Source: Ignavibacteria bacterium (GTDB taxonomy: Bacteria; Bacteroidota; Ignavibacteria; Tepidaquicellales; OLB5). Taken from it: 64,000 nucleotides of DNA. The notes beneath the pieces are model-generated. The model was not told where the DNA came from. It ran no database searches and was given only the letters and a program-made list of their open reading frames with translations. This document shows, one piece after another, positions 1 to 64,000 of the stretch. Every line of letters begins with the position of its first letter. Positions within the stretch are counted from its first letter, which is position 1. The stretch is from NCBI GenBank assembly GCA_017303675.1, contig JAFLBX010000001.1, forward strand, positions 879,970-943,969. The letters are read 5' to 3'. Made by a program: the position numbers and the translations under genes.

Positions 1-150
1 AACACTTTAACTTCATTTTAACTATATAATAATATGAGATTTATCATATTATTAATTGATATTTAACATTGTTAAAAATTTTTAAATAGGTTAAGTTTGA
101 ATTAAGATATAGTTCAGAAACTGTTAGCTACAGCAAAGGGGCAGTGAAAA

Positions 151-729
151 ATGAAAAAAATATCAGGAATTATCTGGTTGCTATTACTCAGCAGCATATT
201 CAGTTATTCTTCAGGTACCAATGACAAAAATGAATATAAAGATAACAGGGATCTTTTCCTGAAGCTTTACCAGGAAGAAAAAATGGTTTATGACCTGCTT
301 GGTGAATTTCATGAAAGATGGTCATTGAGCGTATTTTATTCTGTGCAGCAGCGGGAAGCAAGGCATGTATGGTGTGTTGAAAGAATAATGGATAATTACG
401 GCTACAACTACAAAACCAATTCAAATACAGGTTCATACCAGGATAAAGAGATACAGAAAATTTATGACGAGCTGACAGTAAAAGGATGTATAAGCGATCT
501 TGCAGCACTTGAAGCAGCAGCCTTCATTAAAGAAAAATATATTTACCAGCTTCGCCAGAGAATCCGTTACCAGGAAGATGGCTATGTAGTGAAGGTGATT
601 TTTCTTATGGAAAGTGCGGCACAATCTCACCTGAGAGCGTTTGTCAATAGTATAAAATTATCAGGCTCAGAATATACCCCCCAATTTTTTACAGATGAAG
701 AATTCAGCAGTATAATAGAGAGAAATTAA
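151..729 (+). CDS. Secreted DUF2202 ferritin-like protein
   Basis: 192 residues with an N-terminal signal peptide (about residues 1-21). The body looks like the DUF2202 ferritin-like family: an LYQEEK segment with paired acidic residues near residue 40, a REARHVW helix near 69, and LAALEAAAFIKEKYI near 118. These correspond to the Glu/His helices of a four-helix bundle that can bind two metals. The metal role is known only loosely for the family; in this copy the usual SExxH pattern reads REARH, so site occupancy is uncertain. It is a single gene, convergent with the M61 peptidase and separated from it by a terminator. The ATG follows AAAGGGGCAG, a reasonable ribosome site. Confidence 0.7.
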   Translation: MKKISGIIWLLLLSSIFSYSSGTNDKNEYKDNRDLFLKLYQEEKMVYDLLGEFHERWSLSVFYSVQQREARHVWCVERIMDNYGYNYKTNSNTGSYQDKEIQKIYDELTVKGCISDLAALEAAAFIKEKYIYQLRQRIRYQEDGYVVKVIFLMESAAQSHLRAFVNSIKLSGSEYTPQFFTDEEFSSIIERN

Positions 730-766
730 AAAGTGTTTCAAAATTTGTGTAGATTTACGTAAAAAT

Positions 767-790
767 AAAAGACCCCATTTGGGGTCTTTT
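767..790. terminator. Bidirectional rho-independent terminator
   Basis: AAAAGACCCC-ATTT-GGGGTCTTTT is a perfect 10-bp stem with a short loop, flanked by A/T runs on both sides. It sits between two converging genes (stops at 729 and 819) and can serve both. Confidence 0.85.
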
Positions 791-818
791 AATAATAAAT
801 AATATGAATCGCCATTTC

Positions 819-2681
819 TTAATGGTTGATCCAGGCTTTCCGGATCTTTAACTGTAATTCATCAGGCTGCGCAACCCCTCTTATTACATGTAATTCGTTC
901 TTTTTTACCAATGTGGCAATTGAAGATAAAGTTATATTTTTTATCTCGCCCTTTTTATTTTTACGCTTTACTTCCACTGTATATTTATCACCCGGTTTGA
1001 CTAATTTATTGGGTGTAAAAAGCAGATTTTCAAAAGCAGTTAACGTCAATGGATTGCCATTAATTGAAACAAGTATATCATCTTTTTTAATATTTAGTTT
1101 TTTACCGAACTCTGAAACATCTGTAATATAAACAGAGCCCTTAAAATCCGGTTTAGCGGTACCGCCAATTAAATCAAGCACTTCTGCCTCACCATTTGGC
1201 AGGTATTCAAACCCGGCAAAAACGAGAAAGTCATTTAATGGCAGCCTGTTTGAACCTTCAACATAATTTTTTAAAAAAACACCGATTTCAGGATAGGTTA
1301 AACCTGTAATTGCATCAAATAATTCATCATCATCAAAAGGTTTATCGGGTCCGTATTTATTCATAAGGTCACGTTTCAGGTTTTGCAGTCCGTATTTACC
1401 TTCTGATAGCTTTAAAAGATAGAGGTCTAAACACATATTGATCAATGCACCTTTTTGGTAAACGTTGCCATATTGGGGTTTGTAAATGTTTAGCGCACCC
1501 TTGCTTAATTCTGTAAAAGAAAGCGAATCATTATAAATTAAAAGAGAGTAGAAAACTTTTTTCCTCATTCTTTGCAGGAAGTCTTCCGGAGTTATTAAAG
1601 AGGTTTTTACCTGAAAATGCTGTGCGTAATATTCCGTTGAGCCTTCATAGAGCCAAAGGTGTTTGCTCATTTTTGGTGCATTAAAATCGAAATAATGAAT
1701 TTCTTTTGAATGAATACTGAGAGGAGTTACAATGTGAAAGAACTCATGTGAAATAACATCATTGAACCCATCAACAAAAGCGGCATTATCAACTTCTAAG
1801 TTAGTCATTACCGTTGATGTAAAATGCTCCAGGGCACCGGTACTTCCTGATTTCGGCAATGCACCAAAAAGGTAAACCAATACCGAATACTGCTTTGCCG
1901 GCAGCGAACCGCCAAGATATTCACCCTGTGCAGTGAATAACTTTTTAGTGTCCTCTTTCAGATAGTCAACATTAACTTTTTTATTGGGTGAATAGACAGA
2001 TATAAGCACTTTCATATTGTTAACCATCATTGTGGCTGTATCAGGCAGGCAGTAAAGGATAGGATTATCGTGAAGCTGAAAATAATTTTGAGCTGCAAAT
2101 ACATCGGTGCTTTCATTTGTTGAAATTAAAGGCAGAGAGGTTGAGCCGTAAAAGCCTTTAGGCTTATTAACAGTTAAAGAAAAAGGGCTATCTTTAAAGC
2201 CGTCAAAATATCCAACAAAACAAAAATTATTCAATACAAAAGCCTTTCCTGAATCTATACAAGAACCGGCAGGCTCAAAAACAACCGGAAGATCATCTGA
2301 GTGGTATGAATCACGCACTATATATCCTATATGATGCAGGTTTGATGCCCCTGTTATAATCCAAATATTGGTATCTTTCCTTTCAACCTGCAGCTCTGAA
2401 TTATTGATGTCATATGCCCTGAGGTCTGAAACAAATCTTCCAAAGTTATTTATGGCATAAGTACCCGGAACAATTTTAGGGAAATGATATTCGGCAGTTT
2501 CTGAGGTGATATTGGGTGCCTTAACTTCTACATACAGTCTGTGATCGCCGGTAGCTTTGGTGAGATCGATAGCTGCTTCGGTAATGTTAGCTGTATCTGA
2601 GAATGTTTGCGGTTCGCCGGTATAAGAGTTTCTTGATACTGTTATTACAAACAGGATGAACAGAATTTTCAGGATTTTCAT
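819..2681 (-). CDS. M61 family metallopeptidase with PDZ domain
   Basis: 620 residues with a signal peptide (residues 1-21), so an exported or periplasmic glycyl-type aminopeptidase of family M61. The zinc site is visible: H312-E313-F-F-H316, followed by W-L-Y-E346-G-S-T-E-Y-Y, the third ligand motif 30 residues downstream. The N-terminal 200 residues match the beta-sandwich of M61 peptidases. A PDZ domain follows at about residues 500-580 (GSVYITDVSEFGKKLNIKKDDILVSINGN region; key stretch KKDDILVSINGN). Length and domain order are normal for the family. It is monocistronic and divergent from the next gene. Catalysis is inferred from intact motifs; the substrate is unknown. Confidence 0.88.
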   Translation of the reverse strand: MKILKILFILFVITVSRNSYTGEPQTFSDTANITEAAIDLTKATGDHRLYVEVKAPNITSETAEYHFPKIVPGTYAINNFGRFVSDLRAYDINNSELQVERKDTNIWIITGASNLHHIGYIVRDSYHSDDLPVVFEPAGSCIDSGKAFVLNNFCFVGYFDGFKDSPFSLTVNKPKGFYGSTSLPLISTNESTDVFAAQNYFQLHDNPILYCLPDTATMMVNNMKVLISVYSPNKKVNVDYLKEDTKKLFTAQGEYLGGSLPAKQYSVLVYLFGALPKSGSTGALEHFTSTVMTNLEVDNAAFVDGFNDVISHEFFHIVTPLSIHSKEIHYFDFNAPKMSKHLWLYEGSTEYYAQHFQVKTSLITPEDFLQRMRKKVFYSLLIYNDSLSFTELSKGALNIYKPQYGNVYQKGALINMCLDLYLLKLSEGKYGLQNLKRDLMNKYGPDKPFDDDELFDAITGLTYPEIGVFLKNYVEGSNRLPLNDFLVFAGFEYLPNGEAEVLDLIGGTAKPDFKGSVYITDVSEFGKKLNIKKDDILVSINGNPLTLTAFENLLFTPNKLVKPGDKYTVEVKRKNKKGEIKNITLSSIATLVKKNELHVIRGVAQPDELQLKIRKAWINH

Positions 2682-2865
2682 GACAGTATATTTTATTTAA
2701 TAAAGTGATATTAAAATATTCTATAAAGTTGATATAATCAAAGCAAATATATAAAATTTATATTTTTATATTGTTTAAATTAATTTATAATATTATCCTG
2801 CGGTTACTAAATTTAATAATCTGGACTTTATTACATCTTAATACAGGAGTTTATTGCGGGATTTT

Positions 2866-4362
2866 ATGAATAACAAATGCAATTTTCAAAATCTACCCTT
2901 TTTTTTAATTATCATTATATTGATTTTGTCCGGTTCAGCCAGGTCTCAGGATCTAAGAGAGCGGGCCATGAATGCATTTGTTTTCTGGCACGGCTTTAAG
3001 TCTGAAATGACAATTAAGGAAATTGTATCATACTGTGCGCCTGTATTCTGGTTTTCACCTGATGAACCAATGCTGTATAATAAGACCGGCAAAGATATTA
3101 AAATACCTCAGAGATTTCCATTTGATACGCTTGCATCAAGCCCTGCCGTATATTACATGGTTAAGAACATTTTTACTCTTAAAGATAAAGAACATCTTGC
3201 AGTCAGGCTGAACAAATTAAATATAGATAGTTCAGTTATAAATCTTAATTATGTTAACGGTATGGATATCTGTTATAATCATTATTATGAATTTGAAGCA
3301 GGACTCGGTAAACATCACCATGATACAGAGCAGTCTGAATTCAAGATATTTGTACAATATAAACAGGTTAACGATACTTTAAGGGAATATTATCTTATCC
3401 TTCTGCAGGTTACAGCTAAAGCCCATGCGCTTGAGTGGTATGATAATGTGTTTAACGTTGATATAGATGCACTGGAAACTAACCTGCCTTTCAATATTCT
3501 GGTAGAAGAAGGCAAACATGCAAGCTGTACCGATGTAAATGGTGATGGTTACTACACTCCGGGATATGATGTTAACCTGAGAAAAAATGACGCCTGGGGT
3601 TTGCGGGACGTTATCCGGTCAGGGGAGCTGTTTACTTCACAATATCAGGCATATATGTCAAAAATAAGGAAACCCGAACATAAAGTTCTTCCTCCGCTTC
3701 CATATGATTCACCGCACCGCCATAAATATATAATTGATAGTGTTTACGCTCCGCATAATTCTGTATATGAACTCAGACCCATGCCCAAACCTTCTATGGC
3801 TGGTAAAGATTATCATTTGAAAAATGATATGATAGGTTACTATTCCAAAAACTGGCCGGAAATATCTGATAATACAACGAATGTGGAAATTGAAGAATGG
3901 TGGGAAAGCGGTCAGCTTATAAAATCCATTGGAATAATGGGAAGATATAATAATACTTTTGGTATTTCAGCAACATTTCCGTTGCTGCTTATAAAAAACG
4001 TAGAAGCACCGTTAATAGGCGGCTGGATTGTGAACAGGATATATTTACAGGGAAATGAACTTCGGGATATAGGCTATAACCTGCTGATCACTCCATCTGC
4101 ATCAAGGTTTATGGATCCTTATTTTGCGGCAGGGGTTGAGTTTAATCAAAAAGAAAACTACATCAGCGGAGAAAGTAAGTACAGTACGGATTTCGTTCTT
4201 GAAACCGGACTGAAATTCAGGGCAAACGTTAGATTTACGCCGTTGAAATTCCTCAGCGCTATAACAGATTTCTGGGGTTTAAGAGTAGGGATAAAAAACA
4301 AGGGTTTCAGGAACATACGTGAGCTGACGTATGTAATTGAATTTGGAGCAGGAGTATGGTAA
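2866..4362 (+). CDS. Secreted protein of unknown function
   Basis: About 498 residues with a strong signal peptide ending near SARSQ. The family was not recognised with certainty. Visible features are CAPVFWFSPDEPM near residue 55, a CYNHYYEFEAGLGKHHHD segment, a Ca-binding-like DVNGDGYYTPGYD loop near residue 220, then a C-terminal half (from about 335) rich in alternating hydrophobic residues with a final aromatic, as in outer-membrane beta-barrels. The opening segment faintly recalls Vps62-type proteins, but this is weak. An in-frame TTG at 2854 lies 4 bases from AGGAG and is an alternative start; the ATG at 2866 gives the same signal peptide. The gene is convergent with the next one, 28 bases apart. 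Confidence 0.6.
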   Translation: MNNKCNFQNLPFFLIIIILILSGSARSQDLRERAMNAFVFWHGFKSEMTIKEIVSYCAPVFWFSPDEPMLYNKTGKDIKIPQRFPFDTLASSPAVYYMVKNIFTLKDKEHLAVRLNKLNIDSSVINLNYVNGMDICYNHYYEFEAGLGKHHHDTEQSEFKIFVQYKQVNDTLREYYLILLQVTAKAHALEWYDNVFNVDIDALETNLPFNILVEEGKHASCTDVNGDGYYTPGYDVNLRKNDAWGLRDVIRSGELFTSQYQAYMSKIRKPEHKVLPPLPYDSPHRHKYIIDSVYAPHNSVYELRPMPKPSMAGKDYHLKNDMIGYYSKNWPEISDNTTNVEIEEWWESGQLIKSIGIMGRYNNTFGISATFPLLLIKNVEAPLIGGWIVNRIYLQGNELRDIGYNLLITPSASRFMDPYFAAGVEFNQKENYISGESKYSTDFVLETGLKFRANVRFTPLKFLSAITDFWGLRVGIKNKGFRNIRELTYVIEFGAGVW

Positions 4363-4390
4363 ATCTTAATTAATTTTCTGCACACGATAC

Positions 4391-6649
4391 TCAATAGTAA
4401 TACACAAATAAGCCCTGGCCGCCGGTTGATATCCAAAGCTCATCTTTTGTATCGCGAAGTTTTAATGATCTGACAGAAGGTATTACGCCATGCCCGGGAA
4501 TATAAATATGCTCCCATGTAGCGCCGCCATCTTTTGATAAATAAATTTTATTATAATCGTCGCCATCTTTCATTCCGAATAATGCAATAGTATTGCCTTT
4601 ACAATCAACATAAAACACAGAAGTAAAAGCAGGCAATTTTTCAAATGAGCTGCCGCGGTTATTTGATCTGAAAAGCCCGTAATTCCTGATACCAGCCCAG
4701 ATCATTCCGCCGCCAAGAGGGTCAACATCAATAGCCCCTTTGTTCCTGTAATCAATCGCCGGGTTTTGCACAATATAATTTTTAAAGCTGAATGTTCTGC
4801 CGTAATCTGTACTGATAAAAAAACCACCCGCCTGCACACCGGATTCATTTCCGCCTTCGATATAAAAATATACAATGGAGGGATCAACAGGATCAACTTC
4901 GATATAATCTGTAGTATTAAAAAGTCCGCTTACAATTGAATTTTTATAAATTGCATCAGCTTCGCCCGTAAAAACTGATTTTTCAAAACTTATTCCGCTA
5001 TTGGTACTGAAGTATAAACCATACCAATATGCCCCCGGGTTTGAGGCATCATAAATTGTATGGTTATAAACTCCGCCTCCCATTAGAACTATTAATATAT
5101 CGTTTTTACCGTCTGTCGTGATATCACCATCATTTAATATAGCATCATATCCCGGACCAGCTTCAGGGTAAGAAAGGATCCCCGTTGGTTTCAAAATAGA
5201 ATAACTGCCTGGTTCGCCGCGGTTATTTGAAACAGCTATTGCGGGGTAATATGTAAATACGCTGCCGCCTATAAGATAAATTTTGTTCGGGTTATTTTTT
5301 GAAACCAGGGTTCTGCAAACATTTGGCAGGTATGAATCCCCGTTATTTTCAGGCGGGGGAGGGTCTTTGGTATAATTTCTTGAATAGTTAATTATCCGCG
5401 GTAGATTTTTGTCATCGGTTCTGGCCATTCCCCAGTCACTTATAGGAATATAAATATCACCGGATGGAGAAAATGTAACATCATAAACCACCGTCATATC
5501 TATCCCTTCACCATTAAAGCGCCAGCTTTTACCTTTATTAGTGGTGATAAACGGACCTGCCCCGCCGCTGGAGTATATAATATTATTATCAGCCGGATTT
5601 TGAAAAGTTATTATATTTGAAGTATAGATCTTATCCTGTGTTTCAAGTGTATGTTTGGGATTATATTGTTTTTCCAGCAGGAATTCAAGCTGGTTTCCCC
5701 AGCTGTCGCCATCATTTACAGATATTTTTGCCGGGTAACCCATCATGTTGCAGAAAAGCTTTGATTCATCATAATCATAAAATGTAATGCCTATTATTTC
5801 AGTACCGTATCCGGAATAATAACCGAAATTTCCGGTAAGCTCCGTAATAGAAGACGCATCGTTGTTTAACCTGAACAGCTTTCCTGTTGTCACAAAACCG
5901 GTTAAACCTCCGCTGCTGTTTTGTTTCAGCAGTATCTGGTAAACGCCATCTATCTGCCCGGGAAAAATTTTCTCACTCCATGTGTTTCCGTTATCTCTTG
6001 TTATCCATAATCCTTCATCTGTTCCTATCCATATCTCTTCAGGATATTTGGGATGTATCTGAATGCTAACTGTATTCCCGGTTAATGTTGAATTATGATT
6101 AACTTCTTTCCAGCTTGATCCGTTATCATCGCTCATGTATATTTCAGGATGACCGGAACTGTTCTTCAGGGTACCGGTTATAATTCTGCCGGGTAAAGAG
6201 GGATGATACCTTGCGCACGGACCGCCCAGCTTTACCCTGAATAAATTCCCGCCATAATTAACACCCGTAAATCCATTTTCAGGACCAAGGATCTTTTTCC
6301 AGCTTACTCCTCCATTATCAGATTTCCACAAACCTCTGCCGTTATCATTACCAAGATAATCCATTCCGCAAGCTGCAATTATTTCTTCCGGGTTGTTTGG
6401 ATTAATATCAATAGCCTGTACCATAAGCGCACCGGGCGTTACCGCGAACTCGCTTATAAATTTCCAGTCTTCATTGCCTGATTTTTTATATACGCCTCCC
6501 ACATCGGTTCGCGCATAAATTGTATTTCCATCAGGTGTTGGTACCTGCGCAAGAACGAAGCCGCCCGCTTCAAAATCAATTCTGTTGTAATTCTGTGTAA
6601 AAGTTAAAGCCGTACATAAAAAGAACAGGATCAGGATTTTACCGTACAT
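4391..6649 (-). CDS. Secreted GH74-like Asp-box beta-propeller protein
   Basis: 752 residues with a signal peptide (about 1-18). The mature N-terminus has GGFVLAQ...IYARTDVGGVYK, the opening of GH74-type two-propeller proteins (xyloglucanase, VPS10/sortilin-like). Repeated Asp-box motifs run throughout: SDNGGVSW, SDDNGSSW, TRDNGNTW, STDYGRTF, SNNRGSSF and SKDGGATW. Family knowledge suggests a secreted glycan-active or glycan-binding propeller, but the GH74 catalytic aspartates cannot be assigned from sequence alone, so hydrolase activity is only possible. The end lacks a T9SS sorting module. It is transcribed after the MscS gene with a 5-base gap, so probably the same mRNA. Confidence 0.72.
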   Translation of the reverse strand: MYGKILILFFLCTALTFTQNYNRIDFEAGGFVLAQVPTPDGNTIYARTDVGGVYKKSGNEDWKFISEFAVTPGALMVQAIDINPNNPEEIIAACGMDYLGNDNGRGLWKSDNGGVSWKKILGPENGFTGVNYGGNLFRVKLGGPCARYHPSLPGRIITGTLKNSSGHPEIYMSDDNGSSWKEVNHNSTLTGNTVSIQIHPKYPEEIWIGTDEGLWITRDNGNTWSEKIFPGQIDGVYQILLKQNSSGGLTGFVTTGKLFRLNNDASSITELTGNFGYYSGYGTEIIGITFYDYDESKLFCNMMGYPAKISVNDGDSWGNQLEFLLEKQYNPKHTLETQDKIYTSNIITFQNPADNNIIYSSGGAGPFITTNKGKSWRFNGEGIDMTVVYDVTFSPSGDIYIPISDWGMARTDDKNLPRIINYSRNYTKDPPPPENNGDSYLPNVCRTLVSKNNPNKIYLIGGSVFTYYPAIAVSNNRGEPGSYSILKPTGILSYPEAGPGYDAILNDGDITTDGKNDILIVLMGGGVYNHTIYDASNPGAYWYGLYFSTNSGISFEKSVFTGEADAIYKNSIVSGLFNTTDYIEVDPVDPSIVYFYIEGGNESGVQAGGFFISTDYGRTFSFKNYIVQNPAIDYRNKGAIDVDPLGGGMIWAGIRNYGLFRSNNRGSSFEKLPAFTSVFYVDCKGNTIALFGMKDGDDYNKIYLSKDGGATWEHIYIPGHGVIPSVRSLKLRDTKDELWISTGGQGLFVYYY

Positions 6650-6654
6650 GTTGA

Positions 6655-9156
6655 TTAATTTTCTTTTTTATTTTCTTCGGTTTTATTTTCTGCGGAAATT
6701 GATTCTTTAAGTTTATCTTCTTCGGCTCTCAGAACATTCTGAATAGTATAATAGACTTCACTTTTTATCTGTAAATAATCATTTACATCTCCCCAAAAAA
6801 GTATTCTGAATTCAGCTTCTGATCCCTTTATGCTGTTAACAAGTACCTGGGGAGGAGGTAATTTCTCTACATTGTTGTTTTCATCAAGCAGTTTCAAAAT
6901 CAATGATTTGTATTTATTGATATCTCCGGGTTCTTTTACAGAAATGAAAATTTCTGCGCGGCGTTTATTGTTTTTTCTTGTCCAGTTAATAACATGTTTG
7001 GATAAGAGATCGCCGTTTGGAATTATTACATCAGAGCCCTCAAATGTTTCCAGCTTAGAGCTTCGGATACCGATTTCTTTGATGATGCCTGTTTTTCCGT
7101 CAACTTCGATCTGGTCACCAATTTTAACAGGTTTTTCGAAGGCTAAAAAAACTCCGCTGAAGAGGTTTCCGACAATTGACTGCAGGCCCAAACCAATACC
7201 AACACCTAATGAACCGATAATGATAGTAAGCTTATCCATTGGAAATCCGGATGAAACAAAAGCGATCAATAGACCCGCTGAAAATACTGATATTCTTATT
7301 AAAAGCAGCCAGTTGCCTATTCCTCCGCGCTCATCTTTACCTGAAAATAAACCTGCAGATTTAAGCTCTGAATACAGGGAAATGAATTTTGAAATTACCG
7401 CTGAAATTACTGTAATTACAATAAATAGCAGTATATTTTCGATTTTAAATGTAAAATCACCAAGTGTTCTTGTGGTTCCCAGAAATATAGAAAGCCCTTC
7501 GGCAAAATAATCATATAAATAAAAATTACGGGATATTAATATAATTACCCCGGCAGCCAGAAGATATTTTGCTGCCTTAGGAAAGCTTCGTTTAAGGTTC
7601 TGCATATTCCGGGTAAAGCTGTTATCGGAATTTTCTTCAGAAAATTCAGCAAGAATAATTAGCGCTTCATTCAGGTATGTATATACAGCATAAAATAAAA
7701 TCGAAAGATACATTGTTAGCAATGTAGATATAACAATTTGTTTTGTTAGATTAAAATATCCGGTAATATTGGTTATTATGGAAACAGCAAATACAATTAA
7801 GCAAATAAAGAGAATTGTTTTCATCCATCTTTTATCTGCTATGAAATCTGCTGCGCTCTTCTTTATGTAAAAAAGTGAAATTAACGATACCACCGAAAGA
7901 ATCAATAATGCCCATCTTTCAGCAGTAGTTACAATAAGCAGTAAGTTGCTGTTGAAGATCAAAATATATATTATCAGTATACATAGCCACACGAGGCTGA
8001 TTTTTTTCTCTTTTCTTTTATTTATAAGAATTAAAAGAATAAAACCTGTAAGGATCCATAATATCCCCGAAAATACAAGTGGAGGCCTGGAAAGTATGAA
8101 CTGTAAAACAGAAAAACTTAAGAATAAGGCTGACCAAAAAGGTTTGGTGACAAATACTGATGTCCCGAATTTTGAAGATAATAATTTCTCGGTTACTATT
8201 TTTGATCTGAATTTGCGAATTGCATAATAAATAACTACCGCAAATAAAATTAATATCAAAACAGTAAACAGGTTATTTACTATATAAAACATCAGTACTC
8301 TTAAATTTTTGGCAGTTGAATACTTAACTGCTTCACTGAAAGATTTATGCTGAACTGAATTATCCCAGATAAAGGGATAATTCTTCTTTAAAAAGCCGCC
8401 GGAAAAAAATGACAGCTCATCGTTAGCGCGTATAGATTCAATACGCCAGATGCTTTCATTAAGCTTTGTTGAAATATCATTGATTCGATTCTGTATAATA
8501 TTCAGTTCACTCAATGAATTAATAAGCATAGAATCAACGGGATTGTAAGCCTGGCCCAGCGCCGCCAGCATTTTAAAATATTCCGCTATTTCCGAAGTAT
8601 CTTTTGGGATCTTAAATATTATAGTATCACTGGCAAGTGAATCAAGATTTTTACGGTGCGCTGTTACTTCTGATATCCGTAATTTTACTTTAGCGCTAAT
8701 AAGCTCAAGGTCATTAAGCAGTTCTTTGTTTAAAAGCAGTGAAGTTGTCAGGTTGCGGGGTGTTGTTATATTTACATCATCGTTTACAAGTATATCGGAT
8801 GTAATTTCGTATCCTGATTCTGCAAGCCGGATCAGATAATTGTATTCAGAGGTATCTATTCCTTTGGAAATATATGATCTTATTTCATCAATTTTTGAAT
8901 AGACCCTGTTTAACTGTTCTTCTCTTAATCTTTTGATCCGTTTTTCATTATTTTGCCGTATAATTTCACCAACAAAAATTTTCTCTAAATTCTCAATAGC
9001 ATTTATTTCGTCGGAATCATTTACTGATAATTTTTCAATTTTTGTTAGGTTTGTATCCTTTGATTTTTTATCCTGTGAAATTGACTGCAGATTTGAAAAA
9101 ATGAGTACCAGAGTTACCAACAGAATCTTCAGTATAAACCTGCAATTATTATCCAT
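6655..9156 (-). CDS. Large MscS-family mechanosensitive channel
   Basis: 833 residues. A signal peptide or first TM (residues 10-28) leads into a 200-residue periplasmic helical region (30-250), then about ten hydrophobic segments (290-660), then the MscS core. The core has the glycine-rich pore helix GSLGVGIGLGLQSIVGN near residue 640, followed by GVFLAFEKPVKIGDQIEV and IGIRSSKLETFEGSDVIIPN, both typical of the beta domain. The size and periplasmic domain resemble MscK/YbdG-like channels rather than the small MscS. The expected role is release of solutes during hypo-osmotic shock. It precedes the propeller gene in the same orientation. Confidence 0.9.
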   Translation of the reverse strand: MDNNCRFILKILLVTLVLIFSNLQSISQDKKSKDTNLTKIEKLSVNDSDEINAIENLEKIFVGEIIRQNNEKRIKRLREEQLNRVYSKIDEIRSYISKGIDTSEYNYLIRLAESGYEITSDILVNDDVNITTPRNLTTSLLLNKELLNDLELISAKVKLRISEVTAHRKNLDSLASDTIIFKIPKDTSEIAEYFKMLAALGQAYNPVDSMLINSLSELNIIQNRINDISTKLNESIWRIESIRANDELSFFSGGFLKKNYPFIWDNSVQHKSFSEAVKYSTAKNLRVLMFYIVNNLFTVLILILFAVVIYYAIRKFRSKIVTEKLLSSKFGTSVFVTKPFWSALFLSFSVLQFILSRPPLVFSGILWILTGFILLILINKRKEKKISLVWLCILIIYILIFNSNLLLIVTTAERWALLILSVVSLISLFYIKKSAADFIADKRWMKTILFICLIVFAVSIITNITGYFNLTKQIVISTLLTMYLSILFYAVYTYLNEALIILAEFSEENSDNSFTRNMQNLKRSFPKAAKYLLAAGVIILISRNFYLYDYFAEGLSIFLGTTRTLGDFTFKIENILLFIVITVISAVISKFISLYSELKSAGLFSGKDERGGIGNWLLLIRISVFSAGLLIAFVSSGFPMDKLTIIIGSLGVGIGLGLQSIVGNLFSGVFLAFEKPVKIGDQIEVDGKTGIIKEIGIRSSKLETFEGSDVIIPNGDLLSKHVINWTRKNNKRRAEIFISVKEPGDINKYKSLILKLLDENNNVEKLPPPQVLVNSIKGSEAEFRILFWGDVNDYLQIKSEVYYTIQNVLRAEEDKLKESISAENKTEENKKEN

Positions 9157-9382
9157 ATATTCAACAGTTTTTTGTGTAAAACAAAAATAATAAAAAAAAT
9201 ACTGTTAATGTAAAGAATTTTATTTCTTTCTGTGATTTGCTGGATTTTTTTGTATTAAGTTCTGTTATGAAAGCTTAAATTATGTGTTATAGATGATGAA
9301 AATTTAGGGTATTTAACCCTATTTTTCTAACTCTTATATTGAACTTTATTATTTTTGAAAAATTAAACAAATACAGGAAATT

Positions 9383-9988
9383 ATGCCCAATTTAGTACTA
9401 ATTAGACACGGACAATCACAATGGAATCTGGAAAACCGCTTTACAGGATGGATCGATATCCCGCTTTCGCCAAAAGGTGAAGAAGAAGCATCGTTAGCCG
9501 GCGAAAAGTTAAAAGGTATGACCTTCGATAAAGCGTTCTCTTCTGTTCTGCAAAGAGCTACCAAAACATACGAAATTGCAGCCCAGAAAGCCGGATTTAA
9601 ACATCTGGTATGCGAACGCGACGAAGCGCTGAATGAAAGAATGTATGGCGACCTGCAGGGATTGAACAAAGATGAATGCCGTGAAAAATTTGGCGCAGAC
9701 CAGGTCCACATCTGGCGCAGAAGCTTTGACGTTCCCCCTCCGGGAGGAGAAAGCCTGAAAAATACTGCTGAAAGAGTACTGCCTTATTATTATAAAAAAA
9801 TTGAACCGATGCTTAGAGAAGGAAAAAATATCCTTATAGTAGCACATGGTAATTCTTTGCGCGCTTTAATTATGCACCTCGAAAAATTATCAGGCGAGCA
9901 GATCGTAAAAGTTGAGATCCCAACCGGTGTGCCTATTTTATATGAGCTTGATAATGGTCTGAATATAGTTTCCAAGAAAGAACTGTAA
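9383..9988 (+). CDS. gpmA: 2,3-bisphosphoglycerate-dependent phosphoglycerate mutase
   Basis: 201 residues; interconverts 3- and 2-phosphoglycerate in glycolysis and gluconeogenesis in the cytosol. LIRHGQSQWN carries the phospho-accepting His9, FTGW and ERMYGDLQGLNK follow, PPPGGESL is the usual loop, and VAHGNSLRA carries the second catalytic His155. It is shorter than the 250-residue E. coli GpmA but matches the compact 200-residue form common in Bacteroidota and alphaproteobacteria. The ATG has CAGGAA just upstream. It is followed by 280 bases of hairpin repeats before the next gene, so it is probably its own unit. Confidence 0.93.
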   Translation: MPNLVLIRHGQSQWNLENRFTGWIDIPLSPKGEEEASLAGEKLKGMTFDKAFSSVLQRATKTYEIAAQKAGFKHLVCERDEALNERMYGDLQGLNKDECREKFGADQVHIWRRSFDVPPPGGESLKNTAERVLPYYYKKIEPMLREGKNILIVAHGNSLRALIMHLEKLSGEQIVKVEIPTGVPILYELDNGLNIVSKKEL

Positions 9989-10008
9989 AGCTGAGATATT
10001 TGCTGTAG

Positions 10009-10160
10009 AGACGTGCCGCCCAGACTGGTTAAACAGTTGGCACGTCTATAACTTATGGGATTTGATACAGGTAATATCAATATTTGAGACGCCCCAGCGG
10101 GGCTCTGTACAGGGAATTGGCAGTATATGAATATGATTATCCCCGCTCTTTAGAGCGGGG
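10009..10160. repeat. Cluster of three intergenic hairpins
   Basis: The 281-base gap after gpmA carries three palindromes. AGACGTGCC (10009-10017) pairs with GGCACGTCT (10039-10047), and the same 9-mers recur at 15112-15132. GCCCC-AGC-GGGGC lies at 10091-10103, and CCCCGCTCT-TT-AGAGCGGGG at 10141-10160. None has a proper T-run, so they are dispersed repeats rather than terminators. Positions 10220-10262 hold a low-complexity stretch (CTTTGCG ... TTTGCGG ... TTAGCGG) that makes the reading frame look open upstream of the HD gene. Confidence 0.7.
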
Positions 10161-10269
10161 GACAAAGGGCTCCTCCCTTTTTTACAAATAGATTGCTTTG
10201 ACAGCTAAAGCGGTCTCGCAAAAGATAGCTTTTCTTTGCGTACTTTGCGGTCTTAGCGGTTTAAATATT

Positions 10270-10824
10270 ATGACAGAATACGATAAAGCACTGGAAATAA
10301 TACACGAATTTGTGAAGAACGAAAATCTGCGCAGGCATATGTATGCCGTGGCAGAAGCCATGCGGCAATATGCCCGCAAATTCGGGGAAGATGAAGATAA
10401 ATGGTCTGCAGTGGGTTTGCTGCATGATTTTGACTGGGAAATACACCCTACAGCTGAAGAACACCCGGTAAAAGGCAGCGCAATATTAAAAGAGCGGGGT
10501 TACAGCGATGAAATTGTGCGTGCAATACTTTCACATGCTGATTATACAGGATTCGAAAGAATTTCGCTGATGGAAAAGACGCTCTTTGCAGTTGATGAGC
10601 TCTCAGGCTTTATTGTTGCATGCGCGCTTGTGCAGCCCGAAAAAAAGCTGGCTGATGTGAAGACGGATTCTGTTATAAAAAAAATGAAGAAGAAAGAATT
10701 TGCGCGAAACGTAAACCGTGATGATATCACTGGCGGCGCGGCCGCGCTTGGCGTACCGCTTGAGGAGCATATCGAATTCACTAAGAACGCTATTACCGGA
10801 ATTGCTGATAAAATGGGAATGTAA
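10270..10824 (+). CDS. HD-domain protein, putative phosphohydrolase
   Basis: 184 residues from the ATG at 10270. The frame is open further upstream to a TTG-like start at 10198, but those 24 residues come from the intergenic repeat, so the inner ATG is preferred. HMYAVAEAMR near residue 22, LLHDFDWE near 52, and ILSHADYTG near 88 are the His and His-Asp metal ligands of HD hydrolases. Family members cleave phosphate mono- or diesters, often of nucleotides; the substrate here is unknown. The whole protein is close to the HDIG-type 180-190-residue stand-alone proteins seen in many bacteria. Confidence 0.8.
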   Translation: MTEYDKALEIIHEFVKNENLRRHMYAVAEAMRQYARKFGEDEDKWSAVGLLHDFDWEIHPTAEEHPVKGSAILKERGYSDEIVRAILSHADYTGFERISLMEKTLFAVDELSGFIVACALVQPEKKLADVKTDSVIKKMKKKEFARNVNRDDITGGAAALGVPLEEHIEFTKNAITGIADKMGM

Positions 10825-10853
10825 AATGTTTCCGGTTATGAGAAAATAAAGTT

Positions 10854-10902
10854 AAACACACCCCGTCACGCTTAAGCGTGACACCCCTCTCAAGAGGGGA
10901 AT
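10854..10902 (+). repeat. Dispersed hairpin repeat, copy A
   Basis: Pattern AAACACACCCCG, then a variable stem (GTCACGC-TTAA-GCGTGAC), then ACCCCTCTC-AAGAGGGGAAT. The same framed pattern occurs at 27136, 30383, 51784 and, more divergent, at 60324. In this copy the terminal AGAGGGG sits 10 bases before the ATG of the next gene and could act as its ribosome site. Confidence 0.85.
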
Positions 10903-10908
10903 AACTGT

Positions 10909-11388
10909 ATGCCAGAAGAAATCAAAATATCAGAAAATCTCACCAAGGCAGAGCGGTATGAACAGCTGCTGCCGCAAATAAAAGCGCTAATTGCCGAAGA
11001 AACTGATATTATTGCGAATCTTGCCAATATATGCGCAGTGTTAAAGTATAATATGCCGGGTTTCCTTTGGATAGGGTTTTATCTGCTTAAAGGTAATGAG
11101 CTTGTTTTGGGTCCGTACCAGGGACCCGTTGCATGTACGAGGATACAGATGGGTAAGGGAGTCTGCGGAGCAGCCGCTCTGCGGCGTGAAACTGTAATTG
11201 TTCCTGATGTTGATAAATTTCCGGGGCACATTGCCTGCAGCAGCTTATCAAGGAGTGAAATTGTTATTCCCCTGTTAAAAGAAAATGAAGTTTGGGGTGT
11301 ACTTGATGTTGATTCAGACAGCCTGAATTTGTTTGATGATATTGATAAGAAGTATCTTGAAGAGTTATGCGGTTGGGTGAAGTTATGA
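10909..11388 (+). CDS. msrC: Free methionine-(R)-sulfoxide reductase (GAF domain)
   Basis: 159 residues forming one GAF domain. It reduces free methionine-R-sulfoxide using a thiol relay in the cytosol. The three conserved cysteines are present at C76 (VACTRI), C86 (GVCGAA) and C110 (IACSS), with spacings of 10 and 24 that equal the C84/C94/C118 spacing of the E. coli enzyme. WIGFYLL and SRSEIVIPL are also typical family segments. Start ATG 10909 lies just after a dispersed repeat whose AGAGGGG may serve as the ribosome site. Confidence 0.92.
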   Translation: MPEEIKISENLTKAERYEQLLPQIKALIAEETDIIANLANICAVLKYNMPGFLWIGFYLLKGNELVLGPYQGPVACTRIQMGKGVCGAAALRRETVIVPDVDKFPGHIACSSLSRSEIVIPLLKENEVWGVLDVDSDSLNLFDDIDKKYLEELCGWVKL

Positions 11389-11407
11389 TGACCTCACCAA
11401 TAACTTA

Positions 11408-11600
11408 CATAAACCGTTAAAACGGTTTATGGATTTTTTAATTTTTCAATACCACGGATAAATCCGTGGGCTGGAAAAGTTTAATGGTCGTTTTTTTTTG
11501 CATTAAACCGAGTGTTCGTTTACAGTAATTTTCTTTAGCCCATGACTTCAGTCATGGGTAAATATGCGGGTTAGTATTGTTAAACCGTTTCAACGGTTTA
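11408..11600. repeat. Four-palindrome REPIN-like element
   Basis: Four perfect palindromes, each with a 2-base loop: CATAAACCGTT/AACGGTTTATG (11408-11431), CCACGGAT/ATCCGTGG (11452-11469), CCCATGACT/AGTCATGGG (11539-11558) and TAAACCGTT/AACGGTTTA (11581-11600). Centres are 41, 88 and 42 bases apart. The AAACCGTT palindrome is outermost on both sides, so the second pair is arranged as an inverted copy of the first, as in paired REP sequences. This fills the gap between msrC and lptD; no gene is seen here. Confidence 0.8.
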
Positions 11601-11680
11601 CTTGTACGAAATTTGAGTTTTAATAGAGCGGGTAAACCTGCTGACTCAAAATCACCTCTTTTGAATTTAAAAGTTGAAAT

Positions 11681-14209
11681 TTGAAATCCTATTTCAAAAT
11701 ATTTCTATTTCTAATAGCATCACAATTATACTCACAGCAATCAGGTGATTCGCTTCTTTATGTCCCGATAAATGATTCAGTAAAAAACACAATTGATTCA
11801 ACCCGATCAGGGGATATTGACGCTATCATTGAATATTCCGCAAGTGATTCCGCAATATTTGATGTATCAGGTGATAAGCTTATGTTATACGGCGATGCGG
11901 AGCTAAAGCATAAGGAGTATGACCTGAAAGCCGCCAGAATAACACTTTACCGCGAAAGTTCAATAATGGAGGCAAACGGGATTCCGGATACCAGCAAGCC
12001 CGGAAAGTTTATTGGAACCCCGATATTTATGGAAGGCTCTAAAAGATATGATGCAGCTAAGCTGCGTTATAATTTTTCAACCCGCAAGGGAGTGATAGAT
12101 ATGGGCTCAACCGAGCTGGAAGGCGGTTACTACCTTGGCGAGAAAATAAAAAAAGTAGATGAGGATATTTTCTTTATACAAAACGGAAGGTATACAACCT
12201 GTGATAAAGCTGAGCCTGATTATTACTTCGGAAGCCCTAAGCTTAAGATAATACAGGGAGACAGGGTAATTGCAGAGCCGGTTTATCTTTATATTGATGA
12301 TGTGCCAATATTTGCGCTGCCGTTCGGAATTTTTCCCAACCACTCAGGCCGCTCAAGCGGCATTATTCCCCCGGCTTACGGCGAAGACCCGACTTACGGA
12401 AGGTATCTTTCACACCTGGGTTACTTCTGGGCGATAAATGATTATTATGATATTGCGCTGCAGGGTAATTATTATACAAAAGGCAGAATTGACCTCAGCT
12501 CCCGCTTCCGTTATGTGCTGCGCTATAAGCTCTCAGGAAGTGTTGATATTGGCGGCTCCAGAATAAGGCTTGGTGAGGATACTGATAATGATAAGGTTTT
12601 CAGTGATGAATGGAGAATAGGGGTTTATCATAATCAGACCATAGACCCTACAACAACGCTTAACGCAAATGTGAATTTTTTGAGCAGTAAAAACTATTAC
12701 AATACTTCAACAAATAACCTGGATGATCTTTTAAGGCAAAATGCTCTTTCTAATGTTACACTAAGCAAATTCTGGGAAGGTACGCCGAATTCATTAACAC
12801 TGAATTATTCCCGTGACCAGAACCTGACAACCGGGGAAATTCTGCAGACAATTCCGCTAGTTACATTTAACAGAAGCCAGACATTCCCTTTCCGCGGAAA
12901 AAACACTTCACTGCTTGATCTCAAATGGTATGAACAGCTATCCTATTCTTATAACTCTCAGTTCAAATACATAGATGAAAAACGGCTTGTGAACTCAGCA
13001 ATTATAGACGGTAACTTTAACCGCAATACCCGCGGAGGTATCAGGCAGTTTGTAAGTATAAATGCTCCGTTAAAAGTATCGGAGTTCAGCTTCACGCCAT
13101 TTTTTAATTATAATGAAATATGGTATAATAAATCGGTTGAAAAAATTTTCAATCCTGCTGATAGTACTGTTACAACAAATAATGTTGATGGCTTTAAGGC
13201 TTTCAGGTATTTTAACACCGGTGTATCTCTTAATACCAGGCTGATTGGTCTTTTCAATACCCGCTTTTTCGGAATAAGGGGATTCAGGCACACGGTAACA
13301 CCATCAATTACATACAGCTATACGCCGGATTTCAGCGAGCCTCAGTGGAACGCTTATAAATCTTACACCAACCAGTATGGCCAGGAGGTTAAATATTCTA
13401 TTTATGAGCGTGAAGTATTCGGCGGTGCGCCGTTAGGCGAGCAGCAGGCTTTGAATTTTTCTGTAGGCAATGTTTTTGAAATGAAGGTAAAAGATACTGA
13501 CTCAACAGATACCAAGTTCCAGCTGCTGAATCTAACCGCAGGTATCAATTACAATTTTGCTGCTGATAGCCTTCGCTTCAGTGAGCTTGGGATCAGCTAC
13601 AGAACCCAGGTAGGAAGTTTTCTGAATATCGGAGGCAGCGCATCATTTAACCTGTATAAATATGTAGATGGAGTTGGCAGGATTAACCGTTTTTTATGGA
13701 ATGAAGAAAAAAAGCTGGCGCAGCTTACAAGCTTTAATATTTCACTTTCAACAACGCTGGCCGGGGGAGAGATAGTTGATGAAAATGATTCCACTGATGA
13801 AGAACGTGAGCTGAACGAAAGCAGTACTTATGAAAGCGAATATGTTGGAATTTACGGGGATAAGCCTGTTGATTTTTCAATACCATGGTCAGTTACTTTA
13901 GGGTATAACTACAGTATTTTAAAGCCTGTGCCAAGTGTGATAAGCAAATTTTCCAATATTTCAGGCAACCTGAATTTTAATTTGACGAGGAACTGGAAAT
14001 TCACTTTTACAACAGGGTATGATATTTTCCTTCAGCAGTTTTCAACTCCGTATGTAACAATATACCGCGACCTACATTGCTGGGAAATGAGCTTTAACTG
14101 GGTGCCGACCGGTGTTTACCGCGGGTTTAAATTTGAGCTGAGGATAAAAGCTCCGCAGCTTCAGGATATTAAGGTGACCAAACAGACAAATTACAGGGGA
14201 GTGTTTTAA
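11681..14209 (+). CDS. lptD: LPS-assembly outer-membrane protein LptD-like
   Basis: 842 residues with signal peptide MKSYFKIFLFLIASQLYSQ from a TTG start; no in-frame ATG lies closer than residue 67. Residues 50-190 form an OstA/LptA-like beta-jellyroll (DKLMLYGDAELKHKEYDLKAA region). FALPFGIFPNHSGRSSGIIPP near residue 210 matches the conserved hinge before the LptD barrel. The rest is a large beta-barrel with many alternating aromatic strands, ending in GVF. Expected role is insertion of LPS, or an equivalent lipid, into the outer leaflet with LptE. It is about 42 bases upstream of dapF, likely the same transcript. Confidence 0.85.
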   Translation: MKSYFKIFLFLIASQLYSQQSGDSLLYVPINDSVKNTIDSTRSGDIDAIIEYSASDSAIFDVSGDKLMLYGDAELKHKEYDLKAARITLYRESSIMEANGIPDTSKPGKFIGTPIFMEGSKRYDAAKLRYNFSTRKGVIDMGSTELEGGYYLGEKIKKVDEDIFFIQNGRYTTCDKAEPDYYFGSPKLKIIQGDRVIAEPVYLYIDDVPIFALPFGIFPNHSGRSSGIIPPAYGEDPTYGRYLSHLGYFWAINDYYDIALQGNYYTKGRIDLSSRFRYVLRYKLSGSVDIGGSRIRLGEDTDNDKVFSDEWRIGVYHNQTIDPTTTLNANVNFLSSKNYYNTSTNNLDDLLRQNALSNVTLSKFWEGTPNSLTLNYSRDQNLTTGEILQTIPLVTFNRSQTFPFRGKNTSLLDLKWYEQLSYSYNSQFKYIDEKRLVNSAIIDGNFNRNTRGGIRQFVSINAPLKVSEFSFTPFFNYNEIWYNKSVEKIFNPADSTVTTNNVDGFKAFRYFNTGVSLNTRLIGLFNTRFFGIRGFRHTVTPSITYSYTPDFSEPQWNAYKSYTNQYGQEVKYSIYEREVFGGAPLGEQQALNFSVGNVFEMKVKDTDSTDTKFQLLNLTAGINYNFAADSLRFSELGISYRTQVGSFLNIGGSASFNLYKYVDGVGRINRFLWNEEKKLAQLTSFNISLSTTLAGGEIVDENDSTDEERELNESSTYESEYVGIYGDKPVDFSIPWSVTLGYNYSILKPVPSVISKFSNISGNLNFNLTRNWKFTFTTGYDIFLQQFSTPYVTIYRDLHCWEMSFNWVPTGVYRGFKFELRIKAPQLQDIKVTKQTNYRGVF

Positions 14210-14251
14210 ACTGAGTGAAAAAGCAGAAGTGAAAAAGCAAAAATTGTTTAC

Positions 14252-15094
14252 ATGAAATACGAATTATACAGCGGCGCAGGAAATGACTTTGTGATGATAG
14301 ATAACATCACAGAAAAAATTCCGTTTGAAAAACAGCAGGAGCTTACCATTAAGTTTTGCACTGATAATTTCCCGCAGATAGATGGTGTAATTTTTGCCGA
14401 TAAACCAATAAGCGAAGGTGCAGCGGTTAGAATGAACTATTACAACCGTGACGGGAGCTTCGGCGCAATGTGCGGCAACGGCGCAAGATGTATAGCGATG
14501 TTTGCATTTAAAACCGATATTACAGAAAAAAAGAAATTCACGCTTGAAGCAGTTGATGATACCTATATTGCTGAAATTCTGGATGATGAAACCGTCAAAA
14601 TTGATTTTCCTGAACCAAAAGAAATAAGGACTGATATTATAATTACAGATGAAACAGAAAAACCACTTAGTGTAAGCTGCACTAATGTTGGTTCCGATCA
14701 TATCATTGTATTTATTGATGAAGATTTAAATAAGCTGTACTTGAATTGCAGCAATATGGATAAGCTGGATGTTGATAATACAGGCAGAAAGCTCCGCTTT
14801 CATAAAGATTTTGAACCAAATGGCGGGAATGTTAATTTTGCACAGGTATTAAACGACGGCACTATCCGCCTGCGGACCTATGAACGCGGTGTTGAGCGTG
14901 AAACGCTTGCCTGCGGCACCGGGATAATTTCTACCGGCATAATTGCTATGCTGAAAAAAGGATTCACATCTCCTGTGAAGATCAAAGTTCAAAGCGGTGA
15001 AGTGCTGAAGGTAAATGGAATGATTGAAGCCGGCAGGGTTTTAGGTCTAAGCTTAACAGGCAGCGCGCGTAAGTTTGGTGAGGGAAGTTTATGA
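14252..15094 (+). CDS. dapF: Diaminopimelate epimerase
   Basis: 280 residues; converts LL-diaminopimelate to the meso form for lysine and peptidoglycan. GAGNDFV at residues 8-14, the acid/base cysteine motif MCGNGARC (C74), and the partner ACGTG (C221) are all intact. GSDHIIVF and RTYERGVERET are the expected substrate-phosphate-like and C-terminal domain segments. The length is normal (270-285). It follows lptD by 42 bases in the same direction. Confidence 0.95.
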   Translation: MKYELYSGAGNDFVMIDNITEKIPFEKQQELTIKFCTDNFPQIDGVIFADKPISEGAAVRMNYYNRDGSFGAMCGNGARCIAMFAFKTDITEKKKFTLEAVDDTYIAEILDDETVKIDFPEPKEIRTDIIITDETEKPLSVSCTNVGSDHIIVFIDEDLNKLYLNCSNMDKLDVDNTGRKLRFHKDFEPNGGNVNFAQVLNDGTIRLRTYERGVERETLACGTGIISTGIIAMLKKGFTSPVKIKVQSGEVLKVNGMIEAGRVLGLSLTGSARKFGEGSL

Positions 15095-15111
15095 AGTTTT
15101 CTATCCTGTAA

Positions 15112-15132
15112 AGACGTGCCGCTGGCACGTCT
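15112..15132. repeat. Hairpin repeat AGACGTGCC/GGCACGTCT
   Basis: AGACGTGCC-GCT-GGCACGTCT, a 9-bp perfect stem. The same arms form the hairpin at 10009-10047 with a longer loop. It is a dispersed intergenic repeat after dapF. Confidence 0.75.
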
Positions 15133-15240
15133 CAACAATTATTATTAAATTTACTCAAGTGCCTGAAACAGTTTCTTAATTTCAAGAATCAAAAATTTTA
15201 GCATATTTACTCAATTTTTCATTTTTGAATCAATATTTAG

Positions 15241-15260
15241 ATGCCCGCCTTCGCGGGCAT
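15241..15260. repeat. Hairpin ATGCCCGC/GCGGGCAT
   Basis: ATGCCCGC-CTTC-GCGGGCAT, an 8-bp perfect stem ending 12 bases before the next start codon. It has the look of another dispersed intergenic palindrome; a role in translation of the next gene is possible but not shown. Confidence 0.6.
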
Positions 15261-15271
15261 GACAAACTAAA

Positions 15272-15949
15272 ATGATATTTTTTAAAAGAATACTCGCAAG
15301 AATTAACAGGATAATTAATCCGCCAAAAAACATTGAAGAAGAGTTTCATGCCAAATATTATTACAGTAAGGTTTGGGCAGATACCTATTTTATGGGAAAG
15401 AAAGTATTTAAGTGCCCCAATGACCTGTGGATTTACCAGGAAATATTATGGGAGACCAAACCCGATGTAATAATTGAGTGCGGCACGTTCCATGGCGGCA
15501 GCACGCTTTATTACGCCAAGCTTTTTGATATGATGGGAATTGATGGCGAAGTTATAACTATTGATGTCGACGCTATGCCTGATATGCCGCAGCATCCCAG
15601 AATTAAATACCTGATGGGTTCGAGCACTTCGGAAGGAATATTATCGCAGGTAAGCTCACTGATAAAGGATAAAAAACGGGTAATGGTGATACTTGATTCA
15701 GACCACTCCTGCGATCATGTATATAAAGAGCTTGAACTGTACCACGGTTTCGTAACACCGGGGCAGTATCTTGTTGTGGAAGATTCAAACATTAACGGGC
15801 ACCCCGTATACTCCGGTTTCGGGCAGGGTCCGGGACCCATGGAAGCGATGGAAAAATTCCTTCCTGCTCACCCGGAATTTGAAACTGACAGTTCCAGAGA
15901 AAAATTTTTTATGAGCTTTAACCCAAAGGGATATTTAAAGAAGAAATAA
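15272..15949 (+). CDS. CmcI-like SAM-dependent methyltransferase/hydroxylase family protein
   Basis: 225 residues of the cephalosporin-hydroxylase/rhamnosyl O-methyltransferase (CmcI) family. PNDLWIYQEILWETKPDVIIECGTFHGGST (key core IIECGTFHGGS, residues 66-77) is the SAM-binding loop, VITIDVD is the acidic end of strand 2, and ILDSDHSCDHV at about 150 and VVEDSNI near 172 are family metal/SAM motifs. Most characterised members are SAM methyltransferases acting on sugars or small molecules; the substrate here is unknown. It is single, ending at a strong terminator. Confidence 0.82.
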   Translation: MIFFKRILARINRIINPPKNIEEEFHAKYYYSKVWADTYFMGKKVFKCPNDLWIYQEILWETKPDVIIECGTFHGGSTLYYAKLFDMMGIDGEVITIDVDAMPDMPQHPRIKYLMGSSTSEGILSQVSSLIKDKKRVMVILDSDHSCDHVYKELELYHGFVTPGQYLVVEDSNINGHPVYSGFGQGPGPMEAMEKFLPAHPEFETDSSREKFFMSFNPKGYLKKK

Positions 15950-15960
15950 TAAGTATTAAT

Positions 15961-15990
15961 AAAAAACCCCGCTTTAAAGCGGGGTTTTAT
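15961..15990. terminator. Bidirectional terminator
   Basis: AAAAAACCCCGCTTT-AAAGCGGGGTTTTAT: stem CCCCGCTTT/AAAGCGGGG flanked by an A-run and a T-run. It lies between converging genes (stops at 15949 and 16033). Confidence 0.88.
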
Positions 15991-16032
15991 TTATCCTTGG
16001 GGGATTGTTTATGAATATAGCTGCTTAAAAAC

Positions 16033-17187
16033 TTATTTTTCGCTTATTAATTTAAGATGATCCTTTACCATTGAAAAATCTTTTTCATCAACAATATAGT
16101 TCCAGTCTATATATGAGATCATTCCATTTTTATCTATTATAAATAGTGTTCTGTTGTTATAACCAAGCGAATTATAGCTTGAGTATTTATATGATATTTC
16201 CCCGTTGTAATCAGATACCAGCTTTACATTTTTCACATTCATATCATTTTTCCATTTATCCAGTATCTCCAGTCCCGAATTGCTGATCATAAGAATTTCA
16301 ACATCATCAACCGAACCAAGCTGTGAATTTGAAATATTCTGCAGTGTTTGTTTTTCTGCATAAGCATCAAAGGTAGTAAGCTCCATGGCGCAGCTCATAC
16401 TAAATGGAGCCGGATAAAATGCAAGTATTACGTTCTTTTTACCAATGTAATCAGTTAACCTTCCCGTGTTTCCGGATGAAATATCATTTCCTTTTAAAGA
16501 GCTGAATGAATATTCGAAATCAGGGGCTGCATCTCCCGGGTAAAGTGTATTTGTGAATTCTGAAAGCCGGCTGCCCGGATCAGTAATGCTAAACTGTGTG
16601 AACAATTCTTTCTGGACTGCTCTTAATTTTTCCCCTTCTCCTTTATAGTCGTGGTTTGCATAAGTTATCATGTTATTTTTATCAACAATATAAACATACG
16701 AACCTTCTGAACCAGAATCCCATTTGGTTATTCCGAATGAATGTGCCATATCAAGGTTAATATCCGGCGCTATATCAAATTCATAACCATTATTATATAA
16801 AATATCTCTTACTGTTGACTGGTCATTATTGGTAACTATCAGCACTTTCAGGCTGCCCCTGTAAAACTGCCATTGATAGGGTTCCCCGAATGCCATTCCT
16901 TTTGAAAAATATGTATCAAAAGCTGAGATCATTACCTCGGCATAATTATTCTGTGAAGAAATATCCGGCATAAACGCAACCAGAAGGGTTTTATCCTGTT
17001 TATAATCATATAAATTTACGGTGCTTCTTAATCCGGCAGTAACATCATAGCTGTTTTCGAACAGGAATTCCGGGTTCGGTGAAGTTTCACCAACCTGTAA
17101 ACCGTTCCCGCCTGAATATATATTGCCTGAGATGAATAATATCAATAAAGCAGCCAAAAACCTTAATTTTATTTGAAAAATACCCAT
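16033..17187 (-). CDS. Exported peroxiredoxin-like protein, tandem thioredoxin-fold domains
   Basis: 384 residues with a signal peptide (about 1-25). Two AhpC/TSA-like domains are in tandem. The first (about 30-200) has the VGETSPNPEF opening and VAFMPDISSQNN where the active site should be, without cysteine. The second (215-384) has PGDAAPDFEY and AFYPAPFSMSC266, a peroxidatic-cysteine motif with Ser for the usual Thr. C266 is the only cysteine in the protein, so if active it works as a 1-Cys peroxiredoxin needing an outside thiol. Predicted role is peroxide removal or thiol signalling in the periplasm; activity is an inference from the motif. Confidence 0.75.
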   Translation of the reverse strand: MGIFQIKLRFLAALLILFISGNIYSGGNGLQVGETSPNPEFLFENSYDVTAGLRSTVNLYDYKQDKTLLVAFMPDISSQNNYAEVMISAFDTYFSKGMAFGEPYQWQFYRGSLKVLIVTNNDQSTVRDILYNNGYEFDIAPDINLDMAHSFGITKWDSGSEGSYVYIVDKNNMITYANHDYKGEGEKLRAVQKELFTQFSITDPGSRLSEFTNTLYPGDAAPDFEYSFSSLKGNDISSGNTGRLTDYIGKKNVILAFYPAPFSMSCAMELTTFDAYAEKQTLQNISNSQLGSVDDVEILMISNSGLEILDKWKNDMNVKNVKLVSDYNGEISYKYSSYNSLGYNNRTLFIIDKNGMISYIDWNYIVDEKDFSMVKDHLKLISEK

Positions 17188-17271
17188 ATTTTAAAAAATT
17201 AATATTTTATATTAAATTATATAAGAGTTTTACTTTGGCTGAGTTAATTTGTTCCCGCTGCCTGAATGATC

Positions 17272-19587
17272 TTAAAAATATGTGAATACTATATCCAGCA
17301 TATGGTCTCCCTGGTAGCGGTTCAAAAAAGGAAGCATAAAACCGTTGCGGATAATTATCTGCGAAACATCAGAAGATTTTTTCATTAAGGCATTGTAATT
17401 AACATTGGGGAACATTGCTATGATCCGTCCGATAGGATAATATGGTTTTTTGAGAAATTTGTCGCGGTGTTCCCTGATTTTTTTATTCAGCCAAGTTGAA
17501 TCCGTTTTAACAGTATCATTCAGAGTAATAAAATCATACTTATCTATATAAACACTGTCTCCAATATATACCGGAAGCTCTTTGCGGGTTACTTCGTCAA
17601 ATACTGAAAGATGTATTTCATATAAACCGCTTTCAAACGGCGATGATTTGAATTTAACGGAATAATTAAGCGCCGCAAAAGGTTTTATTATTAAAATATT
17701 TTTTATTTCTTCCGTTTCGAAAAATTCTTCTACGTTACGTTCTGAAAAAATATTATTGTACGTATCAAAAGCTGCCGTATCATTATCAACCGGTGTGAGC
17801 TCAAGGTGAGTTTTATACCTGCCGAACTCTTCATTTTCAGAATTAAGACTATCCAGTATAGAAGCGTCTGCTATCTGCCAGTTTAAAGTTATAGTCTGCG
17901 GGTTCATACCGAAGTTAGTATTATCAATACGGAAATCTTTCAGGACAAGTTTTTTATCAAATGATATTTCATCAGGGCCAAGCTGTTTGCTTCCGTTGGT
18001 TACCTGTATATTCCTGCCTGTGGAATCACGCTCGCTGCCGCGTTTGTAGTATATCTTGCTGTTTGAAATATAAAAGAGATGGTAGTCTCCGATCACTTCG
18101 AATTTATAGCTTAGCTTTTTCAGCTTGTCTATCAAGAGGTCGCTCCTTACAATAAAAAGCTTTATTTTTTTCTCTTCTATGAACTTCCTTACTTCAAGTA
18201 TATTTAGCTTCAGCTGCTCTTCTTCACGTTTTTTCTTCGAAAGTTTTTTTGATACAGGCGGATCAACTGCGAAGTATGTAGGTATTGTATCGCTGTTAAA
18301 CCTAGAAGGATCGTTTGAAATAACCTGCAGCGGATAAATATCATAATACCCGGGTACCATTTCAAAATATATTTTATCACCCGGCTCCAGGTAATTTATA
18401 TCAATAAGCTGCTTGGTAAGCTGTGCAACTTCAAAGGTATCTTCCCGGTATGCCTGCTGATAGTAGAAGCTCCATATCATATTGACAGTTATCAGTATAA
18501 CCGAACCTCCTATGAGTATATACTTTCTCAGATCGCAAAGCTGCCAAACGGCAAACGGAAAGAAGAGTATTGCGTTGAGTACAATATATCTTGAGATCAT
18601 ATTTGTTCCCCCGGAACCTACAATACCGGAAAACATTAGCAGAACAAGCTCTATAATATTAAACAGCAGGAAAACCCTTAACAGGGAAAAATTACCAAGG
18701 AAACCGTTATGTTTATTTCTCACGGTCCTAATAATTTTCCATAATCCAAGTACAGTTGTAAGCGGGGCAATATAGAATATGAAAAAGGGATACTGAATGC
18801 TTCTTTGAATAAATCCCGCGCTGCTTAAGCCTGCGTAAATCTTCGTAGTTTCTTTTATAAAGAAAAACGCATCGCCGTAATCGCTGTAATTCTGCCAAAG
18901 CCACCATAAGATACTGAGATACGAAATAAAGGAATACCCGAAATTGATAAACAGCTCTTTGGTTAAGCGGAACTTTCTGTAGGAAAGCAGAAGAACCATT
19001 ATAATAAATGCTATTGTGAAGAACCAACCTTCATAACGCAAAAGGTTGGCAAAATTCAGGCTAACAGCGGCTGCAATAAGGTAAACATGACTTTTGGAGC
19101 GCATTTGTAATCCATTATACCACAATATAAAATAGTAGAAAGCTGCTGTAACAAAAAAGAAGAACGGGAATTCAGGCATTGCCGATGTGCTTAGCCAAAC
19201 CTGGAAAGGGAAAACAGCGAACAGCAGGCATGATATTACTGCAATTTGTTTGGTGAAGATCTTTTCGAAGAGAAGATATAAATATACCAGGGTCAATATA
19301 GAAAAAACAGTACTTGATATAACCGGCGCCAGGGTCAGATCACGGAAGATCCAAATAAATAATCCATTAAGCCAAAAGTGTGTACTTAGCCAAACGCCTG
19401 AATATATACGGGGATTCTGCAGCCAGTCCCATGAAATTACAGTTCTGCTGTAATCATCTGCGGTAAGCCATCTTAAGCCGCTTTGAATAACTATAAGCTG
19501 AAATACCAGTTTAAAAATAATAAGAGATGCTATTACAGATATTTTATTTTGAAAAAGTTTTTGTATATATTCAGAATATCTTTTCAA
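17272..19587 (-). CDS. GT-C membrane glycosyltransferase, ArnT/PMT-like
   Basis: 771 residues. The N-terminal half (about 15-370) has roughly ten hydrophobic segments, and the first outside loop carries WLTADDYSR (Asp pair near residues 43-44), the catalytic acidic signature of GT-C enzymes that use polyprenyl-phosphate sugars (GT39/PMT-2-like). The C-terminal 400 residues are soluble and mainly beta, with no family recognised. The start is TTG (MKRYSEYIQKLFQ); no ATG lies near. Likely function is transfer of a sugar from a lipid carrier to a cell-envelope glycan or protein. The acceptor is unknown, and neighbours do not reveal it. Confidence 0.75.
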   Translation of the reverse strand: MKRYSEYIQKLFQNKISVIASLIIFKLVFQLIVIQSGLRWLTADDYSRTVISWDWLQNPRIYSGVWLSTHFWLNGLFIWIFRDLTLAPVISSTVFSILTLVYLYLLFEKIFTKQIAVISCLLFAVFPFQVWLSTSAMPEFPFFFFVTAAFYYFILWYNGLQMRSKSHVYLIAAAVSLNFANLLRYEGWFFTIAFIIMVLLLSYRKFRLTKELFINFGYSFISYLSILWWLWQNYSDYGDAFFFIKETTKIYAGLSSAGFIQRSIQYPFFIFYIAPLTTVLGLWKIIRTVRNKHNGFLGNFSLLRVFLLFNIIELVLLMFSGIVGSGGTNMISRYIVLNAILFFPFAVWQLCDLRKYILIGGSVILITVNMIWSFYYQQAYREDTFEVAQLTKQLIDINYLEPGDKIYFEMVPGYYDIYPLQVISNDPSRFNSDTIPTYFAVDPPVSKKLSKKKREEEQLKLNILEVRKFIEEKKIKLFIVRSDLLIDKLKKLSYKFEVIGDYHLFYISNSKIYYKRGSERDSTGRNIQVTNGSKQLGPDEISFDKKLVLKDFRIDNTNFGMNPQTITLNWQIADASILDSLNSENEEFGRYKTHLELTPVDNDTAAFDTYNNIFSERNVEEFFETEEIKNILIIKPFAALNYSVKFKSSPFESGLYEIHLSVFDEVTRKELPVYIGDSVYIDKYDFITLNDTVKTDSTWLNKKIREHRDKFLKKPYYPIGRIIAMFPNVNYNALMKKSSDVSQIIIRNGFMLPFLNRYQGDHMLDIVFTYF

Positions 19588-19619
19588 TTATCAGACTTAC
19601 GATTTTTTAAAGATTAATT

Positions 19620-20120
19620 TTAAATTTGACTTAAAAGCCCTGATAGTTTTTGTTTTAGATCTTTATTTTCACTGTATAATTCATCCAGTTTTTCACCGAA
19701 GTATTCAAGGAACTTAAGCAGAGCCTTGTTGCCTGCTTTGGGATCTTTTTTTATTAAGTCTTCAAAATCCGGTTTCGCGAAAACTATCAGCCGCGTGATC
19801 TCTGCAGCAGCGGCACTGACTGAATGGGTAGTTTCGCTGAACAGGTGTACTTCAGAAAAATAATCTCCTTCTGAAAGCTGCTTTAAAACATGGACTTTAT
19901 CGCCGGATTCAGCAATAATATTAACTGAACCCTTAACTATTATATAGAAGCAAAGCCCTATAGTTCCGCGGGTGAAAATTTTTTCGCCTTCAGAATAGTC
20001 GCGAATATGCGAAATTTCCAGCAGTGAGCTTATTTCCCTGCCCGAAAAACTGCTGAATAACGGACATTCTTTCAGCCTGGTTTTTAAAAGATCCCGGTCT
20101 GAATTATTTTTACCAAACAT
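19620..20120 (-). CDS. Cyclic nucleotide-binding domain protein
   Basis: 166 residues, nearly all a single cNMP-binding domain (about 15-130): LFSSFSGREISSLLE, EGEKIFTRGTIGLCFYIIVKGSVNI and GDYFSEVHLFSE. The phosphate-binding cassette is FSEVHLFSETTHSVSA rather than FGExxL..pRsA; the Gly, Arg and other usual contacts are changed, so true cyclic-nucleotide binding is doubtful. No DNA-binding helix-turn-helix follows, only a coiled-coil-like tail (130-166). It lies downstream of the histidine kinase gene, so a regulatory partner role is possible. Confidence 0.8.
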   Translation of the reverse strand: MFGKNNSDRDLLKTRLKECPLFSSFSGREISSLLEISHIRDYSEGEKIFTRGTIGLCFYIIVKGSVNIIAESGDKVHVLKQLSEGDYFSEVHLFSETTHSVSAAAAEITRLIVFAKPDFEDLIKKDPKAGNKALLKFLEYFGEKLDELYSENKDLKQKLSGLLSQI

Positions 20121-20136
20121 AATGTTTTATTGTAAA

Positions 20137-20186
20137 ATTGTTAATTGCTCATTGCTAATTGTTAATTGCTCATTGGTAATTGTTAA
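20137..20186. repeat. Tandem 21-bp repeat, 2.4 copies
   Basis: Unit ATTGTTAATTGCTCATTG(C/G)TA occurs at 20137-20157 and 20158-20178, with a partial third ATTGTTAA at 20179-20186. It fills the gap between the kinase stop and the downstream gene. Confidence 0.85.
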
Positions 20187-21406
20187 GCTGCTTTATCCAG
20201 CCTGATGCGGAACGTAGTACCTTTTCCGGGCTCGGATTCTTTTACAAACAGCTTGCCTTTATGGTAAGTTTCTATAATTCGTTTGGAAAGGCTTAAGCCA
20301 AGCCCCCAGCCCCGCTGCTTTGTGCTGTAACCGGGGCGAAAAATATCTTTCTTAAAACGCAGGTCTATACCTTTACCTGTATCGGTTACATCAATAAAAA
20401 TATGGCTCCCTTTTTCTTCAATATCAAATGTAATGCTGCCCGCTGAATTTTCTATTGCGTCCAGAGCGTTTTTGGTGAGGTTTTCAATTACCCATTCGAA
20501 CAATTCGCGGTTAACAAGCGCTGTTGAAGTGGTGAGCCCTTTAATTTCAAGATCAATTTTCTTTTTAGTATTGCCTTCAAAGGTACCTTTGCTAATACTT
20601 GGTATCCTTATCTCGAAATATTTAACAACCTTTTTTATAATTTCATGGATATTTTCCGGCTTAAGATCAGGCTTGGATCCAATTTTGCTGAAACGGGTTG
20701 CGATCTTGCTTAAGCGGTCAATATCATTTGACATTTCCTCTGAAAGCTGGGTGACTTTCAGCGGGTCTGTTGCTGCGGCTTTAATAAGCTCATTCCATCC
20801 CATAAGCGATGAAAGCGGCGTGCCAAGCTGGTGAGCTGTTTCTTTTGATAAGCCTACCCATATATTGCTTTGCTCTGTGCGTTTGATATAATTAAAGCCA
20901 AAGTAACCCAGGAATATAAATATTCCCGCAACTATGAACTGTATAATAGGAAGCTGTTTAAGCCTGTCAACTATTTTTGACTGGCCGTAATGTACATAAC
21001 TTAAAACCACGGAATCCTGAAAAGTAACCTTGATAGGCGGATTTATTTCATCCATTTTTTCTATCATGCCTTTAATGATCTCGACCTGTTTCTGGCGGGG
21101 CAGGGTAGAATCTATTTCAAGGTTCTTTGTAAAAGTCGGCTCCATTGATTTAGCATCGGTAACAATAATAGGAAAGTTAATTGTGTTAGAGCTTACAACA
21201 TTGCTGAGAACAAAGTTATATTCACCTGATTGTGATTCATCAGTTGCGATATATTCAATAGCCTTGGCATAAAGATTTGCAATTTCGCGCTCACGCTCAA
21301 GGATATCGGAGACAAGTACCTGTGTGTAAATAAGTGTTGCAATGATAATTACAACACCGGTTACCAAAAGCGCGATCTTTATATTTGCTGAGCCGTAGCT
21401 TTTCAT
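20183..21406 (-). CDS. Membrane sensor histidine kinase
   Basis: 407 residues. TM1 (about 8-30) and TM2 (about 148-168) bracket a 115-residue periplasmic sensor. The H-box is KETAHQLGTP with phospho-accepting H192, the N-box LTKNALDAIEN, the G1 box DTGKGID, and the G2 box RGWGLGLSLSKRII. It lacks HAMP and receiver domains. The HQLGTPLSSL H-box is the form common in Bacteroidota orphan kinases. No response regulator lies nearby, so its partner is elsewhere. It follows the methyltransferase gene by 10 bases. Confidence 0.9.
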   Translation of the reverse strand: MKSYGSANIKIALLVTGVVIIIATLIYTQVLVSDILEREREIANLYAKAIEYIATDESQSGEYNFVLSNVVSSNTINFPIIVTDAKSMEPTFTKNLEIDSTLPRQKQVEIIKGMIEKMDEINPPIKVTFQDSVVLSYVHYGQSKIVDRLKQLPIIQFIVAGIFIFLGYFGFNYIKRTEQSNIWVGLSKETAHQLGTPLSSLMGWNELIKAAATDPLKVTQLSEEMSNDIDRLSKIATRFSKIGSKPDLKPENIHEIIKKVVKYFEIRIPSISKGTFEGNTKKKIDLEIKGLTTSTALVNRELFEWVIENLTKNALDAIENSAGSITFDIEEKGSHIFIDVTDTGKGIDLRFKKDIFRPGYSTKQRGWGLGLSLSKRIIETYHKGKLFVKESEPGKGTTFRIRLDKAA

Positions 21407-21416
21407 ATTCGAGTTT

Positions 21417-22145
21417 TTACTTCTTAACCACTGAGCAGACTATGCAGTTTCTCAGCCATTTAAATGAATTTAATCTCTGAACTTTGTATAACATATATGA
21501 AACATTAAAAACAAATGGATTAAACATGTGGATATCTTCGACTGCAGTCAGCTCTTCGATCTCAAAACCGCTTCTGTTAAATAACCTCTCAATATCACTT
21601 AATGTATTTGCGGGATATGTGGTTACAAATATATCATGTGATCTTACACCGAAGATTTTGTATATAATAAGATCTTTCACTTTTTTTGGCAGCAGGTTAC
21701 CAATAAAAAGCGAGGGGTAGAATCTGTTCGTTGTTCTAAATATAAATCGTCCGCCGGGCTTCAATACCCTGTGGAATTCTTTTAGTACAAGCTTGATATT
21801 TACAATATGCTCTACTACCATATTGGCTGTAATAAGATCAACGGAACTATCTCTAAATGGTATATTCTCCAGAGTTGTGTTTATGAAACGATCACTTGAT
21901 GTCACCAATTCCGGGTGAATAACTTCATCTATTCCCGTTCCGTTTGGGGCGATCTCTTCAAACTCCTTTACCAGGCTGTTGTTTCCGCATCCGGCATCTA
22001 TCCAAACAGATTGAAAATTCAAATTATTTTTTATCCAGTTTTCGTACAGATCGTTGCTGAATATATAATCCGGCATTTTTGAATATAATTTTGCCTTCAG
22101 CTTGTTTTCTGTATGTATAGCTTTTTCGCGGATATTATCTGCCAT
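21417..22145 (-). CDS. Class I SAM-dependent methyltransferase
   Basis: 242 residues, Methyltransf_11 type. WIDAGCGNNSL at about residue 50 is the SAM-binding motif I, GTGID ends strand 2, DLITANMVVEHI is motif II/III, and FHRVLKPGGRFIF is the typical post-motif segment. The C-terminus (about 200-242) is hydrophobic and may contact the membrane. Substrate unknown. It is the first gene of a group with the histidine kinase and cNMP-domain genes. Confidence 0.85.
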   Translation of the reverse strand: MADNIREKAIHTENKLKAKLYSKMPDYIFSNDLYENWIKNNLNFQSVWIDAGCGNNSLVKEFEEIAPNGTGIDEVIHPELVTSSDRFINTTLENIPFRDSSVDLITANMVVEHIVNIKLVLKEFHRVLKPGGRFIFRTTNRFYPSLFIGNLLPKKVKDLIIYKIFGVRSHDIFVTTYPANTLSDIERLFNRSGFEIEELTAVEDIHMFNPFVFNVSYMLYKVQRLNSFKWLRNCIVCSVVKK

Positions 22146-22561
22146 CGTTACAAAAAATAACTGATAGGGTTAACAATAAAAATATAATTTTCCTGCCTTA
22201 ACGAGATGTAATGAGGGAAGGAGTTACCAAAAAACGGTAAAAAGTTCATAAAAACAAAGGCTTTTTAACCACAGAGTCAAGGAGAACACGGAGAGATTTA
22301 TATAGCTCCCCTCCTTTATTTAAGGAGGGGAAGAAATCCGGCGACAGCCGGATTGAGGGGTGGTTTCTTTTACTTCGCCGTCGTTGGTGCCTGTCTTTTT
22401 TAAGGTTCTCACCAACGACAATAACCAAAGTACCTTTGCAGGGTTACGCCAAATTTTTGTAGCTCGAATCGCTGATTCGGGCAATCGAAACGGCGTTTCG
22501 CTTTACAGAAAATTTTTGACCCCGTTGTGTCTCCGGTTATTCTTATTTTTATTTTTTGGGC

Positions 22562-22616
22562 TTGACAAGTCCGGCAGTATATATTATATTTGCTATATAT
22601 GCATACTGCATATATA
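22562..22616 (+). promoter_or_regulatory. Orphan promoter with downstream dyad
   Basis: TTGACA (22562-22567), a 17-base spacer, then TATATT (22585-22590), then a perfect 10-bp dyad TATATATGCA-TAC-TGCATATATA (22594-22616). The order of a sigma70-like promoter directly followed by a dyad mirrors the two TrmB-locus promoters, but the dyad sequence is different. No coding frame follows on the plus strand. Confidence 0.45.
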
Positions 22617-22721
22617 TACTAAATTTTCCCTGCTTAAAATGAGAATATCATAAACAAAAACTTGTTTGCTGCTTAAAAAACCACCGGTATTTAACAGGTT
22701 CCAGGGATTTTTGTGAGTTCG

Positions 22722-22846
22722 TGTCTCAAATGTCTCATTTATACTCAAAAACCACCATTGGTGAGAAACATTGCAGTTTCATAACGTTATCAAACAATAT
22801 GCAGAAAAAAATATATTTGAGTTTATTTTATGAGACAAGTGAGACA
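22722..22846. repeat. 125-bp inverted-repeat (MITE-like) element
   Basis: Left arm 22722-22749 reads TGTCTCA-AA-TGTCTCAT-TTATA-CTCAAA; the right arm 22816-22846, read on the minus strand, is TGTCTCA-CT-TGTCTCAT-AAAATAAA-CTCAAA with slight length difference. Each arm contains the TGTCTCA word twice. About 66 bases separate the arms, too few to encode a protein. Flanking target duplications were not obvious. Confidence 0.65.
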
Positions 22847-22903
22847 ATGAAATTCAAACGCCGTTGCTGGTCTTTTGACCAACGACAACGTTATTAAAAT
22901 TCA

Positions 22904-22927
22904 GGCGTTGGTGAGAACACCAACGCC
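22904..22927. repeat. Perfect hairpin after the carotenoid operon
   Basis: GGCGTTGGTG-AGAA-CACCAACGCC, a 10-bp perfect stem 12 bases beyond the last stop of the minus-strand carotenoid operon. It lacks a following T-run in that direction, so it may stabilise the mRNA 3' end rather than terminate. Confidence 0.6.
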
Positions 22928-22938
22928 GGAAAAAAATT

Positions 22939-24450
22939 TTACCGTTCTTTGATAATTTTTTCTGCGGCTATTTTACCAGAAAGTATAACCAGCGGTATAC
23001 CGCCGCCCGGGTGGGCAGAGCCGCCTGTGAAGTAAAGTCCGTTATACTGCTTTGACATGTTTGGCTGGCGTAAAAATGCCGCATTGCGGCTGTTGGATGA
23101 TATTCCGTAAATGCTGCCTCCGAAGCTTCCTGTTTGCTCCTCAATATCCTGAGGTGACATTATGGATTCTGTTTCAATTTTATCTTTTATATCATACCCC
23201 GTCAATGCCTTAATTTTGTGGAGTATTGTTTCTTTGATTTCATTAATACCCCATCTCAGTCTCTCCCTTTCAGGGAGAGAAAGTTGTGCATTCGGCGCGT
23301 TTATCATTACGAACCAGTTCTCTTTGCCTCGAGGCGCATCGCCCTGCGAGAATTTTGAGGAAATATAAATGTAAATTGTGGGGTCAGCGGGATATATTTT
23401 TTTATCAAAGAGCTCTTCAAATTCCTTTTTATAATCAGCGGAAAACAGAATATTGTGTGCATCGAGTTTTTGTGAAGTTACATTAACTCCCCAGTAGAAC
23501 ACCAGCGCTGATGAAGATGGTTCGAGCTTGTTATATTTTTTTGCAGCGGAGCTTTTGTTATCATTCAGCAATTTTCCATAAGTTGAGTACACATCAGCAT
23601 TTGAAACTACAGTATCACTAAAAATTTCTTTGCTGCCGGCTCTGATGCCTTTAACGTTTTTTCCATCCGTAATAATCTTCTCAACGGGTGAATTGAAATT
23701 GAACTTCACGCCTTTTTTCAATGCGAGCATGTATACCGCTTCAGTTAAAGAATACATTCCGCCTGAAGCGAAATATCCGCCAATTGAATATTCAACATGA
23801 GGAATAATGTTTAATGTGGCGGGGCATTTAAACGGATCACTGCCATTATACGTTGCGTAGCGGTTAAATAGCTGCAGGATGCGTTCATCCTTAAAAAATG
23901 AACGGTTGGCTTCATTCATTGTACGGAAGGGATCTATTTTATGCAGCTTAAAGAGTGTCTTTAAGGCTTTAAAATTAGTGTATGTTCCCGCGCTATATAG
24001 ATCTTTAAATAAAAAAATATCTGCTGTCAGATCATAAATGGTTTTACAGTATTCAAGATATTTATAAAGAGAGTTCCTGTTTTCGTTTGTATTAGCTTCA
24101 ATCTCTTCTTCGAATTTCTCTAAATCAGAATAGGCATTCAATACCGTGCCATCAGGGTAGTAATATCTGCAGAGATTGGTGAGTTTGTTTAATGAGAGCC
24201 ATTCATCCGGGTTTTCACCAACGGATTGGAAAAGCTCCCTTATGACAAAGGGCATAGTAATAAGCGAAGGGCCGGTATCGAACCGGTAACCGTTGAGCTC
24301 TAATGATTGGGCTTTGCCGCCCGGCGAGGAGTTTTTTTCGTAAACGGTTACATCAAATCCCGCATGTGCCAGCCGGATGGCTGCGGAGAGACCGCCGAGA
24401 CCTGAGCCTATAATAGTGATTGATTTTGTTTTAATTTGGGATGGTTTCAA
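22939..24450 (-). CDS. crtD: CrtD-like carotenoid 3,4-desaturase (CrtI family)
   Basis: 503 residues, FAD-dependent CrtI-family enzyme. The dinucleotide fold IIGSGLGGLSAAIRLAHAG is at the N-terminus (TTG start) and the C-terminal FAD motif is YFTGGSAHPGGGIPLV. FDTGPSLITMP and NRYATYNGSDPFKCPATLN are segments I associate with Bacteroidota 1-hydroxycarotenoid 3,4-desaturases (CrtD) rather than phytoene desaturases; the real CrtI is the other copy in this operon. Predicted reaction: adds a double bond at C3',C4' of a 1'-hydroxylated end group. It is the last gene of the operon, 113 bases after crtB. Alternatives are a ketolase-like or other CrtI paralogue. Confidence 0.75.
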   Translation of the reverse strand: MKPSQIKTKSITIIGSGLGGLSAAIRLAHAGFDVTVYEKNSSPGGKAQSLELNGYRFDTGPSLITMPFVIRELFQSVGENPDEWLSLNKLTNLCRYYYPDGTVLNAYSDLEKFEEEIEANTNENRNSLYKYLEYCKTIYDLTADIFLFKDLYSAGTYTNFKALKTLFKLHKIDPFRTMNEANRSFFKDERILQLFNRYATYNGSDPFKCPATLNIIPHVEYSIGGYFASGGMYSLTEAVYMLALKKGVKFNFNSPVEKIITDGKNVKGIRAGSKEIFSDTVVSNADVYSTYGKLLNDNKSSAAKKYNKLEPSSSALVFYWGVNVTSQKLDAHNILFSADYKKEFEELFDKKIYPADPTIYIYISSKFSQGDAPRGKENWFVMINAPNAQLSLPERERLRWGINEIKETILHKIKALTGYDIKDKIETESIMSPQDIEEQTGSFGGSIYGISSNSRNAAFLRQPNMSKQYNGLYFTGGSAHPGGGIPLVILSGKIAAEKIIKER

Positions 24451-24563
24451 TGTGTATCAACGGGAATTGTTTATTTGTTGGTCACAAGACCAGCATCGGG
24501 GTGAAACGGGTTATTTGTCATAACGCATTGAGACAGTCAATGCAGTCCAAAAAAAGACAAATG

Positions 24564-25574
24564 TTACATATCAAAATTCATGTTGGGATACAGTGAACGA
24601 AGGCGCTCATGATGCTTTGAATCCGGCAGCTTGGAGTATTTTCTTCTTTCGCTTCTGTTTAATAAATACAAGCCTGTCAGCTTAAGCTTTTCAGCAGTGC
24701 TTACAAATCTTCTGCCTGAATAAATATCATATCCGTATGCTTCGATCTCACTGAGTATGCGGGAATAAATTTTATACATCAAAACAACTGTTGTGCGGGA
24801 ACCGTCATTGGTAAGATACGGAAAGCCGTGTGTTGAAAGCTCGTAATATGCCCGGGCTCTATCAATATTAAAGCGCATCATCATGGCAAAATTTTCGTTC
24901 ATACTGCCTGATGCAATATCCTCTTCTGAATATTCAAAACATTTCAATTCTTCTTCCGGAATGTAAATCCTGCCCATCTGGTAATCTTCTTTTATATCCC
25001 TCAGAATGTTGGTTAACTGCATTGCTTTGCCCAGGTAAACAGCATACGGGAGAGCTGCTTTATGAGTGTACCCGAATATTTCAGTCATAATTAGCCCTAC
25101 AACAGAAGCAACCTTGTAACAGTAATTTTCAAGTTCAGCAAAGGTTTTGTACCGTTTATGTTCAGTATCCATGCAAACACCTTCGATGAGATCATTGAAA
25201 TATTTTCGCGGTATTTTATATTTGATAACGGTTTCGGCAAAAGCAGAACGGTTAATATGCGCCGGAAGAATACTGCTTATATTTCCGGTTTCTATTGCTT
25301 CACCCGGGATATTGTAAACATCATCAAGAAATGAATTAAGCTCATTGAATTTTTCACGAATGTTTTCTGTCGAAGCCATAATTCCGCCATCCACAATATT
25401 ATCTGCATAACGGCAGAAGGTATAAACTGCATATGCAGCAGCGCGTTTTTCCTTAGGGAGCAGAAATGATGAAAAGTAAAAACTCTTGGCAAAATTGCGC
25501 GTGTAATCTCTGCACTCATCAAAAGTGCAGCTCATCGGTGTTATGGAATCAACAGAGTGTAATATTTCCTTCAT
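24564..25574 (-). CDS. crtB: Phytoene synthase
   Basis: 336 residues, trans-isoprenyl diphosphate synthase fold. It condenses two geranylgeranyl diphosphates to phytoene. The first aspartate motif is D58-NIV-D62 (YADNIVD) and the second is R-D193-IKE-D197 within QLTNILRDIKEDYQMGRIYIP. The typical opening CRDYTRNFAKSFYFSSFLLP is present near residue 21. The length is normal. It lies 82 bases downstream of crtI in the minus-strand operon. Confidence 0.93.
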   Translation of the reverse strand: MKEILHSVDSITPMSCTFDECRDYTRNFAKSFYFSSFLLPKEKRAAAYAVYTFCRYADNIVDGGIMASTENIREKFNELNSFLDDVYNIPGEAIETGNISSILPAHINRSAFAETVIKYKIPRKYFNDLIEGVCMDTEHKRYKTFAELENYCYKVASVVGLIMTEIFGYTHKAALPYAVYLGKAMQLTNILRDIKEDYQMGRIYIPEEELKCFEYSEEDIASGSMNENFAMMMRFNIDRARAYYELSTHGFPYLTNDGSRTTVVLMYKIYSRILSEIEAYGYDIYSGRRFVSTAEKLKLTGLYLLNRSERRKYSKLPDSKHHERLRSLYPNMNFDM

Positions 25575-25656
25575 TCGTAATTACTAAATTTTGTTTTCTT
25601 TATTCATTCATTTTCTCCTCAGCAAGAAAAGGAAATGAGGTGACATTTCAATATAT

Positions 25657-27129
25657 TCAATCAATAAGCTTTTCAACAATTTTTGCCGATGAAAGCACAC
25701 CGGGCAATCCTGCACCGGGATGAGTACCCGCGCCGGCAAAATACAGGTTCTCAAAATCTTCAGAGCGGTTATGCGGACGGAACCAGGCTGACTGAGTGAA
25801 GATCGGTTCCACTGAAAATGCTGAACCAAGATAACTGTTCAGGGTACCTTCAAAATGAAGCGGATCAATATAATGTTCAGCTATTATATTTTCTTCCAGC
25901 TCAGGCAGGTATGACTCCTGAAGGAACCGCATAATTTTATCACGGTACGGTTTTGCTTCAGTACTCCAGTCAATCCCTGAACCCTGGTGCGGAACAGGCG
26001 ATAATACATAAAAACCTTCGCAGCCATCGGGAGCAATTGAGCTATCCGTTATGGTTGGCATGTGCAAATATAATGAAAAATCTTCAGCTAAAATCTTACG
26101 TTTAAATATATCATTCAGCAGCTCTTTATAGCGAGGACCCAGTATTATATTATGGTGCGCAATACTGCCGTTATTGTAGCGTTTTTTTGTACCGAAATAT
26201 ATAACAAAAAGCGACATGCTATATCGCATATTTTCAATTTTACGGTCAGAATATTTACTGCGGTATTGTTTACCTATCATATTACGGTAGGTATAGGCAA
26301 CATCTGCATTAGAAACCACAGCATCTGCGGGAATAAAAGTATTATCTTCAAGCATTATACCCGTAACTTTTTTATCTTTTACTGTTATTTCCTTTACATC
26401 AATATTGTAATGAATTTTTCCTCCAAGCTCCAGGAAAAATCTTACAAGCCCATTTACGACCGTACCCGTCCCGCCCATAGCGTAATGTATGCCCCATTCA
26501 CGCTCAAGGTAATGAATAAGCGCATAAATAGAAGTTGTATCAAATGGGTTGCCGCCCACCAATAATGGGTGGAAGGAAAAACACTCGCGCAGAAATTCAT
26601 TTTTAATGAATTTTGATGCGTATTGATACACTGTTTTGTGTGACTGCAGCTTGATCATATCAGGCACAATTTTCATCATATCGCCAAAAGTATTGAAGGG
26701 CTTATCAGCCAGCTCTACAAATCCTTTCTGGAAAATAGCCTTTGTTGTTTTGATGAAATCAAGATATCCCTGTTTATCTTCGGGACTGAATTTTTCTATC
26801 TGGCTTAAAGTAAATTCCGTATCTGAATTATAATCGAAAAATTCTTTTTTATGATTAAAGATCCTGTAGAACGGATCAAGCGGCTTTAGAGTAAAGTAGT
26901 CCTCTTTTTTCTTACCTGCCAGTGCAAAGAGCTCATCAAATAAAAAAGGGGCAGTAATAACAGTTGGGCCGCCATCAAATTTAAAGCCGTTTTTTTCATA
27001 GACGTAAGCCCTGCCCCCGGGTTTATCGCGTTTTTCAAAAATTTCCACATCATAGCCTTTGGCTGCCAGGCGTATAGCTGCGCCCAGTCCGCCAAACCCG
27101 CTGCCGATAACAATAATTTTTTTCTTCAA
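25657..27129 (-). CDS. crtI: Phytoene desaturase
   Basis: 490 residues from a TTG at 27129, reading [18 protein letters not shown]. The frame extends to a GTG at 27141, but that codon lies inside a dispersed repeat, so the TTG is preferred. [51 protein letters not shown] and [11 protein letters not shown] ... [13 protein letters not shown] are the classic CrtI motifs. It converts phytoene to lycopene in four desaturations, bound to the membrane with FAD. It follows crtYd with one dispersed repeat between. Confidence 0.93.
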
Positions 27130-27135
27130 GAATAT

Positions 27136-27185
27136 AAACACACCCCGTCACGCCTTTGGCGTGACACCCCTCTCAAGAGGGGAAT
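27136..27185 (+). repeat. Dispersed hairpin repeat, copy B
   Basis: AAACACACCCCG-GTCACGCC-TTTG-GCGTGAC-ACCCCTCTCAAGAGGGGAAT pattern as in copy A, but with CTTT in the loop. It lies inside the carotenoid operon, between the crtYd stop and the crtI start, opposite to transcription. Confidence 0.85.
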
Positions 27186-27485
27186 TTATTTTTTTAGTTT
27201 ACGGGAAAAGAATTCCCATAAAGAAATGTTCATGGTTAAAAGTGAAAAACCGTAAATAAAATCTTCTATCGGGATTGTGAACAGCCTTATACCAAGATAG
27301 AATCCCTCGCCATACTGAACAATGGGTCTCCAGGTCAAATAACCGTTCACAATAAATATCAGAACAAACATTACGCACCAAAAAATCCAGAACTTTTTAT
27401 TTACAAGAAGTTTGGTTCGTAAAAAAAAATCAAAAAACACAGCCACTACTACGGATACAAACGCAAGAATTGTGTATTCCTTCAT
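27186..27485 (-). CDS. crtYd: Lycopene cyclase subunit, CrtYd-like
   Basis: 99 residues with three membrane segments. NGYLTWRPIVQYGE (residues 47-60) and PIEDFIYGFSLLTMNISLWE (72-91) are the conserved parts of the heterodimeric lycopene cyclase domain (TIGR03462 type); PxEDFxYGF is the signature. It needs CrtYc as its partner and puts a beta ring on a lycopene end. Its ATG overlaps the crtYc stop by 4 bases (ATGA), which supports coupled translation. Assignment as the Yd half is by the order of the pair. Confidence 0.88.
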   Translation of the reverse strand: MKEYTILAFVSVVVAVFFDFFLRTKLLVNKKFWIFWCVMFVLIFIVNGYLTWRPIVQYGEGFYLGIRLFTIPIEDFIYGFSLLTMNISLWEFFSRKLKK

Positions 27486-27805
27486 TTATCCTCCGATTTC
27501 ATATTACGGGTAAAGTACTTAACGCTCTCCCAGGTAAAGAGTCCGCAAAAAGGTATGACTATAAAGAAAAGGATCTCTTCAATAGGCAGACCTAAAATTT
27601 TGAAGCCAACTGTATACAAGGGATTGAAGCTCCAGTGGCCGCGTGCTGTAACAAAACTATCCCATAAGGTAAAGATTATAAACGGTATCAGTATTGCGAA
27701 TATAAGCCGGGATGGATATCTATAAAAATCCATTTTTTTGCTGAAGCTGAGTACCAGCGGAGCAGCAATACTTACGGCGAGAACCAAAAAATATTCAGAA
27801 TGCAA
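27482..27805 (-). CDS. crtYc: Lycopene cyclase subunit, CrtYc-like
   Basis: 107 residues with three membrane segments. FTLWDSFVTARGHWSFNPLYT (key WDSF and WSFNP) and GLPIEEILFFIVIPF carry the PxEExLFF signature of the N-terminal half of heterodimeric lycopene cyclases. It works with CrtYd. The split two-gene form is best known from Actinobacteria; in Bacteroidota the lycopene cyclase is often the unrelated CrtY or a fused CrtYcd. The gene lies 4 bases from the CruF-like gene upstream. Confidence 0.88.
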   Translation of the reverse strand: MHSEYFLVLAVSIAAPLVLSFSKKMDFYRYPSRLIFAILIPFIIFTLWDSFVTARGHWSFNPLYTVGFKILGLPIEEILFFIVIPFCGLFTWESVKYFTRNMKSEDK

Positions 27806-27809
27806 TAAT

Positions 27810-28625
27810 TTATATATTATTTCCCGGAGAAATATCTGAGCCGGAGTGTTTTTTATTCTTAATTAAAATTACAGGTAATATTAAGATCACAAATAGCAGG
27901 AGCCCAAAAACTGTAATAGTAATATAATTATTGAATATGTTCACTACGGCAAAATTCACAATGTTAATAAGCATGATAATTACAGGTATCTTATACAGGG
28001 CAGAGCTGTAATCAGCATTATTATTCCATTTTATTAGCTGTGAAAACGTAAATATGAAAATAAGCCCAATTGCATACCAGCTTACAAAATTCTGCATTGG
28101 TATTGCCGATTCGCTCCAAAGCCAGAATTTATTTACAAACGCTGCGAATGGTTCGAGCAATACATCTGCAGCAAGTATGAATACCGAAGCAATTGAAATT
28201 GCGGATATTTCAGAGCTGCCTTTAAGCAGGAACCTTGCGGCAAGAAGCGAGCAGGATGAAAGTGTGAACCATGCAAACATAATTGCAAGCGGTACACCGC
28301 CTATATGCGGAGAAAGTATACCGCTATATGAATAACTGCCGAACGGAAAACCGGTGGTAACACCCCAATACTCAATGAACCATGATGCCATAAAAATTAC
28401 CGCTGTGGTGATAACAACCGAAAGAAGATCTGCCAGTTTGGTTAGGATGATGAAGGTAATAAGGGCCTCGAGCCCTAAAAAGATCGTTGTTGTCCAGAGA
28501 AATCTGCTGCCGAACTCTGTAAACATGATAATAAAGCCAAAAGGGAACATTACGATCAGGATCCCTGTGAGAATTTTTAATATTAAACCTGCTGCAGCTT
28601 TATTTTCCTGAAGTTCTGCTTGCAA
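27810..28625 (-). CDS. cruF: Carotenoid 1',2'-hydratase, CruF-like
   Basis: About 271 residues with seven to eight membrane segments. SWFIEYWGVTTGFPFGSYSYSG, PHIGGVPLAI, D-V-L-L-E-P-F-A-AF and the SW/NFVSWY stretch match the DUF422/CruF hydratase family, whose acidic and aromatic motifs add water across the C1',C2' end double bond of acyclic end groups. The product would be a 1'-hydroxy carotenoid. The start is unclear: a TTG at 28625 overlaps the upstream gene by 26 bases and keeps the first membrane helix; a TTG at 28676 and an ATG at 28550 are alternatives. Confidence 0.8.
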   Translation of the reverse strand: MQAELQENKAAAGLILKILTGILIVMFPFGFIIMFTEFGSRFLWTTTIFLGLEALITFIILTKLADLLSVVITTAVIFMASWFIEYWGVTTGFPFGSYSYSGILSPHIGGVPLAIMFAWFTLSSCSLLAARFLLKGSSEISAISIASVFILAADVLLEPFAAFVNKFWLWSESAIPMQNFVSWYAIGLIFIFTFSQLIKWNNNADYSSALYKIPVIIMLINIVNFAVVNIFNNYITITVFGLLLFVILILPVILIKNKKHSGSDISPGNNI

Positions 28626-29169
28626 TATACATATCTTTTGTTGCTTTGGATATAAAGGTTTCAAGATCGCCCTCAAGCTTATCTTTCATCTGCTCACTAA
28701 GGAATTTTTCACCCAGAACTCCCGCTAAAAAATGTATATCACTGGCTTTTTCACGTGTCATAGAAATTTTAAACAGGAATACTATCTTGGTTTTCTTTTC
28801 ACTTGGCTGGCTTAATATTCCCTGGCAGAAAAGATAATCGTTGGTTTTATCCTTTGATTCAAAAAGGAGTGTATCGCCGGAGCTTTTATCTTCTAGTACG
28901 AATGTAAGGTTATAAGGAGTAGCAAGCGGAGCTTCAACTCTGTAAAGCCACTCGCTTTCTTTATCGTTAAGCTTGCTTACGCTTACTATATTCGGAAAAA
29001 ATTTCGGATAGATCTGAAGATCTTTAATGTAATTAGCTACAAAATCCTTTTCAAGACCTATTGATGTGTTCCGTTCAACTTCTGCTGACATAGTAAAAGA
29101 TACTGTTTCTGACCGAAGGACGGAAACGCTTAATATCAAAATGGAAAAAAATATAATTATACTTTTCAT
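28600..29169 (-). CDS. Exported SRPBCC/polyketide-cyclase-like protein
   Basis: 189 residues with a signal peptide (about 1-20). The mature part opens with a START/SRPBCC-like pattern: SAEVERNTSIGLEKDFVANYIKDLQIYPKFFPNIVSV (keyed by FVANYIKD...PKFFPNI), then EWLYRVEAPLATPYNLTF. The family includes ligand-binding and cyclase-type proteins. No catalytic residue is obvious. It lies inside the carotenoid operon, overlapping the hydratase gene, so a lipid or carotenoid binding role in the periplasm is a guess. Confidence 0.6.
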   Translation of the reverse strand: MKSIIIFFSILILSVSVLRSETVSFTMSAEVERNTSIGLEKDFVANYIKDLQIYPKFFPNIVSVSKLNDKESEWLYRVEAPLATPYNLTFVLEDKSSGDTLLFESKDKTNDYLFCQGILSQPSEKKTKIVFLFKISMTREKASDIHFLAGVLGEKFLSEQMKDKLEGDLETFISKATKDMYIASRTSGK

Positions 29170-29193
29170 TAAAAATTTATTTATATAAATATG

Positions 29194-30306
29194 TTATTTA
29201 TTGTCTTCTGCGGGATTGTATACACGGCCTTTCCATTTTGCGCCTGAACCGGCTTTTATCCAGCGCCATGAATTCATGGCTATGACAGGAACCGATAATG
29301 CGCCAACGGGATGCAGAAGCGTTGAAATGATGCCAAGCTTAAACCTTGCTGAGATAATTATCCGTGTAAGATATAATATTAAAACCTGAATTCCGGTTAA
29401 AATCAGCAGAAAATTTAAGCTGAATTGCAAAGATAACTGAATAAAAAATAACAAAAAAGGAATAAAAAACAGCAAAAAATAGAGCAAATTAACAGAAAAT
29501 AGGGCAATTGAAGAAAATTCAAATCCCGCAAATATATTCTTTGAAAATCCGTTCCATATCTCCTTAAAATTCCTGTACATTCTGACACTCAGCATATGCT
29601 GGCCGTCTTCAACAATTAGCTGCAGGCCGTGCTCTTTAATTTTTCTCGCAAGCCATACATCTTCAACTATTGCATTCTTTACAGAATCATGCCCACCAAT
29701 AGCAGCGTAAGCAGACCTTTTAAAAAGCATAAAAGGCCCTATCCCGATCGAAAATTTTATGAAGCCTTTTTTATCAACAAAGTAGAACGGAAGCATCATC
29801 ATCACTGTGAACCATAACATCGGCATTACCAGCTTTTCGGCGAAGCTTACCATGGTCATTTTAGGAAATAATGTTACCATATCCGCATCTCTTTTGAGCG
29901 CAATTGTAATGGAATCACGAAGTGAGTTCTTATTATGAAGAGTATCGGCATCGGTAAACAATATGTATTCACCCGCTGAAGCTTCAAAGAGCTGTTTACA
30001 TGCAAAACATTTTCCGGTCCATCCTTTTTCAAGCGGCTTGCCGTTTAAGATTTTAAGCTGCGGATGTAACTTTTTGATATTGTGTAATATTTCACCGGTA
30101 CTGTCATCGGAATTATCATCGAGAACTATTACTTCAAATGAAGGATAATCCTGCACAAGCAATGAGTTTACTATCTGCGAAATATTATGCTCTTCGTTTC
30201 TTGCGGGTATAAGCACTGAAACAAACGGGAGTTTCTCATCATTAATTTTCGGATAGCTTTTTCTGCGGAGGATATAAAGATTCCATATGCAGATAAGCAT
30301 CAGCAC
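29194..30306 (-). CDS. Membrane family 2 glycosyltransferase, carotenoid glycosyltransferase candidate
   Basis: 370 residues, GT-A fold. VSVLIPARNEEHNI is the nucleotide-sugar loop, DDNSDDSTG and FTDADTLH (DAD metal motif) follow, GGHDSVKNAIVEDV supplies the ED base, and RMYRNFKEIWNGFSKN is an RxxR-like motif before three C-terminal membrane segments. The layout resembles CruC/CrtQ-type carotenoid glycosyltransferases. The called GTG start at 30306 cuts into the first membrane segment; the open frame goes back to a stop at 30357, so a nonstandard start such as CTG is likely. It lies between the acyltransferase and the SRPBCC gene. Confidence 0.75.
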   Translation of the reverse strand: MLMLICIWNLYILRRKSYPKINDEKLPFVSVLIPARNEEHNISQIVNSLLVQDYPSFEVIVLDDNSDDSTGEILHNIKKLHPQLKILNGKPLEKGWTGKCFACKQLFEASAGEYILFTDADTLHNKNSLRDSITIALKRDADMVTLFPKMTMVSFAEKLVMPMLWFTVMMMLPFYFVDKKGFIKFSIGIGPFMLFKRSAYAAIGGHDSVKNAIVEDVWLARKIKEHGLQLIVEDGQHMLSVRMYRNFKEIWNGFSKNIFAGFEFSSIALFSVNLLYFLLFFIPFLLFFIQLSLQFSLNFLLILTGIQVLILYLTRIIISARFKLGIISTLLHPVGALSVPVIAMNSWRWIKAGSGAKWKGRVYNPAEDNK

Positions 30307-30382
30307 GAAGAGAATAGCCGTAATTAGTATGTTGTAGTAAAGCAGAGTTTGACCTTATTGTTTAAATTATGAATATAAATAA

Positions 30383-30423
30383 TACACCCCGCCGCTTCGC
30401 AGCACTCCTCTCAAGAGGGGAAT
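30383..30423 (+). repeat. Dispersed hairpin repeat, copy C
   Basis: ACACCCCGCCGC-TTCGCAG-CACTCCTCTCAAGAGGGGAAT pattern, shorter variable stem than copies A and B. It lies between the acyltransferase stop and the glycosyltransferase start within the carotenoid operon. Confidence 0.75.
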
Positions 30424-30438
30424 ATAAGCAAAGTAATT

Positions 30439-31140
30439 TCAATCAAATGATTTGTTGCGGGAATCTTTTCCTTTAAAAATGGTTATAAAGTTTTCTGTCT
30501 TTCCGTAAACTACGTCATCCCGCAGGATGTCAAGCTGTGACTCAAGCTTACTGCGCAGCTTCTCCGGCAGGCTGCTTTCATTTTTTCCGGAAAAAATATC
30601 AGGGCTGCCGATAGATATAAATATTTCAGGCCGCTGTTCCATAAGGAATTCATACCTGAAGCAAACAGGAATAAGATATACATTCCCGGCTTTCTCTGCG
30701 ATCTTTGAAATACCTGAATAAAAATTCAGCGGGCGTTTATCCTGGGGAAACATTTCACCCTGCGGAAAAATCCAAAGGTACCTTTCACTGCCCCTGATCA
30801 AATCAGCAGCATAGCTAATTGACCTGATTGCTTCGGCAGGTTTTTCCCGGTCTACAGAAAATACACCGATGAATTTAAAGAAAGAATATTTCATCATTTG
30901 CTTAATATCCATCATAAGGTAATCATCTTTTTTCAATACGCGGTTTGTAAGAAAGTAAGCGATAAATCCATCCCACCAGTTTGAATGGTTTGCATACATA
31001 ATTACCGGCAATGAAGGATTTAGAGCCTGAATATTCTGCAGCCCGTTAATGTGAACCGCATAAAAATGCTTTTTTAAAAGCCTTTTATGGTATAAAGAGA
31101 ACAGCCTGCCAATAAATTTATTTTTTTTTGCGGTTATCAT
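30439..31140 (-). CDS. PlsC-type acyltransferase, carotenoid glycoside acyltransferase candidate
   Basis: 233 residues of the lysophospholipid acyltransferase fold. NHSNWWDG is the HX4D catalytic motif near residue 52, VDREKP follows, and FPQGEMFP is the third block. Relatives in Chlorobi-type pigment clusters (CruD) acylate the sugar of carotenoid glycosides. As the first gene of the operon and next to a carotenoid glycosyltransferase candidate, an acyl transfer to the glycoside is the best guess; phospholipid acylation is the alternative. Confidence 0.75.
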   Translation of the reverse strand: MITAKKNKFIGRLFSLYHKRLLKKHFYAVHINGLQNIQALNPSLPVIMYANHSNWWDGFIAYFLTNRVLKKDDYLMMDIKQMMKYSFFKFIGVFSVDREKPAEAIRSISYAADLIRGSERYLWIFPQGEMFPQDKRPLNFYSGISKIAEKAGNVYLIPVCFRYEFLMEQRPEIFISIGSPDIFSGKNESSLPEKLRSKLESQLDILRDDVVYGKTENFITIFKGKDSRNKSFD

Positions 31141-31304
31141 CCGGTGTGCAAAAATAAGTGATCAATAATTCTTATAAAATCCAATATTCAAAGTGACTGT
31201 AGTATGTGAGAAATACTAAACAAAATAATATTTTTTTAAAAGCATAAACTAATTATTTAACAACATATTAAAATACTCTACCGAAAAACCCTAGAAAATA
31301 GCAC

Positions 31305-31333
31305 TTGACAAACGGAAAATAATCTGCTATTAT
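31305..31333 (+). promoter_or_regulatory. Consensus promoter A, TrmB-locus operon 1
   Basis: TTGACA (31305-31310), 17 bases, then TATTAT (31328-31333). The -10 is followed at once by the operator dyad. Near-identical in sequence, spacing and position to the promoter at 32862. It drives the plus-strand operon starting at 31415; the carotenoid operon runs the other way. Confidence 0.8.
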
Positions 31334-31358
31334 TGCCGTAGTTATACATACGGCAATA
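31331..31358 (+). promoter_or_regulatory. Operator dyad A
   Basis: TATTGCCGTA-N8-TACGGCAATA, a perfect 10-bp dyad with an 8-base centre (GTTATACA). It overlaps the 3' bases of the -10 hexamer and continues over the start region, the usual place for a repressor. The same word TGCCGTA...ACGGCA recurs at 32891 before the TrmB-like gene. Confidence 0.75.
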
Positions 31359-31414
31359 TTTAAGTTAATAAAAAATAGCTAAAATTTAAAAAATACACAT
31401 AAAAATAAGAGATA

Positions 31415-31846
31415 ATGAAATTTAAGTTAATTACAGCCATGTTTTTTGTAATTTCGGTAGCTTTTCCAATAAATTCACAATCAGTTAAAGATATGAAATG
31501 GGAATTACCATCATGTGAAATAAAGTTAACCGGGTCTATGGGTTCAGGCAATTTGCCAGGCGAAATAGAGGAAAAAGTGACAGAGAGAAATTCTGACTTT
31601 ACTTCCGCTGGTGATTTTTACAATTCAATCAACACTAATAATGTAATTGAATTCAAGCTAACAAAACCGGGATTTGTTAATATAAAAATCTATGATGCTA
31701 AAGGAAACACGATCGATGAACTGGCAAGAAGCAGTTTCAGCAAAGGTGATCACAAAGTTACCTGGAACAGCTCAAAATTTTCAGAAGGAATTTATTATTA
31801 TTCAGTTATAACCGGTGAATACTCAATAACAAAAAAATTAAAATAA
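31415..31846 (+). CDS. Small secreted protein with T9SS-like C-terminal module
   Basis: 143 residues: a signal peptide (about 1-22), a linker, then a C-terminal Ig-like sorting domain of the type IX/Por type: FKLTKPGFVNIKIYDAKGN ... GDHKVTWNSSKFSEGIYYYSVITGEYS ending in KKLK. The end lacks the usual NPFNP stretch but keeps the GIYYY and terminal Lys. Expected to be exported and attached to the surface if the cell has a T9SS. First gene of the promoter-A operon, 31 bases before the lipoprotein gene. Confidence 0.7.
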   Translation: MKFKLITAMFFVISVAFPINSQSVKDMKWELPSCEIKLTGSMGSGNLPGEIEEKVTERNSDFTSAGDFYNSINTNNVIEFKLTKPGFVNIKIYDAKGNTIDELARSSFSKGDHKVTWNSSKFSEGIYYYSVITGEYSITKKLK

Positions 31847-31877
31847 AAAATATAAAGAAATAAATTTCAAATAAAAT

Positions 31878-32588
31878 ATGAAAACAATAAATAAATCATT
31901 AAGGCTCTTTATTTCGGCAGCAATTTTAAACATTATTCCTTTTTTAATAACCGGTTGCGATATAGGGGGAGATATAGTAATTCCAAGCGGAGCAACGGAG
32001 CTTAGTGTAAACGTTAAAGCTGATGATAATATTTCAGATAATCCGGCTGATGTTGTGGTAATAACCGAAGCAAAGGCACTGATTACAGATATACAGTATG
32101 AAAGAGAAAGAGACGGGTTGAATCAGCTTCACCACACTGGACCTTATGTCATTAGCCTTGATCTAAACGGCAGCTTGAAAGAACTTATGAAAGGTTATGT
32201 TGTACGCGATATTTATACAAAGGCAAAATTCCAGGTGCATAAAGCAGAAGATGGCCAGCAGATATCAGATCCTGAGTTTATCGAAGGTACCGGTGAAAAC
32301 CAAAGATATTCATTCATAGTAAAAGGCACCTATAACGGAACGCCTTTTATATACAAATCAAAAAAATCGATGGATATTGTTATCAATTTTAACAAATCAA
32401 GCAATGTAAAGAACAAAACTCATAATTTCACAATGCTATTCAACAAAACAGGCTGGTTTAAAAACGGGACAACCGTTCTAAATCCAAACCTTCCGCAGAA
32501 TGCTGATATGATTGATAACAACATAAAATCATCATTTAGAAAAGTGTTCCTTGACGATAACAAAGATGGCGTTGCAGACGATAATTAA
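31878..32588 (+). CDS. Lipoprotein of an unnamed family, copy 1
   Basis: 236 residues with a lipobox ending LITGC near residue 27. Core motifs are VVITEAKALITDIQYE (about 58), GPYVISLDLNG, the VHKAEDGQQISDPEF stretch, RYSFIVKGTYNGTPFIYKSKK and the tail DDNKDGVADDN. The gene at 36217 has the same motifs in the same order, so they are paralogues. The DxDxDG-like tail recalls calcium-binding loops but is too short to prove it. Function unknown. Part of the promoter-A operon. Confidence 0.75.
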   Translation: MKTINKSLRLFISAAILNIIPFLITGCDIGGDIVIPSGATELSVNVKADDNISDNPADVVVITEAKALITDIQYERERDGLNQLHHTGPYVISLDLNGSLKELMKGYVVRDIYTKAKFQVHKAEDGQQISDPEFIEGTGENQRYSFIVKGTYNGTPFIYKSKKSMDIVINFNKSSNVKNKTHNFTMLFNKTGWFKNGTTVLNPNLPQNADMIDNNIKSSFRKVFLDDNKDGVADDN

Positions 32589-32612
32589 GAATAAATTTTA
32601 TCATTAAAAAAG

Positions 32613-32810
32613 GTGAATAATATTTTGAAAACATCAGAGTGGTTTAAAATCAAATTCAATTCAACTAATACATATTTTTGGATCTATAATAATGGTACAC
32701 TTGAAAGCACTAATAATAATAGAAGCAATTCAGAGCTTTTAAAGAATTACCACAGGCGTTCAATTGAAACAACGAAACAAGACTTAAAGAACAAATTAAA
32801 TAGTCAATAA
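32613..32810 (+). CDS. Small NTYFW protein
   Basis: 65 residues from a GTG start; basic, no signal peptide or membrane segment. NTYFWIYNNG in the first third aligns with NTYMWVFVNG of the small protein at 36038, so both probably belong to one tiny family placed next to copies of the same lipoprotein. GTG has AAAAAAGG upstream. Function unknown. Confidence 0.5.
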   Translation: MNNILKTSEWFKIKFNSTNTYFWIYNNGTLESTNNNRSNSELLKNYHRRSIETTKQDLKNKLNSQ

Positions 32811-32861
32811 ATTACTAAATAACAGAGATATAAGAGTTTATATATTAAATTATTTATAGTA

Positions 32862-32890
32862 TTGACAAAACAAACTTATTATATTATTAT
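32862..32890 (+). promoter_or_regulatory. Consensus promoter B, TrmB-locus operon 2
   Basis: TTGACA (32862-32867), 17 bases, then TATTAT (32885-32890), the same hexamers and spacing as promoter A, followed at once by the operator. Start codon of the regulator is at 32921, so the leader is short. Confidence 0.8.
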
Positions 32891-32912
32891 TGCCGTAGTT
32901 AAACAGACGGCA
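32891..32912 (+). promoter_or_regulatory. Operator dyad B
   Basis: TGCCGTAGTTA-AACA-GACGGCA, with 6-bp perfect arms (TGCCGT/ACGGCA) and the same centre as dyad A, but with the outer arm bases changed. It abuts the -10 hexamer. An autoregulated repressor site is the plain reading. Confidence 0.7.
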
Positions 32913-32920
32913 GAAATTCA

Positions 32921-33781
32921 ATGAAAGAAATCATCCAAAATCTCGAAGCTTTAGGGTTCACAAATTACGAATCCAAAGTATTTTGTGTGTTGTTTGAAGG
33001 AAATCTTCTGACGGCAAGCGAAATAGCAAAGAAAGCTGAAATTGCCCGTTCTTCTGCATATGATATACTTAAATCGTTTACAGAAAAAGGGATATGCAAT
33101 GAGATACAAACGAGCAGCGTAGCAAAGTATGAAATTATCGATCCGAAAGTTGTACAGGATAAGATAGAAAAAGAAATACATGATACATATGTAAGCAAGT
33201 CAACAAAACTTAAGGATTCTTTTGATAAGCTTACGCCGATCTTTAAAGCTAAGGAGCTTGAGGGGGAAAAGGTCGACGTGGAGCTTATCAAGGGATTCAA
33301 CAAACACCGCTCAGCAAAATTCATGCAGCTTTGGGAAGCATCAACAAAAGAATTATTGCTTATGAATAAGCTGGAAGTTATGGCGGATACATCAATAGAT
33401 GAGTTTACCGCTAACTTTGTTAAAAACGGCGGCATTATAAAAACAATTTATGAAGTAAGCGAAAATTTCAGGATAAATGAAGGCGGCAAATGGGTTGTGG
33501 TGGGAGCTGAAAAGCTTATAGATATTTTAAAAGAAACCGAAGGTGAAGGCGGAGAAGTTAAGCTTACTAAAAAAGTTTACCAGAACATGGCAATATTTGA
33601 CAGAAAGATAGTTTATATCAGTCTTGTTGATCCGACAGTATCAAGATACAACAGGAGTGATATTATTGTGAAGAACCAGAATTTTGCAGAGGCTATGGCA
33701 TTGTATTTTGAGCAATCCTGGCGTGATGCAGAAAAGCCGGAAGATTTTAGGGATAAATTTCTAACGGTAAACAACGGATAA
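32921..33781 (+). CDS. TrmB-family transcriptional regulator
   Basis: 286 residues. The N-terminal winged helix is TrmB-type: LEALGFTNYESKVFCVLFEGNLLTASEIAKKAEIARSSAYDILKSF (keyed by GFTNYESKVF and ARSSAYDIL). A coiled segment (85-115) leads to a phospholipase-D-like sensor domain of TrmB-type regulators (FNKHRSAKFMQLWEASTKELLLM to the C-terminus), which in other members binds sugars; the ligand here is unknown. An operator lies directly upstream and another before the operon at 31415, which points to repression of both. It is co-transcribed with the secreted protein 19 bases downstream. Confidence 0.85.
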   Translation: MKEIIQNLEALGFTNYESKVFCVLFEGNLLTASEIAKKAEIARSSAYDILKSFTEKGICNEIQTSSVAKYEIIDPKVVQDKIEKEIHDTYVSKSTKLKDSFDKLTPIFKAKELEGEKVDVELIKGFNKHRSAKFMQLWEASTKELLLMNKLEVMADTSIDEFTANFVKNGGIIKTIYEVSENFRINEGGKWVVVGAEKLIDILKETEGEGGEVKLTKKVYQNMAIFDRKIVYISLVDPTVSRYNRSDIIVKNQNFAEAMALYFEQSWRDAEKPEDFRDKFLTVNNG

Positions 33782-33799
33782 ATTAGAGGGAATATAAAT

Positions 33800-35824
33800 T
33801 TGAAGACAATTATTAAGATATTTATTGTTGCGTTACTTTTTACCCGGGGAGCCTTGATATTTTCACAGGCTTATACCTGGCAGCCTTTGGGCAGCGGACT
33901 TAATAACGGTACAAACGATACGGTAAAAGCAATTACTTCGTTTAACGGAAAAATAATTTACGGGGGAAATTTTTCTCAAGCTGGCGGGATCAGCGCACAG
34001 AACATAGCCGCTTATGACCCTATAACTAATACCTGGTCAGCATTAGGCTCGGGGGTTAACGGCGAAGTAAAAGCTTTGTTCGTCTCCGGTTCAGAATTAA
34101 TAGTAGGGGGAAGCTTTACACAGGCAGGCATTACAAATGCTAACCGTGTTGCAAAATGGAACGGTACGAACTGGTCTGCTATGGGAAGCGGCTTTGGTGA
34201 TGATGTAAATGCTTTAATAGTTTACTCAGGTAGCATTATTGCCGGCGGGAATTTTTCAATGCCGGGCGGAAATAATAATGTTGCACGGTGGAACGGCTCC
34301 AGCTGGGTCACAATGGGTAACGGACTCACCGGCAGCGGTGACAGGGTCAATGCATTCACACTATTCCAGGGCAACCTGGTTGCAGGGGGCCGGTTTGAGG
34401 AATCAGGTTCAACCAATATCAGCAATGTTGCCAAGTGGAATGGCTCAACATGGACAGCATATAAAAGCGATGAATTTGATGACGATGTAAATACGCTAAC
34501 AGTATATAATAATGAACTGTATGTTGGCGGAGATTTTACCCACATTGGCGGTAATGACAGAAGATACATTACAAAATGGAACGGTTCAAACTGGTTAAAT
34601 GTAGGCGGCGGACTTGATGACGGGCCGGTTGAAGCATTGAGTGTTTATAAGAACACACTTATTGTAGGCGGAAACTTCAGGGAAACAGGAACAGGTTTAT
34701 TTGTTGACAGAATTGCAAGCTGGAACGGAAGCATATGGGGAAGAATGCTTACCGGGCATAATGATCATGTCTACGCTCTTTATACTTATAATTCTACAGA
34801 TACAATACTGTTTACAGGCGGTGAATATTCAACAGCCGGAGGTAAATGGTGCTACAGTGCTGCAATGTGGGGAAGTTACCCCACAGTAACAGTCAGCGGC
34901 CAGGTAAGGTATGCCGATAACAATGCTGTAGTAACAGGCGGTAAGATAAAGATACTCAGAATGGATGTAATTACCAGGGAGATCATTGCCGTAGATTCAA
35001 CAATTGTTGATGCGCTGGGAAATTATACTCTGAACCGTGTACCCAGAAGAGACAGTACTTTAAGAGTAATGATATTTCCGGATGATGAATTATTAGACCA
35101 GCTTATTGATACAGGTTTTGTACCGACTTATTACCCGTCAACAATTCAATGGCTTACAGCCGGTGTATTATACGCAAATACGAATTTAAGCAGCATTAAT
35201 ATTAATGTGATCAGAAAAAATGCTTTTTCAGCAGCCGGCAGCATTGCTGCAAATATTGGCGGTTACGCATATTTAAACATTATGCCTGAGCTTCCCGGTA
35301 CTGGATTTCCGTTCCTGAAAGGTTCAGTTGTTTATCTTAAAAAAGATACCAGCATGGTAAGCTTTGCAGTCACAAACGAAAACGAGCAGTATACTTTTCA
35401 GAATATACCGCCGGGAAATTATTCATTAACAGTACAAAGGCTGGGATATGAAACTGAAACCAGGCAGGTAACAGTAGGTTCGGTAAACCTGGATACAGTA
35501 AATTTTTACCTGGATACTATGAATGTAATAGGGATCGTGAATATCAGTTCAAATATTCCTGATAACTTCAGTCTCGGGCAGAACTTTCCGAATCCGTTCA
35601 ACCCTGTAACCAGGATCAGGTTTAATATCAAAAACTCAGAATTTACCGAGCTTAAAATTTTTGATATGCTTGGCAGGGAAGTAAAAACACTGGTAAGTGA
35701 AAACTTAGCGGCAGGCGAATATGAATATTCATTTAACGCTTCATCACTTCCAAGCGGCGTATATTTTTACAGGCTAAATGCCGGGAATTATTCAATGACA
35801 AGGAAAATGGTTCTTATCAAATGA
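33800..35824 (+). CDS. Secreted beta-propeller protein with T9SS C-terminal domain
   Basis: 674 residues, TTG start with AGAGGG 9 bases upstream. After the signal peptide (1-23) come about six propeller repeats of 45 residues (IIYGGNF, LIVGGSF, IIAGGNF, LVAGGRF, LYVGGDF, LIVGGNF). Two beta-sandwich carboxypeptidase-regulatory-like domains follow (about 370-440 and 480-580). The last 85 residues are a T9SS sorting domain: GQNFPNPFNP ... IFDMLGREVKTL ... SGVYFYRL ... RKMVLIK. Likely exported and surface bound. It is the second gene of the regulator operon. Confidence 0.85.
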   Translation: MKTIIKIFIVALLFTRGALIFSQAYTWQPLGSGLNNGTNDTVKAITSFNGKIIYGGNFSQAGGISAQNIAAYDPITNTWSALGSGVNGEVKALFVSGSELIVGGSFTQAGITNANRVAKWNGTNWSAMGSGFGDDVNALIVYSGSIIAGGNFSMPGGNNNVARWNGSSWVTMGNGLTGSGDRVNAFTLFQGNLVAGGRFEESGSTNISNVAKWNGSTWTAYKSDEFDDDVNTLTVYNNELYVGGDFTHIGGNDRRYITKWNGSNWLNVGGGLDDGPVEALSVYKNTLIVGGNFRETGTGLFVDRIASWNGSIWGRMLTGHNDHVYALYTYNSTDTILFTGGEYSTAGGKWCYSAAMWGSYPTVTVSGQVRYADNNAVVTGGKIKILRMDVITREIIAVDSTIVDALGNYTLNRVPRRDSTLRVMIFPDDELLDQLIDTGFVPTYYPSTIQWLTAGVLYANTNLSSININVIRKNAFSAAGSIAANIGGYAYLNIMPELPGTGFPFLKGSVVYLKKDTSMVSFAVTNENEQYTFQNIPPGNYSLTVQRLGYETETRQVTVGSVNLDTVNFYLDTMNVIGIVNISSNIPDNFSLGQNFPNPFNPVTRIRFNIKNSEFTELKIFDMLGREVKTLVSENLAAGEYEYSFNASSLPSGVYFYRLNAGNYSMTRKMVLIK

Positions 35825-35879
35825 TAATTATATCTTCAATAAATTAATAACTTAATAGTTAACTAGGGGGAATACTATT

Positions 35880-36029
35880 ATGGATCTTAATTCAGTAATC
35901 ATCAAATCTTTTAAAAACATTTTATTTGCACTCGCAGTACTTGCTATGACACTTCCTATACTGCTTTCAATGCCCGGTTTTTCAGGGTATATAGTCAACG
36001 CTTTAAGCGTTTTAGGAATAGGGGAATAA
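35880..36029 (+). CDS. 49-residue small membrane protein
   Basis: ATG 35880 to TAA 36029, 49 residues, with one strong membrane helix (FALAVLAMTLPILLSMPGFSG; key span residues 16-36). The upstream sequence CTAGGGGGAAT is a good ribosome site 9-10 bases before the ATG. The next gene starts 8 bases later, so it belongs to the operon. No family recognised. Confidence 0.6.
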   Translation: MDLNSVIIKSFKNILFALAVLAMTLPILLSMPGFSGYIVNALSVLGIGE

Positions 36030-36037
36030 AAAAGAAA

Positions 36038-36220
36038 GTGACAATTAAAGCAAAATGGGATAAGCTTTACCAGAGGGATATAAACACCTATATGTGGGTG
36101 TTCGTAAACGGGAGAATGTTCGTGATTAACGAGGCAGAATATGAACATAAAAAAGAAAAATTAAACAAGAAAATTTATGATGAACTGGTCATAAATAAAG
36201 AAAAAGAGAGGAACAAATGA
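36038..36220 (+). CDS. Small NTYMW protein
   Basis: 60 residues, highly charged, from a GTG start; NTYMWVFVNGRM matches NTYFWIYNNG of the 65-residue protein at 32613. A Lys-rich helix follows. Its stop overlaps the ATG of the lipoprotein gene by 4 bases (ATGA), so translation is probably coupled. Function unknown. Confidence 0.55.
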   Translation: MTIKAKWDKLYQRDINTYMWVFVNGRMFVINEAEYEHKKEKLNKKIYDELVINKEKERNK

Positions 36221-36936
36221 ACACACAAAAAAAATCTATAGGTACAACCATATTGCTGGGCATATTATTTATAGTTTTACTGGCATTTACTTCAGGCTGC
36301 GGCGATAGCAGCAGTGTTACAAACTCAAACGGAACCGGAAATTCAACCGATAATACAAGCTTAAGCGTTAAGCTTGATGAAAGCGTTACCGGCGCAAACT
36401 ACCCGGTAATAACCGAAGCCAAAGCTCTTATTACTGAAATTGAGCTTGAAACAGAACCTTCAGGCATCAGCCAGGAGATCAGGATATCACCGGTTGTGAT
36501 ATATTTTAACACAGGCGGGCAGGTAATTTCCGTAACAGCAGCGAACCTTCCTTCAGGTACGTGGAATAAGATCAAATTACAGATACATAAACCGGAAGAT
36601 ACTGAGCCGATACCTGACCCTGAATTCCGTGAAGGAACTAGCGGCAACCAGAGGTATTCATTTATCATAAAAGGTACATATAACGGCAATGCCTTTGTTT
36701 ATAAATCGAGGAAACGCGCTGATATAATAATAAATCTAAGCACACCGCTTACAACCGGCAACGGTTCAAGGAATATAACATTACTGGTTAATCCTTCATT
36801 GTGGTTTATGAATAACGGTAATGTGCTTGACCCCGCAAATTCTTCAAATGATGATCTGATAGATGATAATTTAAAGAATTCGTTCAAACGCGGATTCAGG
36901 GATGATAATAAAGATGGTAGACCTGATGATAACTAA
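36217..36936 (+). CDS. Lipoprotein of an unnamed family, copy 2
   Basis: 239 residues; lipobox FTSGC near residue 29. PVITEAKALITEIELE, ISPVVIYFNTGG, LQIHKPEDTEPIPDPEF, RYSFIIKGTYNGNAFVYKSRK and a tail of FRDDNKDGRPDDN match the copy at 31878 throughout. Last intact gene of the TrmB operon. A 3'-end remnant identical in its final 16 codons but for silent changes lies 52 bases downstream. Function unknown. Confidence 0.75.
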   Translation: MNTQKKSIGTTILLGILFIVLLAFTSGCGDSSSVTNSNGTGNSTDNTSLSVKLDESVTGANYPVITEAKALITEIELETEPSGISQEIRISPVVIYFNTGGQVISVTAANLPSGTWNKIKLQIHKPEDTEPIPDPEFREGTSGNQRYSFIIKGTYNGNAFVYKSRKRADIIINLSTPLTTGNGSRNITLLVNPSLWFMNNGNVLDPANSSNDDLIDDNLKNSFKRGFRDDNKDGRPDDN

Positions 36937-36992
36937 ATCGTATTAAGTTTATCCCGCTATGCAGAAAAGCGGGACCAGCAAAAAACGCTGGA

Positions 36993-37041
36993 ACGCGGCT
37001 TCAGGGATGATAATAAAGACGGCAGACCTGATGATAATTAA
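36993..37041 (+). pseudogene. Duplicated 3' tail of the lipoprotein gene
   Basis: This 48-base stretch reads CGCGGCTTCAGGGATGATAA..., repeating the last codons of the gene at 36217 (RGFRDDNKDGRPDDN, stop) with only four base changes, three silent. It stays in frame with a preceding short sequence (TLE) that has no match. It looks like the surviving end of a third family member, or a local duplication. Confidence 0.7.
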
Positions 37042-37136
37042 ATCAGAATATTAATTTTAAGGGATATGAAGTTGAAAAACTTTAATTAACGAGTGCTTCA
37101 AAGGTCATGGCAACATGATTCTCCTCTAATATCCCA

Positions 37137-37172
37137 TGGGGTATGGCTCTAACAGGCTGTACCCCTTTTTTT
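37137..37172 (+). terminator. Terminator of the TrmB operon
   Basis: GGGGTA, a loop of 16 bases, TACCCC, then seven T and TATATT. It follows the operon end and precedes the minus-strand gene whose stop is at 37171, so the T-run overlaps that gene's 3' boundary. Confidence 0.7.
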
Positions 37173-38391
37173 ATATTTTTCTGCAATGGTAAAAAAGCTT
37201 TTCTTTCTTATCGTTTGCTGTAAAAAAGAAATATTCTTCGCCTCCATCTTTTAGACGGAATACTTTTTTGATCTCCTCAGGCTTAACAGGGAAATTATTT
37301 ACCGAAACATTAGCCTGGCGTATCGATTTTTCTTTCAGGTACTTTATTACTGCTGATTTCCCGAACGGGAAGTGAGCAACTATCCTGAATTGTCTTCCGA
37401 AGCTCACGTTTGAAGGCACGCCAGATGTGCAATACTTTCCGGTATCAGATACCTGAAGTAAATTATATTTTAAAGCGTAATTTTCAGCAAGTCCTGCTTT
37501 TATGAGTGAGGCAGAAAGCTCAATAAAATAAACCTGGTCTGTATCAGGACTGTGTTGAGAGGTAAATGTTCTGTTTTCTGAATATTCCTGTATACTTCCA
37601 TTATTCAATATATTAATTGCCGCGGCAGCAGGGCTGCCTGTGTGATCTCTTTCAAGCAGCACAAGAATTTCCTTAACTTCATTTTCGATCGATATAACCC
37701 AGAACCTTTTAATATTATCCAGGTTCTTTTTTATATAAGTAATATCAGTGAGCGGTGAAAGCTTTATCAATACCCGGGAGGATATTGTGAATAATCTTTT
37801 CAGAATGTGCAGGATGTTTGGTGAGGAATTATGCAGTGTAACTGACTTTTTACCGGAACTGTCTGCTCTGCGGTCAGCATCAAGATATATAAGTTCTGCA
37901 GTTATATCTTCTCTGATATAATCTTCAGCCTTTGCGGTTATTCGTTTTATATTGGTAATCCCAAGCTTTCTGAAGTTCACCTCAGCAAGGAGATTTAATT
38001 CACCGTCACTATCAATCGAGGTGACATTTTTAAACTTAGCCGAAAATGCAATATCATCTATCCCAAGTCCGCCTGAGAGATCCAGAAGTTTGCCGCCTTT
38101 GAACAACGATGCTTTAAATTCCGCCGCAGCTTCAGAGCTGGCCTGTTCATAGCTTTTTGTGGTTAAATAACACCAATTAGAAGTGAATATTGGAAGTTTT
38201 CGGGCAGCTTTAGGGTACAGTGCCAACTGGGCAGCCAGCAGCCTGTAGTTTACAGGGAATGAATTTTTAAGATTCAGTGATGTAGCCCCGGGGTAGTCAT
38301 TAAGGAATGATTGTAAATCAAACTTTAACAGGTTATTTTTGTATTCTTCAGGTGAGCTCATAACTGCAATATTTGTAAATTCCGGTAACAT
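37171..38391 (-). CDS. SAM-dependent methyltransferase with THUMP-like C-terminal domain
   Basis: 406 residues. LDLSGGLGIDDIAF is the SAM motif I, SIDSDGELN the strand-2 acid, and LIYLDADRR the motif IV equivalent of the DPPY site. The C-terminal part (about 310-406) is typical of the THUMP-like extension in Bacteroidota conserved proteins: PFGKSAVIKYLKEKSIRQANVSVNNFPVKPEEIKK (keyed by ANVSVNNFP). Conserved in the phylum and perhaps RNA-directed, but the target is not known. Confidence 0.82.
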   Translation of the reverse strand: MLPEFTNIAVMSSPEEYKNNLLKFDLQSFLNDYPGATSLNLKNSFPVNYRLLAAQLALYPKAARKLPIFTSNWCYLTTKSYEQASSEAAAEFKASLFKGGKLLDLSGGLGIDDIAFSAKFKNVTSIDSDGELNLLAEVNFRKLGITNIKRITAKAEDYIREDITAELIYLDADRRADSSGKKSVTLHNSSPNILHILKRLFTISSRVLIKLSPLTDITYIKKNLDNIKRFWVISIENEVKEILVLLERDHTGSPAAAAINILNNGSIQEYSENRTFTSQHSPDTDQVYFIELSASLIKAGLAENYALKYNLLQVSDTGKYCTSGVPSNVSFGRQFRIVAHFPFGKSAVIKYLKEKSIRQANVSVNNFPVKPEEIKKVFRLKDGGEEYFFFTANDKKEKLFYHCRKI

Positions 38392-38412
38392 TTAAATACA
38401 TAAATTTTTAAC

Positions 38413-39180
38413 ATGAAAATTTTATTAACCGTATTGTTCTTAACCAGCTTTACCGTACATTCGCAGGATATTAAGAAATACTTCGATGAATATGATGTTA
38501 CAGGTTCATTTATGGTATATGATATGTACGCAGATAAATATTATTATTATGATTCATCACGCTGTTTTACCCGTTTTACGCCTGCCTCAACATTCAAAAT
38601 ACCCAACAGTATTATTGGTTTAGAAACAGGTGTTATAGCCGATGAAAATTTTATTATTCCCTGGGACGGAACCAAAAGCAGGGAAACCTGCGATAAAGAC
38701 CTGACACTGAAGGATGCGATCAGGTTTTCCTGTGTTTGGTATTATAAAGAGCTTGCGCGAAGAGTAGGCGCAGATAAAATGCAGGAAATGCTGAATGCCT
38801 TCAATTACGGGAACATGGATATTTCAAGCGGTGTTGATAAATTCTGGCTGGAAGGCAGCCTGAAAATTTCGCAGGCTGAACAGATCGAATTCCTGAAGAA
38901 GCTATATAAATATGAGCTTCCGGTTTCAAAAAGATCAGTTGATATATTAAAGAACATAATTATGCTTGATTCAACCGCAGACCATATTTTACGCGGAAAA
39001 ACTGGCTGGGGTTTTGAACGCAATAAAAATATAGGGTGGCTGGTTGGGTGGATAGAAAAAAGCGACAATATATATTTTTATGCTATAAATATAGAAACAG
39101 AAAAAGATAATCCGCGTTTTGCTGAATCAAGGCGGGCAATTACAGAAAAAATATTCAGGGATCTCGGAGTAATTAAATAA
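38413..39180 (+). CDS. Class D (OXA-type) beta-lactamase
   Basis: 255 residues with a signal peptide (about 1-17). Active-site set is complete: S59-T-F-K62 (acylating Ser and carboxylated Lys), S106-C-V (SxV, here with Cys), Y132-G-N134, K196-T-G198 and the GWLVGW strand. FWLEG near 144 holds the Trp that stabilises the lysine. Hydrolysis of penicillins is thus plausible, but many environmental OXA-like proteins have weak activity or act as sensor-like proteins; not tested here. It starts 21 bases from the methyltransferase, divergently, and precedes the SDR gene by 3 bases. Confidence 0.9.
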   Translation: MKILLTVLFLTSFTVHSQDIKKYFDEYDVTGSFMVYDMYADKYYYYDSSRCFTRFTPASTFKIPNSIIGLETGVIADENFIIPWDGTKSRETCDKDLTLKDAIRFSCVWYYKELARRVGADKMQEMLNAFNYGNMDISSGVDKFWLEGSLKISQAEQIEFLKKLYKYELPVSKRSVDILKNIIMLDSTADHILRGKTGWGFERNKNIGWLVGWIEKSDNIYFYAINIETEKDNPRFAESRRAITEKIFRDLGVIK

Positions 39181-39183
39181 CAT

Positions 39184-40095
39184 ATGCCAAAAACTTTTCT
39201 TATTACCGGTGCAACAGGGCTCATTGGTGGATATTTAACCCGGCGAATAATTCAAAATGGTGATAACTATATTGCAATAACCCGCAATCCAGAAGCTGCA
39301 GCAGGGAAGCTTAAGGATGCCAAAAAAATATTAAGCCTTGATAGTACGTTAAGTTTAAAAAATGAAGTAATCCACGCGGTAATAAATCTTGCAGGCTCAA
39401 ATTTAGGAGCAAAAAGGTGGACACAAAGCGCAAAAAAAGATTTTTATGATTCCCGTATAAATATTACTAATAGCCTGGTAGATTTGTTCAGGGCAATGCC
39501 TGAAAAACCGGAGGTTTTTGTAAGCGCTTCAGGTGTGGATTATTACGGAGATACAGGCAGCAAAAATATGTTTGAAAACGCCCCCCCGGCCAGAAGCTTT
39601 TTGGGTAAATTAACCAATGACTGGGAACAGGCAGCAATAAATGCTGAAACGCTGAATGTGAGAACTGTAATACTGCGGACCGGCCTGGTAATGGCTAAGG
39701 ATTCCGAAGCTATTAAAAAACTTATTTTACCTGTTAAAATGTTCGTTGGCGGAGCGCTTGGCAGCGGCAAACAGTATGTTTCATGGATACATATTGATGA
39801 TCTGGTTGATATGTATATTTATGCTGTTGAAAACAGTAACATTCGGGGTATTTATAATGCAGCCGCTCCATATCCGGAAACAAATGCCGGATTTATAAAA
39901 CACGCTGCAAAGCTGCTTTCAAGGCCGGCTTTTGCGCAGGTACCGGCATTCATGTTAAAGGCTGTACTTGGAGAAATGTCAGCAGTAGTGCTGGATGGCA
40001 GGAGGGCAGTTCCCAAAAAGATAATTGATGCCGGTTTTAAATTCAGGTTTGAACATGATACAGATGCATGGAGGGATATACTGAAGGTAAAATGA
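39184..40095 (+). CDS. TIGR01777-type SDR epimerase-like protein
   Basis: 303 residues of the extended short-chain dehydrogenase group known as YfcH/TIGR01777. ITGATGLIGGYL is the NAD(P)-binding motif, VSASGVDYYGDTG carries the Tyr-type site, and RTGLVMAKDSEAIKKLILPVK and SWIHIDDLVDMYIYA match the family. DUF1731-like C-terminus is from about 255. Function is not known for the family beyond nucleotide binding. In the same operon as the beta-lactamase gene. Confidence 0.85.
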   Translation: MPKTFLITGATGLIGGYLTRRIIQNGDNYIAITRNPEAAAGKLKDAKKILSLDSTLSLKNEVIHAVINLAGSNLGAKRWTQSAKKDFYDSRINITNSLVDLFRAMPEKPEVFVSASGVDYYGDTGSKNMFENAPPARSFLGKLTNDWEQAAINAETLNVRTVILRTGLVMAKDSEAIKKLILPVKMFVGGALGSGKQYVSWIHIDDLVDMYIYAVENSNIRGIYNAAAPYPETNAGFIKHAAKLLSRPAFAQVPAFMLKAVLGEMSAVVLDGRRAVPKKIIDAGFKFRFEHDTDAWRDILKVK

Positions 40096-40484
40096 TAAAT
40101 TACAGAAATAATACAGCCGGAATAATTGAAGCTGACCTTATACCATTTTTTGAAGGTTGGCCTAAAAAACCGGAACCGAGCAAAAGACTGGATATTCTTA
40201 ACAATAGTGATTATGTAATAATTGCATCAGATGGTAATAAGATAGTAGGCTTTATAACTGCAATCTCAGATAAAACTCTTTCTGCGTACATTCCGCTATT
40301 GGAAGTATTGCCGGAGTACAGAAAACAGGGAATAGGAAGTGAGCTTGTAAAACGAATGCTTGAGTTACTTAAAGAATATTATATGATAGACCTTTGCTGC
40401 GATGAAAACCTGGAAAGGTTTTATAAAAATACAGGTTTAACAAAAGCAACCGGTATGATAAAACGTAATTATGAGAGGATATAA
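40092..40484 (+). CDS. GNAT acetyltransferase
   Basis: 130 residues from ATG 40092, which overlaps the previous stop as ATGA. An earlier frame opening at 40068 lies inside the SDR gene and is less likely. VIIASDGNKIVGFITAIS and LPEYRKQGIGSELV (the Q/RxxGxG/A acetyl-CoA loop at about 77) are clear, with ERFYKNTGL near 113. It transfers an acetyl group to an unknown amine. Confidence 0.82.
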   Translation: MINYRNNTAGIIEADLIPFFEGWPKKPEPSKRLDILNNSDYVIIASDGNKIVGFITAISDKTLSAYIPLLEVLPEYRKQGIGSELVKRMLELLKEYYMIDLCCDENLERFYKNTGLTKATGMIKRNYERI

Positions 40485-40489
40485 ACTTT

Positions 40490-40924
40490 TTATTTTCTTG
40501 ATTTCGGTTCAACTATTAAACCTGCCGGCCCGTACCATTTTTTAATTACTGCCTCTAATCTGCCGTTGATAATTGCAGGGTCGCGGTTCATTTGTTCGCG
40601 GGCCTCTTCTTCCGAAACTACATCCAGAATTACAATTCCCCGCATTTCGCCGCCATCCATAAAAGGTCCTGCTAGTTTTGATTTACCTTCATAATACATT
40701 CTTTCAAGATTTTCCATATGTCCTTTTTGAATTTCCATTGCTGTAGCTGAATCAATCACCGGTCTATCCTTTACAGCGTTTAGAAAAACAAAATAATACA
40801 CTTTCATTTCCCAATCTGCCTTTTCGCTGCTGTTTTTTACCGAATCTGCCTGAGTTTTCGAGCTTAAAGAACCGGTACACATCATTAAAGAAATTAATAA
40901 AACTACCGTAAAAATTGTTTTCAT
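40490..40924 (-). CDS. Exported YciI-like protein
   Basis: 144 residues with a signal peptide (about 1-20; cysteine at residue 16 in MMCTGSLS may also make it a lipoprotein). The remainder is a YCII-related domain: VYYFVFLNAVKDRPVID, MEIQKGHMENLERMYYEGKSKLAGPFMDGGEMRGIVILDV and VSEEEAREQMNRDPAI. The family has a ferredoxin-like fold with a His-Asp pair (HMENL and GPFMD); enzymatic role unknown. Exported versions are less common. Confidence 0.75.
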   Translation of the reverse strand: MKTIFTVVLLISLMMCTGSLSSKTQADSVKNSSEKADWEMKVYYFVFLNAVKDRPVIDSATAMEIQKGHMENLERMYYEGKSKLAGPFMDGGEMRGIVILDVVSEEEAREQMNRDPAIINGRLEAVIKKWYGPAGLIVEPKSRK

Positions 40925-40941
40925 TTTAAATATAATTTTTA

Positions 40942-42480
40942 TTATTTATTGCTTGATCTTTTTATTTCTTCCATCATAGTAACTCCTTCAGCTTCAGCTT
41001 TTGCCCATATTGAAAAATTAAGCATACTGTATAGATTTTGTATGTTGTTATCCACAGGCAGGTTTTTAAGATTAAAATGAAGTTCCCTGAAAAGTTCTTT
41101 ATGTGCCCGGGGCTCTGCCTTTACCAGCCTCTTGAAATGTGTAAAAATAATGGCTTCGGCTTTTTTTAAAGCATTTTTTTCTCTGAAGAATTTGTACGTG
41201 TTTTCAACATTATATTCCAGGAGGTCATAGTTTTCCAGGCCGTAATGAATAACCAGGTTCAGCATTCTGCCGAATAAGTAAACATCACTTTTAAAATTCA
41301 ATCCTGATTCTTCTGTAAGCCTGTTGTTGTATTTCAAAGCGTGTTCATAATCTCCATCCATTACAAGAAATGCTGCAACATTGCTTAATAAGGAGATCCT
41401 TAACTGCGGCGGAATTTCATTGCCGTATTTGGGGAGCTCATCATCAAGTCTTTTTATAAGATTTCTCCCCCTTCTTATATCAGCAGAGCTTTTATATACC
41501 AGCATTTCAGAGTTTGCCGCATGAAATGAAATCTGCAGCTGAAGCGAGAGCGGTACCTTATTTTTTAATTTCTTTCTTAAAGCATTAAGCTTAGTGATTG
41601 CCGAAAGTACTTCGTTTCTGTGTCCGGTCAACTGAGAAAACATCAGATAATTAATCAGTGCGCTGGAGTAATTCCTCGGATTATCCTCAATGAAATGCCT
41701 GTTATTTTCAAGAAGCTCAATTTCCTGCTGAAGCAGTTCTTTTACATTCACTAATTCATTTCTGCCTAAATGATAGAATAGTTTTGTATGTAAAAGGTAA
41801 AATTCCATATTAAGGTCTTCAGCACTGCTATATTTACTTATAAGCGGCATTTGCATGATCTTATCCATTTCCTTGCTTCGCTCTGAGTCAGTGAAATCAC
41901 CTTTTTGTTCTACACAAATAACCATCTGGTCTGATAGCCAGCTGTAATCGAAGTTCTTTTTCAGCTTTCTTACAGTTTCAATTTCCTCTTCATAAAGCTG
42001 TTTTCTCATTTCTGAAATATTTTTATCGGGCATTACAGCCAGAATATTTCTTTCGGCAATTAGAGCATCAAGTAGGATCAGGTAATTGGAAAATTTCCTG
42101 GCAAGCTCCTTGGCTTTTTTCAGCTGTTTTAATGCCTCACGGAACAGGGCTTTGGATGATAGTACCCTTGAGTTTTCAATATATTCCTTCATCCGGGTTC
42201 CAGCATCAGCAGATACTGAATTCGGCCCGAGCGATCTTAAGATCAGGTTAAACAGATAAACCTTATATACCGGAAGCTGTTTTATAAATGATTCATTTTT
42301 CAGCTTTTTTTTCAGCAGATCTTCATCATACTCACTCATCGAATCTATAGCGTTAAATAAAAGGATATAATTCTGTTTGCTGCCTGCTTCATTTTTGGCA
42401 GCATACTTTTTGAAATATCCTTTCTCTGATTTGTTCATTGATTTTATCAGCCTGAACAGATCATCGCTTACTGTTTTCAA
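40942..42480 (-). CDS. Large helical protein, tandem paralogue 2
   Basis: 512 residues, all-helical, rich in Lys, Leu and Glu, with a TPR-like look. The N-terminus MKTVSDDLFRLIKSMNKSEKGYFKKYAAKN is nearly identical to that of the neighbour at 42491 and the rest aligns along its length. TTG start in both copies. No known domain recognised; 20 bases from the upstream copy, so an operon or a recent tandem duplication. Confidence 0.7.
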   Translation of the reverse strand: MKTVSDDLFRLIKSMNKSEKGYFKKYAAKNEAGSKQNYILLFNAIDSMSEYDEDLLKKKLKNESFIKQLPVYKVYLFNLILRSLGPNSVSADAGTRMKEYIENSRVLSSKALFREALKQLKKAKELARKFSNYLILLDALIAERNILAVMPDKNISEMRKQLYEEEIETVRKLKKNFDYSWLSDQMVICVEQKGDFTDSERSKEMDKIMQMPLISKYSSAEDLNMEFYLLHTKLFYHLGRNELVNVKELLQQEIELLENNRHFIEDNPRNYSSALINYLMFSQLTGHRNEVLSAITKLNALRKKLKNKVPLSLQLQISFHAANSEMLVYKSSADIRRGRNLIKRLDDELPKYGNEIPPQLRISLLSNVAAFLVMDGDYEHALKYNNRLTEESGLNFKSDVYLFGRMLNLVIHYGLENYDLLEYNVENTYKFFREKNALKKAEAIIFTHFKRLVKAEPRAHKELFRELHFNLKNLPVDNNIQNLYSMLNFSIWAKAEAEGVTMMEEIKRSSNK

Positions 42481-42490
42481 TTTTCAGTCC

Positions 42491-44038
42491 CTAAGCTCTA
42501 TTTTGTTTATTTTTTTGTTTTAATACTTCAACAAACTGCCTGCCGGAGAGTTTGGATTCAGCCCATGATATAAAATCAAAGAAGACAAGAAAGCTTTGCT
42601 CATGGATGTTCTTTTCTTCTTTTTTAAGCTTATATTTCAATTCACTAAACAGCTCATCCAGTTCATCTTCACGGACCTTTATAACCTTTTTAAAGAATTC
42701 AATAACCGCAGCTTCTGATTTAAGCAGCTTTTTCTTTTCTTTGAAGAATTTTTCGGTTGAGCTTACAAGATATTCAAGCAGGTCAAAATTACCAAGCTCA
42801 AAATGCACAACAAGCTGGAATACCTTGGCAAACTCATATACATCGCTTCTGAAATCAGAGCTTGCTTCATTGAGTACAATATTGATAAAATGCAGAGCCT
42901 GGTCAAGATCTCCGTCAAGCAGATAAAAGTAAGCAAGGTCTGTGAGCAGGATTATTCTCCTTTGGGCAGGTACTTTATCTTTGAATTTCTTCAGATTTTT
43001 TTCGATAGCGCGGGCTTTCAGCCGGCCTCTTTTCAGGTCACAATTCTGTTCATATATCAGCATTTCAATATTATCAGCATAGAAGAATATATTTATTTCT
43101 TCATGCTGTGATATCTTATTTTTCAGCCTGCGCCTCAGGCTGCCAAGCTTCATGATAGTTTCCCTGATATCATTGCGTTTGTGGCTGTAGCTGGAGCATA
43201 ACAGAAAGTTTATAAGTCCAAAAGCATAGTTCTGCGGATTTTCATCTATAAAATGCGGATTTTTTTCTGCCAGAGTAATTTCTTTTTTCAGGTATTCGTA
43301 AATTTTTTCATTTTCCCTTTTAGCTGTGTAATAAAGCAGCTTGGTATGGGTCTGGTAAAGGCTGGTTGTATAAGTATTTGCTGCTGCTTCAGTGGTTAAC
43401 AGCGGGTGTTTAATGATCTTTTCCATTTCATCTGTTTTCTGCGAATGCTTAAAATCAGCCTGGTGATCAACTAGGATAGTCATTCGGTCAACAAGCCAGC
43501 TGAATTCAAAGAATTCATTAAGCTTTAATATATAATCTGTCTGGTCTTTGAATATCTGTTTTCTTTTGGTATAAATATTCTTATCGGGGAATGCGAACAG
43601 TAAATTTCTTTCAGCCCCCAGAAGCTCATGAATGAATTTCAGCTTGTCATATTTATATGCCAGCTCTTTCGCTTTTTTTATCAGCTTGCCTGCTTCCTTA
43701 AATAAGGCCCGTGAAATAAGGATCTTGATATTTATCATAAGGTCTGTAAGCTTTTCTTCCGCTTTATCCTGTGCGCCATATTGGTGCAATGCTTTTAGTA
43801 TCAGGTTAAACAGATATACTTTGTATACAGCGATCTGTTTTAAGAAAGTCTCTTTTTTTAATTTCTTCCGCAGCAGGTCTTCATCATATTCTTCCATACT
43901 GTCAATTGCATCAAACAAGACCAGGTAATTTTGCCTGCTTCCGCCAGCATTTTTCGCGGCAAATTTCTTAAAATAGCCTTTTTCTGATTTATTCAGGGTT
44001 TTTATGAGCCTGAAGAGGTCATCACTTACTGTTTTCAA
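42491..44038 (-). CDS. Large helical protein, tandem paralogue 1
   Basis: 515 residues, paralogue of the gene at 40942. Shared parts are MKTVSDDLFRLIK, NKSEKGYFKK, DEDLL(R/K)KKLK and VYKVYLFNLIL. No signal peptide or membrane segment was seen. The C-terminal half is helical repeats. It starts with TTG and its upstream region faces the small ORF group at 44250. Confidence 0.7.
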   Translation of the reverse strand: MKTVSDDLFRLIKTLNKSEKGYFKKFAAKNAGGSRQNYLVLFDAIDSMEEYDEDLLRKKLKKETFLKQIAVYKVYLFNLILKALHQYGAQDKAEEKLTDLMINIKILISRALFKEAGKLIKKAKELAYKYDKLKFIHELLGAERNLLFAFPDKNIYTKRKQIFKDQTDYILKLNEFFEFSWLVDRMTILVDHQADFKHSQKTDEMEKIIKHPLLTTEAAANTYTTSLYQTHTKLLYYTAKRENEKIYEYLKKEITLAEKNPHFIDENPQNYAFGLINFLLCSSYSHKRNDIRETIMKLGSLRRRLKNKISQHEEINIFFYADNIEMLIYEQNCDLKRGRLKARAIEKNLKKFKDKVPAQRRIILLTDLAYFYLLDGDLDQALHFINIVLNEASSDFRSDVYEFAKVFQLVVHFELGNFDLLEYLVSSTEKFFKEKKKLLKSEAAVIEFFKKVIKVREDELDELFSELKYKLKKEEKNIHEQSFLVFFDFISWAESKLSGRQFVEVLKQKNKQNRA

Positions 44039-44249
44039 CCGGTCTTAAATTTATACTTTCGAAAATTAATCAAATTTATTGAAAAATAGCGAAATTAATG
44101 GATTTTTGCAAATTAAAACCATCAAATAACTCCATCAGCCTTTAATTTATGGGGAAATTCAATTTTTCCCGGCGGTCATTAAAACATATCTTTGCTTCAT
44201 AAGAGAGAAATACTAATGCTCTCAAACAGATTTGAAAGGAAATAATACA

Positions 44250-44453
44250 ATGCATCATAAAATATTAAAACACCTGCTTTCACTTTTTTTCGTAATAATA
44301 CTGCTTACGATCCTGGGGCTGCAGTGGGCAGTAAAAGAAAACAGTCAGTTAACCAAAGAAGCAGTGAAACAGGAAACAGAAAATTACAAATTAATAATTC
44401 CGAGGTACCCGGAAAGCCCGGAAAAGATCCATCAGGAAGCAAAGATATATTAA
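44250..44453 (+). CDS. Small single-span membrane protein
   Basis: 67 residues from ATG 44250 (an in-frame earlier start at 44232 is possible). One strong membrane helix at residues 10-28 (SLFFVIILLTILGLQWAV), then a charged tail. GGAAA precedes the ATG by 10 bases. Overlaps a Lys-rich frame (44324-44563), so only one may be real. Confidence 0.5.
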   Translation: MHHKILKHLLSLFFVIILLTILGLQWAVKENSQLTKEAVKQETENYKLIIPRYPESPEKIHQEAKIY

Positions 44454-44563
44454 AAAACAGATCCATACCGGAAAATACATTAAAAGGCAAAACGAACAAG
44501 AACAAAGAATCAATTAAAAATAAAACTAACCAATCTAAAATAAAAAGAAAGAATAAAAAATGA
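44324..44563 (+). CDS. Lys-rich small ORF, uncertain
   Basis: 79 residues from GTG, extremely basic and low complexity (GKTNKNKESIKNKTNQ, KIKRKNKK). It overlaps the 67-residue frame by 130 bases. Its stop overlaps the ATG of the next small ORF as ATGA, the only support that it is translated. A frameshift joining it to the frame before is also possible. Confidence 0.25.
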   Translation: MGSKRKQSVNQRSSETGNRKLQINNSEVPGKPGKDPSGSKDILKNRSIPENTLKGKTNKNKESIKNKTNQSKIKRKNKK

Positions 44564-44697
44564 TAACAGTAATTGCAATATTTTCGATAATCTTTACACT
44601 TATAGCCGGAGAGCTATATGCAGTTTACAGCAGCTACAGGGAAGACCTGAAAGATAAAAACGAAGCATTAAAAAAATTAAATTACTCCTCCAGGTAA
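44560..44697 (+). CDS. 45-residue small membrane protein
   Basis: ATG 44560 to TAA 44697. Residues 2-21 form a membrane helix (ITVIAIFSIIFTLIAGELY) followed by a charged tail. It overlaps the previous frame as ATGA. No family recognised. It precedes the two Ycf48-like genes by 98 bases. Confidence 0.45.
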   Translation: MITVIAIFSIIFTLIAGELYAVYSSYREDLKDKNEALKKLNYSSR

Positions 44698-44708
44698 TTT
44701 CTTTTGGA

Positions 44709-44740
44709 ATCCCCCTTTGATGAGAATATTGAAGGGGGAT
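44709..44740. repeat. Dispersed hairpin ATCCCCCTT/AAGGGGGAT
   Basis: A 9-bp perfect stem with a 14-base loop, without a T-run. A similar C/G-run hairpin lies at 59754. Confidence 0.65.
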
Positions 44741-44795
44741 GAAAAAAGCACAAAACAAAAACAACTAATCTAACTAACTAATAAAATATACAATA

Positions 44796-46889
44796 ATGAA
44801 AATAACTAAAAGAATAATTTTAACACTACTTCTGGCGGCTTCAGCGGTTTATCCGCAGACATGGGAATGGGTAAATCCCAAACCGCAGGGTAACAATCTC
44901 CAGTCAGTGGTAATGAACAGCAACACCGAAGGTTTTGCCGTTGGTATGCTTGGAACAGTTATGAAGACAACTGATATGGGAAGCAACTGGCAGGTATTGA
45001 ACGTACCCACCAAAAAACACATGTATGATATAACATATTCATGGTTAAATGATGTTTTTGCATGCGGCGATAGCGGTACGGTTATAAACACATGGAATCT
45101 TGGCGGTAACTGGGCTGTTACACAGACCCCGGTAACAACATCTTTAAGGGGAATTTTCTTTCCTTCCAGGGATACAGGTTTTGCAGTCGGCTTTGGCGGG
45201 AAAATTGTACGCACCACAAACCAGGGTGCGGGCTGGCATTTGATCACGGTGCCATATACCAGGAATTTTAATGCCATACATTTTATCAATAAAACAACCG
45301 GATTCATAGCCGGCGATATGGGATTTTTTGCTAAAACAACAACTTCAGGTCTTACCTGGGATACAGTTTCTACCGGAACGACATCATCACTATTCAGGAT
45401 GTATTTTAATACTCTTGGAACAGGTTACATTGTTGGTACACAGGGCAGAATACTGAAAACCACAAATTTCGGAACAACATTTGAATCAAGTATTTCCATA
45501 ACTACATCAGGTCTCTACGATGTATCATTTGTGGGAAATTTTGGTGCGATCACAGGCGAGCAGGGCGCTATATGGACAACAACCAACGGCGGTGTAAACT
45601 GGACTCCGGTTTATTTCGGGCACACACCATTCAGAGGAATAACTAATAATTTTACTAACAGCTTTATTGCCGTTGGAGAAGGCGGAAAAGTATATACTTC
45701 AACAAACGCAGGTACAAACTGGGTGGGGAAAGTTACTTCCCAAACGGGTACAATCTATTCCAGCGCTTTTGCAGACGCAAATACTGGGTTTATCGGCGCA
45801 TTTGGCAATAAATTTCTTAAGACAACCAACGGCGGAGAAAACTGGACTGAAATTCAGAGTTTAATCAGTTCTTACATTTATGAACTCAAATTCCTAAACA
45901 GCCAGTTTGGATACGGAATTCATTCAAGCGGGTATTATATAAAAACAACCAATGGCGGCGCAAACTGGCAGGGAAATCAAATAGCTGCAGGAATGTACGG
46001 TTGGTCAATTCATTTCACTTCAACTTCCAGCGGTTATGCTGTCGGGGATCCAGGAAAAATATACAGAACAACCAATGGCGGAGATAACTGGACAATTTCC
46101 ACACACACCTCAAATGTTTATTTGACAGGTATAAGCTTTGTTAACGATAATACAGGTTTTATAACAGGTCACAATGGTTTGGTCTTAAGAACAACAAATG
46201 CAGGAAACAGCTGGGATTCGCTTGCAACCGGAACGACTTCAATTTTAACAAAGGTCGTTTCTAATCAAAACGGTGTAATTCTGGTATCAGGTATTTTCGG
46301 CAGAATTATGAAATCAACTAACCTTGGCAATAACTGGGTATCAACCACAGGGTTAACACCATTTACAATCAATGATGTGAAATTCCTGAATAATAATACC
46401 GCTTATGCTGTGGGTTCTGGCGGAGAGTTGTTTATATCGCACAATGCAGGCGATACATGGGTAAAAGAACAGTCAAAATCAGGAAATATTATCAGGACTT
46501 TAAGTATAGTATCACCTTCAAAGCTAATGCTATTTGGCGAAGAAGGTAACATGCTTAAATATACCCCTGATCTTACATCAACCGGAAATGGCAATAATAA
46601 TATGCTGCCTGCAACTTATGCACTTCAGCAGAACTTTCCGAACCCGTTCAATCCTTCAACAAATGTTAAGTTCACAATTCCTTCAGAAGGTAATGTAAGG
46701 CTTACAGTATTTGATATAACGGGCAGGGAAGTGAAGACCCTGATAAATGAAAAAATGCCAACAGGCAGCTATGAAATAGCATTTGACGGCACCGGGATTT
46801 CATCAGGCGTATATTTCTACAGGCTTGATGTAATATCAACAGGCGGTGTAAGCTTCAGTGATACAAAGAAAATGATACTCGTAAAGTAA
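44796..46889 (+). CDS. Ycf48-like propeller protein with T9SS C-terminal domain, paralogue 1
   Basis: 697 residues, signal peptide 1-20. About twelve repeats of the Ycf48/Hcf136 type, each with a (T/S)TNxGxNW Asp-box-like motif (KTTNGGENW, RTTNGGDNW, KTTNGGANW) and FxNxNTGFIxG strands; the repeats form one or two beta-propellers. A sorting domain follows: NFPNPFNPSTNVKFTIP ... VFDITGREVKTL ... SGVYFYRLD ... KKMILVK. Thus a secreted or surface protein, not a photosystem factor. In operon order before its paralogue. Confidence 0.85.
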   Translation: MKITKRIILTLLLAASAVYPQTWEWVNPKPQGNNLQSVVMNSNTEGFAVGMLGTVMKTTDMGSNWQVLNVPTKKHMYDITYSWLNDVFACGDSGTVINTWNLGGNWAVTQTPVTTSLRGIFFPSRDTGFAVGFGGKIVRTTNQGAGWHLITVPYTRNFNAIHFINKTTGFIAGDMGFFAKTTTSGLTWDTVSTGTTSSLFRMYFNTLGTGYIVGTQGRILKTTNFGTTFESSISITTSGLYDVSFVGNFGAITGEQGAIWTTTNGGVNWTPVYFGHTPFRGITNNFTNSFIAVGEGGKVYTSTNAGTNWVGKVTSQTGTIYSSAFADANTGFIGAFGNKFLKTTNGGENWTEIQSLISSYIYELKFLNSQFGYGIHSSGYYIKTTNGGANWQGNQIAAGMYGWSIHFTSTSSGYAVGDPGKIYRTTNGGDNWTISTHTSNVYLTGISFVNDNTGFITGHNGLVLRTTNAGNSWDSLATGTTSILTKVVSNQNGVILVSGIFGRIMKSTNLGNNWVSTTGLTPFTINDVKFLNNNTAYAVGSGGELFISHNAGDTWVKEQSKSGNIIRTLSIVSPSKLMLFGEEGNMLKYTPDLTSTGNGNNNMLPATYALQQNFPNPFNPSTNVKFTIPSEGNVRLTVFDITGREVKTLINEKMPTGSYEIAFDGTGISSGVYFYRLDVISTGGVSFSDTKKMILVK

Positions 46890-46922
46890 AATACAGGATA
46901 ATAACCGAAAAAGATAAACATA

Positions 46923-49007
46923 ATGAAAAATTTAAAATATATAATAACGATCTTAATAATAGCTGTAAGCGGATCATTTGCTCAAAGCTGGCAATGGGTT
47001 AACCCGCTGCCGCAGGGCAACCCGCTTAATGCAGTTAGCTTTATAAATGATAATACTGGCTTTGCCGCAGGCTTTCTTGGAACAATGCTTAAAACAACCA
47101 ATGGCGGCTTAAACTGGAATGCAGTTAGTGTAAACACACAGCGCGATATATGGAAGATATTTTTTGCTACTTTAACAACTGTTTACGCATGCGGAGACAG
47201 CGGCCTTGTACTTAAATCAACTGACCTCGGCTCTACATGGTCACAGGTAAATATCAATACACCAAGAACGATGAGAGCTATACAGTTCTTTGACCAGAAC
47301 ACAGGAATTGCAGCAGGCTCATCAGGACAAATGTTCAAAACAACAAACGGCGGAATTAACTGGACTGCATACAATTCCGGGACCGGCGCTGATATCTGGA
47401 CGATATGGTTCACAAGCCCGGATGCAGGTTACATACCAAACGGCATTGGCGCAATTCAGAAAACAAATAACGGCGGCGCCAACTGGACAGTTGTAAATAC
47501 AGGCAGATCTACTTTTATAACAAAATTATTTTTTGCAAACGGTACCGGTTATGCTGCATGCACACAGGGAGAAGTATTAAAAAGCACGAATGACGGTCAG
47601 TCATGGTTCCTTGTTGGCGGGGCAACATCTGCTACAGTTAATGATATTTTCTTTACAGATGCCAATAACGGTTCGTTAGTTGTTGAGCTTGGCAGGGTTT
47701 ATAAAACCACTAATGGCGGTGTTAACTGGACCCAGACATTAGGAGTACCGCTTTCAGGCAGAGCATTGACATTTATTAACGGCAAAGGATTTATGACAGC
47801 TGCAGGCGGAAGGATATTCCGTTCAACAAACAGCGGCAATGACTGGAGCCCGGTTGTAAATAATGTAATAACGAATATATCGGGACTTTCAACTCCAACA
47901 CCGCTGGTTAGCTATATGGTAGCAGAAGACAGGATAGTATATAAATCAACCGATGGCGGTAACAGCTGGAGCCTGTTCCCAACACCGGTAAATATGAGCT
48001 TTACCAATTGTATAGAATTTGCAGACGCAAATACCGGAATAATTGCAGGTTCTACCCCCAACCTTAAGCGCACAACAAATGGCGGTTTGAACTGGGTAAC
48101 AATAGATCCGGGAACAACTTCAGATCTTTACGGCGCGCAGTTTATTAACTCAAATACCGGATTTGTAACCGGGGATATGGGTGTTGTCAGTAAAACAACA
48201 AATGCCGGGCTTAACTGGACCCCGATCAATACAGGCACAAGCCATTCCTTTGAAAGCGTTTATTTTCTTGATGAATCAACCGGATTTGCAGGCGGAATGA
48301 ACCAGAAGCTCTTCAGAACTGTGAATGGCGGCCTGAACTGGTCACAGGTTACAAGCGTAAATTCATCTGTACATGATATTCATTTTGTGAATGCAAGCAC
48401 AGGATTTGCTGCCTGCAGCTTTGGTATCATTTTCAGGACAACAAACGGCGGCGCTAACTGGGATTTGCAGCAGCATGGATCATTTCAGCATAATTCCATC
48501 GCATTTATCAACAGCACAACCGGTTATTCCTCAGCGGATGACGGAAATATCTATAAAACAACCAATACTGGCATCAACTGGATTGCAGAACCGCGGGTTA
48601 CTATTAATTCAATAAATGAGCTTGGTGTAGCCGCCGGAAATAATATTATTGCGGCTGGTTATTATGGAACAATATTGAAATACGGGCTGAATGTAACATC
48701 AACAGGCAACAATAATACCGGTGTTCCTTCAAAATTCTCACTTGAACAGAACTATCCGAACCCATTCAATCCTGAAACAAAAATTAAGTTCTCAATTCCT
48801 TCGGAAGGAAATGTAAAGCTTTCGGTATTTGATGTAACCGGAATGCTGATAACTGAACTTGCGTACGGCAATATGATGGCCGGAAGCTATGAAAAGAGTT
48901 TTGTTGGGTCAGGATTTTCTTCAGGCGTGTATTTCTACAGGCTTGATGTAACCGGCAGGGATGGGTTGAGCTTTAGCGATACAAAGAAAATGATACTTGT
49001 TAAATAA
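46923..49007 (+). CDS. Ycf48-like propeller protein with T9SS C-terminal domain, paralogue 2
   Basis: 694 residues, close paralogue of the previous gene (WQWVNPLPQGN opening and the same KTTNGG(L/I)NW repeats). The C-terminal SLEQNYPNPFNPETKIKFSIP ... FDVTGMLITEL ... SSGVYFYRLDV ... TKKMILVK is a T9SS sorting module. It follows paralogue 1 by 33 bases and precedes the cytochrome gene by 50. Confidence 0.85.
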   Translation: MKNLKYIITILIIAVSGSFAQSWQWVNPLPQGNPLNAVSFINDNTGFAAGFLGTMLKTTNGGLNWNAVSVNTQRDIWKIFFATLTTVYACGDSGLVLKSTDLGSTWSQVNINTPRTMRAIQFFDQNTGIAAGSSGQMFKTTNGGINWTAYNSGTGADIWTIWFTSPDAGYIPNGIGAIQKTNNGGANWTVVNTGRSTFITKLFFANGTGYAACTQGEVLKSTNDGQSWFLVGGATSATVNDIFFTDANNGSLVVELGRVYKTTNGGVNWTQTLGVPLSGRALTFINGKGFMTAAGGRIFRSTNSGNDWSPVVNNVITNISGLSTPTPLVSYMVAEDRIVYKSTDGGNSWSLFPTPVNMSFTNCIEFADANTGIIAGSTPNLKRTTNGGLNWVTIDPGTTSDLYGAQFINSNTGFVTGDMGVVSKTTNAGLNWTPINTGTSHSFESVYFLDESTGFAGGMNQKLFRTVNGGLNWSQVTSVNSSVHDIHFVNASTGFAACSFGIIFRTTNGGANWDLQQHGSFQHNSIAFINSTTGYSSADDGNIYKTTNTGINWIAEPRVTINSINELGVAAGNNIIAAGYYGTILKYGLNVTSTGNNNTGVPSKFSLEQNYPNPFNPETKIKFSIPSEGNVKLSVFDVTGMLITELAYGNMMAGSYEKSFVGSGFSSGVYFYRLDVTGRDGLSFSDTKKMILVK

Positions 49008-49057
49008 TTCATATAAATAATAATTCAACTAACATATAACTTAAATAACTAAAACTA

Positions 49058-50044
49058 ATGAAAAAATTTAAAAAAATAATATTCATATTCCTGGGGTTGA
49101 TCACAGTACTGGGTGTATCGGGATATGTATATTTTAACCAGCAATTCCCGAAACAAATAGCAGCAGAAGATATAAAGATCGAAGTAACACCGGCAAGGCT
49201 TGAAAGAGGAAAGTACATATTTAATCATTCAGCCGGCTGCGTAGATTGCCATTCCACCAGGGATTTTTCGAAGCTCTCGGGTCCGATAACCCCCGGAACA
49301 GAAGGAAAAGGCGGAGAAAAATTTGATGAAGAAATGGGTCTTCCGGGCACATTTTACTCAAAGAACATTACTCCGCATGGTGTGGGTAACTGGACTGATG
49401 GTGAGTTAGTTCGCGCGATAACAGAAGGTATAAGCAAAGATGGCACCGTACTTTTCCCGATAATGCCTTACCTTGTCTACGGAAAAATGGATAAAGAAGA
49501 TATTTATTCAGTGGTAGCTTATATTAGGACACTGCCTTCAATTCAGTATGATCCGCCGAAGAGCCATGCAAACTTCCCAATGAGCATGATAATGAAAACG
49601 ATACCCACAGAAAAACAATTCACGCCAAAACCGGATAAAAGCAATATAATAGCTTACGGCGAGTATATGACCAGGGGAGCATCATGCAGTGACTGTCATA
49701 CACCTTCAAAAGACGGCGCACCTATTCCCGGGAAAGAATTTGCCGGCGGTATTGAATTCAACCTGCCGGGCAATACGGTTGTAAGAACAGCGAACCTTAC
49801 ACCTGATAACGAAACCGGGCTTGGGCTCTGGACAAAGGAACAGTTTATAAAAAGATTTAAACAGTGCAGCGATCCCGCATATGGAAATACACCTTATAAG
49901 CCGGGTGAGTTCCAGACTATTATGCCGTGGACAATATACGCTGGCTTAACCGAAGAAGACCTTGGCGCAATTTATGAGTATTTAAGAACCGTCCCGGCTG
50001 TAAAGAACCAGGTTGAAAAATTTTCTGTGAAAACTCAATATTAA
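49058..50044 (+). CDS. Membrane-anchored diheme cytochrome c
   Basis: 328 residues. The N-terminus (about 7-28) is a hydrophobic anchor or signal segment. Two heme c sites are present: C61-VD-C64-H65 (AGCVDCHS) and C210-SD-C213-H214 (ASCSDCHT), each in a domain of about 140 residues. Met ligands are candidates in GLPGTFYSKNITPH and in the later IMPWTIY loops but cannot be assigned with certainty. Likely a periplasmic or surface electron carrier. Last gene of the Ycf48 operon. Confidence 0.87.
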   Translation: MKKFKKIIFIFLGLITVLGVSGYVYFNQQFPKQIAAEDIKIEVTPARLERGKYIFNHSAGCVDCHSTRDFSKLSGPITPGTEGKGGEKFDEEMGLPGTFYSKNITPHGVGNWTDGELVRAITEGISKDGTVLFPIMPYLVYGKMDKEDIYSVVAYIRTLPSIQYDPPKSHANFPMSMIMKTIPTEKQFTPKPDKSNIIAYGEYMTRGASCSDCHTPSKDGAPIPGKEFAGGIEFNLPGNTVVRTANLTPDNETGLGLWTKEQFIKRFKQCSDPAYGNTPYKPGEFQTIMPWTIYAGLTEEDLGAIYEYLRTVPAVKNQVEKFSVKTQY

Positions 50045-50125
50045 TATTTTTAGCTTCAATGCAGGGTTTTAATACGGAAAATTATCACATGAGTTTCCTT
50101 TACAGTTAGGGGGTTAGTTGAACGG

Positions 50126-50154
50126 CGGGGAGGAGTGGTTACCTCCCCGTTTTT
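50126..50154 (+). terminator. Terminator after the cytochrome gene
   Basis: CGGGGAGG, loop AGTGGTTA, CCTCCCCG then TTTTT. It ends the plus-strand operon 44796-50044. Confidence 0.8.
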
Positions 50155-50172
50155 ATAAATCTGCAATGAGTT

Positions 50173-50553
50173 CTATTCTTCATCTTCACACATCAGCCAG
50201 TTGACTGATTCTTCAAAATCATCGAAAGCATTAACATTATATCCCCGGTTAGAAGCACACATTTCCAGAAATCTAGCCTTATCAAAATCATGCTGCGCTC
50301 CCAGAAGGATCGCAATTTTTTTCCTGAAAGCCTGGCGATGATTACCTACAGCGGTAACCAGCTCGTAAATATCTGAGAGTGACAGGCCCGGTTCTGTTTC
50401 CCTGATATCAACCAGTATATCATGAAGATCATCCGGAGTGTTTAATCTGGCAATTTCTTCCAGCACTTTTTTGCTTTGTTCCAGGTTAAGCTGTCCTGAA
50501 GCAGTAGTTTTGATGAAATCCCTGGTTTTAACGAATTTTATCTCTGCCTTCAT
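50173..50553 (-). CDS. STAS/SpoIIAA-like fold protein, function unknown
   Basis: 126 residues, acidic, cytosolic. The repeating beta-alpha pattern (IKFVKTRDFIKTTASGQL, DILVDIRETEPGL, KIAILLGAQHDFDKARF, NVNAFDDFEESVNWL) resembles SpoIIAA/STAS-like proteins that sense or bind nucleotides or lipids. No catalytic residues were identified. It sits downstream of the threonine dehydratase gene in the same direction. Confidence 0.45.
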   Translation of the reverse strand: MKAEIKFVKTRDFIKTTASGQLNLEQSKKVLEEIARLNTPDDLHDILVDIRETEPGLSLSDIYELVTAVGNHRQAFRKKIAILLGAQHDFDKARFLEMCASNRGYNVNAFDDFEESVNWLMCEDEE

Positions 50554-50571
50554 TATATTTAATTTTTGGTT

Positions 50572-51522
50572 TTAAAAAGGAAGATGTGTTAGATCTACAT
50601 TGCCGCCTGATACAATAATACCGATTTTTTTATTCTTAAACCCGCTAATGTTTTTCAGCAGGGCAGCAAACGCAACTGCGCTGGAAGGCTCAATTACAAT
50701 TTTCATTCTTTCCCATATCAGCTTCATAGCATTTATTATCTCATCTTCGGTAACTGTAATTATCTCTTTTACAAATTGCTTAATGACAGGGAAAGTAATA
50801 TCACCCAGCGATGTCCGCAATCCGTCAGCGATTGTATTAGGGTTTTTAACCGGAATTATCTTTCCCGCTTTAATGCTTTCATAGCCATCCGAGGCATTTA
50901 GAGGCTCTCCGCCAAAAACAGCGGTAGCTTTTGAAAAATTATAAAACCCAAGCGCAATACCGCTTAACAATCCACCTCCGCCTAACGGCGTAATAACTGC
51001 ATCGAGCCGCTCTGCTTCCTCGATCAGCTCAACCGCGCAGGAAGAATGCCCTGTAATGACATTAATATCATTTGAAGGATGAATGAATACAGCTCCGGTT
51101 TTTTTCTGAACTTCTTCGCATTTGGATTCCCGGTCAGAGGGATTATTGCCGGAATAAATTATTTCAGCACCGTAGCCAAGCACTGCATCACGCTTTGCAG
51201 GTATGACACTTTCAGGCATTACAATTGTTGCTTTAATTCCGGAGCATTTAGCCGCATATGCAAGCGCTTGCGCAAAATTACCAGAAGAATGTGTAATTAC
51301 ACCGTTTGCTTTTTCTTCCGGAGAAAGCTGTAAAACAGCGTTCAATGCTCCGCGTATTTTAAATGAACCGGTTTTCTGAAAATTTTCACACTTGAAAAAA
51401 ATCTCGGTTTCAGTTATTTCATTTATTAGCCTGGATGTTAATACCGGTGTTCTGTGAATAAATGGTTTCAGATGATCTGCAGTTAATCTTATTTTTTCTT
51501 TACCGGGAAGCTCGATCGCCAT
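50572..51522 (-). CDS. Threonine/serine dehydratase, PLP fold-type II
   Basis: 316 residues; PLP-dependent, removes ammonia from L-threonine or L-serine. The Schiff-base Lys55 is in GSFKIRGAL, the phosphate-binding glycine loop is LGGGGLLSG near residue 178, and SGGNVD ends the protein. There is no regulatory ACT domain, so the catabolic type or a serine racemase-like activity is possible. The start (51522) is inside the 3' end of the next upstream gene by 23 bases. Confidence 0.85.
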   Translation of the reverse strand: MAIELPGKEKIRLTADHLKPFIHRTPVLTSRLINEITETEIFFKCENFQKTGSFKIRGALNAVLQLSPEEKANGVITHSSGNFAQALAYAAKCSGIKATIVMPESVIPAKRDAVLGYGAEIIYSGNNPSDRESKCEEVQKKTGAVFIHPSNDINVITGHSSCAVELIEEAERLDAVITPLGGGGLLSGIALGFYNFSKATAVFGGEPLNASDGYESIKAGKIIPVKNPNTIADGLRTSLGDITFPVIKQFVKEIITVTEDEIINAMKLIWERMKIVIEPSSAVAFAALLKNISGFKNKKIGIIVSGGNVDLTHLPF

Positions 51523-51778
51523 TTTTATTTGAAGAGGATTTGTAAATTTTTATTATTGCAAATATAGCAATTATGAGCCAAACAATATTTACAAAAGTTG
51601 AGGGGTATGCATAATAAAACAAAGTATTAATTATCAGGCAAATACTTCCTGCTATATTCAGTGCCTGGTATAGTTTTGAGTGCGCAGTAATTTTGTGGAG
51701 GCTAAGCAATCCATACGCTGCAAGTACAAAAACTGAACCTGCCCAGCCGGTGATATCTATAAGTAATTTTTCGTTCAA
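51500..51778 (-). CDS. Small membrane protein, CBU_0592-like
   Basis: 92 residues with three membrane segments. ITGWAGSVFVLAAYGLLSLHKI and QALNIAGSICLIINTLFYYAYPS and WLIIAIFAI are typical of the conserved small CBU_0592 membrane family. TTG start. Overlaps the dehydratase gene by 23 bases; role unknown. Confidence 0.65.
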   Translation of the reverse strand: MNEKLLIDITGWAGSVFVLAAYGLLSLHKITAHSKLYQALNIAGSICLIINTLFYYAYPSTFVNIVWLIIAIFAIIKIYKSSSNKNGDRASR

Positions 51779-51783
51779 AATTT

Positions 51784-51833
51784 AACACACCCCGTTCGGC
51801 TAAAGCCGAACACCCCTCTCAAGAGGGGAATTT
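51784..51833 (+). repeat. Dispersed hairpin repeat, copy D
   Basis: AACACACCCCGTTCGGC-TAAA-GCCGAACACCCCTCTCAAGAGGGGAATTTA pattern (frame as copies A-C), with stem TTCGGC/GCCGAA. Confidence 0.8.
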
Positions 51834-51900
51834 ATTATTATTTTGTTTTTGCAGATTCCTGCTTTTGTAGCAATGACAAAGCACTTTGGAGACGTACTGG

Positions 51901-52443
51901 TTACCAGCCTTTAGTTTTTTTTAAATTAACAATATGTGCCAAATGATGATCCGAGTGCCATGCATATAAATGCATAAGTGATGCAATCGTCATTTGCTGC
52001 ATGCTGCCGGGGTGGTAAAGCCTGCGTTCTGTATCACCGGGCTTCATGCCCTTTAGCATTACTACCCACCTTCTGTGCAGGGCTTCAAGCAGCGGCAGTG
52101 AAAGCTCAAGTGAGCCTGATTTAGCATCCGGCAACTCTGCCCAATCAGCTTCTTCGTATGGACGGATCGTAGGGTTATCTTCGGTGAGCGCCAGTTTGAA
52201 TCTAGTGTAGCTGTTTATGTGGCTATCAGCTACATGATGCACCACCTGCCTTATGGTCCAGCCTTCGGGGCGGTATTGAGTATCAAGCTGTTCATCGTTT
52301 AAGCCGTTTATCGCCTGCTTAATTTTTGAGGGAAAAAGTTCGATGGTATTAATATACCATTTAACATCATCCGGTGTGTAACTTTCTTTAGGTGAAAATT
52401 CACCAATTGGATACCTGAGAGCTTGAAGATCAGTTTGATTCAT
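51901..52443 (-). CDS. YfiT/DinB-family metal-dependent transferase
   Basis: 180 residues, four-helix DinB fold. RQVVHHVADSH holds two metal-binding histidines and WHSDHHLAHI a further set; YPIGEFSPKESYTPDDV is the YfiT N-terminus. The Bacillus homologue is linked to bacillithiol S-transfer. A thiol transferase role is family-based; the acceptor thiol in this cell is unknown. Confidence 0.85.
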   Translation of the reverse strand: MNQTDLQALRYPIGEFSPKESYTPDDVKWYINTIELFPSKIKQAINGLNDEQLDTQYRPEGWTIRQVVHHVADSHINSYTRFKLALTEDNPTIRPYEEADWAELPDAKSGSLELSLPLLEALHRRWVVMLKGMKPGDTERRLYHPGSMQQMTIASLMHLYAWHSDHHLAHIVNLKKTKGW

Positions 52444-52457
52444 TTAAGTGAGCTTGA

Positions 52458-52916
52458 TTATTTGTTAAATATACTTTTTATTCTTTCCATGCGGTAATCA
52501 AAAATGTGCTCCAGTTTTTTCTTTACAGCAAGTTTATGTATTGCAGGCTCTAAAATTCTTCCCGGGGGAAGATATGATACTATATCTTTGACAATTGTTC
52601 CATTTGGGTGTGACTCAAAAATATGTTCATGTATCCATATTTTGTACGGACCCTTGATCTGTGTATCAACAAACCTGTAAGGAGGTTCCCATGTGGTTAT
52701 TTCTGTTTTCCATTTAAAAGAAATTCCGCTCAGCCTGATCCTGTAATCAATAAAGGCGCCCTGTTTCATTTCAATTGGCAGCGGGGTAACAATTTTAAAA
52801 TTAAGCTCTGGCGGAGTAATTATATTCAGGTTTTCGGCTTTAGAAAAAAAAGCAAATACTTCTTCAATTGTTTGGTTAACAAGCGTCTCCCTGAAAATTG
52901 TACGGAGATTATTCAT
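52458..52916 (-). CDS. SRPBCC family protein
   Basis: 152 residues. START/SRPBCC pattern: VNQTIEEVFAFFSKAENLNIITPPELNF, the beta-strand GISFKWKTEI and YLPPGRILEP before a long C-terminal helix. The cavity binds a hydrophobic ligand in the fold; no specific ligand indicated. Overlaps the P-loop gene by 8 bases and lies 14 bases from YfiT. Confidence 0.75.
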   Translation of the reverse strand: MNNLRTIFRETLVNQTIEEVFAFFSKAENLNIITPPELNFKIVTPLPIEMKQGAFIDYRIRLSGISFKWKTEITTWEPPYRFVDTQIKGPYKIWIHEHIFESHPNGTIVKDIVSYLPPGRILEPAIHKLAVKKKLEHIFDYRMERIKSIFNK

Positions 52917-53442
52917 TATTGTGCATTTTCATGTTTATTAATATATTTTCCAGTGAGTTCAATTCTTTTCTTTTTTTGATCACAAAGATAAGTTTTGAAT
53001 CCCTGTATTCCTCCAGCCATTTTTTGAATTCCGGTTCATATACTTTTCTCACAATATTCATAGCTTTGAACATTCTGATTGTTTTATTCCAGATCCAGCT
53101 ATCTGGCGGGTCATACGGATTCTGTCTGAATGTATATTGAAAATGTCTTTTAACGGCGTTTAAATAACTGAACCATGGAGAATATGCAAGGTAGATTACG
53201 ATTTCTGAAGCATTTAGTCTGGTTTTTATAGTAGACTGGTACGACCAGCCTTCAACTATCCAGCTGGCACTATTTAAAATTACCGTCAGTTTCTGTAAAT
53301 GTTCACGTTCATCCAGGCGAACCCAGTTTTTTCCAAAAGTAATTGTATCTAAATGTGTTACGGGAAGATTTAATTTTTTTCCAAGTTTATCCGCTAAAGT
53401 TGATTTTCCGCTTCCGCCATTTCCAATTATGATTATTTTCAT
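52909..53442 (-). CDS. P-loop kinase, FlaR/topology-modulation-like
   Basis: 177 residues; Walker A GNGGSGKST at residues 7-15, LDTITFGKNW and VEGW, all typical of the adenylate-kinase-like group annotated as FlaR/DNA topology modulation proteins. Its real substrate is unknown. It is in a close-packed run with the SRPBCC gene and the FAD oxidoreductase. Confidence 0.75.
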   Translation of the reverse strand: MKIIIIGNGGSGKSTLADKLGKKLNLPVTHLDTITFGKNWVRLDEREHLQKLTVILNSASWIVEGWSYQSTIKTRLNASEIVIYLAYSPWFSYLNAVKRHFQYTFRQNPYDPPDSWIWNKTIRMFKAMNIVRKVYEPEFKKWLEEYRDSKLIFVIKKRKELNSLENILINMKMHNNE

Positions 53443-53450
53443 TTCTAATC

Positions 53451-54623
53451 CTAAAAAAAAGGAATTTGGTTTATCAATTTTCCTTCTTTAAATCTATTTG
53501 GACTCAAAACTTCAATATCTATTTCACTTTTCTTATTGCAGATAATTCCCGCTAATAACTCACCAATTGCGGGGGAGTGCATTACTCCATGACCTGATGA
53601 ACCGTTGGCATAATAAAAATTTTCGAGGTAATGTGAACGGCCAAGTATTACATGTTCATCCGGAGACATTTCATATAGTCCGGCCCAAGAGGCACCAGTA
53701 TCAATTGTACAATTTTTTAAAGCAGGTAACTTTTCCTTTGCTGTTGAAAATACTTTTTCAAGCCATACGGATTCAACAGATGTATTATAATTATAATTAT
53801 TCTCAGGGGTATCGGGAAGGAGCAGAATAAGGTGACCATCCTTCATTCTGAAATGAAATGCTGAATCTACCCAGATCGTCATTGGAGTGCCTGCGGGCAG
53901 TGTATTGGTTTCTTTTATCCTGCAAACCTGCCTTTTTAAATGTTTTACCGGTAAATATTCGTCAGCAAGTCCAGCCAGCCAGCCGGCCCAGGCTCCTGCT
54001 GCGTTAATGAAGAGCTCTCCGGTAAATTTTTCTGCGGATGATTCAACACTTTCGATCATTTTGCCGGAATAATTTATTTTTTCAATCCGGCAGCCATATT
54101 CAAACTTTACACCGCTTTTTTGAGAGGAAGTTAAATAGCCGTTTAAAATACTTAACGGTTCAATGAAACCATCGCTCCGGCAAAAAGTACCGCCAATGAT
54201 ATTATTTAAATTTATAAAAGGGTTCAGTTTTTGTATTTCTTCAGCAGTCACAAGCTCAGCATCCGCAACACCGTTATTTTTCTGCAGGGTGTTAGCGAGT
54301 TTCAGGTTTTCCATTTCTGATTCAGACTGCGCCAAAAACAGGTAGCCGGCTTCGATGTAACCGGGATCAATGCCATGCTCACTTTTAAAATTAATTAATT
54401 TTTGGCGGGAAAGCTGTGAGAGCTCAATGTTAATTTTTGATCCGAACTGGAGGCGGAATCCGCCTGTTGCTTTGCCTGTACTTCCGGTTCCGGGTCCCGG
54501 TGCGCTATCGAGTACCAGGATATCCTTTATTCCGTTTATGCTTAAATGGTAAGCAATACTTGCGCCAATTACCCCGGCACCAATTATTATTATTTCAGCA
54601 TGACGGGAAATTTTAGCCGTCAT
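53451..54623 (-). CDS. FAD-dependent oxidoreductase, DAO family
   Basis: 390 residues. IIIGAGVIGASIAYHLSINGI is the dinucleotide-binding motif, GSTGKATGGFRLQFGS follows as in sarcosine/glycine oxidase-type enzymes, and NGSSGHGVMHSPAIGELLA is the C-terminal FAD motif. It oxidises an amine or amino acid, substrate unknown. The gene starts on an ATG that overlaps the VOC gene stop. Confidence 0.85.
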   Translation of the reverse strand: MTAKISRHAEIIIIGAGVIGASIAYHLSINGIKDILVLDSAPGPGTGSTGKATGGFRLQFGSKINIELSQLSRQKLINFKSEHGIDPGYIEAGYLFLAQSESEMENLKLANTLQKNNGVADAELVTAEEIQKLNPFINLNNIIGGTFCRSDGFIEPLSILNGYLTSSQKSGVKFEYGCRIEKINYSGKMIESVESSAEKFTGELFINAAGAWAGWLAGLADEYLPVKHLKRQVCRIKETNTLPAGTPMTIWVDSAFHFRMKDGHLILLLPDTPENNYNYNTSVESVWLEKVFSTAKEKLPALKNCTIDTGASWAGLYEMSPDEHVILGRSHYLENFYYANGSSGHGVMHSPAIGELLAGIICNKKSEIDIEVLSPNRFKEGKLINQIPFF

Positions 54624-55075
54624 TCCAGGTTGCTGCTGTATTTTTCCTGTTTTACATTAAGGGTGAACATGTGTTCCGGGTTCTTATAACATTTTATTTC
54701 AAGTGAATTTCCGCTCGGGTCCTTAAAAAACATTGTAGCCTGTTCACCCGGCTGTCCTGCAAAACGGATAGAAGGTTCAATAATAAATTCAACATTTTCT
54801 GCATGAAGCCTGTCTGCTAATGAATGAAATTCATCCCAGGGCATTATGCAGCCAAAATGCGGTATAGGTACAATTACATGATCAACAACTCCGCAGGGGA
54901 TCGATTCGGGTACTTTTTCAGATGCATGCATAGAAAGCTGGTTACCTCCGAAATTAAAATCTACCCATGAGTCAGAGCTTCTGCCTTCTGAAAGGCCGAG
55001 TATTTCACCGTAAAATCTTCTTGTAGAAGCAAGATCTTTAACTAAAAAAGAATAGTGGAATGGATAATCAGGCAT
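54620..55075 (-). CDS. VOC (glyoxalase/dioxygenase fold) protein
   Basis: 151 residues. PFHYSFLVKDLASTRRFYGEILGL at the start and ATMFFKDPSGNSLEIKCY near 120 form the VOC fold; the metal ligands would be His8 and Glu near the C-terminus. Substrate unknown, and it lies with the DAO gene (4-base overlap), so a shared catabolic step is possible. Confidence 0.82.
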   Translation of the reverse strand: MPDYPFHYSFLVKDLASTRRFYGEILGLSEGRSSDSWVDFNFGGNQLSMHASEKVPESIPCGVVDHVIVPIPHFGCIMPWDEFHSLADRLHAENVEFIIEPSIRFAGQPGEQATMFFKDPSGNSLEIKCYKNPEHMFTLNVKQEKYSSNLE

Positions 55076-55159
55076 TGAAATTATTCAGATTAGATTTGTA
55101 TAAAAATATAAAATAATAGGAATAATATAAATCCATTTAGCGGGCTTAAAATAAAAAAA

Positions 55160-55185
55160 GGGAGCTTCTTAAAAAAGAAGATCCC
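55160..55185 (-). terminator. Terminator of the small membrane gene
   Basis: Minus strand reads GGGATCTTCTT-TTTT-AAGAAGCTCCC followed by seven T. It is 25 bases after the stop of the gene at 55210. Confidence 0.85.
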
Positions 55186-55209
55186 TTCAGCATAAAAAAC
55201 AGTACCAGT

Positions 55210-55437
55210 TTAGTTGCCTAAAACAGTTACAATTACGTTAATTACGATACCTACAGCAACTCCGACAAGTGCGAATGTGCAGGCTGATTTAGCTGCTTTC
55301 GGGTTCTTATCTTTGTTGATAAACCATAAAATAGCGCCTACCAGAGGTATACAGAAAGAAACGATCTTGAGAATCATACTCAGATCTTCGGTCTGCTGAT
55401 TTTCTGTTGGTGCAGGTGGTGGTGTTGTTGGTTCCAT
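55210..55437 (-). CDS. Small two-span membrane protein
   Basis: 75 residues: a Pro/Thr-rich start (MEPTTPPPAPTENQ), then two membrane segments (MILKIVSFCIPLVGAILWFI and FALVGVAVGIVINVIVTVL). It resembles short DUF4190-like/CD225-type proteins in Bacteroidota but with no exact match recognised. Monocistronic between a terminator and the next gene. Confidence 0.7.
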   Translation of the reverse strand: MEPTTPPPAPTENQQTEDLSMILKIVSFCIPLVGAILWFINKDKNPKAAKSACTFALVGVAVGIVINVIVTVLGN

Positions 55438-55501
55438 GATTTGATTCCTCCTTTAGATTACTTAAATATACAGCTTTATAATATAATTTATTAACATAAA
55501 A

Positions 55502-55870
55502 CTAAGTTACAGATAAGATCAAATGTCCGATCCATTGCCCCAAAAGCGCGGCAAGCGCCATGCAGGCAGCGCCTGCGGGAATTCCAGTTGCAAGCCGAAG
55601 CCAGTTATTGCTTTCACGGTTCATATAAGCCTGCGTAAGGCCGTCAACCAGTGCAGGCACCATAAGCAGGAAGATCCATAATAGACTTGGCATCCAGATA
55701 GAAAATGTAAATATCGGAAGCGCAAAGTAGCCGAGGTAAAAACCGGTACAGCGTGCGCAAACAGGGAATTGTTTTCCCTTGTAAAAAAATGAGCGCTCCG
55801 GTTTCCTGTGGCAGAAAACAAATTCAAGCTTTGTTTTCTGTTTGGGTGTATTAAGTACTGCTTCTGGCAA
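55502..55870 (-). CDS. DUF2085 membrane protein
   Basis: 122 residues with a TTG start. VFCHRKPERSFFYKGKQFPVCARCTGFYLG is the DUF2085 signature (CHRxPER and CARCTG), followed by three membrane helices. Role unknown. The Cys/His set suggests a metal site. Confidence 0.82.
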   Translation of the reverse strand: MPEAVLNTPKQKTKLEFVFCHRKPERSFFYKGKQFPVCARCTGFYLGYFALPIFTFSIWMPSLLWIFLLMVPALVDGLTQAYMNRESNNWLRLATGIPAGAACMALAALLGQWIGHLILSVT

Positions 55871-55956
55871 AAATTATGTATTTTATAGATTTAAAAATAT
55901 AAACTAATAATGCTAAAAAGTAAAATCAATGTATTTTTACAATTACCCTTAATTTA

Positions 55957-56430
55957 TTAAGGGTTGGCATCTTCCAGCTTTTTTAGCTCAATTTCTACCC
56001 AATTGCATAAAATATCTTTATCAGCCTGTGAAAGCTTTGCATCCCCGTGCAGAATCAGGTATGGCGGAAGCGGCATTTCATCAGATTTGATCTCTTCGCA
56101 GATTTCATTCAGTCTTGCTTCCTGTTTAGCGGTTGGAATTTTAGACCATTGGCTGAAGTTCATTTTTTTCCTGCCAGATGTAACATCATCCCCAACAAGC
56201 CATGAAGCCGGCGCAATTGAAGAATACCACGGCCAGATTGTATGATCGCTGTGGCAGTCATAACAGGAGCGTTTAAGAATGCTTTCAACATTAGCCGGAA
56301 CATTCATAACTTTTGTGATATGAGCCGGTGTAATTTCACTTGTTGTGGACATATCTGGCCGGTTTATGAACTGGATTATCACTAACCCCAGAATTAAAAC
56401 TATTGCTGATATTTTTAATATTTTTTTCAT
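55957..56430 (-). CDS. Heme-binding domain protein (haem_bd)
   Basis: 157 residues from ATG 56430 (a GTG two codons earlier is also possible). The N-terminal membrane segment (about 3-25) is followed by a heme-binding domain: C-Y-D-C-H-SDHTIWPWYSSIAPASW, which is the CxxCH type of the haem_bd family. A c-type heme on a periplasmic domain is expected, perhaps for electron transfer. Confidence 0.8.
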   Translation of the reverse strand: MKKILKISAIVLILGLVIIQFINRPDMSTTSEITPAHITKVMNVPANVESILKRSCYDCHSDHTIWPWYSSIAPASWLVGDDVTSGRKKMNFSQWSKIPTAKQEARLNEICEEIKSDEMPLPPYLILHGDAKLSQADKDILCNWVEIELKKLEDANP

Positions 56431-56445
56431 TATCACGAAATTAAT

Positions 56446-57657
56446 TTAAATATCCATTTCAAAAAGCTTTTTACCTGTTTTATAATCAAAACCCATAATA
56501 CCTTCGTTTTTAAGGGTTAACAATACAAGGTTACCTGAACGTTTTATATTGATCTTATCTTTAGTAAAGAACAGGCTTGAAAAAGTATCATCTTCTTCAT
56601 CAATTTTCATTTCTTCGAAAATCTCTTCTGGTTTTAAAGTCCATAATTCTTTACCTGATTTAAGGTCAACACATGAAACAAGCCTGTTTGATTTTTTACC
56701 GAGCTGATCAAGATATACAATAATTACACTTTCGCTATCCATATGGTATATGATACCTTCAAGATAGATCTTCTCACTTAATGGTGAGACGGTAATTTTG
56801 TAATATTTTTGCAAGTGGTCGTCAGTGCTTGAGTTTCGGGAAATGCTGGACTTATTATTTTCTATACTGGCTTTAGGACCTGTAGCCAGAAGCAGAATTT
56901 TGCGCGGACTGGAAGAATTATCTTCGGGAGCTAAAACAGGATAACTTATTATTGTTGAATCTTTTGTCAGTGATTTGTTGAATTCAGAATGATCTTTATA
57001 AAGTTTATCCTCTATAAAACTGTATATGCCTTCTCTGCCGTCACGAGTTTTAACCCTGATTGTAAAATCCTCTTTATCGTAGTGAGCTTCGGTTAAACCA
57101 GCGGAAAGCTGGGGAAATTTTGATTCGAACTGTTTAGTATCCATAACCTTTTCACCGGTTTCTGAATTAAATGCTTCTATACGCGGTTCATTTTCACCGT
57201 ACTCACGGGTAACTGACCAGACCTTCCCATCATGGTAAACAAGATCAATCAAGGTAATTATATCTTCGTAAGGAGTTTTAATTTTATGAAGTACTTTTTC
57301 AGTCTTAGGGTCAATTATATATGTCCATGTTTTACAGAAATAACACTCTCTACCGGTAGACGTTCTGCCAGGAGATTTAGTCGTCTGAATAAAATTAAAT
57401 GAACCGTCAGTAAGGATCCATACTTTTTCTTCGCCATCTTTAGTAGGCACAACAACTGCATCCAGAAAGCTGCCGCTTAAGCTATTGGGCATTAAAGCGG
57501 GTAATGCAAAATAATAGCCGGCAATTCCGATAATTACAAGTATAACAATTGCGCCGACTATTCCAACACAACTGAATTTGGCGCAGCCTGATTTTTTACC
57601 GTAAATTTTTCTCCCCTGGTATGTATCTGACTGGGGGTATGTTACTGGTGGTTCCAT
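56446..57657 (-). CDS. Membrane-anchored propeller-like protein
   Basis: 403 residues. A short Cys-containing N-terminus (SGCAKFSCV) and a membrane segment (about 28-55) lead to a large outside domain with PQQ-like repeats: VLHKIKTPYED, AFNSETGEKVMD, CVDLKSGKELWTLKPEE and FDYKTGKKLFEMDI. A CYFC pair lies at about 104. Similar membrane-bound propellers act in stress sensing or assembly in other bacteria, but function here is unknown. Confidence 0.7.
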   Translation of the reverse strand: MEPPVTYPQSDTYQGRKIYGKKSGCAKFSCVGIVGAIVILVIIGIAGYYFALPALMPNSLSGSFLDAVVVPTKDGEEKVWILTDGSFNFIQTTKSPGRTSTGRECYFCKTWTYIIDPKTEKVLHKIKTPYEDIITLIDLVYHDGKVWSVTREYGENEPRIEAFNSETGEKVMDTKQFESKFPQLSAGLTEAHYDKEDFTIRVKTRDGREGIYSFIEDKLYKDHSEFNKSLTKDSTIISYPVLAPEDNSSSPRKILLLATGPKASIENNKSSISRNSSTDDHLQKYYKITVSPLSEKIYLEGIIYHMDSESVIIVYLDQLGKKSNRLVSCVDLKSGKELWTLKPEEIFEEMKIDEEDDTFSSLFFTKDKINIKRSGNLVLLTLKNEGIMGFDYKTGKKLFEMDI

Positions 57658-57804
57658 TACTTTTTATATATTTAATTTTAGTAAATATATGAAAAATTGT
57701 TGAATATAAAGGTAGCTTATTAAAGAAAATTCACAGAAATTTTTTCAGCTTTGTTTTATGTATTTATCCGAAATAAACAAAAACCTGAAATCTAAAAAAA
57801 GAAT

Positions 57805-58377
57805 CTACATGAAAAACGCAAAACCAACACCAATTGAAATATCGTTAATATTTGATTTAGTTTTCTCTTTTATAAATGTGTGCCTGTATTTTAAATATGG
57901 GTTAAACATAAGCGGTTCACCGGGACCCAGCAACGCTCCAACTGATCCCTGTAAAAACCAGCCATTATTTTTTGTATCCGTAAAATAACCTGCTCCTGGA
58001 GTTGCAATAAAGCCGACAAAATCACCAGCAGCAAGAATGAAATCGTAATTATACGAAAAACGTAAATGACTTGTGTTATAGCTTCTGAAAATATAAGAAT
58101 ATTCGAATGCCAGCCTGCCGTAAGGGAAAATCCCGGCTGAGATCTCCTTTGTTAATCCGAAAAATGCCTTTTTGTCTTCAATTACAAGCAATGGATTAAT
58201 AATTGCAGCAAGATACCACGTGGCGGGTATATCAGCATTTTTGTAAGATACGGAAGGAGTTTTAAGTATTGATTTTCTGTAACAGGGTTCTTTAAATTTT
58301 AAGCTGTTTACCTGTGAATAAGAAGGCAGGATGTTTAGAAACAAGATTGAAGTAACAAGAAATAATATGATTTTCAT
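57805..58377 (-). CDS. Exported beta-barrel-like protein
   Basis: 190 residues with a signal peptide (about 1-21, ending PSYSQ). The rest alternates polar and aromatic residues and ends in YKHTFIKEKTKSNINDISIGVGFAFFM, an outer-membrane barrel ending. A small porin-like or OmpW-type protein is possible. No family recognised. Confidence 0.6.
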   Translation of the reverse strand: MKIILFLVTSILFLNILPSYSQVNSLKFKEPCYRKSILKTPSVSYKNADIPATWYLAAIINPLLVIEDKKAFFGLTKEISAGIFPYGRLAFEYSYIFRSYNTSHLRFSYNYDFILAAGDFVGFIATPGAGYFTDTKNNGWFLQGSVGALLGPGEPLMFNPYLKYRHTFIKEKTKSNINDISIGVGFAFFM

Positions 58378-58383
58378 GTCTTT

Positions 58384-58704
58384 CTAATGATTAGATACGA
58401 ATTTTAACCCTATAATTGAACTTATCAGTGTAAATATAAAAAATATTCTCCAGAAACCGGCAGGTTCACCAAGATAAAATATACCAATAAGAGCGATACC
58501 GGTTGCCCCGATACCTGTCCATATTGCATACGCCGTACCAAGCGGAATTGTTCCAAGCGCTTTATCCAGAAACAAATAGCTTAAAATTGTAAACACTATG
58601 AAAAGCACTGATGGAAGCGGTTTGGAAAAGCCTTCGGAATATTTAAGAGAAATTGCGAAGCATATTTCAAAGATCCCTGCTATTAAAAGAAATACCCAGC
58701 TCAT
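58384..58704 (-). CDS. gdx: SMR-family Gdx/SugE exporter
   Basis: 106 residues, four membrane helices. The essential E13 sits in GIFEICFAISLKYSEGFSKPLPS and GTAYAIWTGIGATG and GEPAGFWR follow, all typical of guanidinium exporter (Gdx/SugE) rather than drug-exporting EmrE. The preferred ATG at 58704 is 36 bases inside a longer open frame. No guanidine riboswitch was recognised upstream. Confidence 0.85.
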   Translation of the reverse strand: MSWVFLLIAGIFEICFAISLKYSEGFSKPLPSVLFIVFTILSYLFLDKALGTIPLGTAYAIWTGIGATGIALIGIFYLGEPAGFWRIFFIFTLISSIIGLKFVSNH

Positions 58705-58815
58705 ATAAATTTGATTAGTTTTACAAAAATAGAATATCAAAGAACAAATAGCAAAAACTAAATACCAATTTGTTTATTATACAACAGGAATATAAACAAG
58801 TATTCCGGCTTAAAC

Positions 58816-58841
58816 AAAAAAGGCGATCATTGAGATCGCCT
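58816..58841 (-). terminator. Terminator of msrA
   Basis: Minus strand: AGGCGATC-TCAAT-GATCGCCT followed by TTTTT. Ends transcription of the msrA gene, 32 bases after its stop. Confidence 0.88.
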
Positions 58842-58872
58842 GGATAAATTCTAAAATATTTTTGACGGCAGG

Positions 58873-59589
58873 TTACTTAACGTTATCTTTTAAAAGGTGG
58901 GGGAATTCTTTATAGAATTTTTTTACTTTTGGAGCTATTACCATAGAACAGTATCCCTGGTTGGGATTGTTGTTGTAATAATCCTGGTGGTAATCTTCAG
59001 CCTTGTAAAATTTATCAAAGGCTGTTACTTCGGTAACTATCGGGTCATCCCAAAGTTTTGATGCAGTTATATCTGCAATTACTTTTTCAGCATCAGATTT
59101 CTGTTTATCATTTACATAAAAAATGGCTGAGCGGTACTGTGTTCCAACATCTGCGCCCTGTTTATTAAGGGTAGTTGGATTGTGAATATGAAAGAAAACG
59201 TTTAACAATTGTTCGTAAGAAATAACCGCAGGGTCAAAGGTTATCCTTACAACTTCTGCGTGACCTGTATTGCCTTCGCATACTTCTTTGTAGGTCGGGT
59301 TGGTTGTTGCTCCGCCGGAATAACCTGATTCAACCATCTCAACTCCTTTTAGATCCTGGAAAATTGTTTCAATACACCAGAAACATCCTCCGGCAAGTAC
59401 TGCTGATTCATACTTAGTAGTATCCCGTTTATCTGCTGCTGTCATTTTTTCTCCGCTGATTTTTTTATTTTCATCTGAATTCACTGAAACTTTATCGCTT
59501 TTACCGCCTATAATTGAACATCCAGAAACTGCTGAAGTAATCAGCATTAATGCGGTAAAAAGCAAAAATATCGCTTTATTTTTAAACAT
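58873..59589 (-). CDS. msrA: Lipoprotein methionine-S-sulfoxide reductase
   Basis: 238 residues. Lipobox VSGC24 gives an outer-membrane or periplasmic lipoprotein. GGC69FWC72 is the MsrA active-site motif, with GYSGG, HAEVV, FHIHNPTT and QYRSAIF all present. It reduces S-methionine sulfoxide in exported proteins using a thioredoxin-type donor. Together with the free-Met-R reductase at 10909 both stereoisomers are covered. Confidence 0.95.
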   Translation of the reverse strand: MFKNKAIFLLFTALMLITSAVSGCSIIGGKSDKVSVNSDENKKISGEKMTAADKRDTTKYESAVLAGGCFWCIETIFQDLKGVEMVESGYSGGATTNPTYKEVCEGNTGHAEVVRITFDPAVISYEQLLNVFFHIHNPTTLNKQGADVGTQYRSAIFYVNDKQKSDAEKVIADITASKLWDDPIVTEVTAFDKFYKAEDYHQDYYNNNPNQGYCSMVIAPKVKKFYKEFPHLLKDNVK

Positions 59590-59753
59590 TATACAGCCTT
59601 TCTTAGTGATATAATTTGATAACCGAAATTAAATATGAATCGTTTCAGGGGATGATTTTGGGGTGTGACAAATCTAAAACAAACCCCCATCGGAGTATAT
59701 AACAAAACTTAAGATATTGAATAATTAACATTATTATATACCTGTAATTTTCC

Positions 59754-59779
59754 TCCCCCCTTCAAAAACGAAGGGGGGA
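59754..59779. repeat. Dispersed hairpin TCCCCCCTTC/GAAGGGGGGA
   Basis: A 10-bp perfect stem, loop AAAAAC. It lies in the 228-base gap between msrA and DUF4396, which otherwise holds two related words (GAATCGTTTCAG at 59638 and 59788). Confidence 0.7.
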
Positions 59780-59817
59780 CAACAGCTTGAATCGTTTCAG
59801 CGGGTGGATTTACTATA

Positions 59818-60282
59818 TTAATGCTGATGGCGGAAGCCTTTTTTAATGAAGATATAGTTTACAGGGAAAGCGGCAATAAAACCTGCAATTAAACCAAGCA
59901 TCATACCTAGCCAGAATATTCCATCTCCCAGGCCTGCATCCATAACACCAGGTGTATATACCTGAACCAGCACTTCAAATGTTTCCATTACAGCAATGCT
60001 TAATCCTTCTGCCACAAGCACCTGTTTGAATGCGGCTTTCCACGTGTAACCGGCTTTTTTTAGGGGAACTACCCCGAGCCCGAAACCGCCAACAAAGCCA
60101 AGTATAATTGCCAATATCATTGTTGAGTGGTTACTCATACCCAAAGCTGTACCTATTATCATACCCCCAACTTCTCCAATGCCGCAGCCAATTAAACAAT
60201 GCAGAGTTGCACTGAAAGCCAGCTTGAATGTGCCAGGACTTTCAATTGTTTGTATGTGATGATGGTTCATTGCTGTATTCAT
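59818..60282 (-). CDS. DUF4396 membrane protein
   Basis: 154 residues from ATG 60282; a longer TTG frame from 60300 exists. Five membrane segments with HCLIGCGIGEVGGMIIG and SIAVMETFEVLVQVYTPGVMDAGLGDGIFWLGM, the DUF4396 conserved blocks, and a His-rich start (MNHHHIQ). A role in metal transport is likely because of the Cys/His residues and the neighbouring metal genes, but this is inference. Confidence 0.75.
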   Translation of the reverse strand: MNTAMNHHHIQTIESPGTFKLAFSATLHCLIGCGIGEVGGMIIGTALGMSNHSTMILAIILGFVGGFGLGVVPLKKAGYTWKAAFKQVLVAEGLSIAVMETFEVLVQVYTPGVMDAGLGDGIFWLGMMLGLIAGFIAAFPVNYIFIKKGFRHQH

Positions 60283-60323
60283 TTTGTTTAATTTAATCAA
60301 TCTAAAAATTTTGAGTTGTCTTT

Positions 60324-60377
60324 AAACCCACCTCGTCTTTGCCTTCGGCAAAGCCACCCCTCCCCAGAGGGGAATTA
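60324..60377 (+). repeat. Dispersed hairpin repeat, copy E (divergent)
   Basis: AAACCCACCTCG-TCTTTGCC-TTCGGCAAAG-CCACCCCTCCCCAGAGGGGAATTAA, a divergent form of copies A-D, between the DUF4396 and barrel genes. Confidence 0.65.
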
Positions 60378-60384
60378 AGCAAGA

Positions 60385-61815
60385 TTACATATCTGCGGGA
60401 TTGAGTTTAATATATATCTGTGCTGATAGCGGATTTTTACCGTATATTGCCTGCAATTCTTTTGGTGAAAAATATATGCTTCCCTGTAAACCTATCGATA
60501 AATTTGTATTTGCAAATTGAAATAGCCTGTAATTAGTACCTAAAGTAAGCGTATTAATATCGAACCTGGTATCATGGTCAAATCCTTCAAGTGAAAGCTC
60601 ATCAGGATCCTTCTGAACAAATTCATACCTGCCGTATATTGCCAGCTTATTCAACTGCAGATTGCTTTCAAGCAAAAATGAATGCTCAGCATGCCCGTGC
60701 CCTTTATCATTGTATCCCCATGCAAATGTTGTGTTGATATTTCTTGTTGAAGTAAAGTTGTGACTGTGAATTAAAGATGCTGTTGTCCTTGTTACATCAA
60801 CACCCGGTTCAAGTGCTTCAGGTGATTTTATAAATCCTTGTGAGAACTGCAGGGCAAAATTCTTTGAGGGATTTACCGATAAGCGGTAGCTGTAAGAGTT
60901 CATATTCATTTTATCAAAACCCCAGCGTTCTTCATCGGGTTCGCTGCCTGTTAACACTGAACCTTCGAGCCTGAAAATTTTATATCGAAAGCCTAATGTA
61001 CCAACTCCGAACGTAATATGCGATGCATCCTGCCAGTGATGAGAAAGCGGTGCATCAGGATTATTGGAGCTTGATACCCTGTGCATGAATGCAACGGGTC
61101 CAAGCGCTGGTTCACCGGGATAACCGAAATAACCGGTTAAATCAATATCTTTACTCAGCCTTTGAGTATAACCAACGCTTAATTCCGCAAACAGATCATG
61201 CGGGTGCTGCCTGTTAACAAGCGGTTTACCTTCCCATGTTTCCCCTGACTGATATAGCAGCGGGTAACCATCCCCGCCTTCCGTCAGGCGGTCAAGTGAG
61301 AGCATAAGTCCGAATTTAAGTAAACCGTCTGTACCAATTTTTCTCTGTGCCATACCCATAAACCAGTTCGGTGCATCCCATTTACTTAGACCTTTAGAGC
61401 CTTCTTTAGTGATATCAGTCGATGTGTACCTTAAAAATACGCTTCCATGGAACATCAGCATCCATTTACCTGTGTGAAGCATATACCCGTTCATCGGGGA
61501 TTCATCCGGCAGCCAGCCGGTTCCTGAACCGTTTCTGTTCATAGATAGACTGAGAGAATATGAATGTGACATCGGGATATCAGACTCCATATTGTGCTGG
61601 CTGTGTTCATTCCCGTTGTTATCTTTTGTTTTGTTTTCGTTCATATCATGATGATGCTTGTGATGGGTTGTATCTGTATTCATCGTTGAATCATTAACCA
61701 TGTTGGAATCACTGTGATTCATTTTGCTGTGATCCATTGTGTTATGGTCATGCTGTGAATAAAGATCACTTAATGCAAAGATAGCTGCAAAAGCGATTAT
61801 TATTAAATTTTTCAT
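60385..61815 (-). CDS. His/Met-rich outer-membrane protein
   Basis: 476 residues. A signal peptide is followed by a His/Met/Asp-rich region (residues 20-85, words such as DHNTMDHSKMNHSD and HHKHHHDMN), the type of low-complexity copper- or zinc-binding sequence found in metal-resistance proteins. The remaining 390 residues look like an outer-membrane barrel (alternating aromatics, ending KLNPADM). In the same direction as the HMA-MauE gene, 30 bases downstream. A metal-binding or efflux-related function is likely. Confidence 0.7.
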   Translation of the reverse strand: MKNLIIIAFAAIFALSDLYSQHDHNTMDHSKMNHSDSNMVNDSTMNTDTTHHKHHHDMNENKTKDNNGNEHSQHNMESDIPMSHSYSLSLSMNRNGSGTGWLPDESPMNGYMLHTGKWMLMFHGSVFLRYTSTDITKEGSKGLSKWDAPNWFMGMAQRKIGTDGLLKFGLMLSLDRLTEGGDGYPLLYQSGETWEGKPLVNRQHPHDLFAELSVGYTQRLSKDIDLTGYFGYPGEPALGPVAFMHRVSSSNNPDAPLSHHWQDASHITFGVGTLGFRYKIFRLEGSVLTGSEPDEERWGFDKMNMNSYSYRLSVNPSKNFALQFSQGFIKSPEALEPGVDVTRTTASLIHSHNFTSTRNINTTFAWGYNDKGHGHAEHSFLLESNLQLNKLAIYGRYEFVQKDPDELSLEGFDHDTRFDINTLTLGTNYRLFQFANTNLSIGLQGSIYFSPKELQAIYGKNPLSAQIYIKLNPADM

Positions 61816-61845
61816 TTTATACTTTCTCTTTCTTGTTTTCAGTTA

Positions 61846-62595
61846 TTATATAATTAACATTACTGCTGCCATAAGCACCATCAGCAGGTCTTCTATCAGT
61901 GTAATATTAGACATTGGCAGGTTAAACACCGTACCGAGGCAAGCACACTGAATTTTCTTTTTTTCCAGAAGGCTCTTTATAACACCAATGCTGCTTATGC
62001 TCATTACAACCAAAGTAACAATTGTTGCTTCCAGTATGGCAAAGTGGAAAAGGTAAGCCAAACCCAGTGTAAGCTCTATAAACGGGTAAATGAATCCCCA
62101 GGCTAACCATTTTTTAGCTACAATGTCATATGACATGTAAGAATACGCGAAGCCTTTTAGATCAAGCATCTTAAAAAATGAAAATACCAGGAAGAACCCG
62201 CCCATAAAAAGATGCATTGCCGACATTATATTAAAGCTGCTTTTTGAAATGCCGCTCAGAAGTGTTATACCTGTCAGATATGCAAATACAAGAAATATTG
62301 GTTTGTAAGCAGTAAAAAAAGGTCGTTTTTGCTCTGGCATATCATTTACTGATTTTTCTGAATGTTTCATCTCATCATGCATACTTCCTGTTTCTTCCAG
62401 GGAATATTTACCGGCTGCAGATAAATGTTTGTTCATTACTTCTGTTGGTATATGAGCATCCATAGTAATAACAGCCTGCGGAGGATCAAGGGTTACATCA
62501 GCCTTTATAACTCCCTGGATATTATTAAGTATTGATTTTACTGAGGCTTCACATTTCCGGCATGTCATACCGTTTACCTTATATGTATGTGTCAT
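61846..62595 (-). CDS. HMA-MauE fusion membrane protein
   Basis: 249 residues from ATG 62595, preceded by AAGGAAGG. An N-terminal heavy-metal-associated domain with MTC12RKC15 (MxCxxC) is followed by a membrane part with four helices of the MauE/DoxX type; KKKIQCACLGTVFNLP near residue 200 is the conserved CxCLG. It should bind a soft metal such as copper or mercury and deliver it to, or reduce it at, the membrane. In tandem with the AraC gene upstream, 100 bases away. Confidence 0.8.
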   Translation of the reverse strand: MTHTYKVNGMTCRKCEASVKSILNNIQGVIKADVTLDPPQAVITMDAHIPTEVMNKHLSAAGKYSLEETGSMHDEMKHSEKSVNDMPEQKRPFFTAYKPIFLVFAYLTGITLLSGISKSSFNIMSAMHLFMGGFFLVFSFFKMLDLKGFAYSYMSYDIVAKKWLAWGFIYPFIELTLGLAYLFHFAILEATIVTLVVMSISSIGVIKSLLEKKKIQCACLGTVFNLPMSNITLIEDLLMVLMAAVMLII

Positions 62596-62695
62596 TTTTG
62601 TACCTTCCTTTAATTTACGATACAAAGATAGCCCGTACAAACAGGCAAAGCGTTACAGAATTTTTAAAAAGATGTATAAGATTTTATGAAAAGGG

Positions 62696-63265
62696 TTAAA
62701 CTGTGATTTTATCGATAAAATGGCGTTTTTGTTCTTTTAATTCTTTAAAATAACTGGGTGTGAAGCCAGTTATTTTTTTAAACTGGCCCGATAAATGCTG
62801 TGAGCTGCTGTAACCCAGCAGGTAAGCTATTTCACTGAGTGTAAGCTCGCCGTAAACCAAAAGCTCTTTAGTGCGCTCAATCTTTTGGGCAATAATGAAT
62901 TTTTCTATGGTAGTATTTTCAACCGATGAAAAAAGACTGCTGAGGAAAGTATACGGTTTGCCTGTAGCTTTGGAAAGATAATCAGAATAATTTATCTCAG
63001 AAGGCTTGTTGCTTTCATAAATTGACCTGATAATAAGGGTTTTTACTTCTTCTATCAGCTTTGTCCTGGAATCATCAATAAGCTCAAACCCGTTTTCAAG
63101 CAAGCTTGCCCTTAGCTTTTCAAGCTTTTCAGGTGCTATTTCTTCCGCAGGCTGCACTTCACCAAGCTGAACCGAATTATAACTGATACCAAGCTTGTTC
63201 AGCTCTTCACGAACAACCTTGATGCATCTCTGGCAGACCATATTTTTTATATAAAGTTTTTTCAT
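62696..63265 (-). CDS. HMA-AraC fusion regulator
   Basis: 189 residues. The N-terminal segment MKKLYIKNMVC11QRC14IKVV is a heavy-metal-associated-like domain (about 1-70), and the C-terminus (about 90-189) is an AraC helix-turn-helix pair with LTLSEIAYLLGYSSSQHLSGQFKKITGFTPSYFK. A metal-sensing activator of the adjacent metal genes fits this order. Known in Bacteroidota, usually beside copper efflux genes. Confidence 0.85.
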   Translation of the reverse strand: MKKLYIKNMVCQRCIKVVREELNKLGISYNSVQLGEVQPAEEIAPEKLEKLRASLLENGFELIDDSRTKLIEEVKTLIIRSIYESNKPSEINYSDYLSKATGKPYTFLSSLFSSVENTTIEKFIIAQKIERTKELLVYGELTLSEIAYLLGYSSSQHLSGQFKKITGFTPSYFKELKEQKRHFIDKITV

Positions 63266-63273
63266 ATTATTTT

Positions 63274-63774
63274 TTACACCCCTGTTATCCTGCTTCTCCG
63301 TTCAAACAGCACTGTGTTGCGCCAGGTTCCGTTCATGCAGCCTGCTTTTTCCATGAAGCCTATTTCACGAAAGCCGCAATTTAAGTGAAGCTTAATACTG
63401 GCTGTATTTTCGGGGAAGATTGAAGAGTATAACGTCCACACTCCGTTTTTTTCGCTTTCTTCAATTAAGGAGCTCATAAGTATCTTCCCAAATCCTTTGC
63501 CTGATTGCGCCGATGTAATATAAATACTTACTTCACATATACCTTTGTAAACTTCCCGTGATGATGTTGCTGAAAGCGCAGCCCAGCCTATTATTTCATT
63601 ATTCAAAACTGCTGCTAGCCTGCCAAATGGCAGTTTATGTTTATCCCAGTGATGCCAGTCCGGAGCGGTTTTTTCAAAGGTCGCATTGCCTGAAGCAATT
63701 CCTTCTTCATAGATCCGCTTTATAACAGGATAATCTGAGGCTGTAATTTCTCTAATAGTAATATTATCATTCAT
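63274..63774 (-). CDS. GNAT acetyltransferase, phosphinothricin-type
   Basis: 166 residues. EIIGWAALSATSSREVYKGICEVSIYIT, SAQSGKGFGKILM (the Q/RxxGxG loop) and FPENTASIKLHLNCGFREIGF are typical of the phosphinothricin/L-amino-acid N-acetyltransferase group (Pat/YncA). It N-acetylates an amino acid or related amine. Its ATG overlaps the stop of the upstream partial gene (ATGA). Confidence 0.85.
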   Translation of the reverse strand: MNDNITIREITASDYPVIKRIYEEGIASGNATFEKTAPDWHHWDKHKLPFGRLAAVLNNEIIGWAALSATSSREVYKGICEVSIYITSAQSGKGFGKILMSSLIEESEKNGVWTLYSSIFPENTASIKLHLNCGFREIGFMEKAGCMNGTWRNTVLFERRSRITGV

Positions 63775-63998
63775 AACAGGTCTTCAATGGAATCCAGAAT
63801 ATTATTCCATTCCGCCTCCGGGTCAAAACCTGTTTCGGGCATATTCTGTTCAGCCCGCATATACCAGTATTTAGCATTAATAAGATCGCCTTCTTTTCGG
63901 TGAAGGTATGCATGGATCCATTCAGCAGCTTTGGAGGTGAGATCCTGAACTATTTCATGGGCTTTATGCCAATCACCTTTTGCATCATACCATAAGGA
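63771..63998 (-). CDS. Partial gene, family of unknown function
   Basis: 75 residues of a C-terminus; the gene runs off the right edge of the window. DWHKAHEIVQDL, WIHAYLHRKEGD and AKYWYMRAEQN are the motifs of a widespread small TPR-like family whose role is not known. Stop codon TGA at 63771 overlaps the ATG of the GNAT gene. Confidence 0.75.
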   Translation of the reverse strand, partial: SLWYDAKGDWHKAHEIVQDLTSKAAEWIHAYLHRKEGDLINAKYWYMRAEQNMPETGFDPEAEWNNILDSIEDLL

Positions 63999-64000
63999 AA

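Follow-up and report, generated by a model that had tools for sequence, protein, structure and literature searches.

A TrmB-like regulator of Ignavibacteria and its predicted operators at operons for type IX-secreted surface proteins

Two adjacent operons in the window (the whole 64,000-nucleotide stretch analysed here, from contig JAFLBX010000001.1 of an Ignavibacteria bacterium) share one promoter design, in which an inverted repeat follows the -10 hexamer, and this dyad is probably the operator of the TrmB-like one-component regulator whose gene heads the second operon. The explanation as a whole, namely that the regulator would act at the dyad to repress both operons and that the locus would be one of many such cassettes, has in our judgement a probability of about 0.82. 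Comparison among genomes bears out the predicted operator and its position, its confinement to the cassettes, its covariation with the recognition helix, and the partner genes. The arrangement of regulator and surface-protein gene is a widespread cassette type rather than a single locus, a point that the first-pass annotation of this DNA had missed.

Results

Promoters and dyads of the two operons

The locus comprises the following features.

31305..31333, + strand: promoter of operon 1 (TTGACA at 31305-31310, 17-base spacer, TATTAT at 31328-31333)
31333..31356, + strand: candidate operator dyad 1, TTGCCGTAGTTATACATACGGCAA, directly 3' of the -10; TGCCGTAGTTATACATACGGCA is 31334-31355
31415..31846, + strand: 143-aa secreted protein, operon 1, with a T9SS sorting tail (TIGR04183, 32 bits against a cut-off of 23; PF18962)
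31878..32588, + strand: lipoprotein A, 236 aa, operon 1, with a lipobox-like start
32613..32810, + strand: small protein, 65 aa, operon 1; orthologues at the same place
32862..32890, + strand: promoter of operon 2 (TTGACA at 32862-32867, 17-base spacer, TATTAT at 32885-32890)
32890..32913, + strand: candidate operator dyad 2, TTGCCGTAGTTAAACAGACGGCAG, 7 bases 5' of the regulator start codon; TGCCGTAGTTAAACAGACGGCA is 32891-32912
32921..33781, + strand: TrmB-like one-component regulator, 286 aa, operon 2 (PF01978, 3.2e-14; TrmBL2 profile, 1.4e-13; model and fold searches)
33800..35824, + strand: surface protein, 674 aa, operon 2, with a Rax2-like beta-propeller, two CarboxypepD_reg stretches and a T9SS tail (Pfam, NCBIfam)
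35880..36029, + strand: hydrophobic protein, 49 aa, operon 2; genus orthologues at the same place, 53-92% identity
36038..36220, + strand: small protein, 60 aa, operon 2; orthologues in the genus
36217..36936, + strand: lipoprotein B, 239 aa, operon 2, with C-terminus DDNKDGRPDDN; orthologues in the genus
36985..37041, + strand: remnant repeat of the lipoprotein C-terminus, not a gene, read from the sequence: RGFRDDNKDGRPDDN

The two promoters have identical hexamers and 17-base spacers and run without a gap into the dyad, as the first-pass annotation had it; the general form of both units is TTGACA, N17, TATTAT and then TGCCGTA-N8-ACGGCA, and dyad 2 is imperfect, with GACGGCA as its right arm. 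With up to two mismatches the dyad pattern is matched 4 times in the 64 kb (the two sites, each on both strands), against 0.22 expected from shuffles (maximum 2). When the whole 3.65-Mb genome was searched with the dyad word, as had been proposed, the window's two dyads were the sole matches at up to three mismatches, so that this genome holds no wider regulon with the same word beyond the locus. The exact pair TTGACA-N17-TATTAT occurs five times genome-wide; the hexamers alone are thus ordinary, whereas their combination with the dyad is not. A palindrome score left free to fall anywhere in the upstream region was tried and rejected, as it separated true sites poorly from AT-rich chance repeats (arms of at least 8 pairs in 46 of 83 family members against 9.5% of shuffles) and did not rank the imperfect dyad of the window as the top match; a dyad test tied to the distance from the -35 was used instead.

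The gene content is that of exported and lipid-anchored proteins. The type A sorting domain of type IX secretion (TIGR04183/PF18962) is found at the end of the propeller protein (48.8 bits) as well as of the 143-aa protein, and the genome encodes the secretion component SprA and at least 150 T9SS tails. Lipoproteins A and B are clear paralogues (42% identical over 241 columns), and the surface proteins and paralogous lipoprotein pair of the first-pass annotation stand; the two tiny proteins that it called paralogous are present (65 and 60 aa), but resemble each other only weakly, at 35% across 23 residues (E 2e-5 in a single comparison). The 49-aa hydrophobic protein of operon 2 is not named in the first-pass annotation.

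The regulator

The gene behind the second dyad does encode a TrmB-family protein, consisting of a winged HTH with the recognition helix IARSSAYDILKSF, a coiled-coil helix and a PLD-like C-terminal domain. The TrmB-type DNA-binding domain PF01978 scores 53 bits in the window protein (cut-off 25.6) and is found in 27 of 27 family members. Within the helix at residues 43-55, Y47 is invariant in all 27, and the residue following it, D48 in the window protein, is D, E, N, P, S or T in the others; by profile offset to 5box, these two positions are equivalent to Tyr50 and Asp51 of the P. furiosus TrmB. The recognition-helix Tyr matters in TrmB proteins (PMC4158304). A profile of the 27 members matched TrmBL2 over its full length (1.4e-13) and TrmB in the N-terminal third only. 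The AlphaFold2 model (mean pLDDT 81.6, pTM 0.56), in which the orientation of the domains is uncertain, aligned with TrmBL2 (5box, 5bpd) at a VIA Z of 15.6 over 248-249 residues, with an rmsd of 7.7-15 that is large because of the domain orientation. The C-terminal domain aligned with domains of the PLD family, NucT among them (Z 13.9, 2.9 A, 136 residues), and with 2f5t, the effector domain of TrmB (Z 11.4, 3.0 A, 130 residues). The HKD motif (HxKx4D) occurs in no family member, which makes enzymatic activity of this domain unlikely and ligand binding the natural reading. The sugar-binding effector domain PF11495 had no match in the window protein (E 0.1) or in the 27 members (0.001), and in TrmBL2 the stretch of 70 residues in which the sugar-binding domain lies is likewise missing (PMC4158304). 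The protein thus has the TrmBL2-like architecture of TrmB HTH and PLD-like domain with no sugar-binding extension, and sugar sensing should not be assumed; a role for sugars is not supported.

Conservation of the locus in the genus

Thirteen genomes of the genus were compared, ten of which have an orthologous regulator. The dyad search returned 19 sites in 10 of the 13, against at most one match per genome for a reversed-pattern control. Wherever the orthologous regulator is present (10 of 10 genomes), the operator is kept, always directly after the -10, and every operon of the locus whose beginning is assembled has promoter and dyad at its head. An alignment of 20 copies gives 99% conservation for the -35 and 88% for the -10, against 63% for the spacer and 54% for the upstream flank; conservation of the arms is not counted as evidence, because the search for sites had used them. 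All 10 promoters of extra operons in the genus likewise retain this form. Most genomes with a contig spanning the locus have a PlsC-like and a methyltransferase-like gene at its flanks.

A second operon with its own dyad is found in the window and in G002, G005, G008, G010 and G012. In G010 it lies on a contig of its own, which stops behind the dyad. Three further dyads in G006 each precede a surface-protein gene set. The operon-1-type genes of G011 (L219) lie behind operon 2, with a single dyad heading the whole set, and G004 (L221) has one dyad and no operon 1. At L212 and L214 operon 1 has other gene content behind a nearly identical promoter and dyad. Operon 1 with its dyad lies at a contig end in G003, an assembly in which the regulator was not found, and in G001 the beginning of an extra operon is not seen, since the contig starts close to the T9SS protein gene 5' of the regulator. 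G007 (64% complete) and G009, which are without the orthologous regulator, yielded no such operator site. Relatives that keep the operons and lose the dyad, which the first-pass annotation had named as the result that would speak against its reading, were not found among the genus genomes, and its proposed search of relatives ended with the operator in every regulator-bearing genome. The related loci come from MAGs named Ignavibacteria; Chlorobi bacterium OLB5, now placed under Ignavibacteriota, Candidatus Tepidaquicellales, belongs to the same genus.

A family of regulators with their own candidate operators and partners

The regulator belongs to a family of about 100 genes in Ignavibacteria. 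Of the 44 genomes compared within the order, 38 contain the family, and no member turned up in 15 sampled from other orders of its class. Four are in the window's genome: the three paralogues of the window regulator (38-43% identity) each have their own dyad behind the -10, followed by a gene for their own T9SS-tailed CarboxypepD_reg protein. Most members have a promoter with a dyad in the -10/start region of their own gene. When the distance to the -35 was fixed, 51 of 83 members showed a dyad matching in at least 7 of 9 pairs (4.1% in shuffles), as did 17 of 33 representatives below 70% identity (3.9% in shuffles). A distant TrmB group (25-30% identity) has no such dyad and was set apart. 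In the RRTAVY/RRTSVY subfamily the arms are weak and asymmetric, and the next gene is sometimes one for a 140-146-aa protein that is not a T9SS protein.

Family-wide, the next gene nearly always encodes a type IX-secreted surface protein, usually a beta-propeller. A T9SS tail was detected in 67 of 74 complete next genes, against a background of 29 of 255 flanking ORFs (about 10%), and among 31 divergent partners Pfam recognised the sorting tail 28 times and CarboxypepD_reg 23 times, along with propeller or BNR families of several kinds. Two further next genes, at L054 and L147, were missed by the strict test and have a typical T9SS tail at the end.

Operator words follow the recognition helix

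Members with the same recognition helix tend to share a half-site: ARSSAY goes with CCGTAG (10 of 10), IRNSIY with CAGTAG (15 of 16), LRNSIY with TAGTAC (3 of 3), PRPSVY with TTGTAG (3 of 3), IRTSIY with TCGTAC (2 of 2), HRTDVY with TAGTGG (2 of 2) and IRGSIY with CTGAAC or CTGAAG, while RRTDVY has mixed half-sites, mostly TATTAG and TAGTAG. Operator distance correlated with helix distance at r 0.39, with the remainder of the HTH at 0.53 and with the C-terminal domain at 0.37. Partial Mantel tests, which remove phylogeny incompletely, gave r 0.27 (p 0.0005, 76 members) for helix against operator when corrected for the C-terminal domain, and r 0.17 (p 0.001) when the rest of the HTH was added; most of the covariation is common to the whole HTH and to ancestry. 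The set of operators is slightly favourable, because seven that the automatic rule missed were assigned by eye and members with fewer than 4 pairs were excluded. On the sequences compared, the operator word follows the recognition helix more closely than relatedness in the C-terminal domain would predict. Cassettes of one genome seldom share a left half-site (3 of 62 pairs), against 10% of pairs between genomes, orthologues included. In genome-wide searches the operators of the three paralogues each occur once per genome, before their own gene, and GTATTAG-type operators occur exclusively before TrmB regulator genes.

Discussion

These comparisons are best read as negative autoregulation in operon 2, to which operon 1 would be a satellite. 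A dimer of the regulator would bind DNA of the type TTGCCGTAG-N7-(T/G)ACGGCA. Dyad 2 begins with the last base of the -10 and stops 7 bases short of the regulator's start codon, so that a dimer bound there would lie on the start region; it should cover the transcription start and so block RNA polymerase. Because the regulator heads operon 2, it would repress itself together with the propeller protein, the small proteins and lipoprotein B, and through the other copy of the same promoter and operator it would repress operon 1; the further operons of G006 would be satellites in the same sense. The regulator would be released by a signal, for which its phospholipase-D-like C-terminal domain is the probable binding site, whereupon the T9SS-exported and the lipid-anchored surface proteins would appear together. 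That the regulator represses rather than activates, that transcription starts inside the dyad, that such a signal exists and that the proteins act at the surface is what we infer from this arrangement. Across the cassettes of the family, recognition helix and operator would have changed together, leaving the cassettes of one cell mostly without cross-talk. Self-regulation with control of operon 1, as suggested in the first-pass annotation, is well supported, because the dyads are confined to the cassettes, are kept in relatives and have a word that tracks the helix.

Other explanations account for parts of these observations. The regulator might bind the dyad and mainly activate, or act in both ways; in some TrmB proteins the effect likewise changes with the location of the site. 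Sites upstream of the promoter serve TrmB-family proteins for activation, and sites at the promoter or downstream for repression (PMC4158304); the family's operators lie on or after the -10, which is the repressing position, and the -35 and -10 are close enough to consensus to need no helper, so that activation seems unlikely. Inverted repeats in this position, between a promoter and a start codon, can also fold as RNA, and the dyad might thus be a hairpin, an attenuator or a protein-binding site of the 5' leader. Yet the -10 ends one base inside the dyad, which would place the start within the left arm or the loop, so that no complete hairpin would be transcribed, the dyad word follows a DNA-recognition helix, and no Rfam match was found; we give an RNA element very little credence.

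The paralogy of the lipoproteins and of the small proteins would fit a recent duplication of operon 2 into operon 1, in which case the two promoter and dyad copies would be alike by descent and operon 1 would not be functionally regulated. However, the lipoproteins have diverged to 42% while the -35, -10 and dyad are near-identical genus-wide, even where the content of operon 1 differs (L212, L214), and the spacers and flanks of the copies are unlike; this account strikes us as quite improbable, if a shade less so than the RNA element. Least probable is control of both operons by an unlinked regulator that binds the dyad: nothing specific speaks for it, each paralogous TrmB gene has a word of its own tied to its helix, and the sites are absent in G007 and G009, neither of which has the orthologue. 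Repression by the linked TrmB-like protein remains the reading that we prefer.

Each element is of a known kind: regulators of the TrmB type, autoregulation exerted at the start site, and a regulator gene next to those of surface proteins. TrmBL2 of Thermococcales (5box, 5bpd) is the best full-length match by profile and fold, with the same TrmB winged HTH, long helix and PLD-like C-terminal domain and no sugar-binding extension, but it is an abundant chromatin protein with many coding and intergenic sites (PMC4158304), whereas the operators predicted here are few per genome and lie beside the regulator's own gene. TrmB, TrmBL1 and Tgr of Thermococcales share PF01978 and have palindromic sites at promoter or start, as is found at sequence level here (TACT-N3-AGTA and TATCAC-N5-GTGATA; autoregulation has been proposed for Tgr) (PMC4158304). 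Unlike them, the window family shows no PF11495, has T9SS surface proteins and lipoproteins rather than sugar uptake as its predicted targets, and was found in one order of Ignavibacteria only among the genomes compared. TrmBL4 of Thermococcus barophilus, another TrmB-family regulator, is tied to a changed secretome; it is archaeal and linked to sugars and ABC transporters, and the abstract describes no adjacent surface-protein cassette (PMC10667668). Control of type IX secretion is known from PorXY-SigP of Porphyromonas gingivalis (PMC4800418), where the secretion machinery is controlled and not single cargo cassettes. The cassettes described here also have a parallel in the organisation of other surface-protein loci. 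In the polysaccharide utilisation loci of Bacteroides, a local regulator gene stands beside the surface proteins under its control. There, hybrid two-component systems take that position (PMC11253607); they are membrane sensors, in contrast to the cytosolic one-component TrmB protein, and no enzymes or SusCD pair were seen in the present loci. In the literature searched, which excluded most subscription journals, we found nothing on TrmB regulators in Ignavibacteria or on the TrmB family with type IX secretion, nor any repeated, insulated cassettes that join a TrmBL2-like regulator to T9SS cargo, in keeping with the first-pass annotation, which knew of no described system of such content.

More tentatively, and with rather more doubt than confidence, the cassettes, several to a cell, may form a lineage-wide set of mutually insulated switches, in which the signal sensed by each PLD-fold regulator would correspond to the surface protein of its cassette, helix, operator, sensor and propeller would evolve as a unit, and the cell would choose which surface protein to show. 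Because each subfamily repeats the design with its own site word, the pairing of regulator and site can be tested directly. Roughly 75 recognition helices, each naturally paired with an operator and all from one protein family, would suffice for reading a DNA-specificity code and could be used to test how paralogous regulators avoid cross-talk. A specific bacterial role would thereby be assigned to a TrmB-like family, the paired control of exported surface proteins, and for the Ignavibacteria, which are nearly uncultured, the cassettes name surface proteins that may be under dedicated control and give a place to seek the signal.

Lipoprotein copies, and other genes in the window

Immediately 3′ of the gene for lipoprotein B, the 239-aa product of operon 2 (36217–36936, + strand), lies a short copy of the end of its own coding sequence:

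36985–37041, 57 bases: lipoprotein C-terminus remnant (RGFRDDNKDGRPDDN, followed by a stop codon)

Judged from its sequence, the remnant appears to be the vestige of a former duplication. A family search found numerous further copies of the lipoprotein outside the TrmB cassettes (for example, G009:C167, G012:C26 and G011:C128, with the genome named before the colon); because several of these carry a single in-frame stop codon (TAG, TAA or TGA), they are perhaps decaying or misassembled.

The window also encodes two adjoining proteins with a type IX secretion (T9SS) tail, neither gene having the dyad:

44796–46889: T9SS-tailed protein, 697 aa
46923–49007: T9SS-tailed protein, 694 aa

Almost the same in length, they are possibly tandem paralogues. 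By eye, the protein encoded at 38413–39180 has a class D beta-lactamase-like motif (STFKIPNS), and the region at 25657–31140 resembles a carotenoid biosynthesis cluster, with genes for a CrtI-like dehydrogenase, small cyclase-like membrane proteins, a glycosyltransferase and a PlsC-like acyltransferase.

Predicted operators in related loci

In the subfamily with RRTAVY or RRTSVY recognition helices (loci L052, L056, L059, L062, L064, L068, L073 and L077), a TGCAATATTGCA palindrome overlaps the −10 element and a second, ACAACAATATTGCA-like block lies at the start codon; in some members, an exported protein of 140–146 aa replaces the large T9SS protein. The dyad is absent from the distant TrmB group (25–30% identity), three members of which (L157, L161 and L162) share a TTGTATCACNNCNNNNGGGGAGACAA-like word about 75 bases upstream of the TrmB-like start, possibly an operator of their own.

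Locus L214 (genome G006; reverse-complemented coordinates) holds near-identical promoter/operator copies (TTGACAAATGAAA...), each with surface-protein genes downstream:

5011: promoter/operator copy
10092: promoter/operator copy
12421: promoter/operator copy

The three sequences indicate that the predicted operator spread recently in this locus via duplication.
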